This document shows positions 1-64,000 of a stretch of DNA of 64,000 bases, piece after piece. Source of the stretch: Eucommia ulmoides (Eukaryota > Streptophyta > Magnoliopsida > Garryales > Eucommiaceae). A program made the position numbers and the translations under genes. Under the pieces are notes generated by a model, which did not search any database, had not been told where the DNA came from, and saw only the letters and a list, made by a program, of their open reading frames with translations. How positions within the stretch are numbered: position 1 is the stretch's first letter; the number at the start of each line of letters is the position of its first letter. The stretch covers positions 41,804,546 through 41,868,545 of the forward strand of contig CM028326.1 of assembly GCA_016647705.1 (NCBI GenBank), written 5' to 3'.

Positions 1-67
1 ACTTCAATTGATTCAAATCTTTGGTTTGAAACTTGGTATGCAAAAACGTTTTGAGTTCCTAAATATC

Positions 68-2760
68 CTAGTAATCGTCTCTGGTAATCACGATATCATC
101 CACATACACAGTCAACAATATTCGCCCGACTTTACTATGCCTATCGAATACAAAGAAACAGTGAAGACCAAATTCAATGACCACTTCACTGAATCTCCCA
201 AACCATGCTCGAGCAGACTGCTTGAGGCCATAAATTGATTTCTTCAAGCGACATACTAAACCAGACTTCCCCTGAGCAACAAACCTAGGAGGTTGCTCCA
301 TGTATACTTCCTCGTTAAATCGCCATTTAAGAACGCATTGTTGATATCAAGTTGATACGACGGCTAACGAAAGGTGGCAGCCAAAGAGATGAATAAGCGA
401 TCAGAAGCGAGTTTGGCAACGACAGAAAAGGTCTCAAAATAATCAAGACCATATACCTGAGTGTAACATTTGGCAACTAAACGAGCCTTGAGTCGATCAA
501 TGGTGCGATCCGGATGAACTTTGACTGTGTATACCCATTTACATCTAACTATTGCTTTATCAGGCGGTAGCGAGACGAGATCCCAAGTACCATGACGTAA
601 GGCTAGCGTTTCCTATTTCATTGCGGTCATCCAACCAGAGTGAGTAAGAGTTTCTGTGACAGACTTTGGAATAGAAACAGAGGATAAAAAAGCAATAAAA
701 GAGGAATAAGAAGGAGATAGTTGTGTAAACGAATCAAAGTTAGAAATAGAATGTTGAGTACATGTACGCTTACCCTTCCGGACAGCAATGGGTATGTCCA
801 AGTCAGACACGAATAGATGAACTGGAGAAGAATCTGAAGACACAGAGACAATTGGCTTAACGGGCGGGAACTACCTTCTGGCGATGAGAGTATACATGTA
901 AAGGCGGTGAATGACGACTAGGCGGGACAAATTCGGGAGCGGAAGGAGATGGTGTCGGGTCTGGGAGGCTTGGTAAAGGAAGGGTGATATCCAGATCATC
1001 CCGAGAGGATAGGCCAGAAAAGTAAGAGGTGGATTTAAAGAAAGTGACATCTGCACAGATGAAAGAACGACATAAAGGACTGTAACACCGATAACCCTTT
1101 TGTGTGCAAGAATAATCAAGGAAGACACATTTGATAGCACGAAAATCTAACTTATCCTTGCCAGGAGTCAACTGGTGGACAAAACAGACACATCCAAAGA
1201 TACGGGGAGGTAAAGCAAACCAGGGTGATCAGGGAAAAAGAATAGAATGAGGGACTTTGCCATTCAAGGTAGAAGACGGCATTCTATTGATCAAGAACCA
1301 AGCTGTAAGAACTGCATCTGCCCATAAGTGTTTGGGAACATTCATCTCAAACATCATAGTTCGAGACACTTCTAGGAGATGTCGATTCTTATGATCAGTG
1401 ACTCCATTTTGTTGCGGTGTGTGAGAACAAGAAGACTAATGCAATATACCAGACTGTGACATGAAGGAAGTAAAGGGTTGAGAAAAATATTCTCTAGCAT
1501 TACATTAAATTGAGTTTTAATTTTAGTACAGAAGGCAGAGAAAATGGATAACAATTCAGAACGATCTTTCATTAAATAGAGCCATGTAACTCTGGAGAAA
1601 TCATCAACAAATGTGACAAAGTAATGAAACCCTAATGTAGAGGCAATACGAGAAGGACCCCAAACGTCTAAATAAACTAAACAAAAAGGAATCGATGCTT
1701 GAAACTGGGATGCTTTCCCAACTGACAAGACTTACAATCTAAGGAGAACAAATGACGTAAACTAGGGACAAATACCTTTAGATTGGCAAAACAGGGATGA
1801 CCTAGGCGGCAATGAATTTGGTGGGCAGATGCAACAACAAGACAGACAGTGGATGGGATAACAGGTGTCTCATCGTGATTGTCGAAATAATAAAGGTCAT
1901 TTTTCTTACGCTCTATGTCAATTGTCTTCTGTGTTTTCAAATCCTGGATAATGATAGAATCATGAAAGAAGCAAACAGAATAATTTAGGTATTAAGTAAG
2001 CTTACTGATATAAAATTAAAAGCAAAAGAAGAAATATACAAGACAGAGTATAAAGAGAAAGCGGGTGAAAGTTCCACAGCGCCAATACCATGAACAGGGA
2101 CGGTGGAACCATCAGCAACAGTAACATGGGTCAATGAAGAAGATGACTGAATATGTGTAAATAAAAAAGAAATACCTGATATGTAATCAGTGGCAGCGGA
2201 GTCCATGATCAAAGATGTAGAAGGGGAAGGATGAAAAGAAAAAAATGCGGTAGGATTACCTCATTGAGCTAGCGAAGTAATGGGGGTAAATGTCTACTTG
2301 GACACCTTAAACTGGAGGAACTGAACATACTCGTCATCAAAAATAGTCTTGGGAGCTGAAGAGTTGGATGATGAAACGGGAGCAACTTGATTAGAAGTTG
2401 TCGCATGAGTATAATTAGGAGTACGACCAACTCCGTACCAACAAGCATCTGTATGATTTTTCTTGCCACAAAATAACACTGACGATGTTGACCTCGACAA
2501 TGGCCACCTCGGCCACCCCGAAAGTTAGTACTACGACTACCTCGACCACCTCGTTTCCCTTGATCGATAATAGCAACTTGTACAACTTTAGAACATGGCA
2601 AGTAATTGGTCTCATTCAACTTACAAGTGGCGAATAATTGTGGTGACAAACTTGACATCACTGCACTACTAATCAATTGAGAACAGTTTGCACCACTACA
2701 ACAACTCACCAACACAACAACCAAGTGAAGTGAACAATTACAATGGGGAAAAACAAACAA
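68..2760 (-). pseudogene. copia gag-pol polyprotein remnant
   Basis: Domains appear in the canonical copia order on the minus strand. A gag C-terminus at 2294-2760 has a glycine/arginine-rich tract and a zinc knuckle with CYFCGKKNHTDAC. A protease around 1985-2212 has MDSAATDYISG, where DSGATDHIS is usual, so the active-site glycine is lost. A GAG-pre-integrase HHCC module at 1677-1940 shows RLGHP and CKSCQLGKH. The integrase core at 1372-1728 has DVWGPS and FVDDFSR. The integrase C-terminal part is at 857-1171, the linker at 613-843, and the reverse transcriptase below about 610 shows SIYGLKQSARAW and YVDDIVITRDD. Stops and frameshifts separate these pieces, so no full polyprotein can be made. 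Confidence 0.9.
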
Positions 2761-3317
2761 AGACCCTCATGAACTAATGAAACAACGAAATAAAGAGTGA
2801 TTAAAAAAAAAATTAAGACATCGATTTATTTTTTTAATCAAATAGCGAACAGAAGCATAGAAGAAAGGACATAAAGCTCACACGATATCTTGCCATTAAC
2901 GTTGATTCAGCGGCGTCGGACGGCGACATCAGATGAGACAGCGACTACGTGGACAACGCCGATGGTGGACAGCGACGACGTGGGCAGCGTCGACGGTGGA
3001 AGGCGACGATGGTAGGACTGTGAATCTGGGCTGCGAGTAGCGGATGTGGTCCGCGATGGTGGTAGGGCGTCTACTTTGGACAACGATGATTGTGGAGGCT
3101 CAGAATGGCCTGGAAAATGGCGGCGAGGCTCGGAATGGCATTGACGACGCCGGATCTGAATGGTTGGTAGGCGGCGGCGGCGAGGGCTTGTCGGCCGGAG
3201 AGAAATAGTTTGAACAGTTAGGAAAAATGAAAGAGGAGAAAAAGAAAATAAAAAGTTAAGAGAAATGGTTTGAACAGATTTATAGAATCAGTCTCCCATA
3301 ACCTGCTCTTGATACCA

Positions 3318-3476
3318 TTTTAAAGTAAGAAGATGATAGGAAAAGAATGAGAAGACTAAACAATTGTATTAGCCTCTCCATCTATTTATAATAATAATTA
3401 GATAACAATACAAGAGGTCCTAAACAATGTGGGAAACCCTAAATAGTACTGGTAAGGCATAATTACCCTTTTAACA
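3318..3476 (-). repeat. 5' LTR of copia element 1
   Basis: 159-bp LTR starting TGTTAAAAGGG on the minus strand, with a TATA-like TTATAAATAGATGG. The inner end reads AAAA where family members end in CA, so the terminal dinucleotide is mutated. The PBS follows directly. Confidence 0.8.
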
Positions 3477-3568
3477 AATACAATTTTTAATAAGTGATTA
3501 AAAATAACTATCTTAGTTTAAATTGAGCATAATACTTATAAACCCAAAGAACTGCCCTTTTATTTGGT

Positions 3569-3701
3569 ATACAACATAAAATTTTTCTAAGAAAATCTAC
3601 ACCACAACTCTGCTAAGGGAATGGGGGATTTGAACACTAGACCTCCCGCTTGGAACGCAAAATAGATAACCGCTATGCTTGTAGCCTTGGGTTGAATTGT
3701 C
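3569..3701 (-). mobile_element. tRNA-derived SINE
   Basis: On the minus strand a tRNA-like head is visible: an A-box-like GCATAGCGGTTATC and a B-box-like GGTCTAGTGTTCAAATCC, spaced as in pol III promoters, followed by a short unrelated tail ending near ATTTTATGTTGTAT. The 9-bp direct repeat TTATTTGGT flanks it at 3560-3568 and 3702-3710 and is read as the TSD. Length is about 133 bp. No family name is assigned. Confidence 0.55.
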
Positions 3702-3710
3702 TTATTTGGT

Positions 3711-4327
3711 TGCACACAGTTTCAGTCTTTAGGTAGTATTCGACTATGATTTCCTATTTTTCCCTAATTGTGAAAGTTCAAAAAAGTTCTCAACATGGAA
3801 GTCGGATAATTACTTTCGGATGGAAAGGGCATTTTCTATTTGTCCCTCCATTTGATATTCAGCTTCCAGCATGGACTACAGGTAAAAACTGAAAGGAGCA
3901 ATGTACCAAAGATATTATGAGCCTATAACTTCAGATTTCTTGAAGACCATCTTTTCTCATTTCTTGATGCATGCCTGATATGCCTGAAAAATGATCTTTG
4001 GGTTTGAATGACGAATTTCCAGATAACTGAACGCAAGATACAAATCAAATCAAATCAAATCAAAAAGAATAATATTTATGCTAAGATTATTACCTCCCTC
4101 CTGTTATTTCTCCCTTTGCCCCCCTGTTAAAGTATACTTTATGCCTTCCTTTTCAGAAGGTTAGTTGGAATGTCCTCGGTCAATTTATTGGAAAAGAAAA
4201 GGCTATTGTGTACAGCTACTCGCTTTCATTTAATTCACATTGCTTAGAATTGACAAGTGATTCAACTCCGCACAGAATTCCGTAGAATATTTTCTGCTAT
4301 AGCCTTCTAGACATACTAATTAGTTTG
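3711..4327. other. intergenic/intronic spacer without recognised genes
   Basis: AT-rich unique-looking sequence between the SINE and copia element 2. I found no coding similarity here, and in particular no missing VTI1 exon. If VTI1 is intact, this belongs to its third intron. Confidence 0.5.
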
Positions 4328-4332
4328 ATAAG

Positions 4333-4491
4333 TGTTAAAGGGTATTTATGTCATTCCTTTATTATTTAGGGTTTCTTGTATTATGTTGGGTTTGTGTATT
4401 GTTTCCTAATTTGTATTATAAATAGACGGCGAGGTTGACACTATTGTTAAGCCGACTCATTCTTCTTTTCTCGTTCCCTTAACTAATAACA
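4333..4491 (+). repeat. 5' LTR of copia element 2
   Basis: 159 bp, TG...CA, with TATA-like TATTATAAATAGACGG inside. The PBS TGGTATCC starts at 4492. Confidence 0.92.
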
Positions 4492-5109
4492 TGGTATCCA
4501 AGAAAACATTAATCTCATAAGATTTGTCCCGATTCATCATTCTTCACTTCTTTCTTTCCCTTCCATTTTTTTGGCCTCCAGTACAAACAGAAACAAAAGT
4601 ACCGAAATGTCGCCGCCATCTCATTCAAATGCAGCTCCTCCACTGCCATCGCCATTCAGCTCCAATGCCTCCACCGCCGCCATCCTCTACATCCGATGTC
4701 ACCAACAAAGACGTCGTCCAGATTCGCAGCCTCCAGTGCCGTCGCCAACCAGATCTGTTCCGTCCAAATCTGACGCCTCCACCATTGCCTCTGTCGAGAT
4801 CCAACGCCGCCTCTGCCGTTGCTGCGCTCCAGCCACCACCAATGACCCCAATTTTGCAGCCCCCATTGACCCCAACCCTCCGACAAGGCTTAGTCGCAAA
4901 AGCTAAGTTCTCCCCTTTATTTCATTTAAAACAAACAGAAACAGTACCCAAAAAAATGTCTTTCTAGAGTTATATTACTCTACATGTTTGTTTGCTTTCC
5001 TTGTCCCGTGTTTCATCATAGTTGGTCTATCTCCCATTGTAATTTTGCGGATAGTTCGTTGTTAGTCCTCTTTTTTTTTTCTAAGTTACGTATTCGACAA
5101 TACCTCCAA

Positions 5110-8100
5110 TGTTAACCACTCGAAAGTTGAATGGGAATACTTATCTTCAGTGGGCCAATGCTATCAAAATAGCCCTCACTGGACAAGGAAAACATCGTCA
5201 TCTCACTGACTCTCCTGCTTCGTAGGGTACCAAGAATACTGAAGGGTGCACCCAACTAGATGCTCAAATTTGGTCTCAGTGATGGAACTCTATGGAAGCT
5301 TAGATTGCAAAAGTGTAGCCATGTGGAGACCTACATAGAGTTGTGAGAGTTTGTTCGGTTGTGATTTGCGAACAATCTTACTCGGATGTATAATGACTCG
5401 GCCAAGAATTTTCACATCCAGCATGATACACAGACGGTCACTAAGTATTTTTCCATGTTTAAGTAACTTTACGAGGAGATGAATGTCCTTCTCCCAAAAT
5501 ATCCACCAATGTTACATCTATACGAAAGCACCGGGAAGAGATGGTTGTCCTAAAATTTCTTGCCGGTCTTCGCCCAAAATTCGAGCCTATTCGCTCTTAG
5601 ATCTTTGGAGGGGCTACTCACCCTTTATTCGCCGAGACATACTCACAGGTTCAAGGTGCAACTACTCGAGAAACTATCTACCCTCCAGTCTTTCTTTGGT
5701 CGATCGTTCAGCTCTGGTTACACAAATCTCTCAAGGCAATCACACTGACCAGCCTAGTGGTGGTCGCCATGGTCACTCTCAAGGTAGTGATAGTGGTGGC
5801 CCTTCAGGTGGCCGAGGTGGTCGCAATGGTGGCCAACTTCGTCAATGCTCCTTTTTAAGCAAGGAAAATCATACCAGAGAGAATTGTAGGAATTTAGTTG
5901 GCCAACCTCCTAAGTATGCTCATCTTGTGACATCTAATCAGGCTGATCCTATTCCACCGTCTACTCTTCAACTTCCAGGGATATCTCTGATGATGAGTAT
6001 GTTCAGTTCCTTCAGTTTTAGGCCTCGCAGCAGACATCTACCTTCATTGCTTCTCTAGCTCAACAAGGTACCTCTACTACATGTCTTTCTTTTCATCTTT
6101 CCCCCTCTACACCAAGGGTTATAAACTCTGCTGCCACTGACCACATGCCAGGTACCTCTTTCCTATTTACAGACACATTGTCTCCTGTTACTGTTGTTGA
6201 TGGTTCCACAGTCTCTATTCGTGGAACCCTCACCCTCCTCTTCCTTATCCTCTAGTTTGTAATTTTTTTATTTTTTATTTTTAATTTAATGTCAGTTAGT
6301 AAGCTTATTAAACATCTTAATTGCTTTATTTCTTTTTTTGCTAATTCTGTCATTATCCAGGATTTGAGGACGCGGAAGACAATTGGCACAGTCGTGAGGC
6401 AAATAGCCTTTATTACTTTGACGATCATGACGAGAGTCCTACTATCCCACCCATTGCATATCTTGTTGTTGCGTCTTCTCATCAAATTCATTGTCGCTAA
6501 GCTCATCCATGCCTTGCAAATCTCAAGATGCTTGTCTCCAACTTACGTTATTTGTCTTTCTTATATTGTGAGTTTTGTCAGTTAGGTAAGTATTATAGTA
6601 GTTCATTTGCTTCCTCGACTCATGTTCGAGCATTAAGTCTTTTTAGTTTAGTTTATTCAAATGTTTGGTGTCTTTCTCATGTTGATTCTACATTAGGATT
6701 TTCATTATTTGTCATGTTTATAAATGATTTTTCAAGAGTTATGTGATTTTATTTAATGAAAGATCGTTCTGAATTATTTCCCCTTTTTTTTGATTTTTGT
6801 GCTAAAATTAAAAATCAATTTAATGTAGCAGTGTGTACACTTTGAAGTGATAATGTTTGCGAATATTATCTCAGCCCTTTACTTCCTTCATGTCAAACTC
6901 TAGCATCCTGCATCAGTCCTCTTGACTCACACACTGAAGCAAAATGACGTAACTGAGCGTAAAAATCTACATCTCTTGAAAGTGGCTCGTATTCTTACTT
7001 TTTGAGATGAATGTTCCCAAATACTTTTGGGGTGATACAGTTCTTACAACTTACTTCTTAATCAATAAGATGTTGTCTTCTACCATAAATGGCAAGGTTC
7101 TCCATTCTCTTTTTTTTTTCTTGTTCCCCCTTGTTTGGTTTACCTCCTCGTATATTTGGCTATGTTTGTTTCGTTCATCAATTAACTCCTAGGAAGGACA
7201 AGTTGGATCTCCGTGGCTTAAATGTATCTTCCTCGGTTATTCTCGTACACAGAAGGGTTATTATTGTTATAGTCCATCTTTATGTCGCTCATTTGTGTGT
7301 GCAAATGTTACATTCTTTGAGTCCATTCCTTAATTTTCTAAGCTCTACTCTTAGGGTGCTCTGAATGTTACACTTCCTTTGTCCAATTTTCCAACCCACT
7401 ACTCTATCTTCCTCCCCTCCAGAACCCGTCCCGCCCAGTAGTTCTCTGCCTCCTTTGCGGGCATACTCTCGTCGCCCGAAGGTTGCTTCTGCCACTGTGT
7501 CCATCGTCCTTGTGTCCTTAGATTCTTCTCCAGTTCATTCAATCACTTCTAATTTCGACATGACCATTACTGTCCGAAAGGGTAAGCGCTCATATACTGA
7601 CCAACCATCCTATTTGTAACTTTGTCTCATATGCACACTTACCTATCTCCGTCATACTCTTCGTTTGTTGCTTCTTTGTCCTCTATCTCTCTTCCTAACT
7701 TTGGTTCAAAGGCTCTATCTTATGCTGGTTGAACTATTGCAATAGAAGAAGAAATGCTAGCCTTAAATCAAAATGGTACTTGGGACCTCATCTCGCTTCC
7801 ACCTGATAGAACAGTAGTTGGATGTAAAATAGGTGCATGCAAAGTTCATCCAGATGGCACCATTGATCGACTCAAAACACGTTTAATTGCCAAAGATTAT
7901 ACTCATGTATACGGTCTTGATTACTCCGAGACTTTTTTCTCTCGTTGCCAAGCTCGCTTCTGTTCGCTTTTCATCTCTCATGTTTCCACCTTTTGTTGAC
8001 CGTTAAATCAGCTTGACATCAAGAATGCCTTCTTAAATTGTGATCTCGCTGAGGAAGTATACATGAAGCAAACTCTTGGGTTTGTCACAAAAGGAGGAGT

Positions 8101-10000
8101 TTGGTTTAGTATGTCGCTTAAAAAAATCCATTTATGGCCTCAAGTAGTCTCCTCGAGCATGATTTAGGATATTCAGTGACGTGGTCACCATGCTTGGTAT
8201 TTGTGTTGTGGAGTCAATCATTCAGTGTTCTACAAGTATAATACAATAGGAAGAATATTGTTAATTGTGTATGCGAATGACATCGTAATTACCGAAGACG
8301 ACCACAGTGGTATTCAAGAACTCAAAAAAGTTTTGCATAGTAAGTTTCAAACCAAAAATTTGGGCTAGTTTAAGTATTTCTTGGGAATTGAAGTTACTCA
8401 ATCGAGTCAAAGTATTTACCTATCTCAAAGGAAATATGTCCTTAATCTATTGAGCGAAAGAGAAATGTTAGGAGCTAAACCGATTGACTCACCTATAGAT
8501 CCCAACACAAAACTCTTGGCAAATTAATGAGTACCACTGACAAATCCAACGCAATACAGACGGTTAGTTGGGAAGTTAAACTACTCAACTATAAGGAGAC
8601 CGGATATCCTTTGTTGTTAATGTTATCAATCCGTTCATGGATCATCCCACAATTTGTCACTGGGATACAATGATTCGTATCCTCAAATATCTGAAACATG
8701 CTCCTGGTTGTGCTTTGTATGATGAGGGTATTTTTAGGCGTCACCGAGTTAAAACCAGGGCCCCAGCCACGTGTCTACCATCGTCGTGACGTGGCCACAT
8801 TTAGAAATCCAAAGCGCCATGCAGGAGCATACGCCGACCAAGGTTTCTTCCTTGTAATCTCTTTTGCACTTAGGGAGGAGCACTGTGTCATGCAGGGACA
8901 ACGTCGCCTAGAACTTTGTGCCACGACTCTAGGCAACCAACTTCAGGGACTTAGCTGTTTGTCTCAATCGGCACACTATTTAAGACTGTTTCTTCTCCAA
9001 GACTCCACGAATCTCCGATTTCCTCAACCGGGACTTCTCCACAGGCTTGACAGATGCCCGCAGGCTTTTCCAAACGAGCCCAAACCCGGTGATTATCTCC
9101 TAAATGCCCTGGATTATCGGCTAAACATATGGTTTCGCCTAATTAACCGTGTTTAGGCCCGATTAAGCAAAACTAATCATCTCCAACGCCTATAAATATC
9201 AAGGGCTATACAAGCCCGAGGTAACCCTAACGCTCAAACGCTATTTACATATTTGACACGTTTCTATACTTTTTCTCTCTGAGCTCTTATTTTCACACTA
9301 GAGGGGCTTCGCCGAGACAAATCCCAGCTCAACCTTGTGCAGGTACAGTTCCCTGAAGGGTGGGACTCTAGATTTCAGCAAGTCAGTCTCCCAGGACGAC
9401 AGTTACAACTCATTAGAAGAATTTCCAACTCCATTTCAGCAAAAGGACTCACCTGTCACCTGACTGGACTATACTCAAGGTGTTGACCACTTTGGGACAC
9501 CAACATTGTACACTCAAATAAAAAGGATATACAGATGAAGATTAGGCTGAATCACCCTCGGATCGCAAGTCTACTATAGGATATTTTGTGTTTGTTGGAT
9601 GTAATCTTGTCTGTTGGAAGAGTAGAAAGCAGATAATGGTGGCCCGGTCAAGTGCAGAATCGGAATATAAGGCGATGACCAATACCACTTGTGAGCTAAC
9701 TTGGTTAAAACATTTGTTGGAAAAACTTAGATATGAACACTTTTCACCTATGGACCTAATATGTAATAATCAAGTGACACTCCACATTGCATCCAACTCA
9801 GTCTTCCGTGAGAGAACAAAACACATTGAAGTTAATTCACCTTATTCGAGAAAAATTGTTGCAGAAGTTGATTGAGAATAAACATTTAAATTCAGTTAAG
9901 CAGTTAGCGGATTCATTTACTAAACCGTTAGGGGGCTCAAGGATAAAGTACATTTGTAACAAACTAGGAGCATATAGTATATACTCCAGCTTGAGGGGGG
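5110..10000 (+). pseudogene. copia gag-pol polyprotein remnant, interrupted by a solo LTR
   Basis: Gag begins near 5110 (RKLNGNTYLQWANAIKIAL). A glycine-rich gag tail and damaged zinc knuckle are at 5740-5900, a protease remnant near 6125 (SAATDHMPGTSFLF), an HHCC/integrase stretch at 6528-6746 (CEFCQLGKYY, FINDFSRVM), and reverse transcriptase from 7754 (NGTWDLISLPPDRT). The polymerase motif near 8265 is YANDI instead of YVDD. RNase H at 9588-9875 shows ARSSAESEYKAM, and the tail ends ADSFTKPLGG. Frame breaks and the lost YVDD motif mean the product cannot work. The insertion at 8720-9505 separates reverse transcriptase from RNase H. Confidence 0.9.
8720..9505. mobile_element. solo LTR A (Tat/gypsy-like family)
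   Basis: A 786-bp segment starting TGATGAGGG and ending CACCAACA is flanked by TTGTA at 8715-8719 and 9506-9510, a clean 5-bp TSD. A second copy of the same sequence is at 45262-46067 with its own TSD, which fixes both boundaries. It contains a core-promoter-like CCTATAAATATCAAGGGC. The terminal GACACCAACA resembles the LTR end of the Tat-lineage element at 51778. With no internal region present, it is read as the product of LTR-LTR recombination. Its insertion splits the copia element, so it is younger than that element. Confidence 0.9.
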
Positions 10001-10001
10001 G

Positions 10002-10155
10002 TGTTAAAGGGTATTTATGTCTTTCCTGTATTGTTTAGGATTTTTATATTATTTCCTAATTTCTATTATAATAACTTCTATTATAAATAGAGGGAGAGGT
10101 TGACACTATTATTAAGCCAACTCATACTTCCTTTGTCATTCCCCTAACATTAACA
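10002..10155 (+). repeat. 3' LTR of copia element 2
   Basis: 154 bp, TG...CA, preceded by the G-rich polypurine tract at about 9991-10001. It has a deletion and a small TTCTATTATAA duplication relative to the 5' copy. Confidence 0.92.
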
Positions 10156-10334
10156 ATAAGCATGATTAATTTATCTATTCATCATAAAAAACGTACCAGT
10201 GATTAATTTGTCTATTCATCATTAAACCACATCAATAAAAGAAATAGAAGAAAACATGAAGTTGCGAATGACAGTTGGGCCAAAGGTGATATAGTAGAAT
10301 ATAGTAATAATGCTGACAAAAACAATGGCAAATT

Positions 10335-12045
10335 CCATTTTCAACCCTCTAACTCTTGAATTATTGACCAATTTTTATGTGATCCAATACGTTTGGTGCA
10401 TTTTACTTTAAACCCCGTATATTTAATTACAGTTTTAATTAGTCCTTTCATCTGATATAGGTCTTACATTAGACAGAATAGAAGGTAAATTTGTAAATTT
10501 ATATATTTTTTATTTTTGTTTTTTATACTTTTTTGTTGTTGTTTTTATACTTTTTCTTTTCCTTTTTTTTTTTTTTTTTAATTTATTTTTTTCTAATTCT
10601 TTTTTCTTTTTTCTTCACCCATTCTCTTCCCACCTCTAGCCCCTATCTTCGGCCACTACCACCTCCAACCAACACCAGCGCCACTATTACCTCCACCCAA
10701 CACCAGCGCCACCACCTCCTCTTTTGTTCCTCATCCTTCATAATTGCTCAATCATCCATTAATTTTTCTTCAGAAACAGATTTCTCTTGCTTTGCCAACT
10801 CCTCTGTTTCGTGCCAAACCTATGTCACTTACCGTGCTCGACCACCTCAATACACAAACCTCAAAAACATATCAAAGTTGTTTAAAATTAGCCCTGTCGA
10901 TGTCGCAAATGCCAACTTACTCTCTGGCAAAGCAACTCTATTCCTAACCAGCTTTTACTCAATACCCAACACATGTTCTTACAACGGCTCACTCTATTTT
11001 TCTAACATGACTTATGAAATAAAGAAGGGTGTCAGTTTTTAACTCATTCCGAATCATTTTCAAAATTTAACGAATTACATCTTATTCTGAAGTTGAACCC
11101 TAGTCTCGAATCGTAAAAATTAAAGATTGGTGTGGAGGTTGTGTTTCGGTTGTTCTGTAAATGCCCAAAATCAAATCACTCCGACAAGGGTTCCGACAAA
11201 GGGGCTAGGTATCTTATTACCTACGTATGGGAGCTGGGACATCATGCCAGTGAGTAATCTGTTTGGGGCCTCGTCATATGATGTTGTTTTCGACAACAAT
11301 AACCAGAATTTAAGTGTCTCGATTTGTCTTCCGGTGGTAATTTCAGTGACCCATTTGCCGATTCTCAATCAATCTCACCCTTCTCTCTCCACTTCCAAAA
11401 AACATAACCCAAAAACCTGGTGGGTCCTTATAGCTGCACTTGGCATACCCATTTTCGTTGCAATTTTGTCTGGTTTTCAATATATACCCATTTTTCAAAC
11501 AAGAAAAATAAAACACTTTTGCGAAATGGGTCGTATCTGGACACGTGATCTTATTCAGATAAAAAAATCATCGGAAAAACGAGATTTAGAGCTCAAGACA
11601 ATGTCTGTTCAGTACAAGCTTCTTCCCGGAGTTTCAGGCTATTTAGGACCTGTTCAGTACAAGCTTCTTCCCGGAGTTTCAGGCTATTTAGGAAACCCTG
11701 TTACCTACGACACAAAAGTGATCATGGAAGCAACCGTGAATCTCAACAAATGCTATAGGATCGGTGGAGGTAGTAACTTGGGGAGGAGGTGTTGACTCAG
11801 TGAAGAGAAAGAAAAAAGAAGAAAGAAACAAAAAAAGAAGAAAGAAGAAAGAACAAAAAAACAAATAATAATAAAAATAAAATATATAAATTTACAAATT
11901 TACTCCCTATTTTGTCTAACTTCACAGTTAAATTAGATGGAAGGACTAATTAAAACCGCAATTAAAGATGCAAGATTCAAATTGGAATGCACCAAACTTA
12001 TCGGATCACAGAGAAATTGGTCCATAGTCAGAGGGTAGTCAATGG
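10335..12045. mobile_element. TIR element (Pack-MULE-like) carrying a LysM receptor kinase fragment
   Basis: About 165 bp at 10335-10505 matches the reverse complement of about 11875-12045, including GTGCATT/AATGCAC, GATCCAATA/TATCGGATC and the run around TTTGTAAATTTATAT. The inverted repeats enclose a captured gene fragment (10730-11795). Long TIRs around host gene sequence are typical of Pack-MULEs. I could not find a convincing 8-11-bp TSD, so the superfamily call is an inference and the ends may be off by a few bases. No transposase is present. Confidence 0.7.
10730..11795 (+). pseudogene. captured LysM receptor-like kinase fragment (LYK4/LYK5-like)
   Basis: The first part (10730-11042) reads like a LysM-RLK ectodomain, with CQTYVTYRA, KLFKISPVDVANANLL and YFSNMTYEIKKG. 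After a frameshift, 11127-11795 continues with LPTYGSWD, a third LysM-like stretch (FGASSYDV), IPVTQLP-like text, a membrane segment (WWVLIAALGIPIFVAIL) and the juxtamembrane YKLLPGVSGYLG. It stops at YRIGG, where the kinase domain should start. Intact family members are membrane receptors for chitin-type oligosaccharides with a weak kinase domain. This copy lacks the kinase, is frameshifted, and has a 45-bp in-frame tandem duplication at about 11606-11695. The surrounding TIRs suggest transposon capture. Confidence 0.75.
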
Positions 12046-12265
12046 TGCAGTAGTATACATGACTGACAGGTCTGCAATTAGACAATTTAGAGAGAAGTCA
12101 CATGCTAATAAAGCTAAGGTTGTTTAGCCCCCCAAAAAAGGTGAAATGCTTATGAAGGCTGATAACTATGACATTTAGGAGGTCGTGAGACAATTGCAGT
12201 TGAAGGCATAGAAGAGATCAGAGATTACTACAGATCTTATAAATACTGCAGCTATATATTCTGCC
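12046..12265 (+). other. possible degraded coding fragment, unidentified
   Basis: One plus-strand frame reads largely open and protein-like (DRSAIRQFREKSHANKAK, KGEMLMKADNYDI, KRSEITTDLINTAA) with three in-frame stops. I do not recognise the family. It may be a host exon remnant or another captured piece next to the TIR element. Confidence 0.25.
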
Positions 12266-12479
12266 CCTAAAGTGACATGTTGACTTGTTGAGTTACATTG
12301 CTATCCCGTGTTTTTTATAACCAGAATTCAATATTCCAATATTGAAGTTATCATCAACTGAAGAGCATTAGAAAAGAATAATAAGTCACCTGACAGATAA
12401 CAGTCCAATCTTGATTGAAAATATTCTAGAACAAACAAAAACGGCAGGCAAACCCAATAGACCATCACTAAGATCAAAT

Positions 12480-12575
12480 ATTAAGGGCAGCCCAGAGCAT
12501 GAAGGCTCCTGCCATTGCGGGGTCTGGGAGGTTCAGATGTATGCAACCTTCTTACCCTGCAGAGAGGTGAGCAAA
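12480..12575 (-). mobile_element. Au-like SINE fragment
   Basis: On the minus strand the text AAGGTTGCATACATCTGA, CAGACCCCGC and AGGAGCCT resembles the conserved body of Au/TS-type plant SINEs. The pol III head and ends are not clear, so this is a partial copy. It lies in the VTI1 third intron. Confidence 0.45.
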
Positions 12576-12896
12576 CATACGGAACAAAAAATACAACTTT
12601 TTCCTTTTCCATCTTTGAATTTAAACACAAATAAAAAAAATCCAAGTTATGTGGTTAAATCAATAGTTTCACCTGGAAAAATTGATAAATAAGTTTTTCA
12701 AGGAAAAATAAAATAACAGGGCTTCTACATGGCATGCTGAAAAGATACATAAAAACCTTTGACAGCAGGAAGAATGGATAGCATTATGTGGAAGATATAC
12801 AACAAAGTAAATACGATAATTCAAGCCAATGATGCACTCAAAACTACCACACCTCGAAATTATGGAGAACACAAAAGTGAAGAAGGGAGGGAATAC

Positions 12897-13085
12897 CATC
12901 GTTGCATCTGCCATTCCTGACTCCAGCAACTCATCTCTGGCAGCTTGATTAGCATTAGGTGAAGTGATTGTTTTGACTTCACTTTTCAAATTGTTCAGAT
13001 CGGTCTTATACTCTCGTAACTTGGCAAGAAGCATAGCCTTTACATTTGGTTGCAAGCTCCTAGCCTCAAGGTCCATTTTACGGAT
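12897..13085 (-). CDS. VTI1: VTI1 coding exon 3
   Basis: 189 bp (63 codons) between acceptor TTCTTTAG and donor ATG|GTATTC. It encodes IRKMDLEARSLQPNVKA through DELLESGMADATM. The next residues in the family (SADQR...) belong to a further exon that I could not find at lower coordinates. Confidence 0.88.
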
Positions 13086-16000
13086 CTAAAGAAATTAAAA
13101 AAAAAAAAAAACTGTTAACCCAGTAGAAAGGAAAAGGAAAATCCTTTTCAATCAAAGAGTAACAGCTACATCACCAGAGCCTCAGCATCATCCAATCCAG
13201 CTCTGATTTCAGATATTTTCTGTTTCTTCTGCTCTGAAAATGATATTTGAAGCAGCAGGGGTCAGAAACCATACTGAAGGAATAGAAAGTAGCTCTGAGA
13301 AAATCAAAGAAAGGAAGAAAAAAAAATCGCATAAACATAGCCTAGACTGAACAGCAAAGATCAAATATACAAGTTAATAGAGCACAGATTCCTTGGCCAC
13401 CACATTCAGATGTTCTTTCAGATTTTTTCTCGGTCTTTCTGCTAGTTGGACACTTCAACAAAGATCCCAATATCCAAATGATAGTGAAACTCTATTTGAT
13501 TCAATGATATGATAGATAGAGGAAAATATAAAGGGAAAAAAATGAGATTGCACTAACAATAACAGTCAATGTCAGTAATCAAAAGCTTTCAACAGACGCA
13601 CAAAAAAAGATAGGCTGCAAAACCAGTTCAAACAAAAAGTAGAAATTTGATTCAATAAGTAGTAAAGAGAATACGAGGAGAGAAATCATAATAACAGTCA
13701 AAAGAATATGTGAAGACGACATCAACGTGCTTCTGAAAATCAACAAAAATTATAACAGTGATATGCTAACCAACTTCTTGCAATGCAACGGATAAAAAAT
13801 TAAATGGAACAAAAAAAAAAAAAGCAAAGAAAAAATATGAAATGCTAATTAGGATGGATGAAATGCTAATTAGGATGGATCAGCTTTCTTCTTTCTCTTC
13901 TTATTCTTTTCATTCTTTTTACTTCTCTTTCCTTTTTCTGATGTACTGTCAGTATGTACTCATGCTTCAGGTGTGATGCAGTCCACAAGTTTAACTTCCT
14001 CCTTTATCTTCCGTACAGGCTTAAAGATTTTGGTAATTCTGGGATCCAACACATCACTTGAACACTGTAGAGAGATACTCATAACTGTTGCCTCATCCCA
14101 AAGCTCTCTTGCCTTTTCAAACTCTCCTCCTCTACAAAGCTTTGATATAAGCAAATCATATAGTGGTCCATAACCACCTAATGAGCTTTTCTTCATTAGT
14201 TCAAATAACTCGAGAGCATAATTCACTCTTTCAACGCCACACAAAACCCCAATTAAATCATAATAAAATTTACGCTCTGGAGCCAACCCTTCTTCGATCA
14301 TCATATCAACTATTTGCTTACCTTTGCCGAATCTCCCTGTCAAATACAGTACTCTTGCAACAAGATAATAGCTTACCCAATCAGGAGAGCAGCCTGATCT
14401 TTTCATTGCGTCAAGAATTCGAATACATTCTTTGACTCTTCTAGCCCTACCAAGACAAGAAAGCAATATATTGTAACTGATAGATGTTGGCAAAATTCCG
14501 TAGGTCCTCATTTCCATGTATACATTTAAAGCTTCAGGAACAAGACCGGAAGGGTTCGATTTGAGATTTTGCTCACAGAGGCACCTGAGGAATGTGTTGA
14601 AGCAATAAAGGTCTGGTGTCCTTCCAGCTGACTTCATCTCTTTGATAGTTTTGCGAGCTTCCTTCACATTCTCTTGCACAGACCACCCATAGAGAAGACT
14701 CCTATAGATGCAAGTCTCTGAACCAGAAATCTTATCCTGATGGTGCCAGACAACACCTTGAGCTCTCTTTGCATGCCCTTTTGCACAAAGGGCACTAACA
14801 ATGGCCCTGATGGTAAATCCATTTTGAGGGCACTTGAACTTGTCCAAGTTCTTGAAAATTCCCAAAGCTTCATCAACTCTCCCGAGCTTAACCAGTGTCT
14901 CAGCCACAACACTAAAAGTCCATGTCTCCATTCCTCGGCCAACTTTAACAAGATCTGACATCAAAACGTCCACTGCCATGCAGTCCTTCTTCTCAGCAAA
15001 CACTCTAATCGCATGATTAAAATCCTCATCTCCCAATTCACAACCTAAACTCCTTTGAGACCACAAAAAGAATCTTAGTAGTCTTCTTGTGGCTGCTTCA
15101 CCTTTGCAAGAATCAAGCACCTGCTTGACAAGGGTCGATGTAAGAGGCACTTTTAACTTATTAAGACACACTTCCAAGTCATCTAAGCCGCCAATGCTAC
15201 TTGAAACCAATTGACATAGCTCCGGAAATTCTGGTGCAGGGGTTGATGGTACATTGGAGTGAAAAGAAATTAAAATATGTCTCTGCTTCCAGGCATTGAT
15301 GCTTTTCAGTAACAAACTTTGGCATCTGGGAAGCAGCATCTTCTTCAGAATAACTTATGCTCCATGTACAACTGGGATCAGTAGAAACGTGTTCCCTCAG
15401 GAAATTAATGAAACAATGTGCTGGAAACTACTTTGAAAATATGGTTGATAAAGATTTTTACATGTGAAAACAAAATAGAAACTTGGAAATAAGAAACCCA
15501 TTCGATCACGTATTAAAAGAAAATGAACAAAAAAAACTGCTGCCAAGTCTAGCATTCTTAGAAGCATGTGGGGGGACAGGGGCATCAACGTCTAAAAAGT
15601 TTAGGTTTAAATTTTGGAGCGCCTAGAAGCACATGAACTTTTTTTGGAAATATATGATGTACTTGATAAACAATAATGTATTTGGGGTGAAATAAAACAT
15701 TTGATAGTATGTTTTAGTTTTTAAGAAATTCCATTACATATTTTCCTATGCAGAATATTTCTTTTGCTGAACATTTTAGTGCAAGATATTTTAAGATTTG
15801 ATGGTGATAAGAATGAGATCAGGTGTCGCATTCTCAATAAGAACCACACTGTCGTCTAAGCACGAAAGTTTAGAAAATGTCACGGGTCCATGTCTATGTC
15901 CTTCACACCATTTTTTGAGTTTCTAATTAGAAATTAAACATCATATGTTTAGGCATGCATCCAACACTTTTTATTCAACTTATGCTACACTCTTTCTTCA

Positions 16001-19000
16001 CTTGTCCTCCCTTATCTGGAATTTATGATCGTGTCTGTAAGTTCATAAATTGGACAAGTAACTTGTACTACATTTGCCATGGTTTCTTTTATTAATTCAT
16101 TTCCCAAACCAGGCTATCGAATTCATAAAATAATCTTTTGGTACATGAAGATGAAGTGTAAAGTAATATATTATTTAAGACTATGCTAGCAACGACATAT
16201 GACTAATTTGCTATTTATACAAAACAGGGCCAATTGCAGTTTACCTCCTTGTACTTGGATCTATTTCACTTTAACCCCTTACACTTTGAAAACATGCACT
16301 TTACCTCCTTAGACTTTGGATTGATGTACAAAAGTTACTTTTTCAACTAAATCTAACGAAATTGGCAAAAAGACAGAAATGCCCCTAAAACATACCATAT
16401 CCTTAACTTTGAAATATAAATTGATTGCTCAAGCAAAGTCCATTTCGGATGATTTATATATGAATGGATTTGTCTCAGAAAAAACTACCAGTTGGAATCA
16501 AAAATTTAACAAAAATATTAAGGTGCCGTTTGGTTAGTGTTCCTACTTTTCTCAACCCAACTGAAATGGGATGGGTTGGGTTGAGAATTTTGTTTCAACT
16601 GGGAACAAAAATGCATTTGGTAACGACAAATTTTTTTTTGTATTGGGAACAGAATCACATTTGGTAATGAATAAGGTTTTAAATATTGGCCGTTACATAA
16701 CGTAACGGCCGATTCGTACCGGTAATGGGAACCCCCGATATCGATACAGGGCCGATTCTCGAGTCTAGGGATGATTCGCACCGTATCGGACCGATACGAA
16801 CCTGTAACGGCCGTTACGGCCGTTACAGAGAGGCGTAACGGCTGTTACGCCGTTACAGTTGTTTTCGCATGTCTGCTTGGTTTAGTGTTTGAAACCAAAA
16901 AGCTACTAAAGATAACGAAACTTAAAAGCTTACAAGTTCGCCGGAAATCGCCATAGCCACCGCGTGAAATCGTCATCGCCACCGGAAATCGCCAATCGCC
17001 AATCGCCATCGCGAACGTCGAACGCTTGAAATCGCCATCGCCAGAATAAATGATCAAATGTTCGCCATCGGAATTGGAATCAGAAGGCCTGAAATCGCCA
17101 TCATCATCAAAGAACAAATGACGAAATATTTGGCATTTGTTCGTCGCAGCAAGATTACAGAGGAGAGAGAGTAAGAGACTTTGAGTTTGACAGAACACTG
17201 GAGCTATCAGTGAGATATTTTATCTTCTTATCTTAAATACATAAATTACCCTATACAAATTCTAGATTGTGATTTAACCCCAAATATAAGAAAATAGCAT
17301 TTTAAAATAATAATTGACTCCCAAAAGTTTACATGGTTTACAATTTAGTCCTAAAGTTTTCTAACTTCTATTTTTATAGATTTTTTTCTCTGTCCCTAAT
17401 TTGTTCATTTAAAAAATAATAAGTGTTGAACAATTTTATTTTTTTTTGAACTTTTTCATATATTAATTGATTTCATCCAAACCTCTCTAAATTTAAGAAT
17501 TCAGCTACATCAATATCATCTAGTATGCTAATTGATTATATATATATATGAAGAGTCTGCGCGCAATTCGTTTTGGTATTGATAATTTTATATGTGTATT
17601 GTTTTTGTAATATGATGTACAAATACAATTTACTCTTTTATTATGTTTGGGAAATATGTTTTTATTAAGTATTGTGTGCATCATCTTATTCTTTTAAGAT
17701 TATTCAGTACGACGGGTTTTCGTCTTTTTTTCACGTTTTTATTATATTGTATATAACCCTAAAATGTCATAATATCTATTATAATGTGTTTATTAAGGGT
17801 CAAATGAGTAAAACAATTACTATTATTGAGTTTTTGAGGATATTCTGGTGATTTTAAAAAATTCACGACCGTTACGGCCGATTCCCATTACGGACAGGCC
17901 GATACTCCCGATACCGTTACACCGCGACCGTTACCGTTACGTAACCCGATACCGCGATTTAAAACCTTGGTAATGATATTATCCAAGAATTGATTTCATG
18001 AACCAACCCTAGAATTGATTCAACCAAACCCCCAAATTCAACCAAAATCCCCAAATCAAGAACCAACCGTAGAATTGATTACATGAAATTCAACCAAATC
18101 CCCAAATCAAGAACCAACTCTAAACCAAAATTAAGAACTAACCCTAAATCGATTTCGTGATGAATTCGAAACTGAAAATCAATTTCGTGGCGAAATCGAA
18201 ATAGAAATCGAAAATCAAAATCGATTTCGTGATGAAATCGAAATCGATTTCGATTTCAATTTCAAAATCGGAAATCGAACCCTAAATCAAGTAACGAAAT
18301 CGAAATCTAGGACCAAATCTATTCGATGGGTTGGGATTGAAATCACGATGGTGAGCTTTGACGAAGACGACAATGGCCTGCTTGGATGAAGACGACGATG
18401 GCCGGCTTTGTGAGTAATCGAAATCACAACGACGGTGAAATCGACGAAGACCACAATGGCCGGCTTGGCGAGAGGCGAGGAACCAGTGGAGGTGATGGCG
18501 AGGACAATAGCTGTGGCGAGGACGATGGCGATGGCGAAGACGATTGTGAGGAGGTGAAAGGCATCGACGATTGTGTGGAGGTGGACTCACCGACGGCGAG
18601 GACGAGTGTTGTGGTGAAGACGAGCGAAAAGAAAAAGAAATGCTTGGGATGAAGTTGGAAGACAAGCTTTCATTAACAAATTGGAAAATTCCAAGCGTGT
18701 CCCATATATGAGTTTTTTTGGCACAAAAAAAAAAAACAAGTTTTTTTTGTTTCCCATTTTCTTAGAATTTTGAGAATCAATTCTCATTTTTGGGTTAGGT
18801 AAGGTTAAGTTTTGCGTTGCCAAACGCGTTCCCGAAAATCAATCCCAAAATTTTTGGGTTAGGTTGGGTTTAGTTGGAATGGAAATACTAAACCAAACGA
18901 GGCCTAAGATTTGACACCCAAATCTCTTACCCCCTTTCTTAAAAAATGCTTATTTTACTTGAAAAATCAAATTTTTAAAACATGAAATTGATCTAATTTT

Positions 19001-20555
19001 CTTCGTTTTTTAATGATCTATATATAAAAGGGTGAAGAATCTAAATTTTCAATCAATTTTGACTTGAAAAGTTTGTATCAAAATCAATTTCTTTCAAAGA
19101 CGCATTATTTTTTAATACATACCCCAAAGTCAAAATCGATTGACAAAATGAATTCTTTACCCCCTTAAAACATTTACAAATATGTAAAGATTATTAAAAA
19201 GGATAAACTATGAGATCAGTTCATGTTTTAAAAATTTGAAATTTCATGTAAAATAGGCATCTTTCCTGAAAGGGGACAAGTGATTTGGGTATTAAATCTT
19301 AAATTTTTTATGAACTTCCTTGATTCCATGTGGTAGTACTCTTTGAGACAAATTCATTCATGTATAGATCATCCAAAAAGAAGTTTGTTTGAATAGTCAA
19401 TTTGTGTTTCAAAATTTAAGGTCAGATATATTTCAATCTTTTTGACAATAAGTGGGTGACGTAAAATTGGGTTTAGTACAAGGAGGTAAACAACAATTAC
19501 CCCCAACAAAATCGCATATCAAGAGTATTACCTTATTATTCAACGTTGTTTGATGAGTCATACAAATTATATACACCGTCTTAATGTTCATAATATTCGC
19601 ATGTACTATATGCTTTAATAGCAAATCCATGAAAAAATAATATTTGACATGATTGCGTCCTACTTGTTTAAAAAGCAATGTGTAAGCATGTTCTTAGTGT
19701 GGTGTATCTATGGCATATGTCCTCACTGTGCTTCATATTATCACAAACCCGACATGGAAATGTCACCATTTTACAAGCTTCCAACAACTAAACATCAGTC
19801 CCAAATAACAAGTAAACAATTCTCAAGCATCATTGATCAATACAAATAAGGAGGTGGGTCAAACAGTGGATCTTTCTACGCACCGCTCAAAGTATGGTGA
19901 GGAAAATAACCTGTTATTCTATGCTCTCCTCATAACAAAACGTCTATGCGAATGGTTTTTTTTTTAATTTCATTTATTTACGTTAAACTCTTACGCTCAT
20001 TTTCAACCATTCGGTTAATTATGGCAAATTTAGATACGGATCCCCATTGGCCAGAGGTGATACAAATTCTATACGTTGGTTGCTTGGAGCTACTTTTCAC
20101 AATTGAAATTTCAAGGTGTGAACAGTCAATTGAAAGTTCATGAATTGAAAGTGAAAGTGACTATATTAAACCAAAAGAAACTCCTTTCTTTTAACGCACG
20201 ACATCTAATCTTTTTTCTTGTAATTTAATTTTAAAATTTCAGCTTCTTAACTGCACTACTAAGTGGCGTCATCATTACAGATTGTGATTGAAAAACTTCC
20301 AACGCTGATTGCTGTATTTCAATAAGTAGACATCCATAGGCGCATGTCAATAAACACCTACTACACATATCAAAGACAAGTGCGACAAAATAGTTTCAGT
20401 GATGCTAGTAAACTAACTCAGAAGAATAAAGGAAAACCAAAGAGTGCCATTTTTTCTTCACCTCCATTAAGGAGACTGGCAGATGTGCACTTCTTCGATA
20501 AATTTGCCGAAATCTCGCAGTATTGACGTTCGTATCCTTCATAAACCTGACTCAT
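12897..20555 (-). CDS. VTI1: VTI1-type Qb-SNARE (VTI11/VTI12-like), N-terminal exons
   Basis: Plant VTI1 proteins are small tail-anchored Qb-SNAREs for trans-Golgi to vacuole and retrograde vesicle fusion. Three coding exons join in frame on the minus strand: 20555-20462, 13233-13175 and 13085-12897. They encode MSQVYEGYERQYCEISANLS..., then EQKKQKISEIRAGLDDAEAL, then IRKMDLEARSLQP...ELLESGMADATM, which are residues 1-114 of a family normally about 220 long. This is the helical N-terminal Vti1 domain. All junctions have GT/AG, and the exon sizes (94, 59, 189) keep the frame. The SNARE motif and membrane anchor are missing and should lie beyond position 1, or are lost. Intron 1 is 7.2 kb and contains a PPR gene and nested transposons. 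Whether the locus is functional cannot be decided from this window. Confidence 0.85.
13175..13233 (-). CDS. VTI1: VTI1 coding exon 2
   Basis: 59 bp between acceptor TTTTCAG and donor CTG|GTGATG. It encodes EQKKQKISEIRAGLDDAEAL, a highly recognisable VTI1 stretch. Confidence 0.88.
13960..15339 (-). CDS. P-class pentatricopeptide repeat protein, probably mitochondrial (At5g61370-like)
   Basis: Intact 459-codon intronless ORF with ATG at 15337-15339 and TGA at 13960-13962. The N-terminus (MLLPRCQSLLLKSINAWKQR) is basic and free of acidic residues, as in mitochondrial presequences. From about residue 138 on, tandem 35-residue PPR units are visible, for example TFSVVAETLVKLGRVDEALG, SYNILLSCLGRARRVKEC and YDLLISKLCRGGEFEKAREL, about eight in all. 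No E or DYW domain follows, so it is P-class. Such proteins bind organelle transcripts and affect their stability, splicing or translation. Overall layout reminds me of Arabidopsis At5g61370; this is recognition, not alignment. The gene lies entirely within VTI1 intron 1, on the same strand. Confidence 0.92.
   Translation of the reverse strand: MLLPRCQSLLLKSINAWKQRHILISFHSNVPSTPAPEFPELCQLVSSSIGGLDDLEVCLNKLKVPLTSTLVKQVLDSCKGEAATRRLLRFFLWSQRSLGCELGDEDFNHAIRVFAEKKDCMAVDVLMSDLVKVGRGMETWTFSVVAETLVKLGRVDEALGIFKNLDKFKCPQNGFTIRAIVSALCAKGHAKRAQGVVWHHQDKISGSETCIYRSLLYGWSVQENVKEARKTIKEMKSAGRTPDLYCFNTFLRCLCEQNLKSNPSGLVPEALNVYMEMRTYGILPTSISYNILLSCLGRARRVKECIRILDAMKRSGCSPDWVSYYLVARVLYLTGRFGKGKQIVDMMIEEGLAPERKFYYDLIGVLCGVERVNYALELFELMKKSSLGGYGPLYDLLISKLCRGGEFEKARELWDEATVMSISLQCSSDVLDPRITKIFKPVRKIKEEVKLVDCITPEA
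15340..16226. other. PPR gene upstream region within VTI1 intron 1
   Basis: AT-rich, no coding similarity seen. It should contain the PPR promoter and 5' leader on the minus strand, but I cannot point to a specific TATA box or start site. Confidence 0.4.
16522..18904. mobile_element. PIF/Harbinger-like non-autonomous element, middle layer
   Basis: Termini are GGTGCCGTTTGGTTAGT on the left and the reverse complement of GGCCTCGTTTGGTTTAGT on the right, with TAA on both sides (16519-16521 and 18905-18907), the 3-bp target of Harbinger elements. Inside are low-complexity GAAATCGATTTC-type runs (18150-18310) and a GGCGA-rich patch. No transposase or DDE motif is seen. A MULE-like element has inserted into it at 16672-17968. 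Confidence 0.7.
16672..17968. mobile_element. non-autonomous MULE-like element, inner layer
   Basis: Ends are TAAGGTTTTAAAT on the left and ATTTAAAACCTT on the right, followed inward by CGGCCGTTACGTAACGG-type repeats on both sides. The flanks GGTAATGAA (16663-16671) and GGTAATGAT (17969-17977) form a 9-bp TSD with one mismatch. No coding capacity is recognised; ORFs here come from GGAAATCGCC-like simple repeats. Confidence 0.75.
19505..20461. other. 5' part of VTI1 intron 1, no further features
   Basis: AT-rich sequence with short ORFs but no recognised protein or TIR structure. Confidence 0.4.
20462..20555 (-). CDS. VTI1: VTI1 coding exon 1
   Basis: The ATG is at 20553-20555 on minus and opens MSQVYEGYERQYCE, the family's conserved start. 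The donor is GGAG|GTGAAG. 94 bp leaves one base that is completed by exon 2 to give Glu in NGEQKKQK. Confidence 0.88.
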
Positions 20556-20981
20556 TTTCCCTCAGAATATCACCAACGAACCTTCAATTAAAAAAATATA
20601 CAACCAAAAAAGTTCTAAGTTCCAACAGTCACAAAAATTGAACAGATATGTAACGAAATCGATTGCATCGAATCGAACGGATACAAATCTTTAAAACAAT
20701 TAACTCCAGAGATGATCAAGGAAATTCCCCCCAAAAGGGATGATTACGCATACGGATTATTCAGATTTGAAAATCTAAAAAGCTTGAGCAAAAGAAGGGA
20801 AATCCGAAAAAGAATAGGATCGGAGTGTACCGCAAGCTGATCGTAAGGCTGATCGCCGGAGATTAATCGGAATTTTACTCGGTTAGAGAAAAAATAATTT
20901 CGTTCTCAATTTGTAAAAAGCATGGAATAGATCGTCCAGGGACGTTTTGAAGACACCTGAATTGCTGAAACTTTCGTGGGA
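20556..20981 (-). promoter_or_regulatory. VTI1: VTI1 5' leader with probable 5'-UTR intron
   Basis: Upstream of the ATG, a plausible acceptor (TATTCTGAG) precedes GGAAAATG, and a donor-like GCTTGCG|GTACACTCC lies near 20830. This suggests a non-coding first exon at about 20835-20980. The big MULE begins right beyond it, so the native promoter is either displaced or replaced by MULE sequence. Inferred from sequence texture only. Confidence 0.45.
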
Positions 20982-21330
20982 GGTATATAAATCTTTACCA
21001 TTTAATTGCTATTTAAAAAAAAAAAAAAAAAAAATCCTCAAAACTGATATATGTAAACATATATATATACGAAACCATGATAAAAGGTAGAATGAAAATC
21101 CGTTTGTCAAAAAACGGATTTCCAATCTATGTTTCTAAAAAAAAAAATGTCAAAAATGTAAAACAAAATCCTTTTATGTGGTTTTTTTCAATTTTTTTTT
21201 ACCGTCGAGAGAAACATAAATTTCAAAAGTGTTTCTCTTTGAGAAGTGCATTTCATTCCTGAAATGCGTTTCTCAAAGATAAACGCAAATCAAATTTGCA
21301 TTTCTCGTCGACGACAAACTCTAATCCACC
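20982..21330 (+). repeat. left terminal inverted repeat of the giant MULE
   Basis: About 350 bp pairing with the split right TIR. It includes short internal palindromes such as GAAAATCCGTTTG...AAACGGATTTCC and GAGAAGTGCATTTC...GAAATGCGTTTCTC, so the TIR itself can fold. Confidence 0.8.
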
Positions 21331-23086
21331 TCCTTTCATTTTCATTTCCTTTTCTTCTTCTGTTTCGAATTGCTGCCTCTTTCCTTTTTCCTTTTTGATT
21401 CGTCGTCGCTGCCTCTTCTCTCTTCTCCTTTTTTGCTATTCTCCTTCTGCGTCGCCTGTTCTTTGCTCTCTTCTCCAGCCACCATTGCCGCTGCTCTTCT
21501 CCTTCTGCGTCACCTCCGTCGTTGCAGCTGAGGTGAGAGTTTTTCTGTTAAATTTATTATTATTATTATTATTTCAGTTGCTATATATATTTTTAGTTAA
21601 ATATTAATTGTTTAGGTTTGTATTTTTGTTTGTGCTTGTGTTAAGGTATAGAATTTGTATTAATTAATTACATTTAGATTTCTATTTGTGTAGATTGGTT
21701 TTAAATCTCGTTTTTATTATTTTGGATTTTTGGTTTGGACGAATTAGTAGTTAGATTTTGTTTTTTATTTAGGTTATTTCTTTGTTTGTTAAGGTGGTTT
21801 TGGGAGGGATCTCTCTATCCATCTAATTAGGTCTGGGACTATACGTTTCTAGTTGTTTAACACTAATAATTATCTCTATTGTTTTTGTTTTCTTCTTTTC
21901 TTCTATTTAAATTATTATTGGAAACATTTTAAAAATAAAATAGTTTTTATTATATTAAAAACTAAAGGGTTATTTAAATTCTATTCTCTTGTATTTAAAT
22001 TTATTTTTAGTTTATCCCTTTAAGGATTTGATACTTGTCAAAGGATACTTGAGTGTGTTTTTTTTTTTTTTTTTAATTTTGATTTAATGATTTTTTTTTT
22101 TTAATTTTGATTTAATGAAAAATAATAATTTTATAATTTAGTACAAAGTTTAAGAAATTAAAATGTTTATTTTCGAAACATAGAGGAGTAAAATAAAAAT
22201 AGATCTATTAATACAAAAAGAGCTAATGCCACAAAATCAATAATAAATGATTCAGATATTGGATGATGGTATATGTCATGGAGAGTAAGGGATTGAAGTT
22301 AAATTTTTTTGGTGTAATAATATATGAACTTCTTTATTGCAAATAATTGGGTATGCATGGTTTGCCAAAGTTGCTAGTGACTTTATCAGGTTCATTGAGG
22401 AAGTGTGTGAAACTTAGGAGGGTAAAAGTGTAATTTTTCTGAATACAAATACTTCCACGGGCGGATGACGAGAGGGAGGGAGGATGAGGCACACATTGTG
22501 TAGATCTAGGTTTTAAATTATATTTTTTTTTTTTTTTGGAACACATTGAGGATTAGTAATTAAAAGTTTGAATATCTCAATTTTATGTAAAAAAGTTTAG
22601 GATATAAGTTTTAAATTATTTTTTAAAAAATAATCAAGATTATAGATTTCATTTTTTTTTTTTAAGTTGTGAATTTGTTAATATTTGAATTTTTAAGTGA
22701 TTGTTTTAATTTCAGGGGTTATTAGTGGATAGTTCACAAACTTAAATTTTGTTTTCCATACAGATGTACTATATCAATTTTATGAAAGTCAACATATACT
22801 CTTAATTTAATTTTATTTTTCACATGTCAAATCATCATATACTTTTAATTTACATTTCGCACCGCTAAACTAATAAAAAAATTGATTCAACGTTATTGGT
22901 TAGATATTTGAAATGGTGAGATTGTAGTTTGTGTACTTAAAAGTGTATTTGAATAAGTAATTGTGTATATATAACTTAAGATTTTAATAACATGATTGGT
23001 AATGATAATAATATTTTCTTTATTTTGTTTTGATTTGTGAAATGGTAGTTGTTTAAAATGGAGAACATTACATTATATTTGTATTA
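21331..23086 (+). promoter_or_regulatory. MULE transposase upstream region (CT-rich leader and long AT-rich intron)
   Basis: 21330-21535 is CT-rich like a plant 5' leader and ends in GCAGCTGAG|GTGAGAG, a good splice donor. 21540-23070 is AT-rich intron-like sequence with T-runs and a small local duplication (AATTTTGATTTAATGA at about 22075-22120). No coding similarity within. Confidence 0.45.
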
Positions 23087-25790
23087 GGGTGGTAAGATAT
23101 TGGAAGGAACTAAATTTGGGGTGTCGTACAGTATGTCTACGGGAAAATCGTTGGTGTTTGTTGGGGGATTAAGTTAAACGAATTGACTAGGATGTTACGA
23201 CCTTATATCCTTGAGGATGGAGTTGATGGAAGTTTGACGTTAAAGTGTAGGTTGTTGATAATGACTACTGGGCCAGAAAATTATAGATAAATGTTGTTTT
23301 CAATCGGTGGCAATGCGACATTAGACCATGTGCTTCAGTTACGTCTTAAGGTGCCCTTGTTGCTTGGTGTCGAGTTATATGTCGAGGTAAACCGAGCATT
23401 TGATCACGCTCCAATATTTTCTTCCCAACCTAGTCCTTTTACCCAATTTTTAAGTAAGAATTTCAATCCTCATGTTACCGTGTTATCCGGATAATTTTTT
23501 TCATATAATATTCTCATGTTCGACCCCTAAGTTGTTCGATCTAGTTACACTCTCAGATAGCCCTACATTCCTGAAGAATATCATCCAAATACAATGATTG
23601 ATCGTGATGTAGGCACCAGTTCTACAGCTCCACATTACCATCATTCGCCAACTAGTCCATCGTACGACAACAATTGTGGTAGGTATGATAGGAACATAGA
23701 GGGTAGGCTAAATACACTCGATAGTTTCCACGATGTCAAACAAACAGAGTTAGATGATGTTGTTGCATTGGAAGAAGAAGAGAATGGTGGGAATGGAGAT
23801 GACGATATGGATGTTGAGTCGAGCGGGTAAGGGAGCGAACAGTTGCCGTTGCACAGGGTTCCTTTATTCTATAGTCTATTGGAATGGAGTGATGACGATG
23901 ACATGGAAAAATATGAGCCAAAGTTGTGGAAGAATTTTTGGAACCCGAAAATGGACGAATTCAGTGGCGGCACGGTCTTTAAGGACAAAAAACATGTCCA
24001 TAATGCCGTAAAGTATTACCATGTTATGAAAAATAAAGAGTTTTGTGTAGTGGAGACGCACCCTAAAGTTTGGTCGATTAAATGCAAGCACGGTTGCGGG
24101 TGGAGGATACGGGCGGCTCTGAAAAAGAGTTACAGAATATTCCAGATTACGCAGTACAATGAGCGAATAAAAACTTTCGGGTGTCATTTCTGACGTGATA
24201 CTTGGACAAGTTGAAGAGGATCCAGAAGTGAAGATGGGTGTTATTGTTGCCTCCATGAAAGAGTCTCGAGGATTTACTATCTCCTATCGAAAGGCTTGGT
24301 TGGCTAGATCTAAAGCCATCGAGATCTTGTTCGGCAATTGGGACGAATCGTATTGGAAGTTACCGAAGTTCATGTCGGCGTTGCAACACTTTAATCTTGG
24401 GACGATTGTCGAATGGAGTATCGTTCCGATCGCTCAACCTGACTATTTGACATTTAACATGGTGTTTTGGTCATTCCAGCCTTCTGTGGTTCGATGGAGA
24501 TATTATTGGCTTATCCTCACGATTGACAGTATCCATCTGTACGATAAGTACGAGAGGAAGCTCTTGATCACCATTGGAATGACACCGTCCAATAAGTGTT
24601 ATCATTTGGCATTCGCGGTCGTACCGACGGAGGACCACCGTTGTTGGTCCTGATTTATTTTGAAGTTAAAGTGTCATATTGTTAAAGATCGTCTCGAGGT
24701 TACGTTGATATCTGACAAACACACTGACATTGGTTAGAACTTTATAGCTTAGTCAACCAAATGAGCCCTCTCGGTATCATCGATTTTGTTTGCGGCACCT
24801 TTGCAGCAATTTCAACAATATGTGTAAAAATCAACAACTAAAATATCTTATTTAAAATGCGGGTGCTTGGATACAAGTTCGGAAGTAAAACGCCATCATG
24901 GAAGAAAAAAAAAAAAGATATGCGGGCTTATACGTGGTTGGATCACGTAGACAAAGAGAAATGGATCAGAGCACACGATGATGGTAAACGTTAGGGCGTG
25001 TTAACGGCCAATTATGTCGAAGTATTCAACAACTGTTTAAAAGGTGCAAGGAATATCCCAATTACAGCAGCTGTTTCGATAACTTTCTACAGGTTAGTGA
25101 AATGCTTTGATGTCGGTCGACAGGAAGCTCTAAAGGACTTGACCATGGATTTGGGGTACATAAGACATATCGTTGACAAAATTCAGAAATATCAAGCCAA
25201 GTCCAAAACATACAACGTCCAAATATTCAATCGGGAAGGTTTTTTAACTTGCAATTTATTAATTACTTTTTTTTTTTTTTTATATTTATAATATAAATAA
25301 TGTAACTTATTATCTAATTTGATGTATATGTATATTCAACAATAGGGAGAATGCAAGTTACCACGTGAAAACAAGAAAGACTTTGGCTGGTAGTAATATT
25401 ACACATAAAGTTACTTTAGGGAATAACCCTAATTGCACTTGTGGGAAATATAAGGCTTTCAAATATCCATGATCCCACATGCTTGTGGCGATCGAGTATT
25501 GTGGCATTGATACGTTCCGCTATATCGCTCATGAGTACGCAATAGCAAATTTGCTTAAAATTTGGGAGTCATCATTTGAACCGATCGTTCACGAGGACTA
25601 TTGGCACATGTTTAATTTTCTGATCTTTTTTCCTAGCAAGAATAGACTTTGAGTTGTGAAACGTGGACGACTAAAATCCAATCGCATTCGAAACGAAATG
25701 GATGTGTCGCAGAGGACAATGACAAATCGGTGTGGGTTGTGTGGTCAAACTGGTAATGATAAGCGGACATGTTTATCCCGACCCCAATGA
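23087..25790 (+). pseudogene. MuDR-type (MULE) transposase, broken
   Basis: MULE transposases cut and insert the element by a DDE mechanism. Family landmarks occur in order. An N-terminal part at 23087-23494 has KLNELTRMLRPYI. An acidic linker (23594-23830) follows. The MuDR DNA-binding domain at 23843-24193 shows GTVFKDKKHVHNAVKYY and CKHGCGWRIRA. The catalytic domain at 24195-24720 has ESYWKLPKFMSALQ, LTIDSIHLYDKY and LAFAVVPTEDHRCWS, then LISDKHTDIG. The acidic third residue lies in NYVEVFNNCLKGA (about 25010). A SWIM zinc finger near 25430 is CTCGKYKAFKYP plus SHM, with a stop inside. A terminal zinc knuckle near 25730 is CGLCGQTGNDKRTC. Frameshifts and stops break the frame several times, so it is inactive. 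Confidence 0.88.
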
Positions 25791-26525
25791 GTATTCTCAA
25801 TTAATTTGTTTGTTTCATTGTAATGGAGACAATAATTTTTCTTTTTAATTTTTAGTTTATGGTTGTAACAATATTTGTATTGTGTTGTATTCTATTGTCA
25901 CTTAGTTGATAAACGTAATATTTATTTCATATAATATTAGTTGATGAAATTTAAGTTTAGCACTAATAATTTTTACATAAGTTTTGGATTTTTATTGGAA
26001 ATGTAAAAGGGAAAAAAAAATAAGAAAATGAGAATTAAAATAAAAAAAAGGCCCAAGTGTGATATAAATTACAGTGAAAATTCTAAATGAAATTGAATTT
26101 TATTTTCTTATAGTATAGTATTTTATGTTATGTTGTGTACATACAACATATTTTTTTGTAGACGTTCCAATTTTTTCGGATTCTTGCAATTATGGCTGAG
26201 TTTGGGCCCGTGGATTAGTCGTTTCTTTATTTGCAGAGTGACCACAGGTCTATAGTAGTTTGGGAAGAACGTGGAGTACAGGTTATACTAAATACATATT
26301 TCAACATTGTATTCAATTTTTTTTTTCTTTTATATTTTTTAATTGATTGTCTTTTAATCTATATTTCAGCATTGTTCTCGACTTGACTATTCTGGGGCGG
26401 GAAGGTTTCGGGGTGGATAGACGGAAAATGTACCCAGCCGACTAGTGCAGTTGATATAGGCCATTAGGCTATACGGTGCTTTTGAACTACGAAAGCAGCA
26501 GTTAGACCACACTTTGATTACTGTG

Positions 26526-27150
26526 TGATACCGTTTTAAAATTAAAACAGTATGTTGGAAAGGAATTTCTAATGGATAAGTAATCATCACCACTAAAAAA
26601 AATCCTTGGAATAGTTAAGTTCGCCACTTCAAGGATAAGAATATCAACACCTTAAAAATAACGATTGTAATTTAGCTTACCACTCAGTGAAATCCTCCAA
26701 AGAGATAAGAAATTAAGATAAATAATCACAAAGATTAACTTTTGAAATCTGAAATTGATCAATCTCCTTTTCGTAATTACCTTGTTTTATACTTGGAACA
26801 ACCCTCTAAGAAAAGGAATAGTCATAATTAATGTTCCAAGACCTTACAAAAAGCAATACATATCATAAACAACATTTTTTGACTTCTTTGACTACTAATA
26901 ATGGTTGAATAACCAAATTCAAAGTATTTAATTAACTTAACGACATCTTGAAATACTAAAAAGAGCTAATAACCAAATTCAATGTTTATAATTGACCAAC
27001 TGACTTGTTGAAAGGTTATACCAAATAAGGGGCTGGTCAAAAATGAAATTTGGGGCCCAAATATCTTCATGGACCATTAAACCAAGATGGTTGGGTTTCT
27101 TTAGGTTCAAATTAGCATAACTCTTATTGGATTTGGGCTCAAATGTGTCA
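26526..27150 (-). repeat. 3' LTR of the Ty3/gypsy element
   Basis: 625 bp; partner of 34931-35559. The end of the pol frame (chromointegrase tail) runs close to it. Confidence 0.93.
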
Positions 27151-28513
27151 TTTTCCCTTGGTTGGAAAGGACTCGTCCTCGAGTCAAGTGGCTTATCATC
27201 TTGGTATGGAGAAAGATCCGAAACATTAAAAGTTGCGGAAACTCCATAGTCACCAGGAAGCTCTACCTTGTATGCATTATCATTAATCTGTTGAACAATT
27301 TTGAAAGGACCATCAACTCTAGGTTGAAGTTTAGCAAACTTTTTGTTTAAAACCTTTCCTTCCTTAAATGAATCCATACCAAATATTATTTATTAAACAC
27401 AACTTTCTTTCTGTGCTTATCAGCTTGCTTCTTATACTTTTCAGTTTTCTTCAAGATCTTGTTTCTCAGTTATTCATGAATTATCTTGATGAATTTGGCT
27501 ATTTCATTAGCTTTCCTACTAAAATGATTATCAATATGAATAGGAGATAAATCCAAAGGGCCAATAGGATTCATATCATAAACTACTTCAAAAGGAGAAT
27601 AACCAGTAGTTTGACTTGTAGAACGGTTATAAGCAAACTCGACATGAGGAAGTAAGCTCTCCCATTCTCTAACATTCTTCTTCACCAAGCTTCTAATCAT
27701 AGCTCCCAAAGATCTGTTAACAACCTCAGTTTGTCCATCCGTTTGTGGGTGGTGAGATGAACTAAATTGAAGCTTAGTTCCCAACTTCTTCCAAAGAGTT
27801 CTCCAAAAATGACTTAGGAACTTCAAATCTCGGTCAGAAGTGATTGACTTTGGAATGCCATGAAGTTTAACAATTTCTTTGAAGTAGAGGTCAACAACAT
27901 TAGTAGCATCCGAAGTTTTGTTGGAGGGAGCAAAATGAACCATTTTAGAGAATTTATCTACTACTACCATAATTGAATCTTTACCTCTTTGAGTTCTTGG
28001 CAAACCCACAACAAAGTCCATGATAGCTTTGGTGCTGTTGGAATTGGAAGATGAGTATATAAGCCGACATTGGTCCCATATATCTTAGCTTTGTGGCAAG
28101 TAACACATCTCTTCACAATCTTCTCAATATCTTGCACAAGCTTAGGCTAATAGAAGTTTTCTTGCACCATGATCAAAGTTTTGTCTCGGCCAAAGTGTCT
28201 AGCAAGCCCTCCACCATGAGCCTCTCGAATTATGGCTTCTCTAAGTAAACACTTTGGTATACAAAGCTGTTTACCCCTGAAAAGATAACCATCATGGATA
28301 AAGAATTGGTTATTTGGTCCACTTAAACAAGTTTTCTTAAGATTGCCAAAGTCAGAATTATCTTCATAAAGGGTTTTAATAACCTCGAAACCAATCACCA
28401 CAAATTGCATAGTGTTCAACAAAGAATGTATCTTACTCAATGCATCAACCACCTTATTCAATTGCCTAGACTTATGTTTAAGAACAAATTGAAAAGTTTG
28501 AAGGAATTCTACT

Positions 28514-30888
28514 TGTTGATTCTAAGATTTTGATAGATAATTAAATGTTGATATTTTTTGTGGAACTAACGATTTTATTGAGTATTTCAGTTTATAAGTT
28601 CTAATGAAGATATTATCATGAAAAAGTTAAAATAGATGCTAAATACTAAAGAGACTAACAACGATGACAAATACTAAGAGTTTGAAGAAATTGAAGAATT
28701 TAGGGAAAACAATTCAGGTTAAATTTTAATTCTTAATGTATCCCAGTTAGGATCACACACGATACAAAATATTTTTCAAAATTATGTGTGTTTTTATAGG
28801 ATCTTAATTAGTTAAATTATTTGCTCCTATGTGTAATTAAAAAAGAAATAAAGATAATCAATTAAAATTGAATTTAAGATTTTAGTAAAACTAATCGAGA
28901 AAAGAAATCGATTAAAGGAGTGAAAATATCGAAGAAAATGAATTAAAATCAGATTAAGAAGAGATATTCCACCTTGAGTTGTTGACTGGTCGGTCGACAG
29001 ATGCTTAAAAGAAGAAGTTGTTGGATCATTCGGTTGACAGGTAAGTAGACCTATGGCCAAAAGAGGAAGTCTTTGAATTTTCCGGTCGACAGGTGAGTCG
29101 ACTTGTGTAACTCTCTAAATCGTCCGGTTGACAGATGAAGTATGGACGGTCGATCGATGGGCGAAGGTTTTTTGGCTTGGCTACATCCTGAATCGGGAGG
29201 TCGACAAACGAGTCTTGGTCGGTCTACTAATCAGACTGTTTTAGGTTTTGTGGGATTTCAAGTTCTGATTCGAAAAGTAGCCGTTACTAGCCGTTTCATG
29301 GTTAGGATCTCTGAGATATCTTAGGAATTTGATGGTTTTTAAGTTATTTAAATGATATTTAAATATTCTTATAGATATGGTTCATATATTTTTTATATCT
29401 CTCAATTTGGTACATGTAATTCTTTCTATCTTATCTAATTGAGTTGGATAAAATGTTTGAGGGACTTAATTAAATATTCTAAAAGATATTATTGAGTGAA
29501 TTATACCAAGATTAAGTCATAATGATAAATGGGGTCTATAAGTGCTTTTTAGATACTTATTATTTGAAAACTAGCTATTGGAAGGCTTGTTCTAATTCCT
29601 TATATGTAGACCTGCAGATTTCACATAACTAAATGACAATACATACAAAATTAAGAACTATTCAGTTCCTAAACTTTTCTAAAAGTCATCATTCTAATAT
29701 TATTTTGAAAGATCAATTGTGAGATCGATTATTGAGAAGTTCTTAAGTTAAAGCGCGTCACCGATCTAAGCTGCTTGCGATACTACTTGCAATCTATTCG
29801 GTGTTTTCTTGGTGAGATCGTTCCAAGCTTATTCTTTAATTGAGTATTTTATTATTATTATTTACTTGGTGAATTGATCTTTTTGAGAAATCGTTTTTGA
29901 ACTTTAAAAGTATAAAAATCTTTTAAAAACGATTTGTGTGTTAATCTGATTATGTGCTTAATTGTGCTACCCACATTCTTTATTATAATCAGATTTTGTT
30001 TTCTCACTTTATTTCTATCATTAGTATCGGGACATTAATTGAGTATTAATTAATCTGGAGTGGTAGAAGCTCTGAGTGAGAAAAAACTTATCAATTCTAT
30101 AATTTGTGAGTTGTGTACGGATTAGATATTATTGGAAATATCTAATCAGAGGTAGCTTTGGGTTTCGATCTTATTCTTGTAAAGAGATTGATGTTTGATC
30201 TTTGCCTAGAGTACAAAAAGGTTAGGTTACTCTTTTCCCGTTGAAAAGAGCTTAGGTGTGATTCTTCTAAATTAGGATCAATTGTGAGTGAATTGTAAAT
30301 GTTCCATCCTTACCTGGGAAAAGAATACTTGGAGTGATTGTGAGGTTTGATTCTCAGCCTAAGGTATAAAAAAATTAGGTTTGATCTTTAGCCTGTGAAA
30401 GGATTAGGTTAGTCTTGAGCCTGAGAAAAAAATAAGGATATTCTTGAGCCTGGGAAAAAGAAAAGGTTAATCGTTAACCTATGAAAAAGATAAGGTTATT
30501 CCTGAACTTGTGATTTTTTTTTTATTTTTTTATAAAGGTTGATTATGAGTCTCCGAAAAGAATCATTATGTAAAGGTTTGTTTCCTACCTATTAAAGGAA
30601 TCTTGAGTTTAGTGGGTGCGAATCTCCGTGAGGCTCGGAGGATTGGATTAGCCAAGATTAGCTTGGTGAACCAAGATATATTGGTGTGTATTATATTGTT
30701 TATTTCTTTTACTTTATTTTGTGTTGTTGAGTATGCATCTAGAGTTTATCACACTTATCCGCTGTTATAAAAATAATAATTAATTTAGGATAAAATTAAT
30801 TATTTGATTTTTCAAGTGTTATTAATTTGGATTAAATTTTATTACTACCTAATTCACCCCCCCTCTTGGGTAACTCACTAGGCCAACA
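28514..30888. mobile_element. 2.4-kb solo LTR (copia/SIRE-like)
   Basis: The segment starts TGTTGATTC and ends CACTAGGCCAACA, interrupts the gypsy RNase H reading frame exactly between RHAKWV and EFLQTF, and is flanked by CTACT (28509-28513) and CTACC (30889-30893), a 5-bp TSD with one mismatch. The 3' end AATTCACCCCCCCTCTTGGG resembles LTR ends of SIRE-type copia elements. No coding region is inside, so it is read as a solo LTR although 2.4 kb is long. It carries diverged short repeats at about 30160-30560 (AGGTTAATCGTTAACCT-like units of ~30 bp). Confidence 0.8.
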
Positions 30889-32665
30889 CTACCCATTTTG
30901 CATGTCGTACACTTAGCTTGTGTTGAGTGCTTAAATATTTTAATGCTTCATAATATGAATAAAGCACAAACTCCTTTGGTAGTAAGTAATGACTCCAATG
31001 ACTAAGAGCTCGAATTATTACATAGAACTCCTTGTTATATGTTGAATACTTCATCTTTGCATCGTTCAACTTCTTACTGAAAAAAGCAATGGGTCTTCCT
31101 TCTTGGCTAAGAACAACTCCAACTCCCACATTAGAGGCATCACAATCAACTTCAGATACTTTGCTGATATCAGGAAGTGTTAGAACCGGAGTTGTGGTCA
31201 TCTTCTTCTTGATAAGATCAAAGCTTTCTTAGGCCTCCTTAGTCCAACTGAAAGTTCCTCCTTTCATGCATTCAGTGATGGGAGCCACAACATTATTTAA
31301 ATTCTTGATGAACCACCTATAGAAAGAAACCATACCATGGAAACTTCTTATATCATGAATGGATTTAGGAACTGGCCAACTTTCTATAGCTTCTACCTTG
31401 GTAGGATCCATCTTGATTCCTGCACTAGACACCATATAGCCCAAGAAAACAAGGTTATCCGTAAACAAGTGACATTTTTGCAAGTTAGCAAAACGTTTTT
31501 CGCTCCCTCAAGGTTTAAAATACACTCCTCAGATGCTCCACATGTTCCTGCAAAGATTTACTATAGACCAGAATATCATCAAAATAAACAACAACAAACG
31601 TTCCCAATAAGGGTGTAAGAATATGTGTCATGAGCCTCATAAAAGTACTTGGTACATTTGAGAGACCAAATGGCATTACAAGCCATTCATAAAGCCCTTT
31701 CCCGATTTTGAAAGCCGTCCTCCATTCATTTCCTTTTCTAATTCTGATTTGGTGGTATCCACTTCGAAGATCAATCTTGAAAAACACTTCAACTCCATGA
31801 AGTTGATCAAGTAAATCATCCAGCCTTGGAATGGGAAACTGATACTTGATAGTGATCTTATTGATGGCTCTACTATTAACACACACGCACTATGTTCCAT
31901 CCTTCTTTGGAACCAAAAAAGTCGAAACAACACACGGACTCATGCTTTCACGAATCAAGCCTCGAGCAATAAGTTCATCCACTTGCATTTGTAACTCAGC
32001 TTGTTGCATTGGATTCATTCGACAAGCAGCCTTGTTTGGTAGTGAAGAACATGGAATAAGATCAATGTGATGTTGAATATTCATAATTAGTGGTAAACCA
32101 ATTGAAATCTCATCCGGTACCATATCTTTGAACTCCTTCAATAGTAGCAACAATAGCTCATGAAATGATGCTTGTTGAGTGATTGTAGCATCCATAACCA
32201 AGAGAGCATAAATCTCATCTTGATTAATCAAAGTACGCTCTAGTTGTATACTTGTTAAAAAGCAATTCCCAATCTCCTTAGAATGTTTCAATTCTGGTTT
32301 CAATGGAGCGAGAACAATGTGAACACCATCTTTGACAAAAGAATAAGTATTTTTAAAGCCATCATGAGAAACCTTCCGGTTATACTGCCATGGTCTTCTA
32401 AGTAACAAATGGCATGCATCCATTGGTACAACATCACACCAAACTTCATTTTTGTAAGTTTTCCCAATAGAAAAAGACACCAAGCATTTATTTGTAACTT
32501 TCAAACCACTGCCCTTTTGGAACCATTGGATCTTGTATGGTTGAGGATGGGGCTTGGTTTTCAAATTCAACTTAGTCACCATTTCTTCGACCACCACATT
32601 TGTACAGCTTCCACTATCAATAATCACATTACTAACCTTCCCATGACTAGTGCACCTTGTTTGAA

Positions 32666-33728
32666 GGGAAAAGTACGATTTAGACCCTCTAACTATTGAC
32701 ACATTTCTAAGTGGTCCCTCTAAGTTTAAACGTTTCATTTTAAACCCTCTACGTATCTAACGTTTCAAATTCGTCCCTCCGTCAGAGATTCCGTTAAAAC
32801 TAACAGAATCTCAGGGGCAAAATGGTCATTTCACATTTTTAAAAATCTTTTAATCATTTTTAATTAATTTTTTTTTAATTTTTTTTTCTTCCTCTCTCTC
32901 TTCCTCCCCTTCCTCTCTCTCTCTCCCGCCACCTCCCTCTCCCTCTTCCTCCCCTTCCCCTCTCTCCTTCCCACCCCACCCCTGCAACAGAGGGTGAAAA
33001 CACCCCCGGTTGCAGGGGGTAGAATCACCCCCTGCAACAGGGGTAGCGCCACCCCCTGTTGCCGGGGAGGGTGGAATCATCCCCTGAAACAGGGAGTGTT
33101 TTCACTCCCCGTTGCAGGGGGTGGTTCCACCCCTCCTGAAACAGGGGTGGAATCACCCCCTGCAACAAGGGTGGCACCACCCCCTGTTGCAGGGGGTGGT
33201 GCCACCCCCTGCAACAGGGGGTGAGTTCACCCCTATTGTAAGGGGTGGAATCACCCCCTGAAACAGGGGGTGTTTTTACCCCATGTTGCAGGGGGTGGTT
33301 CCACCCCCCTGAAACAGGGGGCGTAACCACCCCCTGTTGCAGGGCGTGATTCCACCCCCTGTTTCAGGGGGTGCAACCACCCCCTGCAACAGGGGGTGGA
33401 GTGGGAGGGAGAGAGGGGAAGAGGAGGAAGAGGGAGAGAGAGAGGGAGGTGGCGGGAAAAGGGAAGGAGGGAGAGGGATGTGGCGGGAGAGAGAGAGGGA
33501 GGAAGGGGAGGAAGAGAGAGAAGAAGAAATTTTTTTTTAATTAAAAATGATTAAAAAATGTGAAATGACCATTTTGCCCCTGAGATTCTGTTAGTTTTAA
33601 CGGAATCTCTGACGGAGGGACGAATTTGAAACGTTAGATACGTAGAGGGTTTAAAATGAAACCTTTAAACTTAGAGGGACCACTTAGAAATATGTCAATA
33701 GTTAGAGGGTCTAAATCGTACTTTTTCC
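32666..33728. mobile_element. hairpin (foldback) MULE with palindromic minisatellite core
   Basis: TIRs of about 190 bp (32666-32860 and 33540-33728) differ at only about three positions over the 175 bp I compared. The 9-bp TSD TTGTTTGAA (32657-32665) / TTATTTGAA (33729-33737) has one mismatch. Inside the TIRs the left side is CT-rich and the right side GA-rich, so these pair too, and the core is a self-complementary minisatellite. The whole 1063 bp can fold as one long hairpin. No transposase gene; it must have been mobilised in trans. It cut the gypsy protease and is one of the youngest insertions here. Confidence 0.9.
32980..33405. repeat. palindromic GC-rich minisatellite
   Basis: About 14 diverged units of roughly 27-30 bp built from CACCCCCTG, TTGCA or AAACA, and CAGGGGGTG with short spacers such as GTGCCA or GAATCA. 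Each unit contains its own inverted repeat (CACCCCCTGTTGCAGGGGGTG). The ORFs that run through it on both strands (VAGG/PLLQG repeats) follow from the repeat length and are not genes. Confidence 0.85.
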
Positions 33729-34930
33729 TTATTTGAAAGATGTTGTCTCGCAGCCACGACTCTTTATTCTCTTGAATCAGATTAAGACTTCTCCAAATCA
33801 CCAAATCTTCCCTTTCATCGACATATTCGATGATTTCTTCCACACTCCCTTCTTCTTGGTTTAATTCTACCTCATCTTTATCAATCCCTTCCTCAACGAT
33901 GGTCACCACCTTTCAGTTTGGACAATCAAAAGCTATATGCCATAAGCTTGACATTTAAAACACTTACGGGTAGAATTGGAATCGTTTGATGTTCTTTGAA
34001 CAGTACCTCCATCTCCTTTGACTTCATTCTTGCTAGAAGTTGCACCTTTGACAAGAGGTTTGTTGGAACTAGAAGTAACACTCCCCTAGTTAGAAGAACT
34101 TGCTTTAGGAATTGTTTTTGGAGAATACTTCATTCATTACTGTACAATGGTGATAGCAAGCTTTCTAACATCATTAAAAGTCCAAAACGGTTGTAGCTGA
34201 ATTGCATCTGAAAGCTCCATTTTCAATCCTCCCAAGAACCATGCAATAGTTTACTCCTCTAGTTCATTAATATCACACCTAAGCATTAAATACGGAAATT
34301 CCCTTATATACTCTTCCACGGGTAGATTGTATTGCTTAAAATTATAGACATCAGTATAATTTTCTTGTCTATAATTTTCAGAAAGAAATCTCCTCTTTAA
34401 TTCATGTTTCATTTTCTCCTAAGTTTGAATAGGCCTTATCCCTTCTCTATTCCTCTCATTTTTTAGATTTTCCCACAAAAGTGAAGCACAACCCTTCAGT
34501 TTAATAGCCACTAATTTCATATTCCTTTCCTCTGAAAACTCCTTAAATTCAAAAATTCTTTCAACAGTGAATACCCAATCTAAAAAAGCATCACCTTGTA
34601 TTTTTCCATCAAATTCTAGAACTTCAACCTTCACATCTCCATCACGTGGCCTTGGCTTCCTTCTTTGCCATTGGTTGTTATGATCTTAATCACTAGAATC
34701 ATCATCAATAGCAAGGGGATTCTGATATTCCATTTCCCCGTGCGCTTCACGTTGGTTTATTCTAGGTTGGGCATTGTTTTGTTGCTGTTCTACTTTTCTT
34801 TGCAGCAACTCAACCGTCCTCCTTAGCTCTGCAATCTCCAAGTCATGTTCATAGTCCTTCACAACTTGAAAATCTTGAGGAATAGGATTTCCATGTATGG
34901 CCATCCTCGAACCAAAGCTCTTATACCAAA

Positions 34931-35559
34931 TAATACCATTTTAAATTAAAACAATATATTGTAAAGAAATTTCTAATGGATAAGTAATCACCACCACTAA
35001 AAAAATTCCTTGGGATAGTTAAGTTTGCCACTTCAAGGATAAGAATATCACCACCTTAAAGATAAGAACTGTAATTTAGCTCACCACTCAATGAAATCCT
35101 CCAAAGAGATAAGAAACTAAGAAAGGTAATCACAAAGATTAGCTTTTGAAATTTGAAATTGATCAATCTCCTTTAATTTTCGTAATTCCTTTGTTTTATA
35201 CTTGGAACAACCCTCTAAGAATAGGAATAGTCATAATTAATGTTTCAAGTCCTTACAAAAAGCAATACATATCATAAACAACATTTTTTGACTTCGTTGA
35301 CTACTAATAATGGCTGAATAACCAAATTCAAAGTATCTAATTAACTTAAAGACTTCTTAAAATACTAAAAATAGCTAATGACCAGATTCAATGCTTCTAA
35401 TTGACTAACTGACTTATTGAAAGGTTATACCAAATAAAGGGCTGGTAAAAAACGAAATTTGGGGCCCAAATATCTTCATGGACCATTAAACCAAGATGGT
35501 TGGGTTCCTTTAGGTTCAAATTGGCATAACCCTATTTGGAATTGGGCTCAAATGTGTCA
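34931..35559 (-). repeat. 5' LTR of the Ty3/gypsy element
   Basis: 629 bp; the inner end is next to the PBS at about 34916-34927. Its terminal TG has become TA. Confidence 0.93.
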
Positions 35560-37693
35560 CTGCGTTGGTCGAGAGATGGCGTCAAGAGACACACACGTTT
35601 CGTCTTCCGACTAGAGAGATGACGATGACACTACAGGACATAGTACTGTTATTCGGGTTGTCCGTGAATGGGCGAGCAGTTACCGCCCATGAGGGTATGA
35701 GACCGATCTCACGTTGGCAAGAACTTTTCCATGACCTCCTCGGCCATACACCACCAAAGGACAAAATCAAGTGCGGTGGCCTGAATTTGAAATGGCTACA
35801 GACCACTTTTGCTCGTGTACCTGCTGACGTTGATGGGCACATTATGCAGTGTTACACCCATACGTACTGCTTGATATTGATCGACACAGCATTGATGCCG
35901 GATAAATGGAGTAATTTAATCAAGTTAGGCTACACACCACTGCTCAGCGACTTGACTGGGTCACAAACGTATAATTGAGGTACTTCCACGCTAGTAGTGT
36001 TTTACTGGGAACTATGTAAGACATTGCGTAGAGAGACAAAAAAGATGGTCAGACCACTCTTTTTGTTACAGTGTTGGGCTTGGGGGTGGCTCTCGAGACT
36101 ACATCATGTGTCTCTATCTACGACGGCTGATGGGATGGGTGACCTAGAGATCGGGGACTTTAGGTTCCCAGGCGCCCTTAGGGGATCTCAGTACAATATT
36201 ATATAATTAATTTGTACGTATTTCAAATATTTCATTTCATTTAGTAATATTTAGTTTTGGTATTCGCATACAACTAGAACGTGTCTTTTAATTTGGATAG
36301 TGAGTCGATGCATGTATTGGTTGTGTATCGGGATCAGTTAGATGGTTTACGGGATGACGATGTCAGTTATAGATTTATGTAAGATATTGCTTATGTTTAT
36401 TTACTTACGTTTATATTTATTATTTAATTAATTTATTTGTTTATTTTTCGAACGGGTGATTTAGATGCCTTATTTGACCGATCTCTTGGAGGAATTACCC
36501 TCATACTGTAGAGATGGACAAGTCATATGGATGGCATTTGTTCCTCTTATTTTCTACGAAATCATGGAGTACCATTATCCCCATCGTACACTACGACAGT
36601 TCGAATTTCGCCAAGGGATTGCCCGGCTAAGTGACACATACAAGGACTTGCGTTTGATTAGTCGAAGAGGAAAATTTGGTACAGACTGGTAGACAGTGCA
36701 CGCGAGACATATACGGGCGTGGGATACTCGGCGACCACCTGATTTGAGTAATTTTCAGGTTAGGACAGAGGTCCTTGATGATTACATGCCTTGGTACGAG
36801 AAAGGTCACCAGAAGGTTTATAGTGAACCCGTTTTATCGACCGAACTTTGGCTACCATGTAGTAGGAGGTCGTTTGACGATAGAGGTAGGATTTAATTAG
36901 AACATATGTTTGTTAATTTGTATTGCTATTAATGTTCATTTACTTAGGTGTAATCAACTTTATTTTTCAGGAACCAGATATTTCACTATTGTTGTGTCTG
37001 AGAGAGCTTGCCTTACAAAAATGAAACACCCATGAAACACAAATGAGGCTTTACTATTAACGCGTGACACATGTTCCTAGGCCTTGTACTGGAAGTTGCA
37101 TACCAGATACTGGGTGACGTTGCTTCGAGGCCGGAGCGCATACCAAATCTACCGTTGGAGCCGTCTTCCTGGTTTGTCGTAAACATGGATAATGGCATGT
37201 ACCGCTCAGGTGAGGTAGTGATGAAGGACGCCACTGTCGGACCATCTACTTATGGGATGAACGATTTCTATTCAGAGTTTGGCGCCGACCTGGGTGTCAA
37301 TTGTGGACCGCACTGGGTGACATATTTGTCACCCCAATGATGGAGCATCCATCAATGAGCTCAACACCCATTCCTAGTGTGACATGTGGGGTACCCACTG
37401 GAATTCAAAGACACATGTCGCCGGTCCCTTGGTAGTTGGATAACGAACATGCGTTGCTGATCGTGAAGGAACCGTCGTATCCATCTACCATGGATTTGGG
37501 GAACGTAACTTAAGTCGATCATACATAGTAGATAAGATGGAGGAACTTCTACTTTCTTGTGGTGGCAACGAAAAAACATTAAACGTTGGGGGTACAGTAT
37601 ATAGAAATCAATGATATGTATTATAATTTGTACAAATGTATATAATTTAATATGTACATTATTTAATAACTTATGGAGTTCTTTAGAACTTTC

Positions 37694-37890
37694 TAAAACA
37701 TACAATACATAACATTACGAAGGTAGTCACACGAAAACACATAACAAATACAATATATAAGAAATACAGTACCTAATATCACAAAGATAGTAACATGAAA
37801 ACAAATAACAAATACAATACATAATGAATATAGTACGTAACATCACAAAGGTAGTCACATGAAAACACATAACAAATACCATACAACTAG
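37694..37890. repeat. 64-bp tandem repeat, about three copies
   Basis: GTAGTCAC/GATAGTAAC marks recur at 37722, 37786 and 37850, each followed by A(C/T)GAAAACA(C/A)ATAACAAATAC and ending in AACATCACAAAG-like text. Confidence 0.75.
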
Positions 37891-37899
37891 CTAAATATA

Positions 37900-38406
37900 T
37901 TTATTCTTCACTGGATATGTATCCCTCAGATAAGTAATCATTGTTCGTCATCACGTTATTGTATTCGTTTTGAGAGAATGTTCTGTTACTTGCGGCGCTC
38001 ATTTCATTGGCTGGTTGGAGTAGATAATACCGACTATTTCGCAACAACATTCGATTATCTCCATTCAAATTCATGTAGTAACATCTTCTATCTCCCTTGT
38101 GTCATCAATAAGACATCTGCAAGGCATCTGAAGACTTCAAAGATGTAGAACAAGTGCATTAAGAGCTCTTAAAGAATTTACAAGGTTGTTAGCCTCTCTT
38201 ACCCTGTATTCTCACTCTTGCCGTAGGCTGACACGATACTCAATCAGATTGGTGTCTTGATCGGTCCAATAGTCATCATAATATGGTAGTGGAACCCACT
38301 GTCTATAGTGATCTCAAGATCCAGGCCAACCCCAAACACTATATGAAGTTTCCTCACTTGAAATACCATATGTGCTTTCCTCACTCGAATTAATGTTTGA
38401 AGACAT
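37900..38406 (-). pseudogene. small MULE-borne ORF, unidentified, broken
   Basis: On minus the frame starts MSSNINSSEESTYGISSEET (38406) and reads on, through several stops, as YYDDYWTDQDTNLIEYRVSLRQE and NNLVNSLRALNALVLHL. Acidic and polar at the start. I do not recognise it. Its position between the PMD gene and the right TIR suggests MULE cargo. Confidence 0.3.
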
Positions 38407-38539
38407 TTCACGAATGTTATAGAGTAAAATTAATATTTCAATCTTTTTTTTTTCAATGACACAAGAGAATCTTATATAGACTCCGGACTTCAAATTACAT
38501 AAACTTGAATTGAATAAAAGATAAGGATGACACAGTTTA

Positions 38540-38945
38540 AAAAAAAAAAAAAAACACTTTTCAGCTTTTGTCATCTATATTTCAGCCTTTGTCAGCCTTA
38601 TTCAACAATCGTCAGACCTTCTAACTTTTATTCGTTGTTCATTAGTATTTTTGGACCACGCGTTTTCAGCTTTTTAATAGCCTTTGTCATGTCTTTTCCA
38701 GGCTTCATTAGTTTTTTTCAGCCTTCCTCAGTTTTTGCCATCAATATTTCAATCTTCGTCAGTTTTTTTCAGCTGTCGTCAACTATTTCAGCTTTTATTC
38801 ACTGTTCATTACGTTTTTGGGCGGTGTATTTTCAACTTTTTTCCAGCCTTTGTCAGTCTTTTTTTTTACTGTTGAATAACGTATTTGGCGATGTGTTTTC
38901 AGTATTTTCTAGCCTTTGTCATCGATACAACCATTATAACAGTTG
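38540..38945. repeat. degenerate TTTCAGC-CTTTGTCA simple repeat
   Basis: The phrase (TTT)CAGC(C/T)TT(T/C)(G/A)TCA recurs many times with variable T-runs. The 139-codon ORF across it (SFLSLCQPF-like text) is a by-product of the repeat. Confidence 0.65.
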
Positions 38946-39045
38946 ATTTCACAAATCAGTCGAAGATTTTTTAGTGTTATCAATATTGATTGACTATTCA
39001 ACTGTACTATATGGATTTAACCATTCAGGTCATCGTTTATCATTA

Positions 39046-39047
<2 letters not shown>

Positions 39048-39079
<32 letters not shown>
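39048..39079. repeat. (AC)n microsatellite
   Basis: About 16 uninterrupted CA dinucleotides. Confidence 0.95.
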
Positions 39080-39081
<2 letters not shown>

Positions 39082-39147
39082 TTATATTAATCTACAAACA
39101 CATTTCGATCAATTGCAATGTACACGATACTAGATCTATAACGTTCA

Positions 39148-39551
39148 ATGGGACGCTACTGGGTTTTGGAGGTCGAATTCTCATACTCTTTAGATCCAAG
39201 AGTTCGTTACTCTCCACGTTGGGTTGCAAGGATGCAGGAGGAATACACTTATCGTGTGAACCAAGCAGAGACTATCGTCGATGGATGCAGCCAATATAAT
39301 GTTCAAATAGTGTGTCAATTGGCTAGAACAATACCAATAGACATACCACATGATCTTCAGATGGCGTTGCATCGCTACCGCGAAGAAAATAATTAAATGT
39401 AAATTCAAATTCTTCGACACGAGCTTCAAATGACGGCACGTGAGCATCTCCAAGAAGGTTTGGTTGACGAAACTCGTATTTACATACGATACTCAAAGGA
39501 ACTTGAATATCAGTCAGATATTGAAATGTCTGATGATGAGAGTAATATATA
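39148..39551 (+). pseudogene. small MULE-borne ORF, unidentified, one stop
   Basis: MGRYWVLEVEFSYSLDPRVR opens an 82-codon frame to 39396. Text after the stop continues protein-like (RHELQMTAREHLQEG, YSKELEYQSDIEMSDDESNI) to 39551. This would be a protein of about 133 residues with an acidic tail, broken by one stop. No family recognised. It resembles the minus-strand ORF at 37900-38406 in style (Y..RV...A, acidic end), but I cannot show homology. Confidence 0.35.
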
Positions 39552-40316
39552 ATATTTTGGCATTGTTGGATTGTAGTTTAACTATGTGTTTCTTTTCTAG
39601 TCTAATATATCGTATCTATGTTAAATTATAATAACACTACTTCTACCAAACAATATACTTTTTTCTCTTCATTTAAATTCTAAAAACAAACATACGATAA
39701 GAAATATTTACAATACTACTACAATATGTAGAAAGAAACACATACTCCATTATAAACACAACTACTATAAAGTATGAGTTTGAAATAAAGTTTGTTAGAC
39801 AGAAGGATCAACAAACTTTCGTGCTCGGATATCTTCAAGGGCAGTAAGATATTCTATGAATATACCATCAGAAAATTCTACAAACTCGTTAAATTCAAAT
39901 AAATAGTCTCAACCCTTTGAGCCATCCTAACTGCCAAGTTGTTTATCAATTTCGATAAGTACTTCACCGTGTTACCTCTCTTATTTAGGAGTCGATCAAA
40001 CCTACCAATGTTTATCACATCCTCAACTGAAGCCTTGTAGTCATAGTAAATTACACAGTTTGTGAACATTGTTTGATTCAACATTAAAAGGCCTTAGCGA
40101 ATACTTCGTATGCCAGTATCTTTTTTACGCTCTGGTAAAGTGTCACTGCATACCAACTCTGTCCCTGCAAAATCACTATACTAGTTGCCTATTTTTGTTT
40201 TAATTAGCCCCCTAATGCGGTGACATGATGACCAGTTATGTAGCCATTAACATTCACCAAGTACTTCCCTTCAAAACAACCAATTGTAAAATTAGGAACG
40301 AATGAAAATAGATAAA

Positions 40317-40343
40317 TACATACATACATACATATATACATAT

Positions 40344-40415
<72 letters not shown>

Positions 40416-40429
40416 GTATATATATATAG
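40317..40429. repeat. compound (CATA)n/(CA)n/(TA)n microsatellite
   Basis: 113 bp of alternating purine-pyrimidine repeats. The CVCV-rich ORFs on minus here are artefacts. Confidence 0.95.
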
Positions 40430-41282
40430 TAAAAAACATTCACTGTGATCTTCTTCGTAAATTTTATTCATTATCTTTGGGAATAAAACGAAACAAGGTA
40501 GATACTACTAAATAAAGATTGATTTCAATAATATATGTTGCTTATTATGAACTGAGGTTGTTTCTATTTATAGAAAAAACTAAGGTGGAAAATCAACAAC
40601 AAATTGATGGGAAATTGGGGAGCAAAATGGTGGTAAAAACTTTGGCGGGAAAAAAATAAACATAAAAAAAAAGAACTTTTTTCGGAGGGATTTTTTTTGT
40701 CAGAAATTCCGTTGGCGGGAAAGTGGCTGGCGAAAAATGAGGTAGGCTCCAAAAATTACCTATATATACATCTATACTTTTAGAATTATCATTCACACAC
40801 ATTCATTCCTAGTCTCCATTTTCATTACTCAAAAAATCAGTTCAACTGGCAAGCAGGTCAGCAAGCGATAAAGGTAAGGGTAAGGGAAAAGGCACGGAAA
40901 AAATGAAGATCCATTGCACTGGTTAGGGTTCAGGGATAAGGGACCATACTAAGTACCAAGATGAGATAGGTACGTGGTTTGGAATCCAAATACATCCAGC
41001 AAATGTCATACACTCGAGCGAAGATGAATCGCGACACCCACTACTATGGTATGATGCCCAAAAGAGTTTGTGTTACCCCCAGGACGTGTGCAGTCTGTGG
41101 GATGTTATTACAGATTGTATGGTGTTCAACAACGACTAGATCTATTTGGTGCATGACTGAATCCCATTACGAGGAAACGAACTTTCTTAGTACATGGTGA
41201 TTCTTTCAAACAAACTATTCGATGGGTCAATCGTCGTTACCACGAGAATTACAACTACACTTAATGGACCAAGGATAGTGAA

Positions 41283-41630
41283 GTGGCAAAGAATTTACAA
41301 TGGCCAATGCTAATGGAAAAAAAGAACCTTTATGAGGCAAGGTCTCATATATACTACATCAAGATTCCTAAATTACGGTCTTTTGAAATTTTGAAAAATA
41401 AATTGGATAATATTAGCAAAATTTGTCATGCATTAAAACAAAAAATAAAACAAATGGATAAATGGATTCATATCAAACATAGACTTCACCAGATTCAGAA
41501 GACCAATGCTCTAAATATAAACAAGCAGACAATGAAGTACTTTACCGATCCCAAATACACCGATGACTCAGAACTGTCTGATTACAAAGACGGAGAGATT
41601 CACTACGAACGGTTTGATAAAACTAAGTAA
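41283..41630 (+). CDS. MULE-borne ORF, coiled-coil-like, unidentified
   Basis: An open 115-codon frame rich in Lys, Ile, Asn and Gln, with a heptad-like middle (LKNKLDNISKICHALKQKIKQM) and an acidic end (DSELSDYKDGEIHYE). A related frame may extend upstream to about 40880 through stops. It lies inside the MULE, between the PMD gene and the right TIR. It could be the last exon of an accessory gene. No function can be assigned. Confidence 0.35.
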   Translation: MAKNLQWPMLMEKKNLYEARSHIYYIKIPKLRSFEILKNKLDNISKICHALKQKIKQMDKWIHIKHRLHQIQKTNALNINKQTMKYFTDPKYTDDSELSDYKDGEIHYERFDKTK

Positions 41631-42017
41631 TTATCAATACCTAAAAAGTTCAATGATGGGTAGTATTTTCTAATTTATGCAATGTTTTATTTTTTTTTCG
41701 TTTTATGATTACTATTTGTACTTGTCATCGCTTTTAATTTTAATTTCAAGTCTATCTCGATTATTTTAAGTTCTTTCCTCTTTTATTGTGACCTTTTTTT
41801 TTTAATTGATGATCATTAGTAAAAAATTTTAATAATAATATCTACCAACCACCATAAATTGGGACCTATAATATTACTTAAAAGCTAACATTAAATTAAA
41901 AAATCTACAAATAAATGATATTAATGGATGCTCTAAATATTATGTTATTCCTATGAAAGGTATACACTTCAACATAGTGAAGAATAGGGCAACACCAAGA
42001 CTTTATTTTTTTAAAAC

Positions 42018-42353
42018 TCAAACACGGGGTTGTGAACCCCGAGTTCTATTTAGAACAAGAAATTTTTGGAGCCCCATTGCGTAATCTCTTGTATTACTTT
42101 CGAAGAGGTTCGTTATTTGTTTTTCTCCTTCCCCATCTAAATCCAACATCATTTCTAGGTCACTTTTTGATAGTCCAGAAAATGTTATCAAATGTGAGTC
42201 GAAATCTAAGTCATGGTGACTCAAATTTTCTTCTACAAGTTCGTTGTTTGTTGGACTAGTATCATCGATGTTGGCTAATGTAGATTGCAGAAAATTTGCA
42301 TTCCAATTAGCATCACTATTTGTTGTATTTTCTACTAAATCATCAAGCCACAA
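42018..42353 (-). CDS. MULE-borne acidic ORF, unidentified
   Basis: 111 codons on minus starting MWLDDLVENTTNSDANWNAN, rich in Asp, Asn and Ser, with repeated short hydrophobic-acidic patches (LSKSDLEMMLDLDGE). Upstream frame stays open for a few codons beyond the ATG. Composition resembles an activation-type or intrinsically disordered protein. It sits just inside the right TIR, pointing inward, where mudrB-like second genes occur in some MULEs, but I see no homology to mudrB. Confidence 0.3.
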   Translation of the reverse strand: MWLDDLVENTTNSDANWNANFLQSTLANIDDTSPTNNELVEENLSHHDLDFDSHLITFSGLSKSDLEMMLDLDGEGEKQITNLFESNTRDYAMGLQKFLVLNRTRGSQPRV

Positions 42354-43239
42354 GGAAGACCTAAAACCCCCGTGAGTTTAAGACAAGACGCCAGTATCGA
42401 ACGGCTACTTTTATAAGTATATGACTCTAACCATTCTAATTAGTATTTGAATATTTTAATTAAAAAACAAAATAAAAATAAAAAAATTATTTTATCATCA
42501 AATGATAAAAAAAAAAATTAAGAAAAATAATTATTTTTATTTTCAAATAGGGCTAGCTCCCAAATTGAAATGAATACTATTTATATTAGTCTACCTGCCT
42601 AACTCCAAGCTTTGTACTAACTAGATAATTAAAAAAAATAAAAATGTAAATCAGTTAGTTTGAGTTAAATGACATTTATACCCTTAAATATTTCAATAGA
42701 GTTTATGTTAACACTATTCTAAAACTTAAAGGGTTAATAGTGTATTTTTTTTATCATCTTCTTGAGGTTTTTGATTATGGGAAACGCAAATTTGATTGCA
42801 TTTCTCTCAACGGTAATTTTTTTTTTGAAAAGAACCATAGAAACATATTTCTATTCTACATTTTTGACATTTTTTTTGGGTTTATATCAATGACCTCCCC
42901 TGTTCTTTTGCATTAATCCATATACTTTTCTTGTCCTTTTACAAATACCAATTAGCCCCCTATCGTTTTATAATTTAAACCACTCACCTCCCCTATCAGT
43001 GAATAATTGCTGACACAATATTTTTAGTGACTAAAATACCCTCAACATAATTTGCCTGACATAAATGCCCTTTCTCCCTTATTTCTCTTCCTCATCCTCC
43101 TTTTTCTCCATGCATTTTTCTGTTTTCTTTGACAGCCACCTCACCATGGCAGCCATCGAACGACATCATCTTCTTCACCGAACACAGCCACCTTTACTTA
43201 TCACCATGGTTTTGGAGAGAGAATAGAAAGAATAGATTC

Positions 43240-43455
43240 ATGACACCATCGCGTGTCTGTCGCGTTCTGATGAGCTCCCTTATCTCGACGGACCTCCGTT
43301 CCAAGTACAACGTAAGGTCAATGTCGGTAATCACTAAGCCCAAGCTCGACAAGGACCGAAAATTGCTGATCGACCGCAAGGCGAAGGGCCACGTGCCCGC
43401 CGATAAGGACAAGAGAACCAAGTTCACCGTTGAAGACATTATGCAGAGTAGATGA
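43240..43455 (+). pseudogene. RPL26: captured ribosomal protein L26 fragment with internal deletion
   Basis: PSRVCRVLMSSLISTDLRSKYNVRSM matches the N-terminal third of plant cytosolic L26, and ITKPKLDKDRKLLIDRKAKG through DIMQSR matches its C-terminal end. About 65 central residues are missing between SMSV and ITKPK. The N-terminal 20 or so residues are replaced by unrelated sequence. Downstream, a frame shift away, VCDDAFMYHRKR hints at a second captured gene. A non-functional copy inside a transposon. Confidence 0.8.
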
Positions 43456-43680
43456 CGGTGACTGGGAGTTCGTTTGCGACGACGCCTTCATGTACCACCG
43501 CAAGCGGTGCCAACGACCTACTCGTTCAGGCTGAAATCCACAAAGCCACGATTCGAAATCTTTTGTATTTATGCCACGATTCGAAATCTCTCCGTCACCG
43601 CCGCTCCAATGATGAACCGCTAGAGAGAGAAATATAGGCAGAGAAAGAGAGAGAAACATGGGATAGGAAAAAATGAAGGA

Positions 43681-43936
43681 AAAATACATTTTGCACCTCA
43701 CAACTTTGGATGACTTTTAAATAAACACGATAGAATTTATTAGAGTAAAATGACTAAATTACTCTTAATTTCTAAGTAAAAGGATAAAATTGTTCCTAAT
43801 TTTAACAATTAAAATTAGGGGTAAAATTGTCATTCACTTTGAAATTAAGGGTAATTTAGTTATTTTGTTCTAATTAATTCACATGGATCTATTTGTATTT
43901 TTTTTTCAAAACTAAAAGGGTCAAAATGTATTTTTA
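43681..43936. mobile_element. 256-bp MITE nested in the Pack-MULE-like element
   Basis: AAAATACATTTTG on the left and its near reverse complement CAAAATGTATTTTT on the right are followed by further inverted similarity (GACTAAATTAC / GTAATTTAGTTAT). No TSD was resolved. Confidence 0.55.
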
Positions 43937-44322
43937 TAACCCATTTCTGTTTTTGTTTTCTACACATTCTCAGTACTCCGACCACCACCTCGGATCATCA
44001 ACATTGCCACCACACTTCCATCCACCACCAACACACGGCCACCACCTCCAACCACCAAGAATGTTTTGACACATCTCTCCCAAGTTCCAAACCCCTTCCC
44101 TTCCCCTGTTCGTGATATCTCAGTTTCAGACCCACCTCCTCCCTACTCCGGCAACGGCAAACCTCCACCACTTCTTTGCGACCACGCCATGCTTATCTGC
44201 ACATTTGTACAAGCAACAAAAGAAATTCTACTAAGCTACTCGAAAAGCAAAAGATGATCATTTCTGCACAAGCAACAAAATAAAACTAATTGAATAAATA
44301 ATGAAATTCCCAAATGACTGCA

Positions 44323-44700
44323 CTATGATGAAAATTCTGCAGAAGAAACAAAGTTTGCAGCTCTATTAACAACCAACCTAAACTCAACCGCAAGGGAACA
44401 AAACCGAATGAACTGACGTGAAAGAGGGAACAACAGATCGGAGATCGGAGAACTAGAAATCAAACATTTACCTGCCGTAACAACCGATTTCGGAATTGAT
44501 TGAACAATCGATGAATGACTGAACAGTGCTTTAGGGCTTGTTCTCCGATGAATCGATTTCAAAGTCTGGAACCAAGCAAACTCCGACGACGATCTTCTTT
44601 CGACAACCTTGATGAAGTTTCCACTCTTTGACGACGATAACGATGAACCCTATCAACTTCCGATGACCTTCAATGCCTCCAAGGTCTTTCTTCATCTCTC
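44323..44700 (-). other. possible second captured gene fragment, unidentified
   Basis: A minus-strand frame (KSIHRRTSPKALFSHSS, IPKSVVTAGKCLI) looks like gene-derived rather than TIR sequence. Not recognised. Confidence 0.25.
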
Positions 44701-44941
44701 TCTCTCTAACACAACAAAAATGAGTTCAAGAAAAGAATTGTGCAAAACCAGGAAAAACAAGAGGGTAAATCGATAATTTTACTTAGGATATTTTTTAATT
44801 GTATAATCTGATAAAAAACAAGGGGTAAAATGGTATTTTCACACAAAAAATATTGGTCAATGGAGTTGACCGGTATTTGCAATAGGACAGATGAGGTATC
44901 TGGTATAATGCAAAAGGACAGGGGAGGTAAATAACATAAAC

Positions 44942-45100
44942 TCTTTTTTTTTTTTGAAACGTAGAATGGAAATTCGTTTGTTAAGAAACGGATTTCCATT
45001 CTACATTTTATTATGGCTTCGTATATATGTTTATATATACCAGTTTTCAGGATTTTTTTTTTATTTAAATAACAATTAAATGGTAAAGAACTCATATAGG
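44942..45100 (+). repeat. right terminal inverted repeat of the giant MULE, outer part
   Basis: Outer ~160 bp of the right TIR. The inner part is at 42780-42879, across the inserted Pack-MULE-like element. The break point is a poly-T stretch. Confidence 0.8.
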
Positions 45101-45261
45101 ATTATTAACAAAGACACCCTAGATGTATTTATTATTTACCTCATGTCATTTTAGTGTCATTTTATCTAAAATTAGTTGTAAATGTTACTCTCCCAAACTA
45201 CATAATACAAACTATGCCTACACTCCTAAAAGTCTATGACAAAATTGATTATATTAACCAT

Positions 45262-46067
45262 TGATGAGGGTGTTTTTGGACGTCACTGAGTCAACACCAG
45301 GACTCCAGACACGTGTTCACTATCACCATGATGTGACTGTATTCCAGAATTCAAAATGTCACGCAAGAGCATACGACAACCAAGGATCCTTCCCTGGAAT
45401 TTCATTTGTAACCAGGAAGGAGCAGTGTGCCTCGCAGGGACGCTGCCGCCCAGAATTCTGTGCGTGTCTTTAGAAGGCCAACTTTAGGGACTTAGCCGGT
45501 TATCTCACCTGGCATACTATTCTAACTCATTTCTCCTCCAAAACTCCATATATCTCTGAGCTTCTCCACCAACTCGTCACCACAAGCTTGATAAAGGCCC
45601 ACAGGCTTTTCTAAATGGGCCCAAAAGTCCAAGCCCAATAATTATCTCCTAAACGGCTCAAATTATTGACTAAACATATGTTTTCGCCTAATTAACCATG
45701 TTTAAGCCCAATTAGGTAAAACTTATAATCTCCAACGCTTATAAATACCAAGGGCTATACAAGTCCGAAGTAACACTCAATGCTTATTTACATACTTGAT
45801 TCATTTTTGTAATATTTTTTCTTTGCGCTCTTACTCTCACGCCGGAGGGATTTCGCTGGGACAAATCCCAACTCGACCTTGTATAGGGACAACACCCTGA
45901 AGGGTTGGACTCTGGACTCCAACTAGTTAGTCCTCAAGTCGTCAGTTATAGATCACTCGAAGAATTTCCAACTCCAGCTCTGACTCAATAACTCCACCTC
46001 AGCAGGAGGACCCACATATTCCTGATTGGACCATACTCGAGGTGTTGGCCACTTTGGGACATCAACA
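45262..46067. mobile_element. solo LTR B, same family as 8720-9505
   Basis: 806 bp, TGATGAGGG...CATCAACA, TSD ACCAT at 45257-45261 and 46068-46072. Same order of motifs as solo LTR A, including CTTATAAATACCAAGGGC. It interrupts the LINE frame. Confidence 0.92.
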
Positions 46068-46189
46068 ACCATAATTTTCTTTTGGGTGATAATGTGGAGA
46101 AAAATAAATTACATCTTGTGAAATGGGAGAAAGTTTGCCAAGATCGAGATTCGGGAGGCCTTGGGCTTAGATTTGCTAGGAAAAATAAC

Positions 46190-46193
<4 letters not shown>

Positions 46194-46234
<41 letters not shown>
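46194..46234. repeat. poly-T tract (41 T)
   Basis: A pure T41 run inside the LINE reading frame, between NNK and the next conserved block. It looks like a local expansion, not a LINE tail, because LINE sequence continues after it. Confidence 0.95.
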
Positions 46235-46239
<5 letters not shown>

Positions 46240-46439
46240 GAATTAGGTTGAAAAATTGCTAATAATGATCAAAGCCTATGGGCTGGGGTGATTATGAATA
46301 AGTATAATATTGACAATAACCCTAACTTGTGGCAACTTAAGTAGGGAGGATCTCATATTTGGTAAGAAATCTTTTCTATTAAGAATATCCTTAGAAAATG
46401 CATCAAATGGAAAGTAGGAAAGAGAACCTCGATTAACCT

Positions 46440-49400
46440 CAGCACATATTCGACCTCTTCTAGGTGAAGGCACATGGAGTATGGGCCTCGAAATAATTTT
46501 CTATAGAGAACCCCATCAATGGGGGTGTACCTCACTGACCAGTAGCGCATCCTCTTGACCTCCGCATAGTCTTCTAGAAGGAATTTGTGCTCCAAGTATT
46601 GCCTGACTGGGTTCATCCAGTTCGGCTTGTCTGTGAGCTCACAAATTGTAGCTACTTGGTCTGAGGTCGTAGTACTTAGGGCATCTAGGTACTCCACAGA
46701 CACGCTTCTCTTCATGGTCCACTCTATCGCCGAGAAAAGATTTGTTAGGGCATCGGTATGTCTGTTATCTTCTCGGGTAATTTGGATTACTTTTATTTTT
46801 TTGAAGCCCTCTATAAGTGCCCTTACCCTTTCCAAGTAGACTACCATGCTCGGGTCTTTGGCCATGTAATCTCCATTCACTTGGTTGACCATGAGCTATG
46901 AATTATAGAAGACTAGGAGAGCTTTCACTTTAAAGCCCCTTGAGAGGTGGAGGCTGACGAGTAGAGCCTCATATTCAGCTTCATTGTTTGTAGCTCAGAA
47001 GCCCAGCCTGAGGACGTATTCCACTTCTTCCTTATTTGGGGCCACAAGGATTATTCTTGCCCTACAGCCGTTCACGTTGGAAGATCCATCCATGTAGAGT
47101 TGCCAAGTCGTCGGCCTGAAGTTACGGGTCAAATAGTTTCTCGGGTCTCCAAGAGTTAGAACCCCATGTTCATGCATTGATGGATTATGGCCATCTGGGA
47201 TGGTGAACTCTAGAATGAAATCGATAAAGACTTGGCCTTTGATAGTTGTTCTTAATCGATATTCTATATGGAATTAACCCAGCTCAAAGCTATATTTCAT
47301 TAGCCTTCTCAAGATGTCAGGAAAGTGTAGAATCTGCCTCAAAGGTTGATCGGAGAGCACAATAATTGTGTGCGCTTGGAAGTATTATCATAACTTTCTC
47401 GAGATGATCAGTAGGGCATAGGTGAGCTTCTCAAACCTTGTGTACCTTGTATCAACTTCCGTGAGGACTCTGTTGGAGTGGTATACCGGGTTTTGAACAC
47501 CATTCTCATCCCTCACTAAGGTTGCGCTTATCGTGGTTGTCAAAGAAAATATGTATAAATATAGCTCCTCCCCTTTGGGGTGTTGAGTAAGGAGCTGAGG
47601 AGAGGTAGATCTTCCATTCACGGAATGCGCTCTTGCATTCATCCTTTAAATTAACGTTTTTGTTGCCACGAATCACTTTAAAAAAGGTTAGGCATCTCTT
47701 CGAAGATCGAGCTACGAACTAGTTAAGGGTTGCAAGCCTGCTGGTGAGCATTTGAACTTCCTTCTTCGTGCGAGGTGAGGACATTCCAAGTATGGTACTT
47801 ATTTGGTCAGATTGGCATCAATTCCACGCTGAGAGATCATGTACCAGAGGAACTTCCCCATAGAGACATCGAAAATGCATTTGTTGGGGTTAAGTTTCAT
47901 ACGATGGGCTCTTAGCTTGTCGAATCACCCCTGGAGGTGTGCTAGGTAGGGGTGGTCATGGTCCGGGCCAAGTCAGGCTCGGGCCTGGCTTTAGTTAGGG
48001 TATTACAAAAAAATACTATGTCCTAGCTCGGCCCAACCCTATGATTGGGCCCTATTTTCATGCCCAAACTCGGCCCTACCAAAAAAAATCAAGTCGAAGC
48101 CCAGCCCTATACACACACACACACACACACAGATATAATTATTTTTTTTAATTAAAAAAAATAAATACTAAAACTTAAGCATAAACACTAAAATATAAAA
48201 TCAAACCAAACCAATATTGTCATTCACCTGAAATCAAGCCACAACATTATCAAACCAATTAGGGTTTATTCTGTTTAATATATATATAATTTTAAAATTA
48301 GTAGTCCTCCCTAAAAAAAATTGGCCTTACCCAAGCCCACCCTAAATTTGATCGGACCTCAAAATCAAAGCCCAAACTTTGTCCATGGGTTTAAAATTAA
48401 AGCCCAAGCCTTAAACAAATAGGGCCGGGCTTGAAGGGCCCCCGGGCCCATGACCACCCCTAGTCCTAGGTGATCGGGAGCACACGAGCTCTTTACTAGA
48501 GTATCGTCGATATACACCTCCATGGTCGTACCGATTTCTTCTTTGAACATCTTATTCACTTGCCTCTAATAGGTGGCCCTGACGTTATGTAAGCTGAAGG
48601 GCATTACCTTATCGCAATATGTGTCATTGTCTGTGATAAAGAACGTCTTGCTTTTGTATAAGAAGAACATTGGGATCTGATTGTAGCATGCATAAGCATC
48701 CAAGAAGCTAAGAAGCTCATACCCGGCTATAGTTTCGATGACTATGTCGATCCTTGGGAAAGAAAAGAAGTCATTGGGGCATTCTTTGTTGAGGTCCTTT
48801 AAATCTATGCAAAGACTCCACTTGTTTTCGGCCTTGGGTGCAAGCACCCCATTTGATAGCCAATTTGGGAACTTTACCTTTTCCACTACATCGGACTTGA
48901 TTAATTTGTTAATTTCTTCCTCGATAATCATTTGACGATCTGGATAAAACTTTTTTTTCTTTTGCCTGATGGAAGGGTGGTATGGGTTTGCATGGAGCCT
49001 ATGCATGGCTACTTTAGGGTTGATCCCTGGAAGCTCATAATGAGACCAAAAAAACATGTCATAATTCTTTCGCAGCAACTCGATGAGCTCAACCCGCTGC
49101 TTCAGATTGAGCTTAACATCTATCCTCACCATTCTTTCCTTAATGGTTGGGTGGATGGACACCTCAACCAAGTCTTCATGAGGGTAGGGGCCCATATCTT
49201 CATCTCGGGGGTCATCGATTGGCACAGGTTCAAGCTTAGAATCCACAAGCTCAAGCACCGCTTCTAATTGTTTTTTTCTTCTCTAGAGCTCTCTTGACAC
49301 AAGCCCTTGATGACTCCTGGTCACCTCTTACTTCTCCCATTCCTTGGTCAGTGAAGAATTTCATGATCTGATGGTATGGGGAGCATACGACCTTGAGAGT

Positions 49401-51571
49401 AGAGACCGTTGGTAGCCAATAGCGTTGTAAGGCCGTCTATCCACCATAAGGGACCTACTCCATGCCATCATTGACTTAGGTTTGGTCCTCACAGAAATGG
49501 GTAAGGACACCCATCCAAACGAATTAACAACGTATCCCCCAAAATTGACAAGGGAAGATTTGGTAGATTGGAGGGCGTTTGCCTCTCTACTTTTATCTTA
49601 TCGAAGGCCAACTTAAAAATGATGTTGGCAGAGCTTTCCTCGTATACCAGGATTCATTCTATTTTGTAGTGGTTGATTAGGGTTGTGATGACTAGAGCAT
49701 GATCATGGCCCACATATACCCCTCTAAGGTTAGCCTTGCTGAATGAGATGATGTTGTGCGAGACGAAATCAACTATGCTTACCTCGAATACGTCTTCATC
49801 AGCTTTTCTCTTAGCTTTATGTTCATGTTTTCTCTTGGAGGAGGATGTCCCCCCCTCCCCGAAACGAATCCTCCATGCATGACGTTGATTTTTCTATCCA
49901 CACGTTGGTCGTCCTCATCCCCACCCCTTCTACTTTGGGCAGAGGGCGGCCGCGATTTTCTCTTCTTCTCTGACCCTTGTGCTCCTCACGGTGGTTGTCC
50001 TCTTCGAACCTTGGTTATTTTTTCTTTCTACAGATATAATTGTCGAGATAGCCTCTTTGAATGAGGACTTCTATCTCCTCATTGAGTTAGAAACAATCTC
50101 CCGTGGTATGGCCCCAATCGCGGTGAAACTTGCAATATTTGTGCATGGACCTACCCATAAACTTATTCTCCAGAGGTGGAGGAGAGAAGAACTCCACCCT
50201 AGATTTTTTTGCATAGATTGTTGCTACGGAGGTCGTAAGTGGCGTGAACCCTTATTGGTGATGCCTTGGGGACGGGAGAGATCTCCAGGCTCCAGGCAGA
50301 GGTCCTAGCCTTCCTTCAGTTTGTAGTCTTCTCAATCCTTGTGTCCTGCTTGGGAGTTCTTCAGCCCTTTCTTTCTTCTTGTGGTTTCTTTCTCGATCAT
50401 TCTTAATAGTCTCTCTTAGTTCGACGTTATGCAATCGAGTACCTTTGTGTAGAATTACGGCGAGGGTTGAGGCAAGGTTCGAGAAGAGGTCATAAGATAA
50501 CCTCTTGTGCCTTAGGCTATCGATAAAGGCATTAATGGCTAATATATCAGAAAGGCGAGAGCTCATCACACTCGATGGCCTTCCTGTTGAATTGGTCCAC
50601 ATAATCGTCCAAATTCTTCGAGCTCTTGCTGGATGGTGAGGATGTACACCATAATATTAGGCCTTCGGCGCGAGCGGCTGAACCGGGCACGAAAGAGCTG
50701 CTTGAGTTCATGGAACGTTGAGATAGAGGTTGGGGTCAGGTTCAAGAACCAGGCTTTGGCCATTTTTGCGAGAGTATGTCGAAAAGATTTGCATTACAGA
50801 GCCACTAAAGTAGTGTGCATGTCCATGTAAGACTTGAAGATAAACTGGTAGTCCACCGGATTTGAGGTCCCATCATAAGAAGTCATTTGGTGGTGCGTAA
50901 ACCTTCATGGCGCAACCTCATCCAGAATCTACTCTACGAAAGGGGACCTCACTCCTGTAGGGACCCCAGCTTCTCCCATCGCACCCTATATTTGATGGAG
51001 GACTACTTCCACATCAATGAGACGATGCTCTACGATGGCTTTACCCCTGAGTGCTACTCGCACACAGCTGGTCACGGCTCGGGTACCATGATGTCTGGAG
51101 GGTAGAGAATAGGGGTCCATCTCCTATATAAGTTGGGCCCTATGCTCTGACCTAGTAACGTGGTTGGGCTCTTTGCCTGGTGGCAACTTTGAGCGATTAT
51201 CTGCCCCATGTCTTCGCGGGGTTGGAAATGGTGATCTAAAGGAAGTAGGAGGAACTATGTCCCGCTTCTTTTCTCCTTAGTCGTAGGGTTGGGGTCGTGC
51301 CCTTGGTGCAAGTCCATTGGAATGGATTATACGATCTTTTGATTCTTGGGGCTACTCCTCTTGCCCTGTAGGCTGGAGAGCCGGTCCCTCTCAGAGCGAG
51401 AGTTGACAATTGGCGCAGGAGGAGGACTTGGAAGTAGTTATAGAACTCTTCTAGCTGGCGTTCTAAGTTGTTGATACACGAGGCTTCTACAACTCCGGAG
51501 GTTTGTCCCAAATAGGCCAAAGGACAACGTCGATGGACCCGTCTGGATCGTGGAAGGTAAATTGTCTTCAT
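46440..51571 (-). pseudogene. Tat gag-pol remnant with dual RNase H
   Basis: Gag at 50252-51571 (AKAWFLNLTPTSISTFHELK, LFRARFSRSRRRP). Reverse transcriptase at 48566-49258 has IEEEINKLIKSDVVEKV, CIDLKDLNKECPNDFF and SFLDAYACYNQIPM, and continues at 48480-48559 with EVYIDDTLVKSS, the YxDD motif, just before the MITE. RNase H is at 47388-47642 (VYHSNRVLTEVDTRYTRFEK). The second RNase H at 46620-47177 shows WQLYMDGSSNVNGCRARIIL, EVEYVLRLGF and EDNRHTDALTNL. Numerous stops. Confidence 0.88.
47948..48463. mobile_element. hAT-type MITE
   Basis: Left end AGGGGTGGTCATGGTCCGGG pairs with right end CCCGGGCCCATGACCACCCCT. The flanks TGCTAGGT (47940-47947) and TCCTAGGT (48464-48471) form an 8-bp TSD with one mismatch, as hAT elements make. 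516 bp, with an internal (AC)n at 48110-48131 and GGCCC-rich subterminal repeats. No transposase. Confidence 0.88.
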
Positions 51572-51777
51572 TGGCGGGGGCAGGGGCTTAGGTATATGAT
51601 CTCGGGACCTTTAACATATCTCTGGAGGGTTGGTTGTTTGGATTGCTATTCACTGAGGGAGTTTGGTCTCGTCGTCTAATAATCTGACCAGACCTTATGA
51701 TAATCAAGTCTTAGCTAATCGGGGAGCTGATAACTAGATTAAGGGTTTTTGTTTTCTTCCCACAGATGACGCCAAAT

Positions 51778-52310
51778 TGTTGGTGTCTAGAGTTGGCAAA
51801 CACCCCGATTTGCTTAGGTGGGGTGCTGAGTTGGAGTTCTGGAATTTCAGAGAGTTGGAGTCCTCAAGCGTTCCATAGCCAATGGTTAATTATTTTCCAA
51901 TTTCTTGCTGAAGTCATGAGATCTGACTTCCAAAGAGCAGGTACTTGCACAAGGATCCGCCAAGGGTGTGCCCGGTGAAACCCCTATGGTATGAGAGTAA
52001 GAGCTTGGGGGGAGAAAGACAATTTATGCTTTAAGCAAGAGGTTGAGCAATACCTTGGGAATTTAATGCCCGTGTATTTATAGAAGTGGAAAGCAATTAG
52101 CATTGCCTAATCGAAGTCCTGAGCATGATTAATTGGGAGAAAACCTTGTGCTTGACCAATAGGAGAGTAATTGAGGAAATAAACCTTATGGGCGTGGGCT
52201 TTTTACCCATAAGACGGGCCTATGGGCCTAATCACTTGGTTTTGAGGAGAGTTGCTGTTGAAGATCTCGATCCGAGAAGATCCGAGGAGGTGGCGATGTG
52301 TTGAACTTTA
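51778..52310 (-). repeat. 5' LTR (at least part) of the Tat element
   Basis: Starts TGTTGGTGTC on plus, directly behind the leader motif. It contains a core promoter on minus (TTCTATAAATACACGGGC, about 52067-52086). The far boundary is not determined. Confidence 0.7.
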
Positions 52311-52790
52311 CATAAACGAAGAAAAAAGACTCAAGTACTGCTGATTGCCAACCAGAGACAAGGATAGGAGGGCTCTGGTCAGCTAGAACCACAAAGATCA
52401 CTTCCAGTAGCCGCTGGGTAGGAGGAGTGCAGTAGGCCATTGCCGCCATTAGCAAATGCATTTCCCGTTAATGGTTGCCCCCCTAGGACGGCAGGGCGGT
52501 GTTAAGAAAAGGGTCTCCCAAGTGGATAGTACTGCCCCGGGGTAGGGCAACAGAACAAAAATAGGGAATCTTCGATTGGATCCACCTTTGTGGTGATTAA
52601 TGTTTAGGAGAAGCGAAATAGAACCCTGGCCAACCCATTTCAAAATAAGTCGTCTCTTGGTGCATCTCGATCAGAGATAGAAAGACAGGCCTCTGTACGG
52701 TACATTTCAAGAGGATCCAACATTTGAAGGTTGTTGTCCAGAGATAGCACGACAGGGTAAAGGTTGCGTGACAATGATGATGTGGCTATA
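52310..52790. other. possible organellar (mitochondrial) DNA insert
   Basis: From about 52310 the texture changes to GC-balanced, repeat-free sequence (GTACTGCCCCGGGGTAGGGC, CAGGCCTCTGTACGG) like plant mitochondrial intergenic DNA. No gene was recognised, so this rests only on composition. It may instead be the U3 part of the Tat LTR. Confidence 0.25.
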
Positions 52791-54480
52791 TCAAATAGGA
52801 GAGACGAACACATGGCTGGGGTCCAGAGCTAAGGAGGTGTTGTTTAGAATTACCCACATCAATATAAATTGCACATTATTTATTTAGAGCAATGACATAT
52901 TTTTGTCACTATTAAGTAATTTATATGACAAGAACATATCGGTTAGTGATCATCGACGGTTGGGGGGGTGGGCGATAACAATGATGGCCATGAAACATTG
53001 AAGAAAAAGTAGTGTAAGGACAAAAGTGGACAAGAAAAAGGGAAAAAATAAACAAAGATGGAAAGAAAAAAATATATGATATTTTCTAATGGATTTAATT
53101 TAGGGGCACCAACCGAGTAACCCCATTTGGGTGTGGAAACTACCAAATGAACCCAAGAGATTTTGTTTGTACCAGTCGGTCCTGATGAAAATTTGCGGAT
53201 AAATTTGCCCATATTAATGAATCTGCACCCTCAATATTTTTTGTCACCCCTAAAAACGTGGAACAAAATATGGTAATAAACTACTAATGCAACTGAAATT
53301 GAAATCTAGAATTTCTCTTAATTGTGATTGTTGTTCAATGATTTTTTTTTTTTTACACTACAATGATTTATAAATCATGATCTTCAAAATGAGATATTAA
53401 TTTTTTTCTCTGAATTCTGGATTAGGATGCGTGTGAATGTTATATATAATATTAATTGTGATGTTAATATCACTATTATGTGTCCCGTGAGTGTTGAATA
53501 GAATATCCAATATGATAGAAATAACATCAATTAATGTTGATAATATTATAAACTATATGAACGTGTTGAATGTAACATGAGTTACTGACAAAGGTGGTTT
53601 GGATATTGAATGCAACACTCAACTGTGTTTTGATAATGTATAAGACCATATTAATTGTTACATGAATGTGAAAATTGAAAATTCTGAAAGTACCATATTG
53701 AATGTAACATAAATGTGAAAACTAAAATTTTTGGAAGTACCATGTTAAATGTAACACGAATCTAAAACTAATGAAAAAAATAGTGAATGTGATATCATTT
53801 TGAATATCTTATTTAGACGAATCTGAATATGTAATTAGATTAAATATCTTATTTAGACGAATCTGAATATGTAATTAGATCGTGAAAAAAATGTATACAA
53901 CAATAATTATTTTGATTTTAATAAAATAATTTTGTGTGAAACTTAAATATGGAAATTTCAATCCCACGAATCACGCAAGGGCAAATTAGTCATGCCAATT
54001 TTCGTCTTTTTTTTTTAAATTGGGAGTAAATGATTCTAACTTTCTGGACAACGGGATCAATTGGTTCAAATTTAAACACTTCGAATCAATTGGTAATTGC
54101 ATTCTTAATTTAGATCCATTTGATAATTTTCCCTTTAATTTATTAAGTTTACAATCAACATGAATGGAAGGATCAATTGCAAAGAGTTTAGAACTCTAGT
54201 GTTTAAAGAGAAATAGAGCTAAATTAGGTAACCACTTTAAAATGCTGTCAAAGTTAAAGGGTACAAAGTATAATTTGAGCCAACCTATACTCATCCCCAA
54301 TTATTGCTTGCAAGAAATTAGAACATCGCCGTGTTCACTCGTTGAAGACACCCCGTTAACAGCTTGATCTCCCGATTTCTCGGACACTTCCACGACCCAT
54401 ACACGATCAAACTCACCTCCCAAATCCAAATCCGATTCCAAATTTCAGTCGGTGTTGTCTGGTTGCTCTTCTTCTTCTAG
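52791..54480. other. intergenic region with short diverged repeats
   Basis: AT-rich. 53500-53790 repeats the phrase TTGAATGTAACA(T/C)GAAT with GTGAAAA(T/C)T. A 40-bp unit (ATCTTATTTAGACGAATCTG...) is exactly duplicated at about 53803-53882. No genes seen. Confidence 0.6.
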
Positions 54481-54520
54481 CATTGCCCCCACTCTCTCTC
54501 TCACACATTACAACTTCGCC

Positions 54521-54574
54521 ATGGCTGGATCACCACATAGTCTCGCATTTGCCCCTGTGAAAGCTCAATTTTAG
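54521..54574 (+). promoter_or_regulatory. 17-codon upstream ORF in the XXT5-like leader
   Basis: ATG in a strong context (CGCCATGG), encoding MAGSPHSLAFAPVKAQF then TAG, ends 44 bases before the main ATG at 54619. Its presence in the transcript depends on where transcription starts, but the CT-rich tract just before it (54486-54500) is typical of plant leaders. It would be expected to reduce main-frame translation. Confidence 0.5.
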
Positions 54575-54618
54575 AAGTAGACGGAGCGGAACTCAATTTC
54601 TTGCAATTGGGTTGGTTG

Positions 54619-55977
54619 ATGGGTCAAGAAAATTTCACAGCATTGAAGAGAGCCGGCGGTGGGGCTCTTCCGACAACCGCCTACCCAAATGGCGTCGTTC
54701 GAAGCCGCACGTCTTCTTCAATCACCCGAGGCCGTCAGATCCACAGGACCTTCAACAACATAAAGATCACAATTCTTTGTGGCTTCGTCACCATACTCGT
54801 CCTCCGCGGCACCATCGGCCTCGGCAACCTCGTCTCTTCCGCGGCAGATGCCGAAAACCAGAACCTTATCGAAGAGACCAATCGCATCCTCGCCGAGATC
54901 CGGTCCGACAAGGACCCCGACGACCCGGAAGAAATCTCCGAACCCGAATTCAACCCGAACATCACCTACACTTTAGGACCGAAGATCCCTAACTGGGACG
55001 AAGAGCGAAAGCTGTGGCTCCATCGCAACCCAGAATTCCCCACCTACATCAACGGTAAAGCCCGAATCCTTCTTGTTACTGGATCTCCTCCAAACCCCTG
55101 CGATAACCCAATTGGGGATCATTACTTATTGAAAGCTATCAAGAACAAAATTGATTATTGTAGGTTACACGGGATCGAAATTGTTTACAACATGGCCCAT
55201 TTGGACAAAGAGTTAGCTGGGTATTGGGCCAAATTGCCACTGATTAGGAGATTAATGTTATCACATCCTGAATTGGAGTGGATTTGGTGGATGGACAGTG
55301 ATGCTTTGTTTACAGACATGGTCTTTGAACTTCCATTATCAAAGTATGATAACTACAATCTGGTTGTCCATGGCTACCCAGATTTGCTGTTCAACCAGAA
55401 ATCCTGGATTGCTCTGAATACTGGGAGCTTCTTGTTTAGAAACTGTCAATGGTCTTTGGATTTGTTAGATGCTTGGGCACCAATGGGACCGAAGGGTCCT
55501 ATTCGTGATGAAGCTGGGAAGATCTTGACCGCTAATCTAAAGGGGAGGCCTGCATTTGAGGCAGATGATCAATCTGCATTGATATACTTGTTGATTTCAC
55601 AGGAGGAGTGGATGAAGAAAGTTTTTCTTGAAAATTCTTATTATCTACACGGATATTGGGCTGGATTGGTGGATCGATATGAGGAAATGATGGAGAAGTA
55701 TCACCCGGGATTGGGTGATGAGAGATGGCCATTTGTGACCCATTTCGTCGGATGTAAGCCTTGTGGGAGCTATGGGGATTATTCGGTGGAGAGATGCTTG
55801 AAAAGCATGGAGAGAGCGTTCAATTTTGCGGATAATCAGGTGTTGAAATTATACGGTTTTAGGCACAAGGGCTTGTTGAGTCCTAAGATAAAGAGGACCA
55901 GGAATGAGAGTGTTGCGCCTTTGGAGTTTGTAGATCAGTTTGATATTCGGCATGGAGTTCATGGAACCATTGGATGA
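54619..55977 (+). CDS. XXT5: xyloglucan 6-xylosyltransferase, XXT5-like (GT34)
   Basis: XXT enzymes transfer xylose from UDP-xylose to the glucan backbone of xyloglucan in the Golgi. This intact, intronless 452-residue ORF has the type II layout. A short cytosolic tail ([20 protein letters not shown]) and a signal anchor at about residues 49-68 ([16 protein letters not shown]) come first. A stem ([20 protein letters not shown]) follows, then the GT34 domain from about residue 125. Conserved pieces are [20 protein letters not shown], the metal-binding D226-S-D228 in [44 protein letters not shown] and [15 protein letters not shown]. The N-terminus and stem fit the XXT5 subgroup better than XXT1/2. 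I chose ATG at 54619 because the family starts MGQ; an in-frame TTG at 54601 is not a plausible start. Confidence 0.95.
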
Positions 55978-57198
55978 CAAGATAGGAATTCAATCATCTA
56001 CAGGTACATAATTATCCAATTTAATTCTGTATTCCAGCTTTATAAATTGTAACTATAACAGTTTAAAAGTTTGAATGGCTTCTTTGTTTTTAGGCACAAG
56101 ACATGTAACCCATGTGCAATTAAAATGTGACTTTTGATTAATGCCTTGAGTCCAGTTTTTGGTCCTTTTCCTATAAAATGGCTTTGAGATTACATATAGA
56201 ACGTATATGGTTGGTCAGTTGGTGTAGAAGGAAAGCCTTGGAAAACTATAGGTATTCATGAAAGTTTCTTTGTGCCCTATTTCATGCCTGTTAAGTCATG
56301 ACCTTTGTTTCTATTTGGGGGAAAGAAACCATTAACTCTTCATTACATACTCAATCACCTCTTTTCTTCCTACTTGCCGCCAATGATGGATCCACCAACT
56401 GTGGCGGAGCCAAAAATTTAAGTTTGGGGGGCCAAATAAAAATATTATAACGTGATTGATTTTTTTTTTTTTTTCAAACTATAAAAATGTAAGGTTAGCT
56501 AGTTGTCAACGGTGTGCCTAGGCTACATGTGCACAAAGGCTCACCTCTTGCGCTTCACTAGCCTCGGGCGAGGGACATTCAATAAGGCGTGCCCCTTAGG
56601 AGCCTAGGCACAAGGCTCAAGAAAGGCGTTCCTAATTGAAATTGTTCAATAAAAAATTATTTATTCTTATTGCATTTCTTATTAAGTTGATTCAAAGTGT
56701 TCCATAGCAAGACGAGTATGTTGGATAATACCTAACACATGCCCAATTACAAACAATAAGGTTATGAGTTATTGCGCGCCTCATAATTACAAAATATAGG
56801 AGCGCACCTTTTCAATTATAAAGGTCTAACGCATTAGCATGGCTACATAGATTTTGATTTCTCTTTTGGCAATTGAAGTATGTCTTTTGAAATCTTCTCA
56901 TGTATTAGTATCTTGGAATTTTTCATCATTGATGATATTAAACGATACTAGTATTTTAAGTTTTTGAATATTTTATATGGTTCAGTTGATATTAAATTGA
57001 TTGTATTGTAGACTTGGTACTATATAATTAAATGGGTTAATTGCATGTTACCCCCTTGTACTTAAGCTCATTTTTACCTTACCTTCCTATACTTTGGAAT
57101 TACACACTTAACCGTTCCCCCTGAATACTTTGGACTAAACTGACAATCGGATGGTTGTTACAAAAATGGATAAAAGGACAAATTTACCCTTTCGTATA
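55978..57198. other. XXT5-like 3' flank, no further genes
   Basis: Contains the start of the 3' UTR with a possible splice donor (CATCTACAG|GTACAT, about 56004). 56500-56840 has a plant dispersed repeat rich in AGGCGTGCCCCTTAGGAGCC-like text. No ORF of note. Confidence 0.45.
57033..57193. repeat. orphan MULE-end-like sequence
   Basis: GGGTTAATTGCATGTTACCC followed by CCCTTGTACTT closely resembles the terminus of the TIR element at 16227 (GGGCCAATTGCAGTTTACC, TCCTTGTACTT). No inverted partner was found downstream; similar text after the LTR element (61340-61410) is in direct orientation and weaker. Confidence 0.5.
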
Positions 57199-57670
57199 TG
57201 ATGATACCTAGATTTAGTGGGACTTAGTAATAGGAGATGGAAGATCGAGCGTATGCTAGCTCACCGTTTGGCAACCTCGAAAAATCCTTGCACCGGGTGG
57301 GTTTTACACAGGGAAGGACCTCAAGCATGAGAGTAACTGGCTGCTTAGGAGAACAGTATGAAAGTCTTAGCCAAAATTGGAAAAACAAAGCTCACCCTTG
57401 CGGCTTACCTCCTCTCCTATTTATAGGCTTGCATGGAAGGAAAGGCTAGATTCTGAAGATATGTTGCTGCCAATGAGGTCGTACGTCGTGGAGTTCAGTT
57501 GAACACGACCATTAAGGAGTTTCTCATGCGTGTAGCATGGCGGAGCCAATCCATGTGAGTCGAAGACCACGTGCTCTGAGCCCCACGAGCGGCTGATGTG
57601 TGGCCACATCACCATTTATCCGCGGGCCATAGGGTTGACACATGGATGCTTAATTTCCATCGATATCAAT
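57199..57670 (-). repeat. 3' LTR of the non-autonomous element
   Basis: 472 bp, starts TGATGATACC on plus, ends ATATCAAT before the polypurine tract. Confidence 0.8.
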
Positions 57671-59255
57671 AGCCCCCCATTCCCAGGTCAAGATAGTGTG
57701 ATATTGGGAGTCTCAATAGATGAACTTTCTAGCAGTGCTAGGTTGCACTAATCCACGGTAACACCTGTACAAGGTAGGATATGTTCATTTCCTTTCTTTA
57801 GACATTTTTTTTCTGCCCTTTCGAACATCAACAGTGAATTCCTTTTTGGAGTGTAAATCTCAGTTGGCATTTCTCAATCTTTAGTGTGAAGTTTCCATCT
57901 TTTTGTTGGTTTATACACCCACAGGACCAAGCCCCACAGCGGAGGAATGTCAAGGACACCGACGGATGCGCTGGGAGGGTCTTGCACTCCTCAAGGAGTG
58001 TTGCAGGCAGCTGCTTCATATAGGTTGGATCGGGGCGACGTTAGTCACCCTCCTCTAAAGAGGAACATGCAAGATGTGCTATATCATGATCCTCAGGGAG
58101 GGGAGGCATCTGGAGGAACAGGGGCGAGTGAGAATCGATCCATGACCCCTTCCTTTGAGTGAGATGTTCAATTAACATGACTTGCTGTTGACTCCATTGT
58201 TTGCAGGAACGAGAGCAATGCGTTGACATTCGTCCAGTTTGTGTTGATGTCATGTGATCTAGAATCCATGGAAAAATCTGATTCAAGGGTTGTCCATGGA
58301 TTCATTGATACCCACACGGTCTAACTTCTTCACGAGGTAGCATTCGTCTGTTCTCGGTTGGATGCAGAGACTAGAGCAAGGTTATAGGTAGAGGATCGTT
58401 GGGTGGAGATGGAGACACGAGTGCACGCCAGGGAATCAGAGTTGTTAGAGTTGAGAGTGGCCTGCGAAGGAAGGTGCACGCTTCCTAGGAGAGGGAGTGG
58501 GATAGGACTGAACTCCAACTAGTTTGGGAGGAGGTAAGGTAAACTCAACGATTGTTGGAGGTACTTCGAATGTAATACTTTCAGTTGGAGAGAGATACCA
58601 CTGGGGCGGACCTTGGATGGCTTCAAAAGGTTGTCAGAGATATGATCTAACCCTTGACCATTCTTTCAGTGTATCGGCCTTGCCGATGGAATTCCTTGAT
58701 GGAGAATCGGATAATGAGGGAACTTTGTGGTGGGCGTAAGCAGCAACTCGTGTTTTTCAGCTTCTGGACATCTGTCGGCATCTTGAAGACCAGAAGGTAA
58801 TCCTTGTAATTGGCCACAAATCCCCCTTTTGGAGTGTTCAGAGCACCCCTTCTAATTGGTAAAGGCCTTATAGTTCGACAACCTTCTTTAGGGACAAAGG
58901 ATGGTCCCCTGGGGCGCTAATTGTCACACAACTGTATCCCACGGTGCGGTATATGGGTGGGACCTGTGTCTCGGGGTTGAAAGGGCGACGTGAAACCCTA
59001 CGATGATTTGCGCATCCACATTTGGCATTACAACTCCTTGGCAGGTGACGGGATGCGACCTTCTTATTGGCGTTTTACATTGATTGGCAAGACGTTGTCC
59101 TTACCCTTTACCAGCAGCACCGGTTAATGAATTGATGCCTATTGATAGTTGTTACTACCTATACAGACACTATTTTTTTTTTCATAATTTCTACCACCTT
59201 TCGCTCATGTTCTCTTTCTACATAAACATTTTTCCCTTCTCTGCCTTAAGCAAAG

Positions 59256-59700
59256 TTATGTCGAATATCAACGCCTATGATTTCGAAGAGGCCCCCCATA
59301 TCTTTATCGCTAAAAGGACTAGTGGAGCAGGACTACGAGGTCTTTTGGCCTGAGGAACTAGCCAAGGTCCAAGTGGAGAGTGCTGCCGAAAGGGAGAAGC
59401 TCTTGGGGGGAGATAGACGAGTCGAAAGAGGAAAGCGAGTCTCATCGATCACGTTTGAAATCTCTCCTGCCAGTTTTCACACTGGGAGAACTTGGATATT
59501 GACATCTCTCATCTCAAGGACTAGGCTTCCCATCTTGAGAAGGTGACAAACGAGGTCTTGGGGGGAGTTATCAAGGATCTAGCGTCCCTCCACCGCTCCG
59601 TCCTTAGCAAGGCGAGGGTTCTCCAGCTTGATGGCGAACCCTTCCTCCTGTTCAAGTCTTTGAGAGGGCGACTGGGGAGAGCTCCACTCTAGCACTCTGC
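59256..59700 (+). pseudogene. decayed antisense-type ORF inside the non-autonomous LTR element
   Basis: With frame changes the plus strand reads MSNINAYDFEEAPPIS, KGLVEQDYEVFWPEELAK, DISHLKT-like and LEKVTNEVLGGVIKDLASLH, a helical, charged protein. It is opposite to the element's transcription direction. Extra antisense ORFs are described for Tat elements; whether this is one is inference. Confidence 0.3.
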
Positions 59701-60776
59701 GGGACCTCCCCCCACCATTGAGCTTGACAACCCTTCTAGCTCTGGCCGATGATCCCTAGACGCGTGTCAGGCAAGGGAGTGAGCTGGGCACCAGAGGGAG
59801 GCTAAGAGAAGATGAAGATGACGAAAAGGAAGAAGAGAAGGTGAAAAGAAGATTTTTTTTTTGCAAGGACTTTCTGCCCCCTTTTATCTTAATGCAAAAA
59901 ATGTTTCTTTTACATGCTTCTGAGTTGTTTACTCACACAAAAAATTTACCAATATTTTGGGTTTTGCCAGATCTTGGTAGGTATACCCTTGACTCTCAAT
60001 TCCCAGCCCTTGAGCTAGATTGGTACCATGGCAGACTAGGTGAAAGGTTTAATGGATTCCTTTCTATTTCGTTGTCTTATTCATGTTTTTCTATGTGCCA
60101 TAATGATGTACCGGGCTAACCGTCGCTTTGTTCATCAATAAATAGTGGCTGCGTAACGACCGGGGCGTTTGCTCTGTTGTCGGCCCTTATAACCTGTATT
60201 TGGCGCTCTGGTTCGTCCAAGCGGTGCTATACTGTAGCAGGCGTGGTAGGGGTAGGCAGGTCCCTCAGCTCCCTTCAGTAGGTGGAGTCTACATGAGACG
60301 CCTCGGAGGTAAAAAACGAGACCGTCCCCTTCGACATGGGAGTCGGCCTCAAGTGAATGTAACTTCCCAGAGGTCCCTCCTTTCGAGGACGGAGGTGGCC
60401 ATGCCCCACAAAAGCATAACTTGTCACCCAAGGTGCAATCTCGAGTTATGAGCCGCTGCGATGGACGGTTGAATCGTCACGGGAAAGTGGCGACGCCTAA
60501 AGGGCGTTAACAAGTTGGACCAATTAGTAGTTGAGCTCGACCATTTGGTTCTCTATCTGCTCGATCTTGGTCTCGCTACCGGCTGGAGCGAACTCGGATG
60601 CTGGGTGATCCATAGGTGATTCTTTTGTAACAGAGTGGCTTGGTTGTACTATTGGAGGTGCTGATGGATTTAATCATAGGATGACACTACATGAGCGAGT
60701 GAGCATGTACTATGATCTTCGATAGATTTAGAGAGCATGAGACTTTTAGTATCGTGTTCCCACATACGACACCAAC

Positions 60777-61315
60777 TAATGATACCCAGAATTAGTGGGA
60801 CTCAGTAACAGGAAATGAAAGATCACGCGTGTACCAGCTCACTGATGGTCAACCTGTAGAAATCTTGCACCAGATGGGTTTTACCTGGAGAAGGATCTCG
60901 GATGTGAGAGTAAGTAGCTGCTTAGAAGAATAGAATGAAAGTCTTAGCCAAAATTGGAAAAATAAAGTCCACCCTTGCGGTTTACCTCCTCCCATATTTA
61001 CAGGCTTGCATGGCAAGAAAGGTTATTCTGAAGGTGTATTGTCAAAAATGAGGTCTTGCCATGTGGAGTTCAGCAGAGTGCGGCTATTACGGAGCTTCTC
61101 ATGCATGCTGCTTGGTGGGGGCCGATCCATTTGAGGAGGAAAAATTTGCGGCCCAGGCTGGATGCCCTTGGGGCTTGGCCGAATTCCAGGTCCTCAATGC
61201 GTTGGAGACCACGTACTCCCAGTCCCATGAGCAGCTGATGTGTTGCCGCATCACAAACCATCCACGGCCATAGAGTCAGTCGACATGCGGACAATCAATT
61301 GCCTTCTGCATCAAT
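60777..61315 (-). repeat. 5' LTR of the non-autonomous element
   Basis: 539 bp, starts TAATGATACC on plus, ends GCATCAAT before the GTATA TSD. Confidence 0.8.
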
Positions 61316-62685
61316 GTATATTTTCTCTCTCTCTTTTCCAAATCAATTCTAGAACCCTGTACTTTAGGATTTTGCGAATTACACCCCCAAGTATTTCGAA
61401 CCAAACCAAAAATGAAGTGTCTTTAGGTCAAATTTGACTCGAGCTTAAGGAGTCCAATCCCCAAGATAAGTATTAAGTAGTGCATAATTCTCGTTTTACA
61501 CCGCTGTGTTCACTGTGTTTCTTAGACGATATTGTACTTCATGCTGTCATTTTTCTCACACTTTTTTTTATCCGATGCATCACTAAAATAGTTGGATGTC
61601 TGACATATTAGCCTGCAAAATTTTGCTGCGAACATAACTAGATTTTATGGCTATTTGCAGTAAATCTTGTTTGTTTCTACCATGTGTATTGAAACCAAAC
61701 AGTTTGATGGTTTGAGGTGTTGCAGGATCGTGCTGGTGAGCAAGTTTACGAATGCTAAAAACGTGGCAGTGAAATTTTTATTTTTATTTTTCTTTAAATT
61801 AAATTTCTATATGAAGCATTGTTTTCAATTTATAGGTTGCCAAAAAGAATTAGATTGGTTTGATGGGAAAAAAGGAAAAAGAAGAAGGGGGTATTGATGG
61901 TGGAAGAATTGGATTTGGATTAGAGAAAGACCAACCAATTCATGTTACACTAGTATCATTGCTATTTATTCATTTCATGTCCTTGTTCATTGGTTTTTTC
62001 TTTCGATTATAGTAGTTCAATAGGGTTGGCCATTTGAATGTGCTAGTTTCCAAGTTTAATGTAATAATATTTTGTTTTTTTGCCATGTGTCTTAATTTTT
62101 TTGCAATATTCATTGAAAAGTCATTTCGCTATTATAATATTTTTTTGGAATATTTTCGTTCTATGCCGCGATAAAAATTCAGTGCTCACTCTTTTATATT
62201 ACAGTAGCAAATTATGAGTTTTGCTCCAGATTTGACTCAAATCGTAGTATGCATGTTAAAAAGAGAAACAAACCCATTTGATAAAAATAGTGCTGCTATT
62301 GAAAATCATACAGACACATTTGAGTGGGAGAGCAAGACCATGGCCATGCTCAAATCGGATTGGTTCTAGAGAAAGAAGAGGTGAAAATATTTTGCAGGTT
62401 ATGATAAAAAAATAAAATAAAATATCAATGAGATATAATATACGTTAGGTGTTTGATAAACTCAATTCAACACATAAAATTAAATAATGAAGTACTTATT
62501 CAATTAAGTGCATTAAAAAATTATCACTTAAAAATGGATCAAAATTTTAATTGATGTTCACATTTTATATCATTTATCATTTAAAAGTACGAACTTTTTA
62601 TATACAAGTATCATTGAATTATAATCATTAGAAAATATATGGAAAATAAATACAAAATTTTAGAGAAAAATAAATAAAAGAGAAA

Positions 62686-62688
<3 letters not shown>
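61316..62688. other. XXT5-like distal flank, possible distal 3' UTR exon
   Basis: Mostly AT-rich. A good acceptor (GAGGTGTTGCAG|GATCG) lies at about 61725; if the donor at 56004 is used, the 3' UTR would continue here and the LTR element would sit in a 3'-UTR intron. Not otherwise supported. No coding similarity. Confidence 0.3.
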
Positions 62689-62716
<28 letters not shown>

Positions 62717-62727
62717 CGGGGCGGGGG
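62689..62727. repeat. poly-G tract (G28 plus CGGGGCGGGGG)
   Basis: 28 consecutive G on the plus strand, then a short G-rich tail, in otherwise AT-rich sequence. Confidence 0.95.
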
Positions 62728-63409
62728 AGAAAAATTTATTTGAGATATCAAACTTAATGTGACAATTTTTATTTTTTTTTAAAGAATATAACTTAATCAA
62801 TTCAATACTAAAATAAATTTAGCAACTTAAATTCAGTCCTCATTACTTTTCAACACTCTTAATTTTCAGTCTTATGAAATGAGCAAATAAAAATTTAAAA
62901 ATTACCAAAGGTCACCTATACAAATTTTAAAAAAGTCATTTAATATGAAATATGATGTAAAATAAAATGAAAAATTGCCAAAATTAATAATTAAAATAAA
63001 AATAAAAAACCCAACAGTAGATCATTGGTGAGGGGAAATTTGGACAAAGCAAAGCTAGAGATTGGTACACCTGACACCCATTGATGGAATGAGATGAGGT
63101 CCTACCTTTCATAGTTACCTTACAAAATGAGACTCGAAAAGCTGGTGGAAAAAAACATCCAAGCACCTTGGATTATTTAGAGTCTAACGATCACTTCATA
63201 TTGAGAAAAAAAGATCTCAAGATTGAAATGGGATTTCAAGTTAAAAAAATCTCCCTTTTCATCAGGAAAGTATCGGATCTTCTTCGGTTACCAACCTGCT
63301 CTCGTTCCCCTCCTAATGTCAAACCCGCAATTGGTCTTTCAGTTTCTTACTCCCCTCCCTCCCCTAAATCGAGAAGAACTCTTATGACGGAGTCGTTTGG
63401 CACCTTATA
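62728..63409. other. AT-rich intergenic region
   Basis: No recognised genes. A short 80-codon ORF at 63168-63410 (KSRRTLMTESFGTL at its end) has no recognised relatives. Confidence 0.35.
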
Positions 63410-64000
63410 ATGTGTCGTTTTGCGTCTCAAGTCTACTAACATTAGCATGGTTCTTACTGTATGGATGGGGCTATTTTCCAGGGGCTTTAAGTTCTAGCTT
63501 ACTGTAAGCCGAACGAGGATGATAGTGATACCTCGTCTAGATAAAAGGGTTCGGTTCGCTTTTTATTTTGCTAACTTCTAGTCTACGGTTACTGGCATAG
63601 CGTTGCTCTTTGGGGCGAAGGTTATGCTTAGTGTCCATTAGACCATGAAGAACTATTGGTACCGGACAAGAAAGACAGACAATATCTAATGAGAAGGACA
63701 TATAGCTCGAGACAATCTAAGGCCAGTTCCTTACTTGCGTACGAAGAAAGGGGCAGACGGGTTCGGCCATTTACTACTGCTAGGATAGAATCAGACTATA
63801 CTACTGAGGGTTAGCAAGAGCACTTGTCTAGCCTTCTGGAAATGAGATAGATTCAAGTGATGGCTCGAATTCTGAACTGATCTTTCTTTCGAAACTCAAT
63901 TAAATAAGGACTTGTGAATGCCAATCCTAAATCAGTTTACCAAAACTCCGATTGATTGAATGAAAACCTCAACTTAGAGATTGGATTCTCAAACAGGCGT
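63410..64000. other. putative mitochondrial-DNA insertion (NUMT) or organelle-like segment
   Basis: From about 63410 the sequence abruptly becomes GC-balanced and free of the local A/T runs (GGTTCGGCCATTTACTACTG, GGGGCAGACGGG, GTTACTGGCATAGCGTTGC). This is the texture of plant mitochondrial intergenic DNA. No organelle gene is recognisable in these 590 bp and it continues past the window. Confidence 0.4.

Follow-up and report, generated by a model that had tools for sequence, protein, structure and literature searches.

A foldback, probably Mutator-like, transposon family in Eucommia ulmoides with a variable array of palindromic units in its core

Mutator-like elements (MULEs) have long terminal inverted repeats (TIRs) and 9-bp target-site duplications (TSDs), the TSDs of other plant superfamilies usually being 2–8 bp, and MITEs are short (under about 800 bp), non-coding, high-copy elements with TIRs and a TSD. 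Pack-MULEs carry a captured host gene or genomic fragment between their TIRs, and the foldback transposons FARE (Arabidopsis), Tnr8 (rice) and FB (Drosophila) have long inverted repeats that are internally repetitive. How Mutator-like elements capture host DNA and how internal repeats grow in foldback transposons are open mechanistic questions.

Published criteria for MULEs are TIRs of about 100 bp or more that are at least 80% alike, with a TSD of 9–11 bp containing up to two mismatches (PMC3310237). Foldback MULEs of Medicago truncatula, called MuTAnT, are described as having 218 copies, a 9-nt TSD and (TA)n targets (PMC4486113), and a Mutator/Foldback family, Tm1, is reported from root-knot nematodes (PMC3169594). 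The Drosophila foldback elements Galileo (PMC3573991) and Tetris (PMC4079207) contain internal tandem repeats, and MITEs with internal satellite or microsatellite repeats are recorded in a review (PMC9659126). In maize, the Mutator-derived inverted duplication Mu killer is proposed to yield hairpin RNA and siRNAs (PMC3440606).

The window analysed here is a 64,000-nt stretch of an E. ulmoides genome assembly (contig CM028326.1). As the original prediction had stated, it holds an element of 1063 bp with near-identical inverted ends at positions 32666–33728, the presence of which was confirmed far above chance (Table 1). The two ends are identical at 172 of 175 positions. The TIR of about 190 bp first proposed does align over 191 nt at 96%, but that length includes 2 bp of flank and a drift into AT-rich sequence, and the near-identical part is 175 bp. 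The terminal 20-mer AAAGTACGATTTAGACCCTC was found at two places in the window with up to three mismatches allowed (0 in shuffles), both of them exact and corresponding to the two ends of the element in opposite orientation. By eye, the TIR at 32666–32785 resembles a series of about four degenerate repeats of 30 bp that share a (g)tccctc/accctc motif, and a 21-bp repeat pair at a spacing of 30 lies within it.

The CT-rich and GA-rich arms pair with one another, as predicted, to a degree that exceeds composition (local score 111, reached by 0 of 2000 shuffles, maximum 80). Complementarity extends into the outermost core units at both ends, 39 of 48 columns being matched between 32950–32996 and the reverse complement of 33378–33424 (score 47; maximum 13 in 2000 shuffles). 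Coding capacity is small, the longest stop-free stretch in the 1063 bp being 118 aa, and no host-gene or genomic fragment was found between the TIRs of this copy, the interior of which is accounted for by arms and units. No Rfam family reached its gathering score in the window, and the terminal 20-mer had no match in viral contigs. A G-quadruplex had been suggested for the core, but a scan of the core found no canonical motif (G4Hunter mean −0.08) and its G and C runs alternate; there is instead one canonical motif in each arm, on the minus strand of the CT arm (start 32925) and the plus strand of the GA arm (start 33444).

Table 1. Coordinates of the element, its insertion site and the host retrotransposon within the window
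Feature	Position	Strand	Basis or remark
Host retrotransposon LTR	26528..27150	-	91.2% identical to 34933-35559 over 628 columns
Integrase-core (rve) ORF of host retrotransposon	27473-28084	-	Pfam
Retrotransposon reading frame cut by element	31890..32756	-	ORF scan, flank translations
Left target-site duplication TTGTTTGAA	32657..32665	.	8/9 identical to 33729-33737
Left terminal inverted repeat, 175 bp	32666..32840	+	172/175 identical to reverse complement of 33554-33728
AT-rich linker, left	32841..32887	+	Sequence; end-to-end match breaks up here
CT-rich sub-terminal arm	32888..32975	+	85/88 C or T
Core, 17 palindromic units of ~25 bp each	32976..33402	.	TRF, unit pattern (up to 3 mismatches), phase splitting
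GA-rich sub-terminal arm	33403..33525	+	118/123 A or G
AT-rich linker, right	33526..33553	+	Sequence
Right terminal inverted repeat, 175 bp	33554..33728	-	Pairs with 32666-32840, ungapped, 3 mismatches
Right target-site duplication TTATTTGAA	33729..33737	.	8/9 identical to 32657-32665
Host retrotransposon, other LTR	34933..35559	-	91.2% identical to 26528-27150

As the element lies inside an LTR retrotransposon, it inserted secondarily, after the retrotransposon was in place. From its features we take the host to be of the Ty3/gypsy type, and the reading frame cut by the element, which had no Pfam match at 0.001, is a protease-like stretch that presumably belongs to the Ty3/gypsy protease region. 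When 69 and 63 bp of flank were joined, one of the three minus-strand frames was open across the insertion site. The match between the two TSD copies can be extended to 10 of 11 bp. At 1.7%, TIR divergence in the window copy is below the median of 4.6% for the 45 complete copies described below, which places it among the less diverged copies, but it is not demonstrably recent. The original prediction had called the element young; host LTRs that differ by about 9% and a TSD with one mismatch give no support for a very young element.

Elsewhere in the window, a 2.6-kb inverted repeat (14–2517 and 5807–8362, 73.8% identity), one arm of which includes an ORF (857–1228) with a retroviral-polymerase SH3-like domain, probably consists of the remnants of two retrotransposons with opposite orientations. 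At 10497–11795 (+) there are ORFs whose LysM domains are of the NFP/LYK receptor type (Pfam LysM1_NFP_LYK, LysM3_NFP), and this region includes a perfect 45-bp tandem duplication (11605–11693). Other ORFs encode pentatricopeptide repeats (PPR; 13960–15354, −), a plant mobile domain (35514–35978, +, beginning at the LTR edge) and Glyco_transf_34 (54541–55977, +). The LysM, PPR and plant mobile domains are of plant type. An almost uninterrupted 39-nt G tract at 62689–62727 is a possible weak spot in the local assembly or sequencing.

Within the core, the unit CACCCCCTGNNNCAGGGGGTG was found at 15 places with up to three mismatches, against 0.03 expected. About 14 units had been predicted; phase splitting, with two further units added by eye, gave 17, and TRF reported 16.8 copies of 25 bp. 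Each unit consists of the 21-bp CACCCCCTG-NNN-CAGGGGGTG and a spacer of about 4 bp, and the proposal that the element is palindromic at two scales, within the unit and across its whole length, is supported. The loop trinucleotide marks the orientation of a unit, being mainly CAA, AAA or TAA in orientation P and the reverse complements TTG, TTT or TTA in orientation Q. In the window copy the orientations read PQPQPQPPQPQPQPQQP, a string that starts with P, also finishes with P and contains 15 runs, which 440 of 100,000 shuffles reach. Units 1–7 and 8–14 have an identical series of seven loop trinucleotides, as in a higher-order repeat. This recurrence was seen in 3 of 100,000 full shuffles and in 1248 of 100,000 that kept the P/Q order, and given the latter it is only moderately surprising.

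Other copies were sought, as had been proposed with the original prediction, in the whole genome of 947 Mb (391 contigs, with C1–C17 each of 43–80 Mb). With up to two mismatches the terminal 20-mer gave 764 + 761 matches (1,525), against 4 + 7 for a backward control, and the exact core palindrome was found at 718 places (control, 0). Among 100 terminus matches listed, 29 pairs face each other at distances of 661–1206 bp (median 867). Examination of 63 loci gave 45 distinct complete copies, or 44 when L022, a segmental duplicate of L021 that was kept in the analysis of TIR distances, was dropped; loci with no TIR pair (L044, L045 and a single place recorded as both L005 and L041) were left out before the counts. 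The sample included 40 places that were the best of 2317 candidate matches to the window's own TIR and are biased towards it, such that the zero distance of the window's left TIR from the majority is partly circular. Another 15 loci were reached via the exact core pattern, which favours copies with a perfect unit, five had both TIR inner ends among the matches listed, four were chosen because their arrays or lengths were short or long and two for a common insert.

Perfect 9-bp TSDs were present in 34 of the 44 copies, perfect TSDs of 8 or 10 bp in three, TSDs with one mismatch in five, including the window copy, and none in two, in a search that allowed end shifts of up to two bases and lengths of 8–11 and that favours matches in A+T-rich flanks; 359 of 381 TSD bases were A or T. 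The copies are 564–1242 bp long and contain 0–17 units (median 6.5), as counted in this non-random sample with a fuzzy pattern (up to four errors) that can miss decayed units, and the distribution is no unbiased estimate for the genome. Length and unit number are correlated (0.89), and the highest unit number among the 44 is that of the window copy. The original prediction had taken the element as a single odd case, but it belongs to a large foldback family of non-autonomous copies in which the palindromic core occurs family-wide and the number of units varies. GC-rich palindromic arrays are difficult to sequence, and the length or sequence of the core could in principle be an assembly artefact. 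We regard such an error as highly improbable because the same core architecture recurs across chromosomes in dozens of copies, the units of which differ both among themselves and between copies; L067, a copy added later for its length, likewise has 17 units.

Array similarity was not correlated with TIR distance over 703 copy pairs (Spearman −0.056, p 0.14), and the possibility that array content tracks TIR relatedness was rejected. A local signal of relatedness was seen in four copies (L026, L040, L060 and L061) with TIR distances of 0.9–1.4% and 7, 5, 6 and 6 units, respectively, which hold all four of the rare CTA loops counted. One explanation for the core is that its units are internal transposase-binding repeats with a copy number tuned for mobility. 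Accounts of Galileo provide a precedent, tandem repeats in TIRs having been proposed as secondary binding sites (PMC3573991), and MULEs with tandem TIRs are described as better amplified (PMC3310237). Yet the array does not follow the TIRs, copies in which none, one or two units were counted carry perfect TSDs (for example L007, L006, L030 and L031) and a repeat listing of the window gave no repeat family common to the core and the TIR, all of which make a binding function for the units quite unlikely.

Among the new features of this family are that units occur in both orientations, that neighbours are opposite beyond chance and that the unit next to the arm has a preferred orientation. Across 48 copies, 161 of 246 adjacent pairs were in opposite orientation, a count that none of 5000 shuffles reached (mean 131.5, sd 7.2), and 109 of 187 pairs of units two apart had the same orientation (mean 88.8 in shuffles, of which 4 of 5000 did as well); with the window copy excluded the counts were 147 of 230 and 98 of 172, respectively. 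Neighbouring units were more similar as reverse complements than directly (0.836 versus 0.779), and units two apart were more similar directly (0.826 versus 0.797). The outermost units pointed in the expected direction (P...Q) at 54 of 64 ends in the 32 copies with at least four units (shuffle mean 31.7, 0 of 5000). Of the 40 copies with at least two units, P comes first in 35, Q comes last in 29 and both hold in 26. The exceptions to these rules were 10 of the 64 array ends and 85 of the 246 neighbour pairs.

Genome-wide, the exact junction of arm and CAA was found 190 times and that of arm and TTG 33 times. At least four of the 33 lie 14 bp from an arm-CAA match on the opposite strand (for example C5:28486990 and 28487004, and C8:10959515 and 10959529) when compared with the 100 of 190 arm-CAA matches listed, and this spacing indicates single-unit copies, which must read TTG from one side. 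Two copies with two units (L065 and L066) have the structure arm-CAA-4 bp-TTG-arm, that is P-spacer-Q only, with perfect complementarity over 32 bp on either side of the 4-bp spacer. As the apex is palindromic in copies with one and two units, the array resembles a hairpin tip that has expanded, which is the simplest reading of the orientation data. Even and odd unit numbers were equally frequent in the 44 copies (22 each, no excess), and a mirror order of the inner part of the arrays was not above chance (52 versus 48.3; 1237 of 5000 shuffles).

The same 348-bp insert was found within the palindromic array of three copies, L032, L068 and L069, with identities to the L068 insert of 94.8% for L032 and 95.4% for L069. 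The target sites of L032 and L068 differ, and each of these two copies has its own perfect 9-bp TSD. The three copies have 10, 7 and 12 units, respectively, split across the insert as 3+7, 3+4 and 7+5, and such different numbers around a common insert indicate that unit number changed after capture. The insert matched four places in the genome, and the fourth, L070, contains the full segment at 96%, and the 1.6 kb examined there held neither a TIR match nor a unit. This suggests that L070 is the likely donor locus, or it may conceivably be the remnant of a family copy. A captured segment inside a foldback element looks like a Pack-MULE-like event.

The possibility that the palindromic units are kept by selection for a hairpin, as a source of dsRNA or for protein binding, and not by mutation alone was considered using folding and covariation. 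The predicted RNA fold of the whole element has an energy of −838 kcal/mol for the plus strand and −855 kcal/mol for the minus strand, whereas 20 dinucleotide shuffles of each averaged −375 and −371, respectively. This agrees with the hairpin potential originally proposed; any transcript could form a long dsRNA, and silencing through siRNAs is plausible. Of the 1908 arm pairs in 212 units without indels, 1687 were Watson-Crick and 221 were not. The fold of the window core was weaker when all units were set to P (−303.1 kcal/mol) or to Q (−336.3) than as observed (−344.3), and mixed orientations therefore help. Set against this, random orientations folded equally well (mean −344.5, 29 of 60 as low as observed) and random unit orders nearly so (mean −339.1, 12 of 60), such that the mixed array folds better but its particular order is not special. 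The observed orientation series was rejected as a fold-stabilising design. Covariation was not beyond chance in the 212 units (2 compensatory cells versus 4.5 expected, reached by 475 of 500 shuffles) or in the 17 units of the window copy (2 changes on both sides versus 1.4 in shuffles, 195 of 500), in which 84.9% of cells pair compared with 84.5% in shuffles. Furthermore, L007, a copy with no units, has a perfect TSD, indicating that the units are unneeded for insertion or were lost afterwards. Selection for the hairpin is thus an unlikely explanation, and with no covariation and random orientations folding equally the array is read mainly as a mutational product.

We put a probability of roughly 0.78 on the reading that the element is a non-autonomous foldback MULE-type transposon of a large family, with a core that is the expanded apex of an element-wide hairpin and units that are a mutational by-product. 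Such an element would be moved in trans by a MURA-type transposase recognising the TIRs. The CT and GA arms, which continue into the outermost units of the array, would make the core the apex of the hairpin, and during copying or repair a polymerase may slip or switch strand at this palindromic tip. Slippage and strand switching could add units in the same and in inverted orientation, giving an excess of opposite neighbours, and switching may occasionally stitch in host DNA. The small palindromes would then be a by-product of unit addition rather than a selected structure. From the orientation statistics we infer inverted template switching at the apex; slippage of an already inverted 50-bp dimer is an alternative that would also give alternation, though the unit counts have no parity excess. 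In other systems, replication errors are described as giving rise to small inverted triplications (PMC13334657), and a connection with the present family may be suggested. A more tentative proposal is that the apex is a self-generating module in which strand switching adds units (P to PQP) and the same switching captures host DNA. If so, the arrays would be a natural record of hairpin-driven replication errors.

The placement among MULEs agrees with the foldback MULE-type element originally predicted. It draws on the long TIRs, on a TSD matching at 8 of 9 bp in the window copy and perfect at 9 bp in most others, and on the multicopy, dispersed state of the family. Inverted repeats make up most of the element, which folds on itself, and internal tandem repeats vary in number from copy to copy, as in foldback elements. 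Most definitions of a MITE would exclude the window copy because of its length. In a search for MULE domains 150 of 2936 candidate places were scored, and none of 77 MULE-domain places from C1–C8 was within 36 kb of the 100 terminus matches listed, of 1,525, which makes this a weak test. One intact MULE frame, L064, had no match to the TIRs of the element in the surrounding 7 kb, and no ends of its own were recognised there. As no transposase-bearing relative was found in these searches, membership of the MULEs is argued from the TIRs and TSDs. The family could belong to another TIR superfamily, or the element could be a composite of two, as the lack of a linked transposase would allow. However, TIRs of about 175 bp with perfect 9-bp TSDs fit MULEs, and the same ends and TSD length recur across 44 copies, making either origin very unlikely. 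Many of the MULE-domain places had an equal score (E 9.5e-16) and a 757-aa open frame without stops, and these recurring frames hint that there may be a recently active autonomous MULE family in the genome.

The family provides many parallel cases in one genome, in which the same hairpin carries a marked unit in differing numbers and orientations, and three copies with one common capture are available together with a candidate donor locus. Template switching at a hairpin apex becomes testable by unit counts in relatives. The family is also a candidate for asking whether long hairpin transposons feed siRNA silencing.

Four exact strings from the TIR and core did not occur in the library of open-licence papers searched, and no description of such a core was found among the papers listed there; a catalogued family name may exist elsewhere, for example in Repbase. 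From the published accounts available, MuTAnT, Tm1, Galileo and Tetris are the closest relatives in kind. MuTAnT, as described, is likewise a multicopy plant foldback MULE with short, non-autonomous hairpin copies and a 9-nt TSD, but in the element described the 144-bp TIRs nearly abut within 292 bp and the family targets (TA)n (PMC4486113). The present family has CT and GA arms, with palindromic units in varying number at the apex, and its TSDs are A+T-rich. Tm1 shares composite inverted repeats, a variable number of short motifs, a 9-bp TSD and non-autonomous copies, but its motifs are given as 13–15 bp within each TIR (PMC3169594), compared with self-palindromic 25-bp units lying between the arms in both orientations. 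The number of internal repeats also varies in Galileo subfamily F (PMC3573991). The repeats of Galileo and Tetris are about 210–220 bp and within the TIRs, and the excerpted accounts do not mention a palindrome at the scale of the unit (PMC3573991, PMC4079207).

The MITEs with internal tandem repeats are, like the present element, small, non-autonomous and bounded by TIRs, but the examples in the excerpted review are from other superfamilies or unassigned and no palindromic apex is mentioned for them (PMC9659126). Mu killer is comparable as a Mutator-type inverted duplication with hairpin RNA potential, but is described as a rearranged autonomous copy with transposase sequence (PMC3440606), and the 1063-bp element has no such ORF. 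FARE, Tnr8 and FB resemble the present family as foldback transposons whose long inverted repeats are internally repetitive. Three copies of the family, though not the window copy, share with Pack-MULEs apparently captured host DNA between the TIRs, but the capture sits within the palindromic array, unlike in Pack-MULEs. The best reading is that the element is of a known kind, a foldback MULE, with an unusual and mutable palindromic tip.
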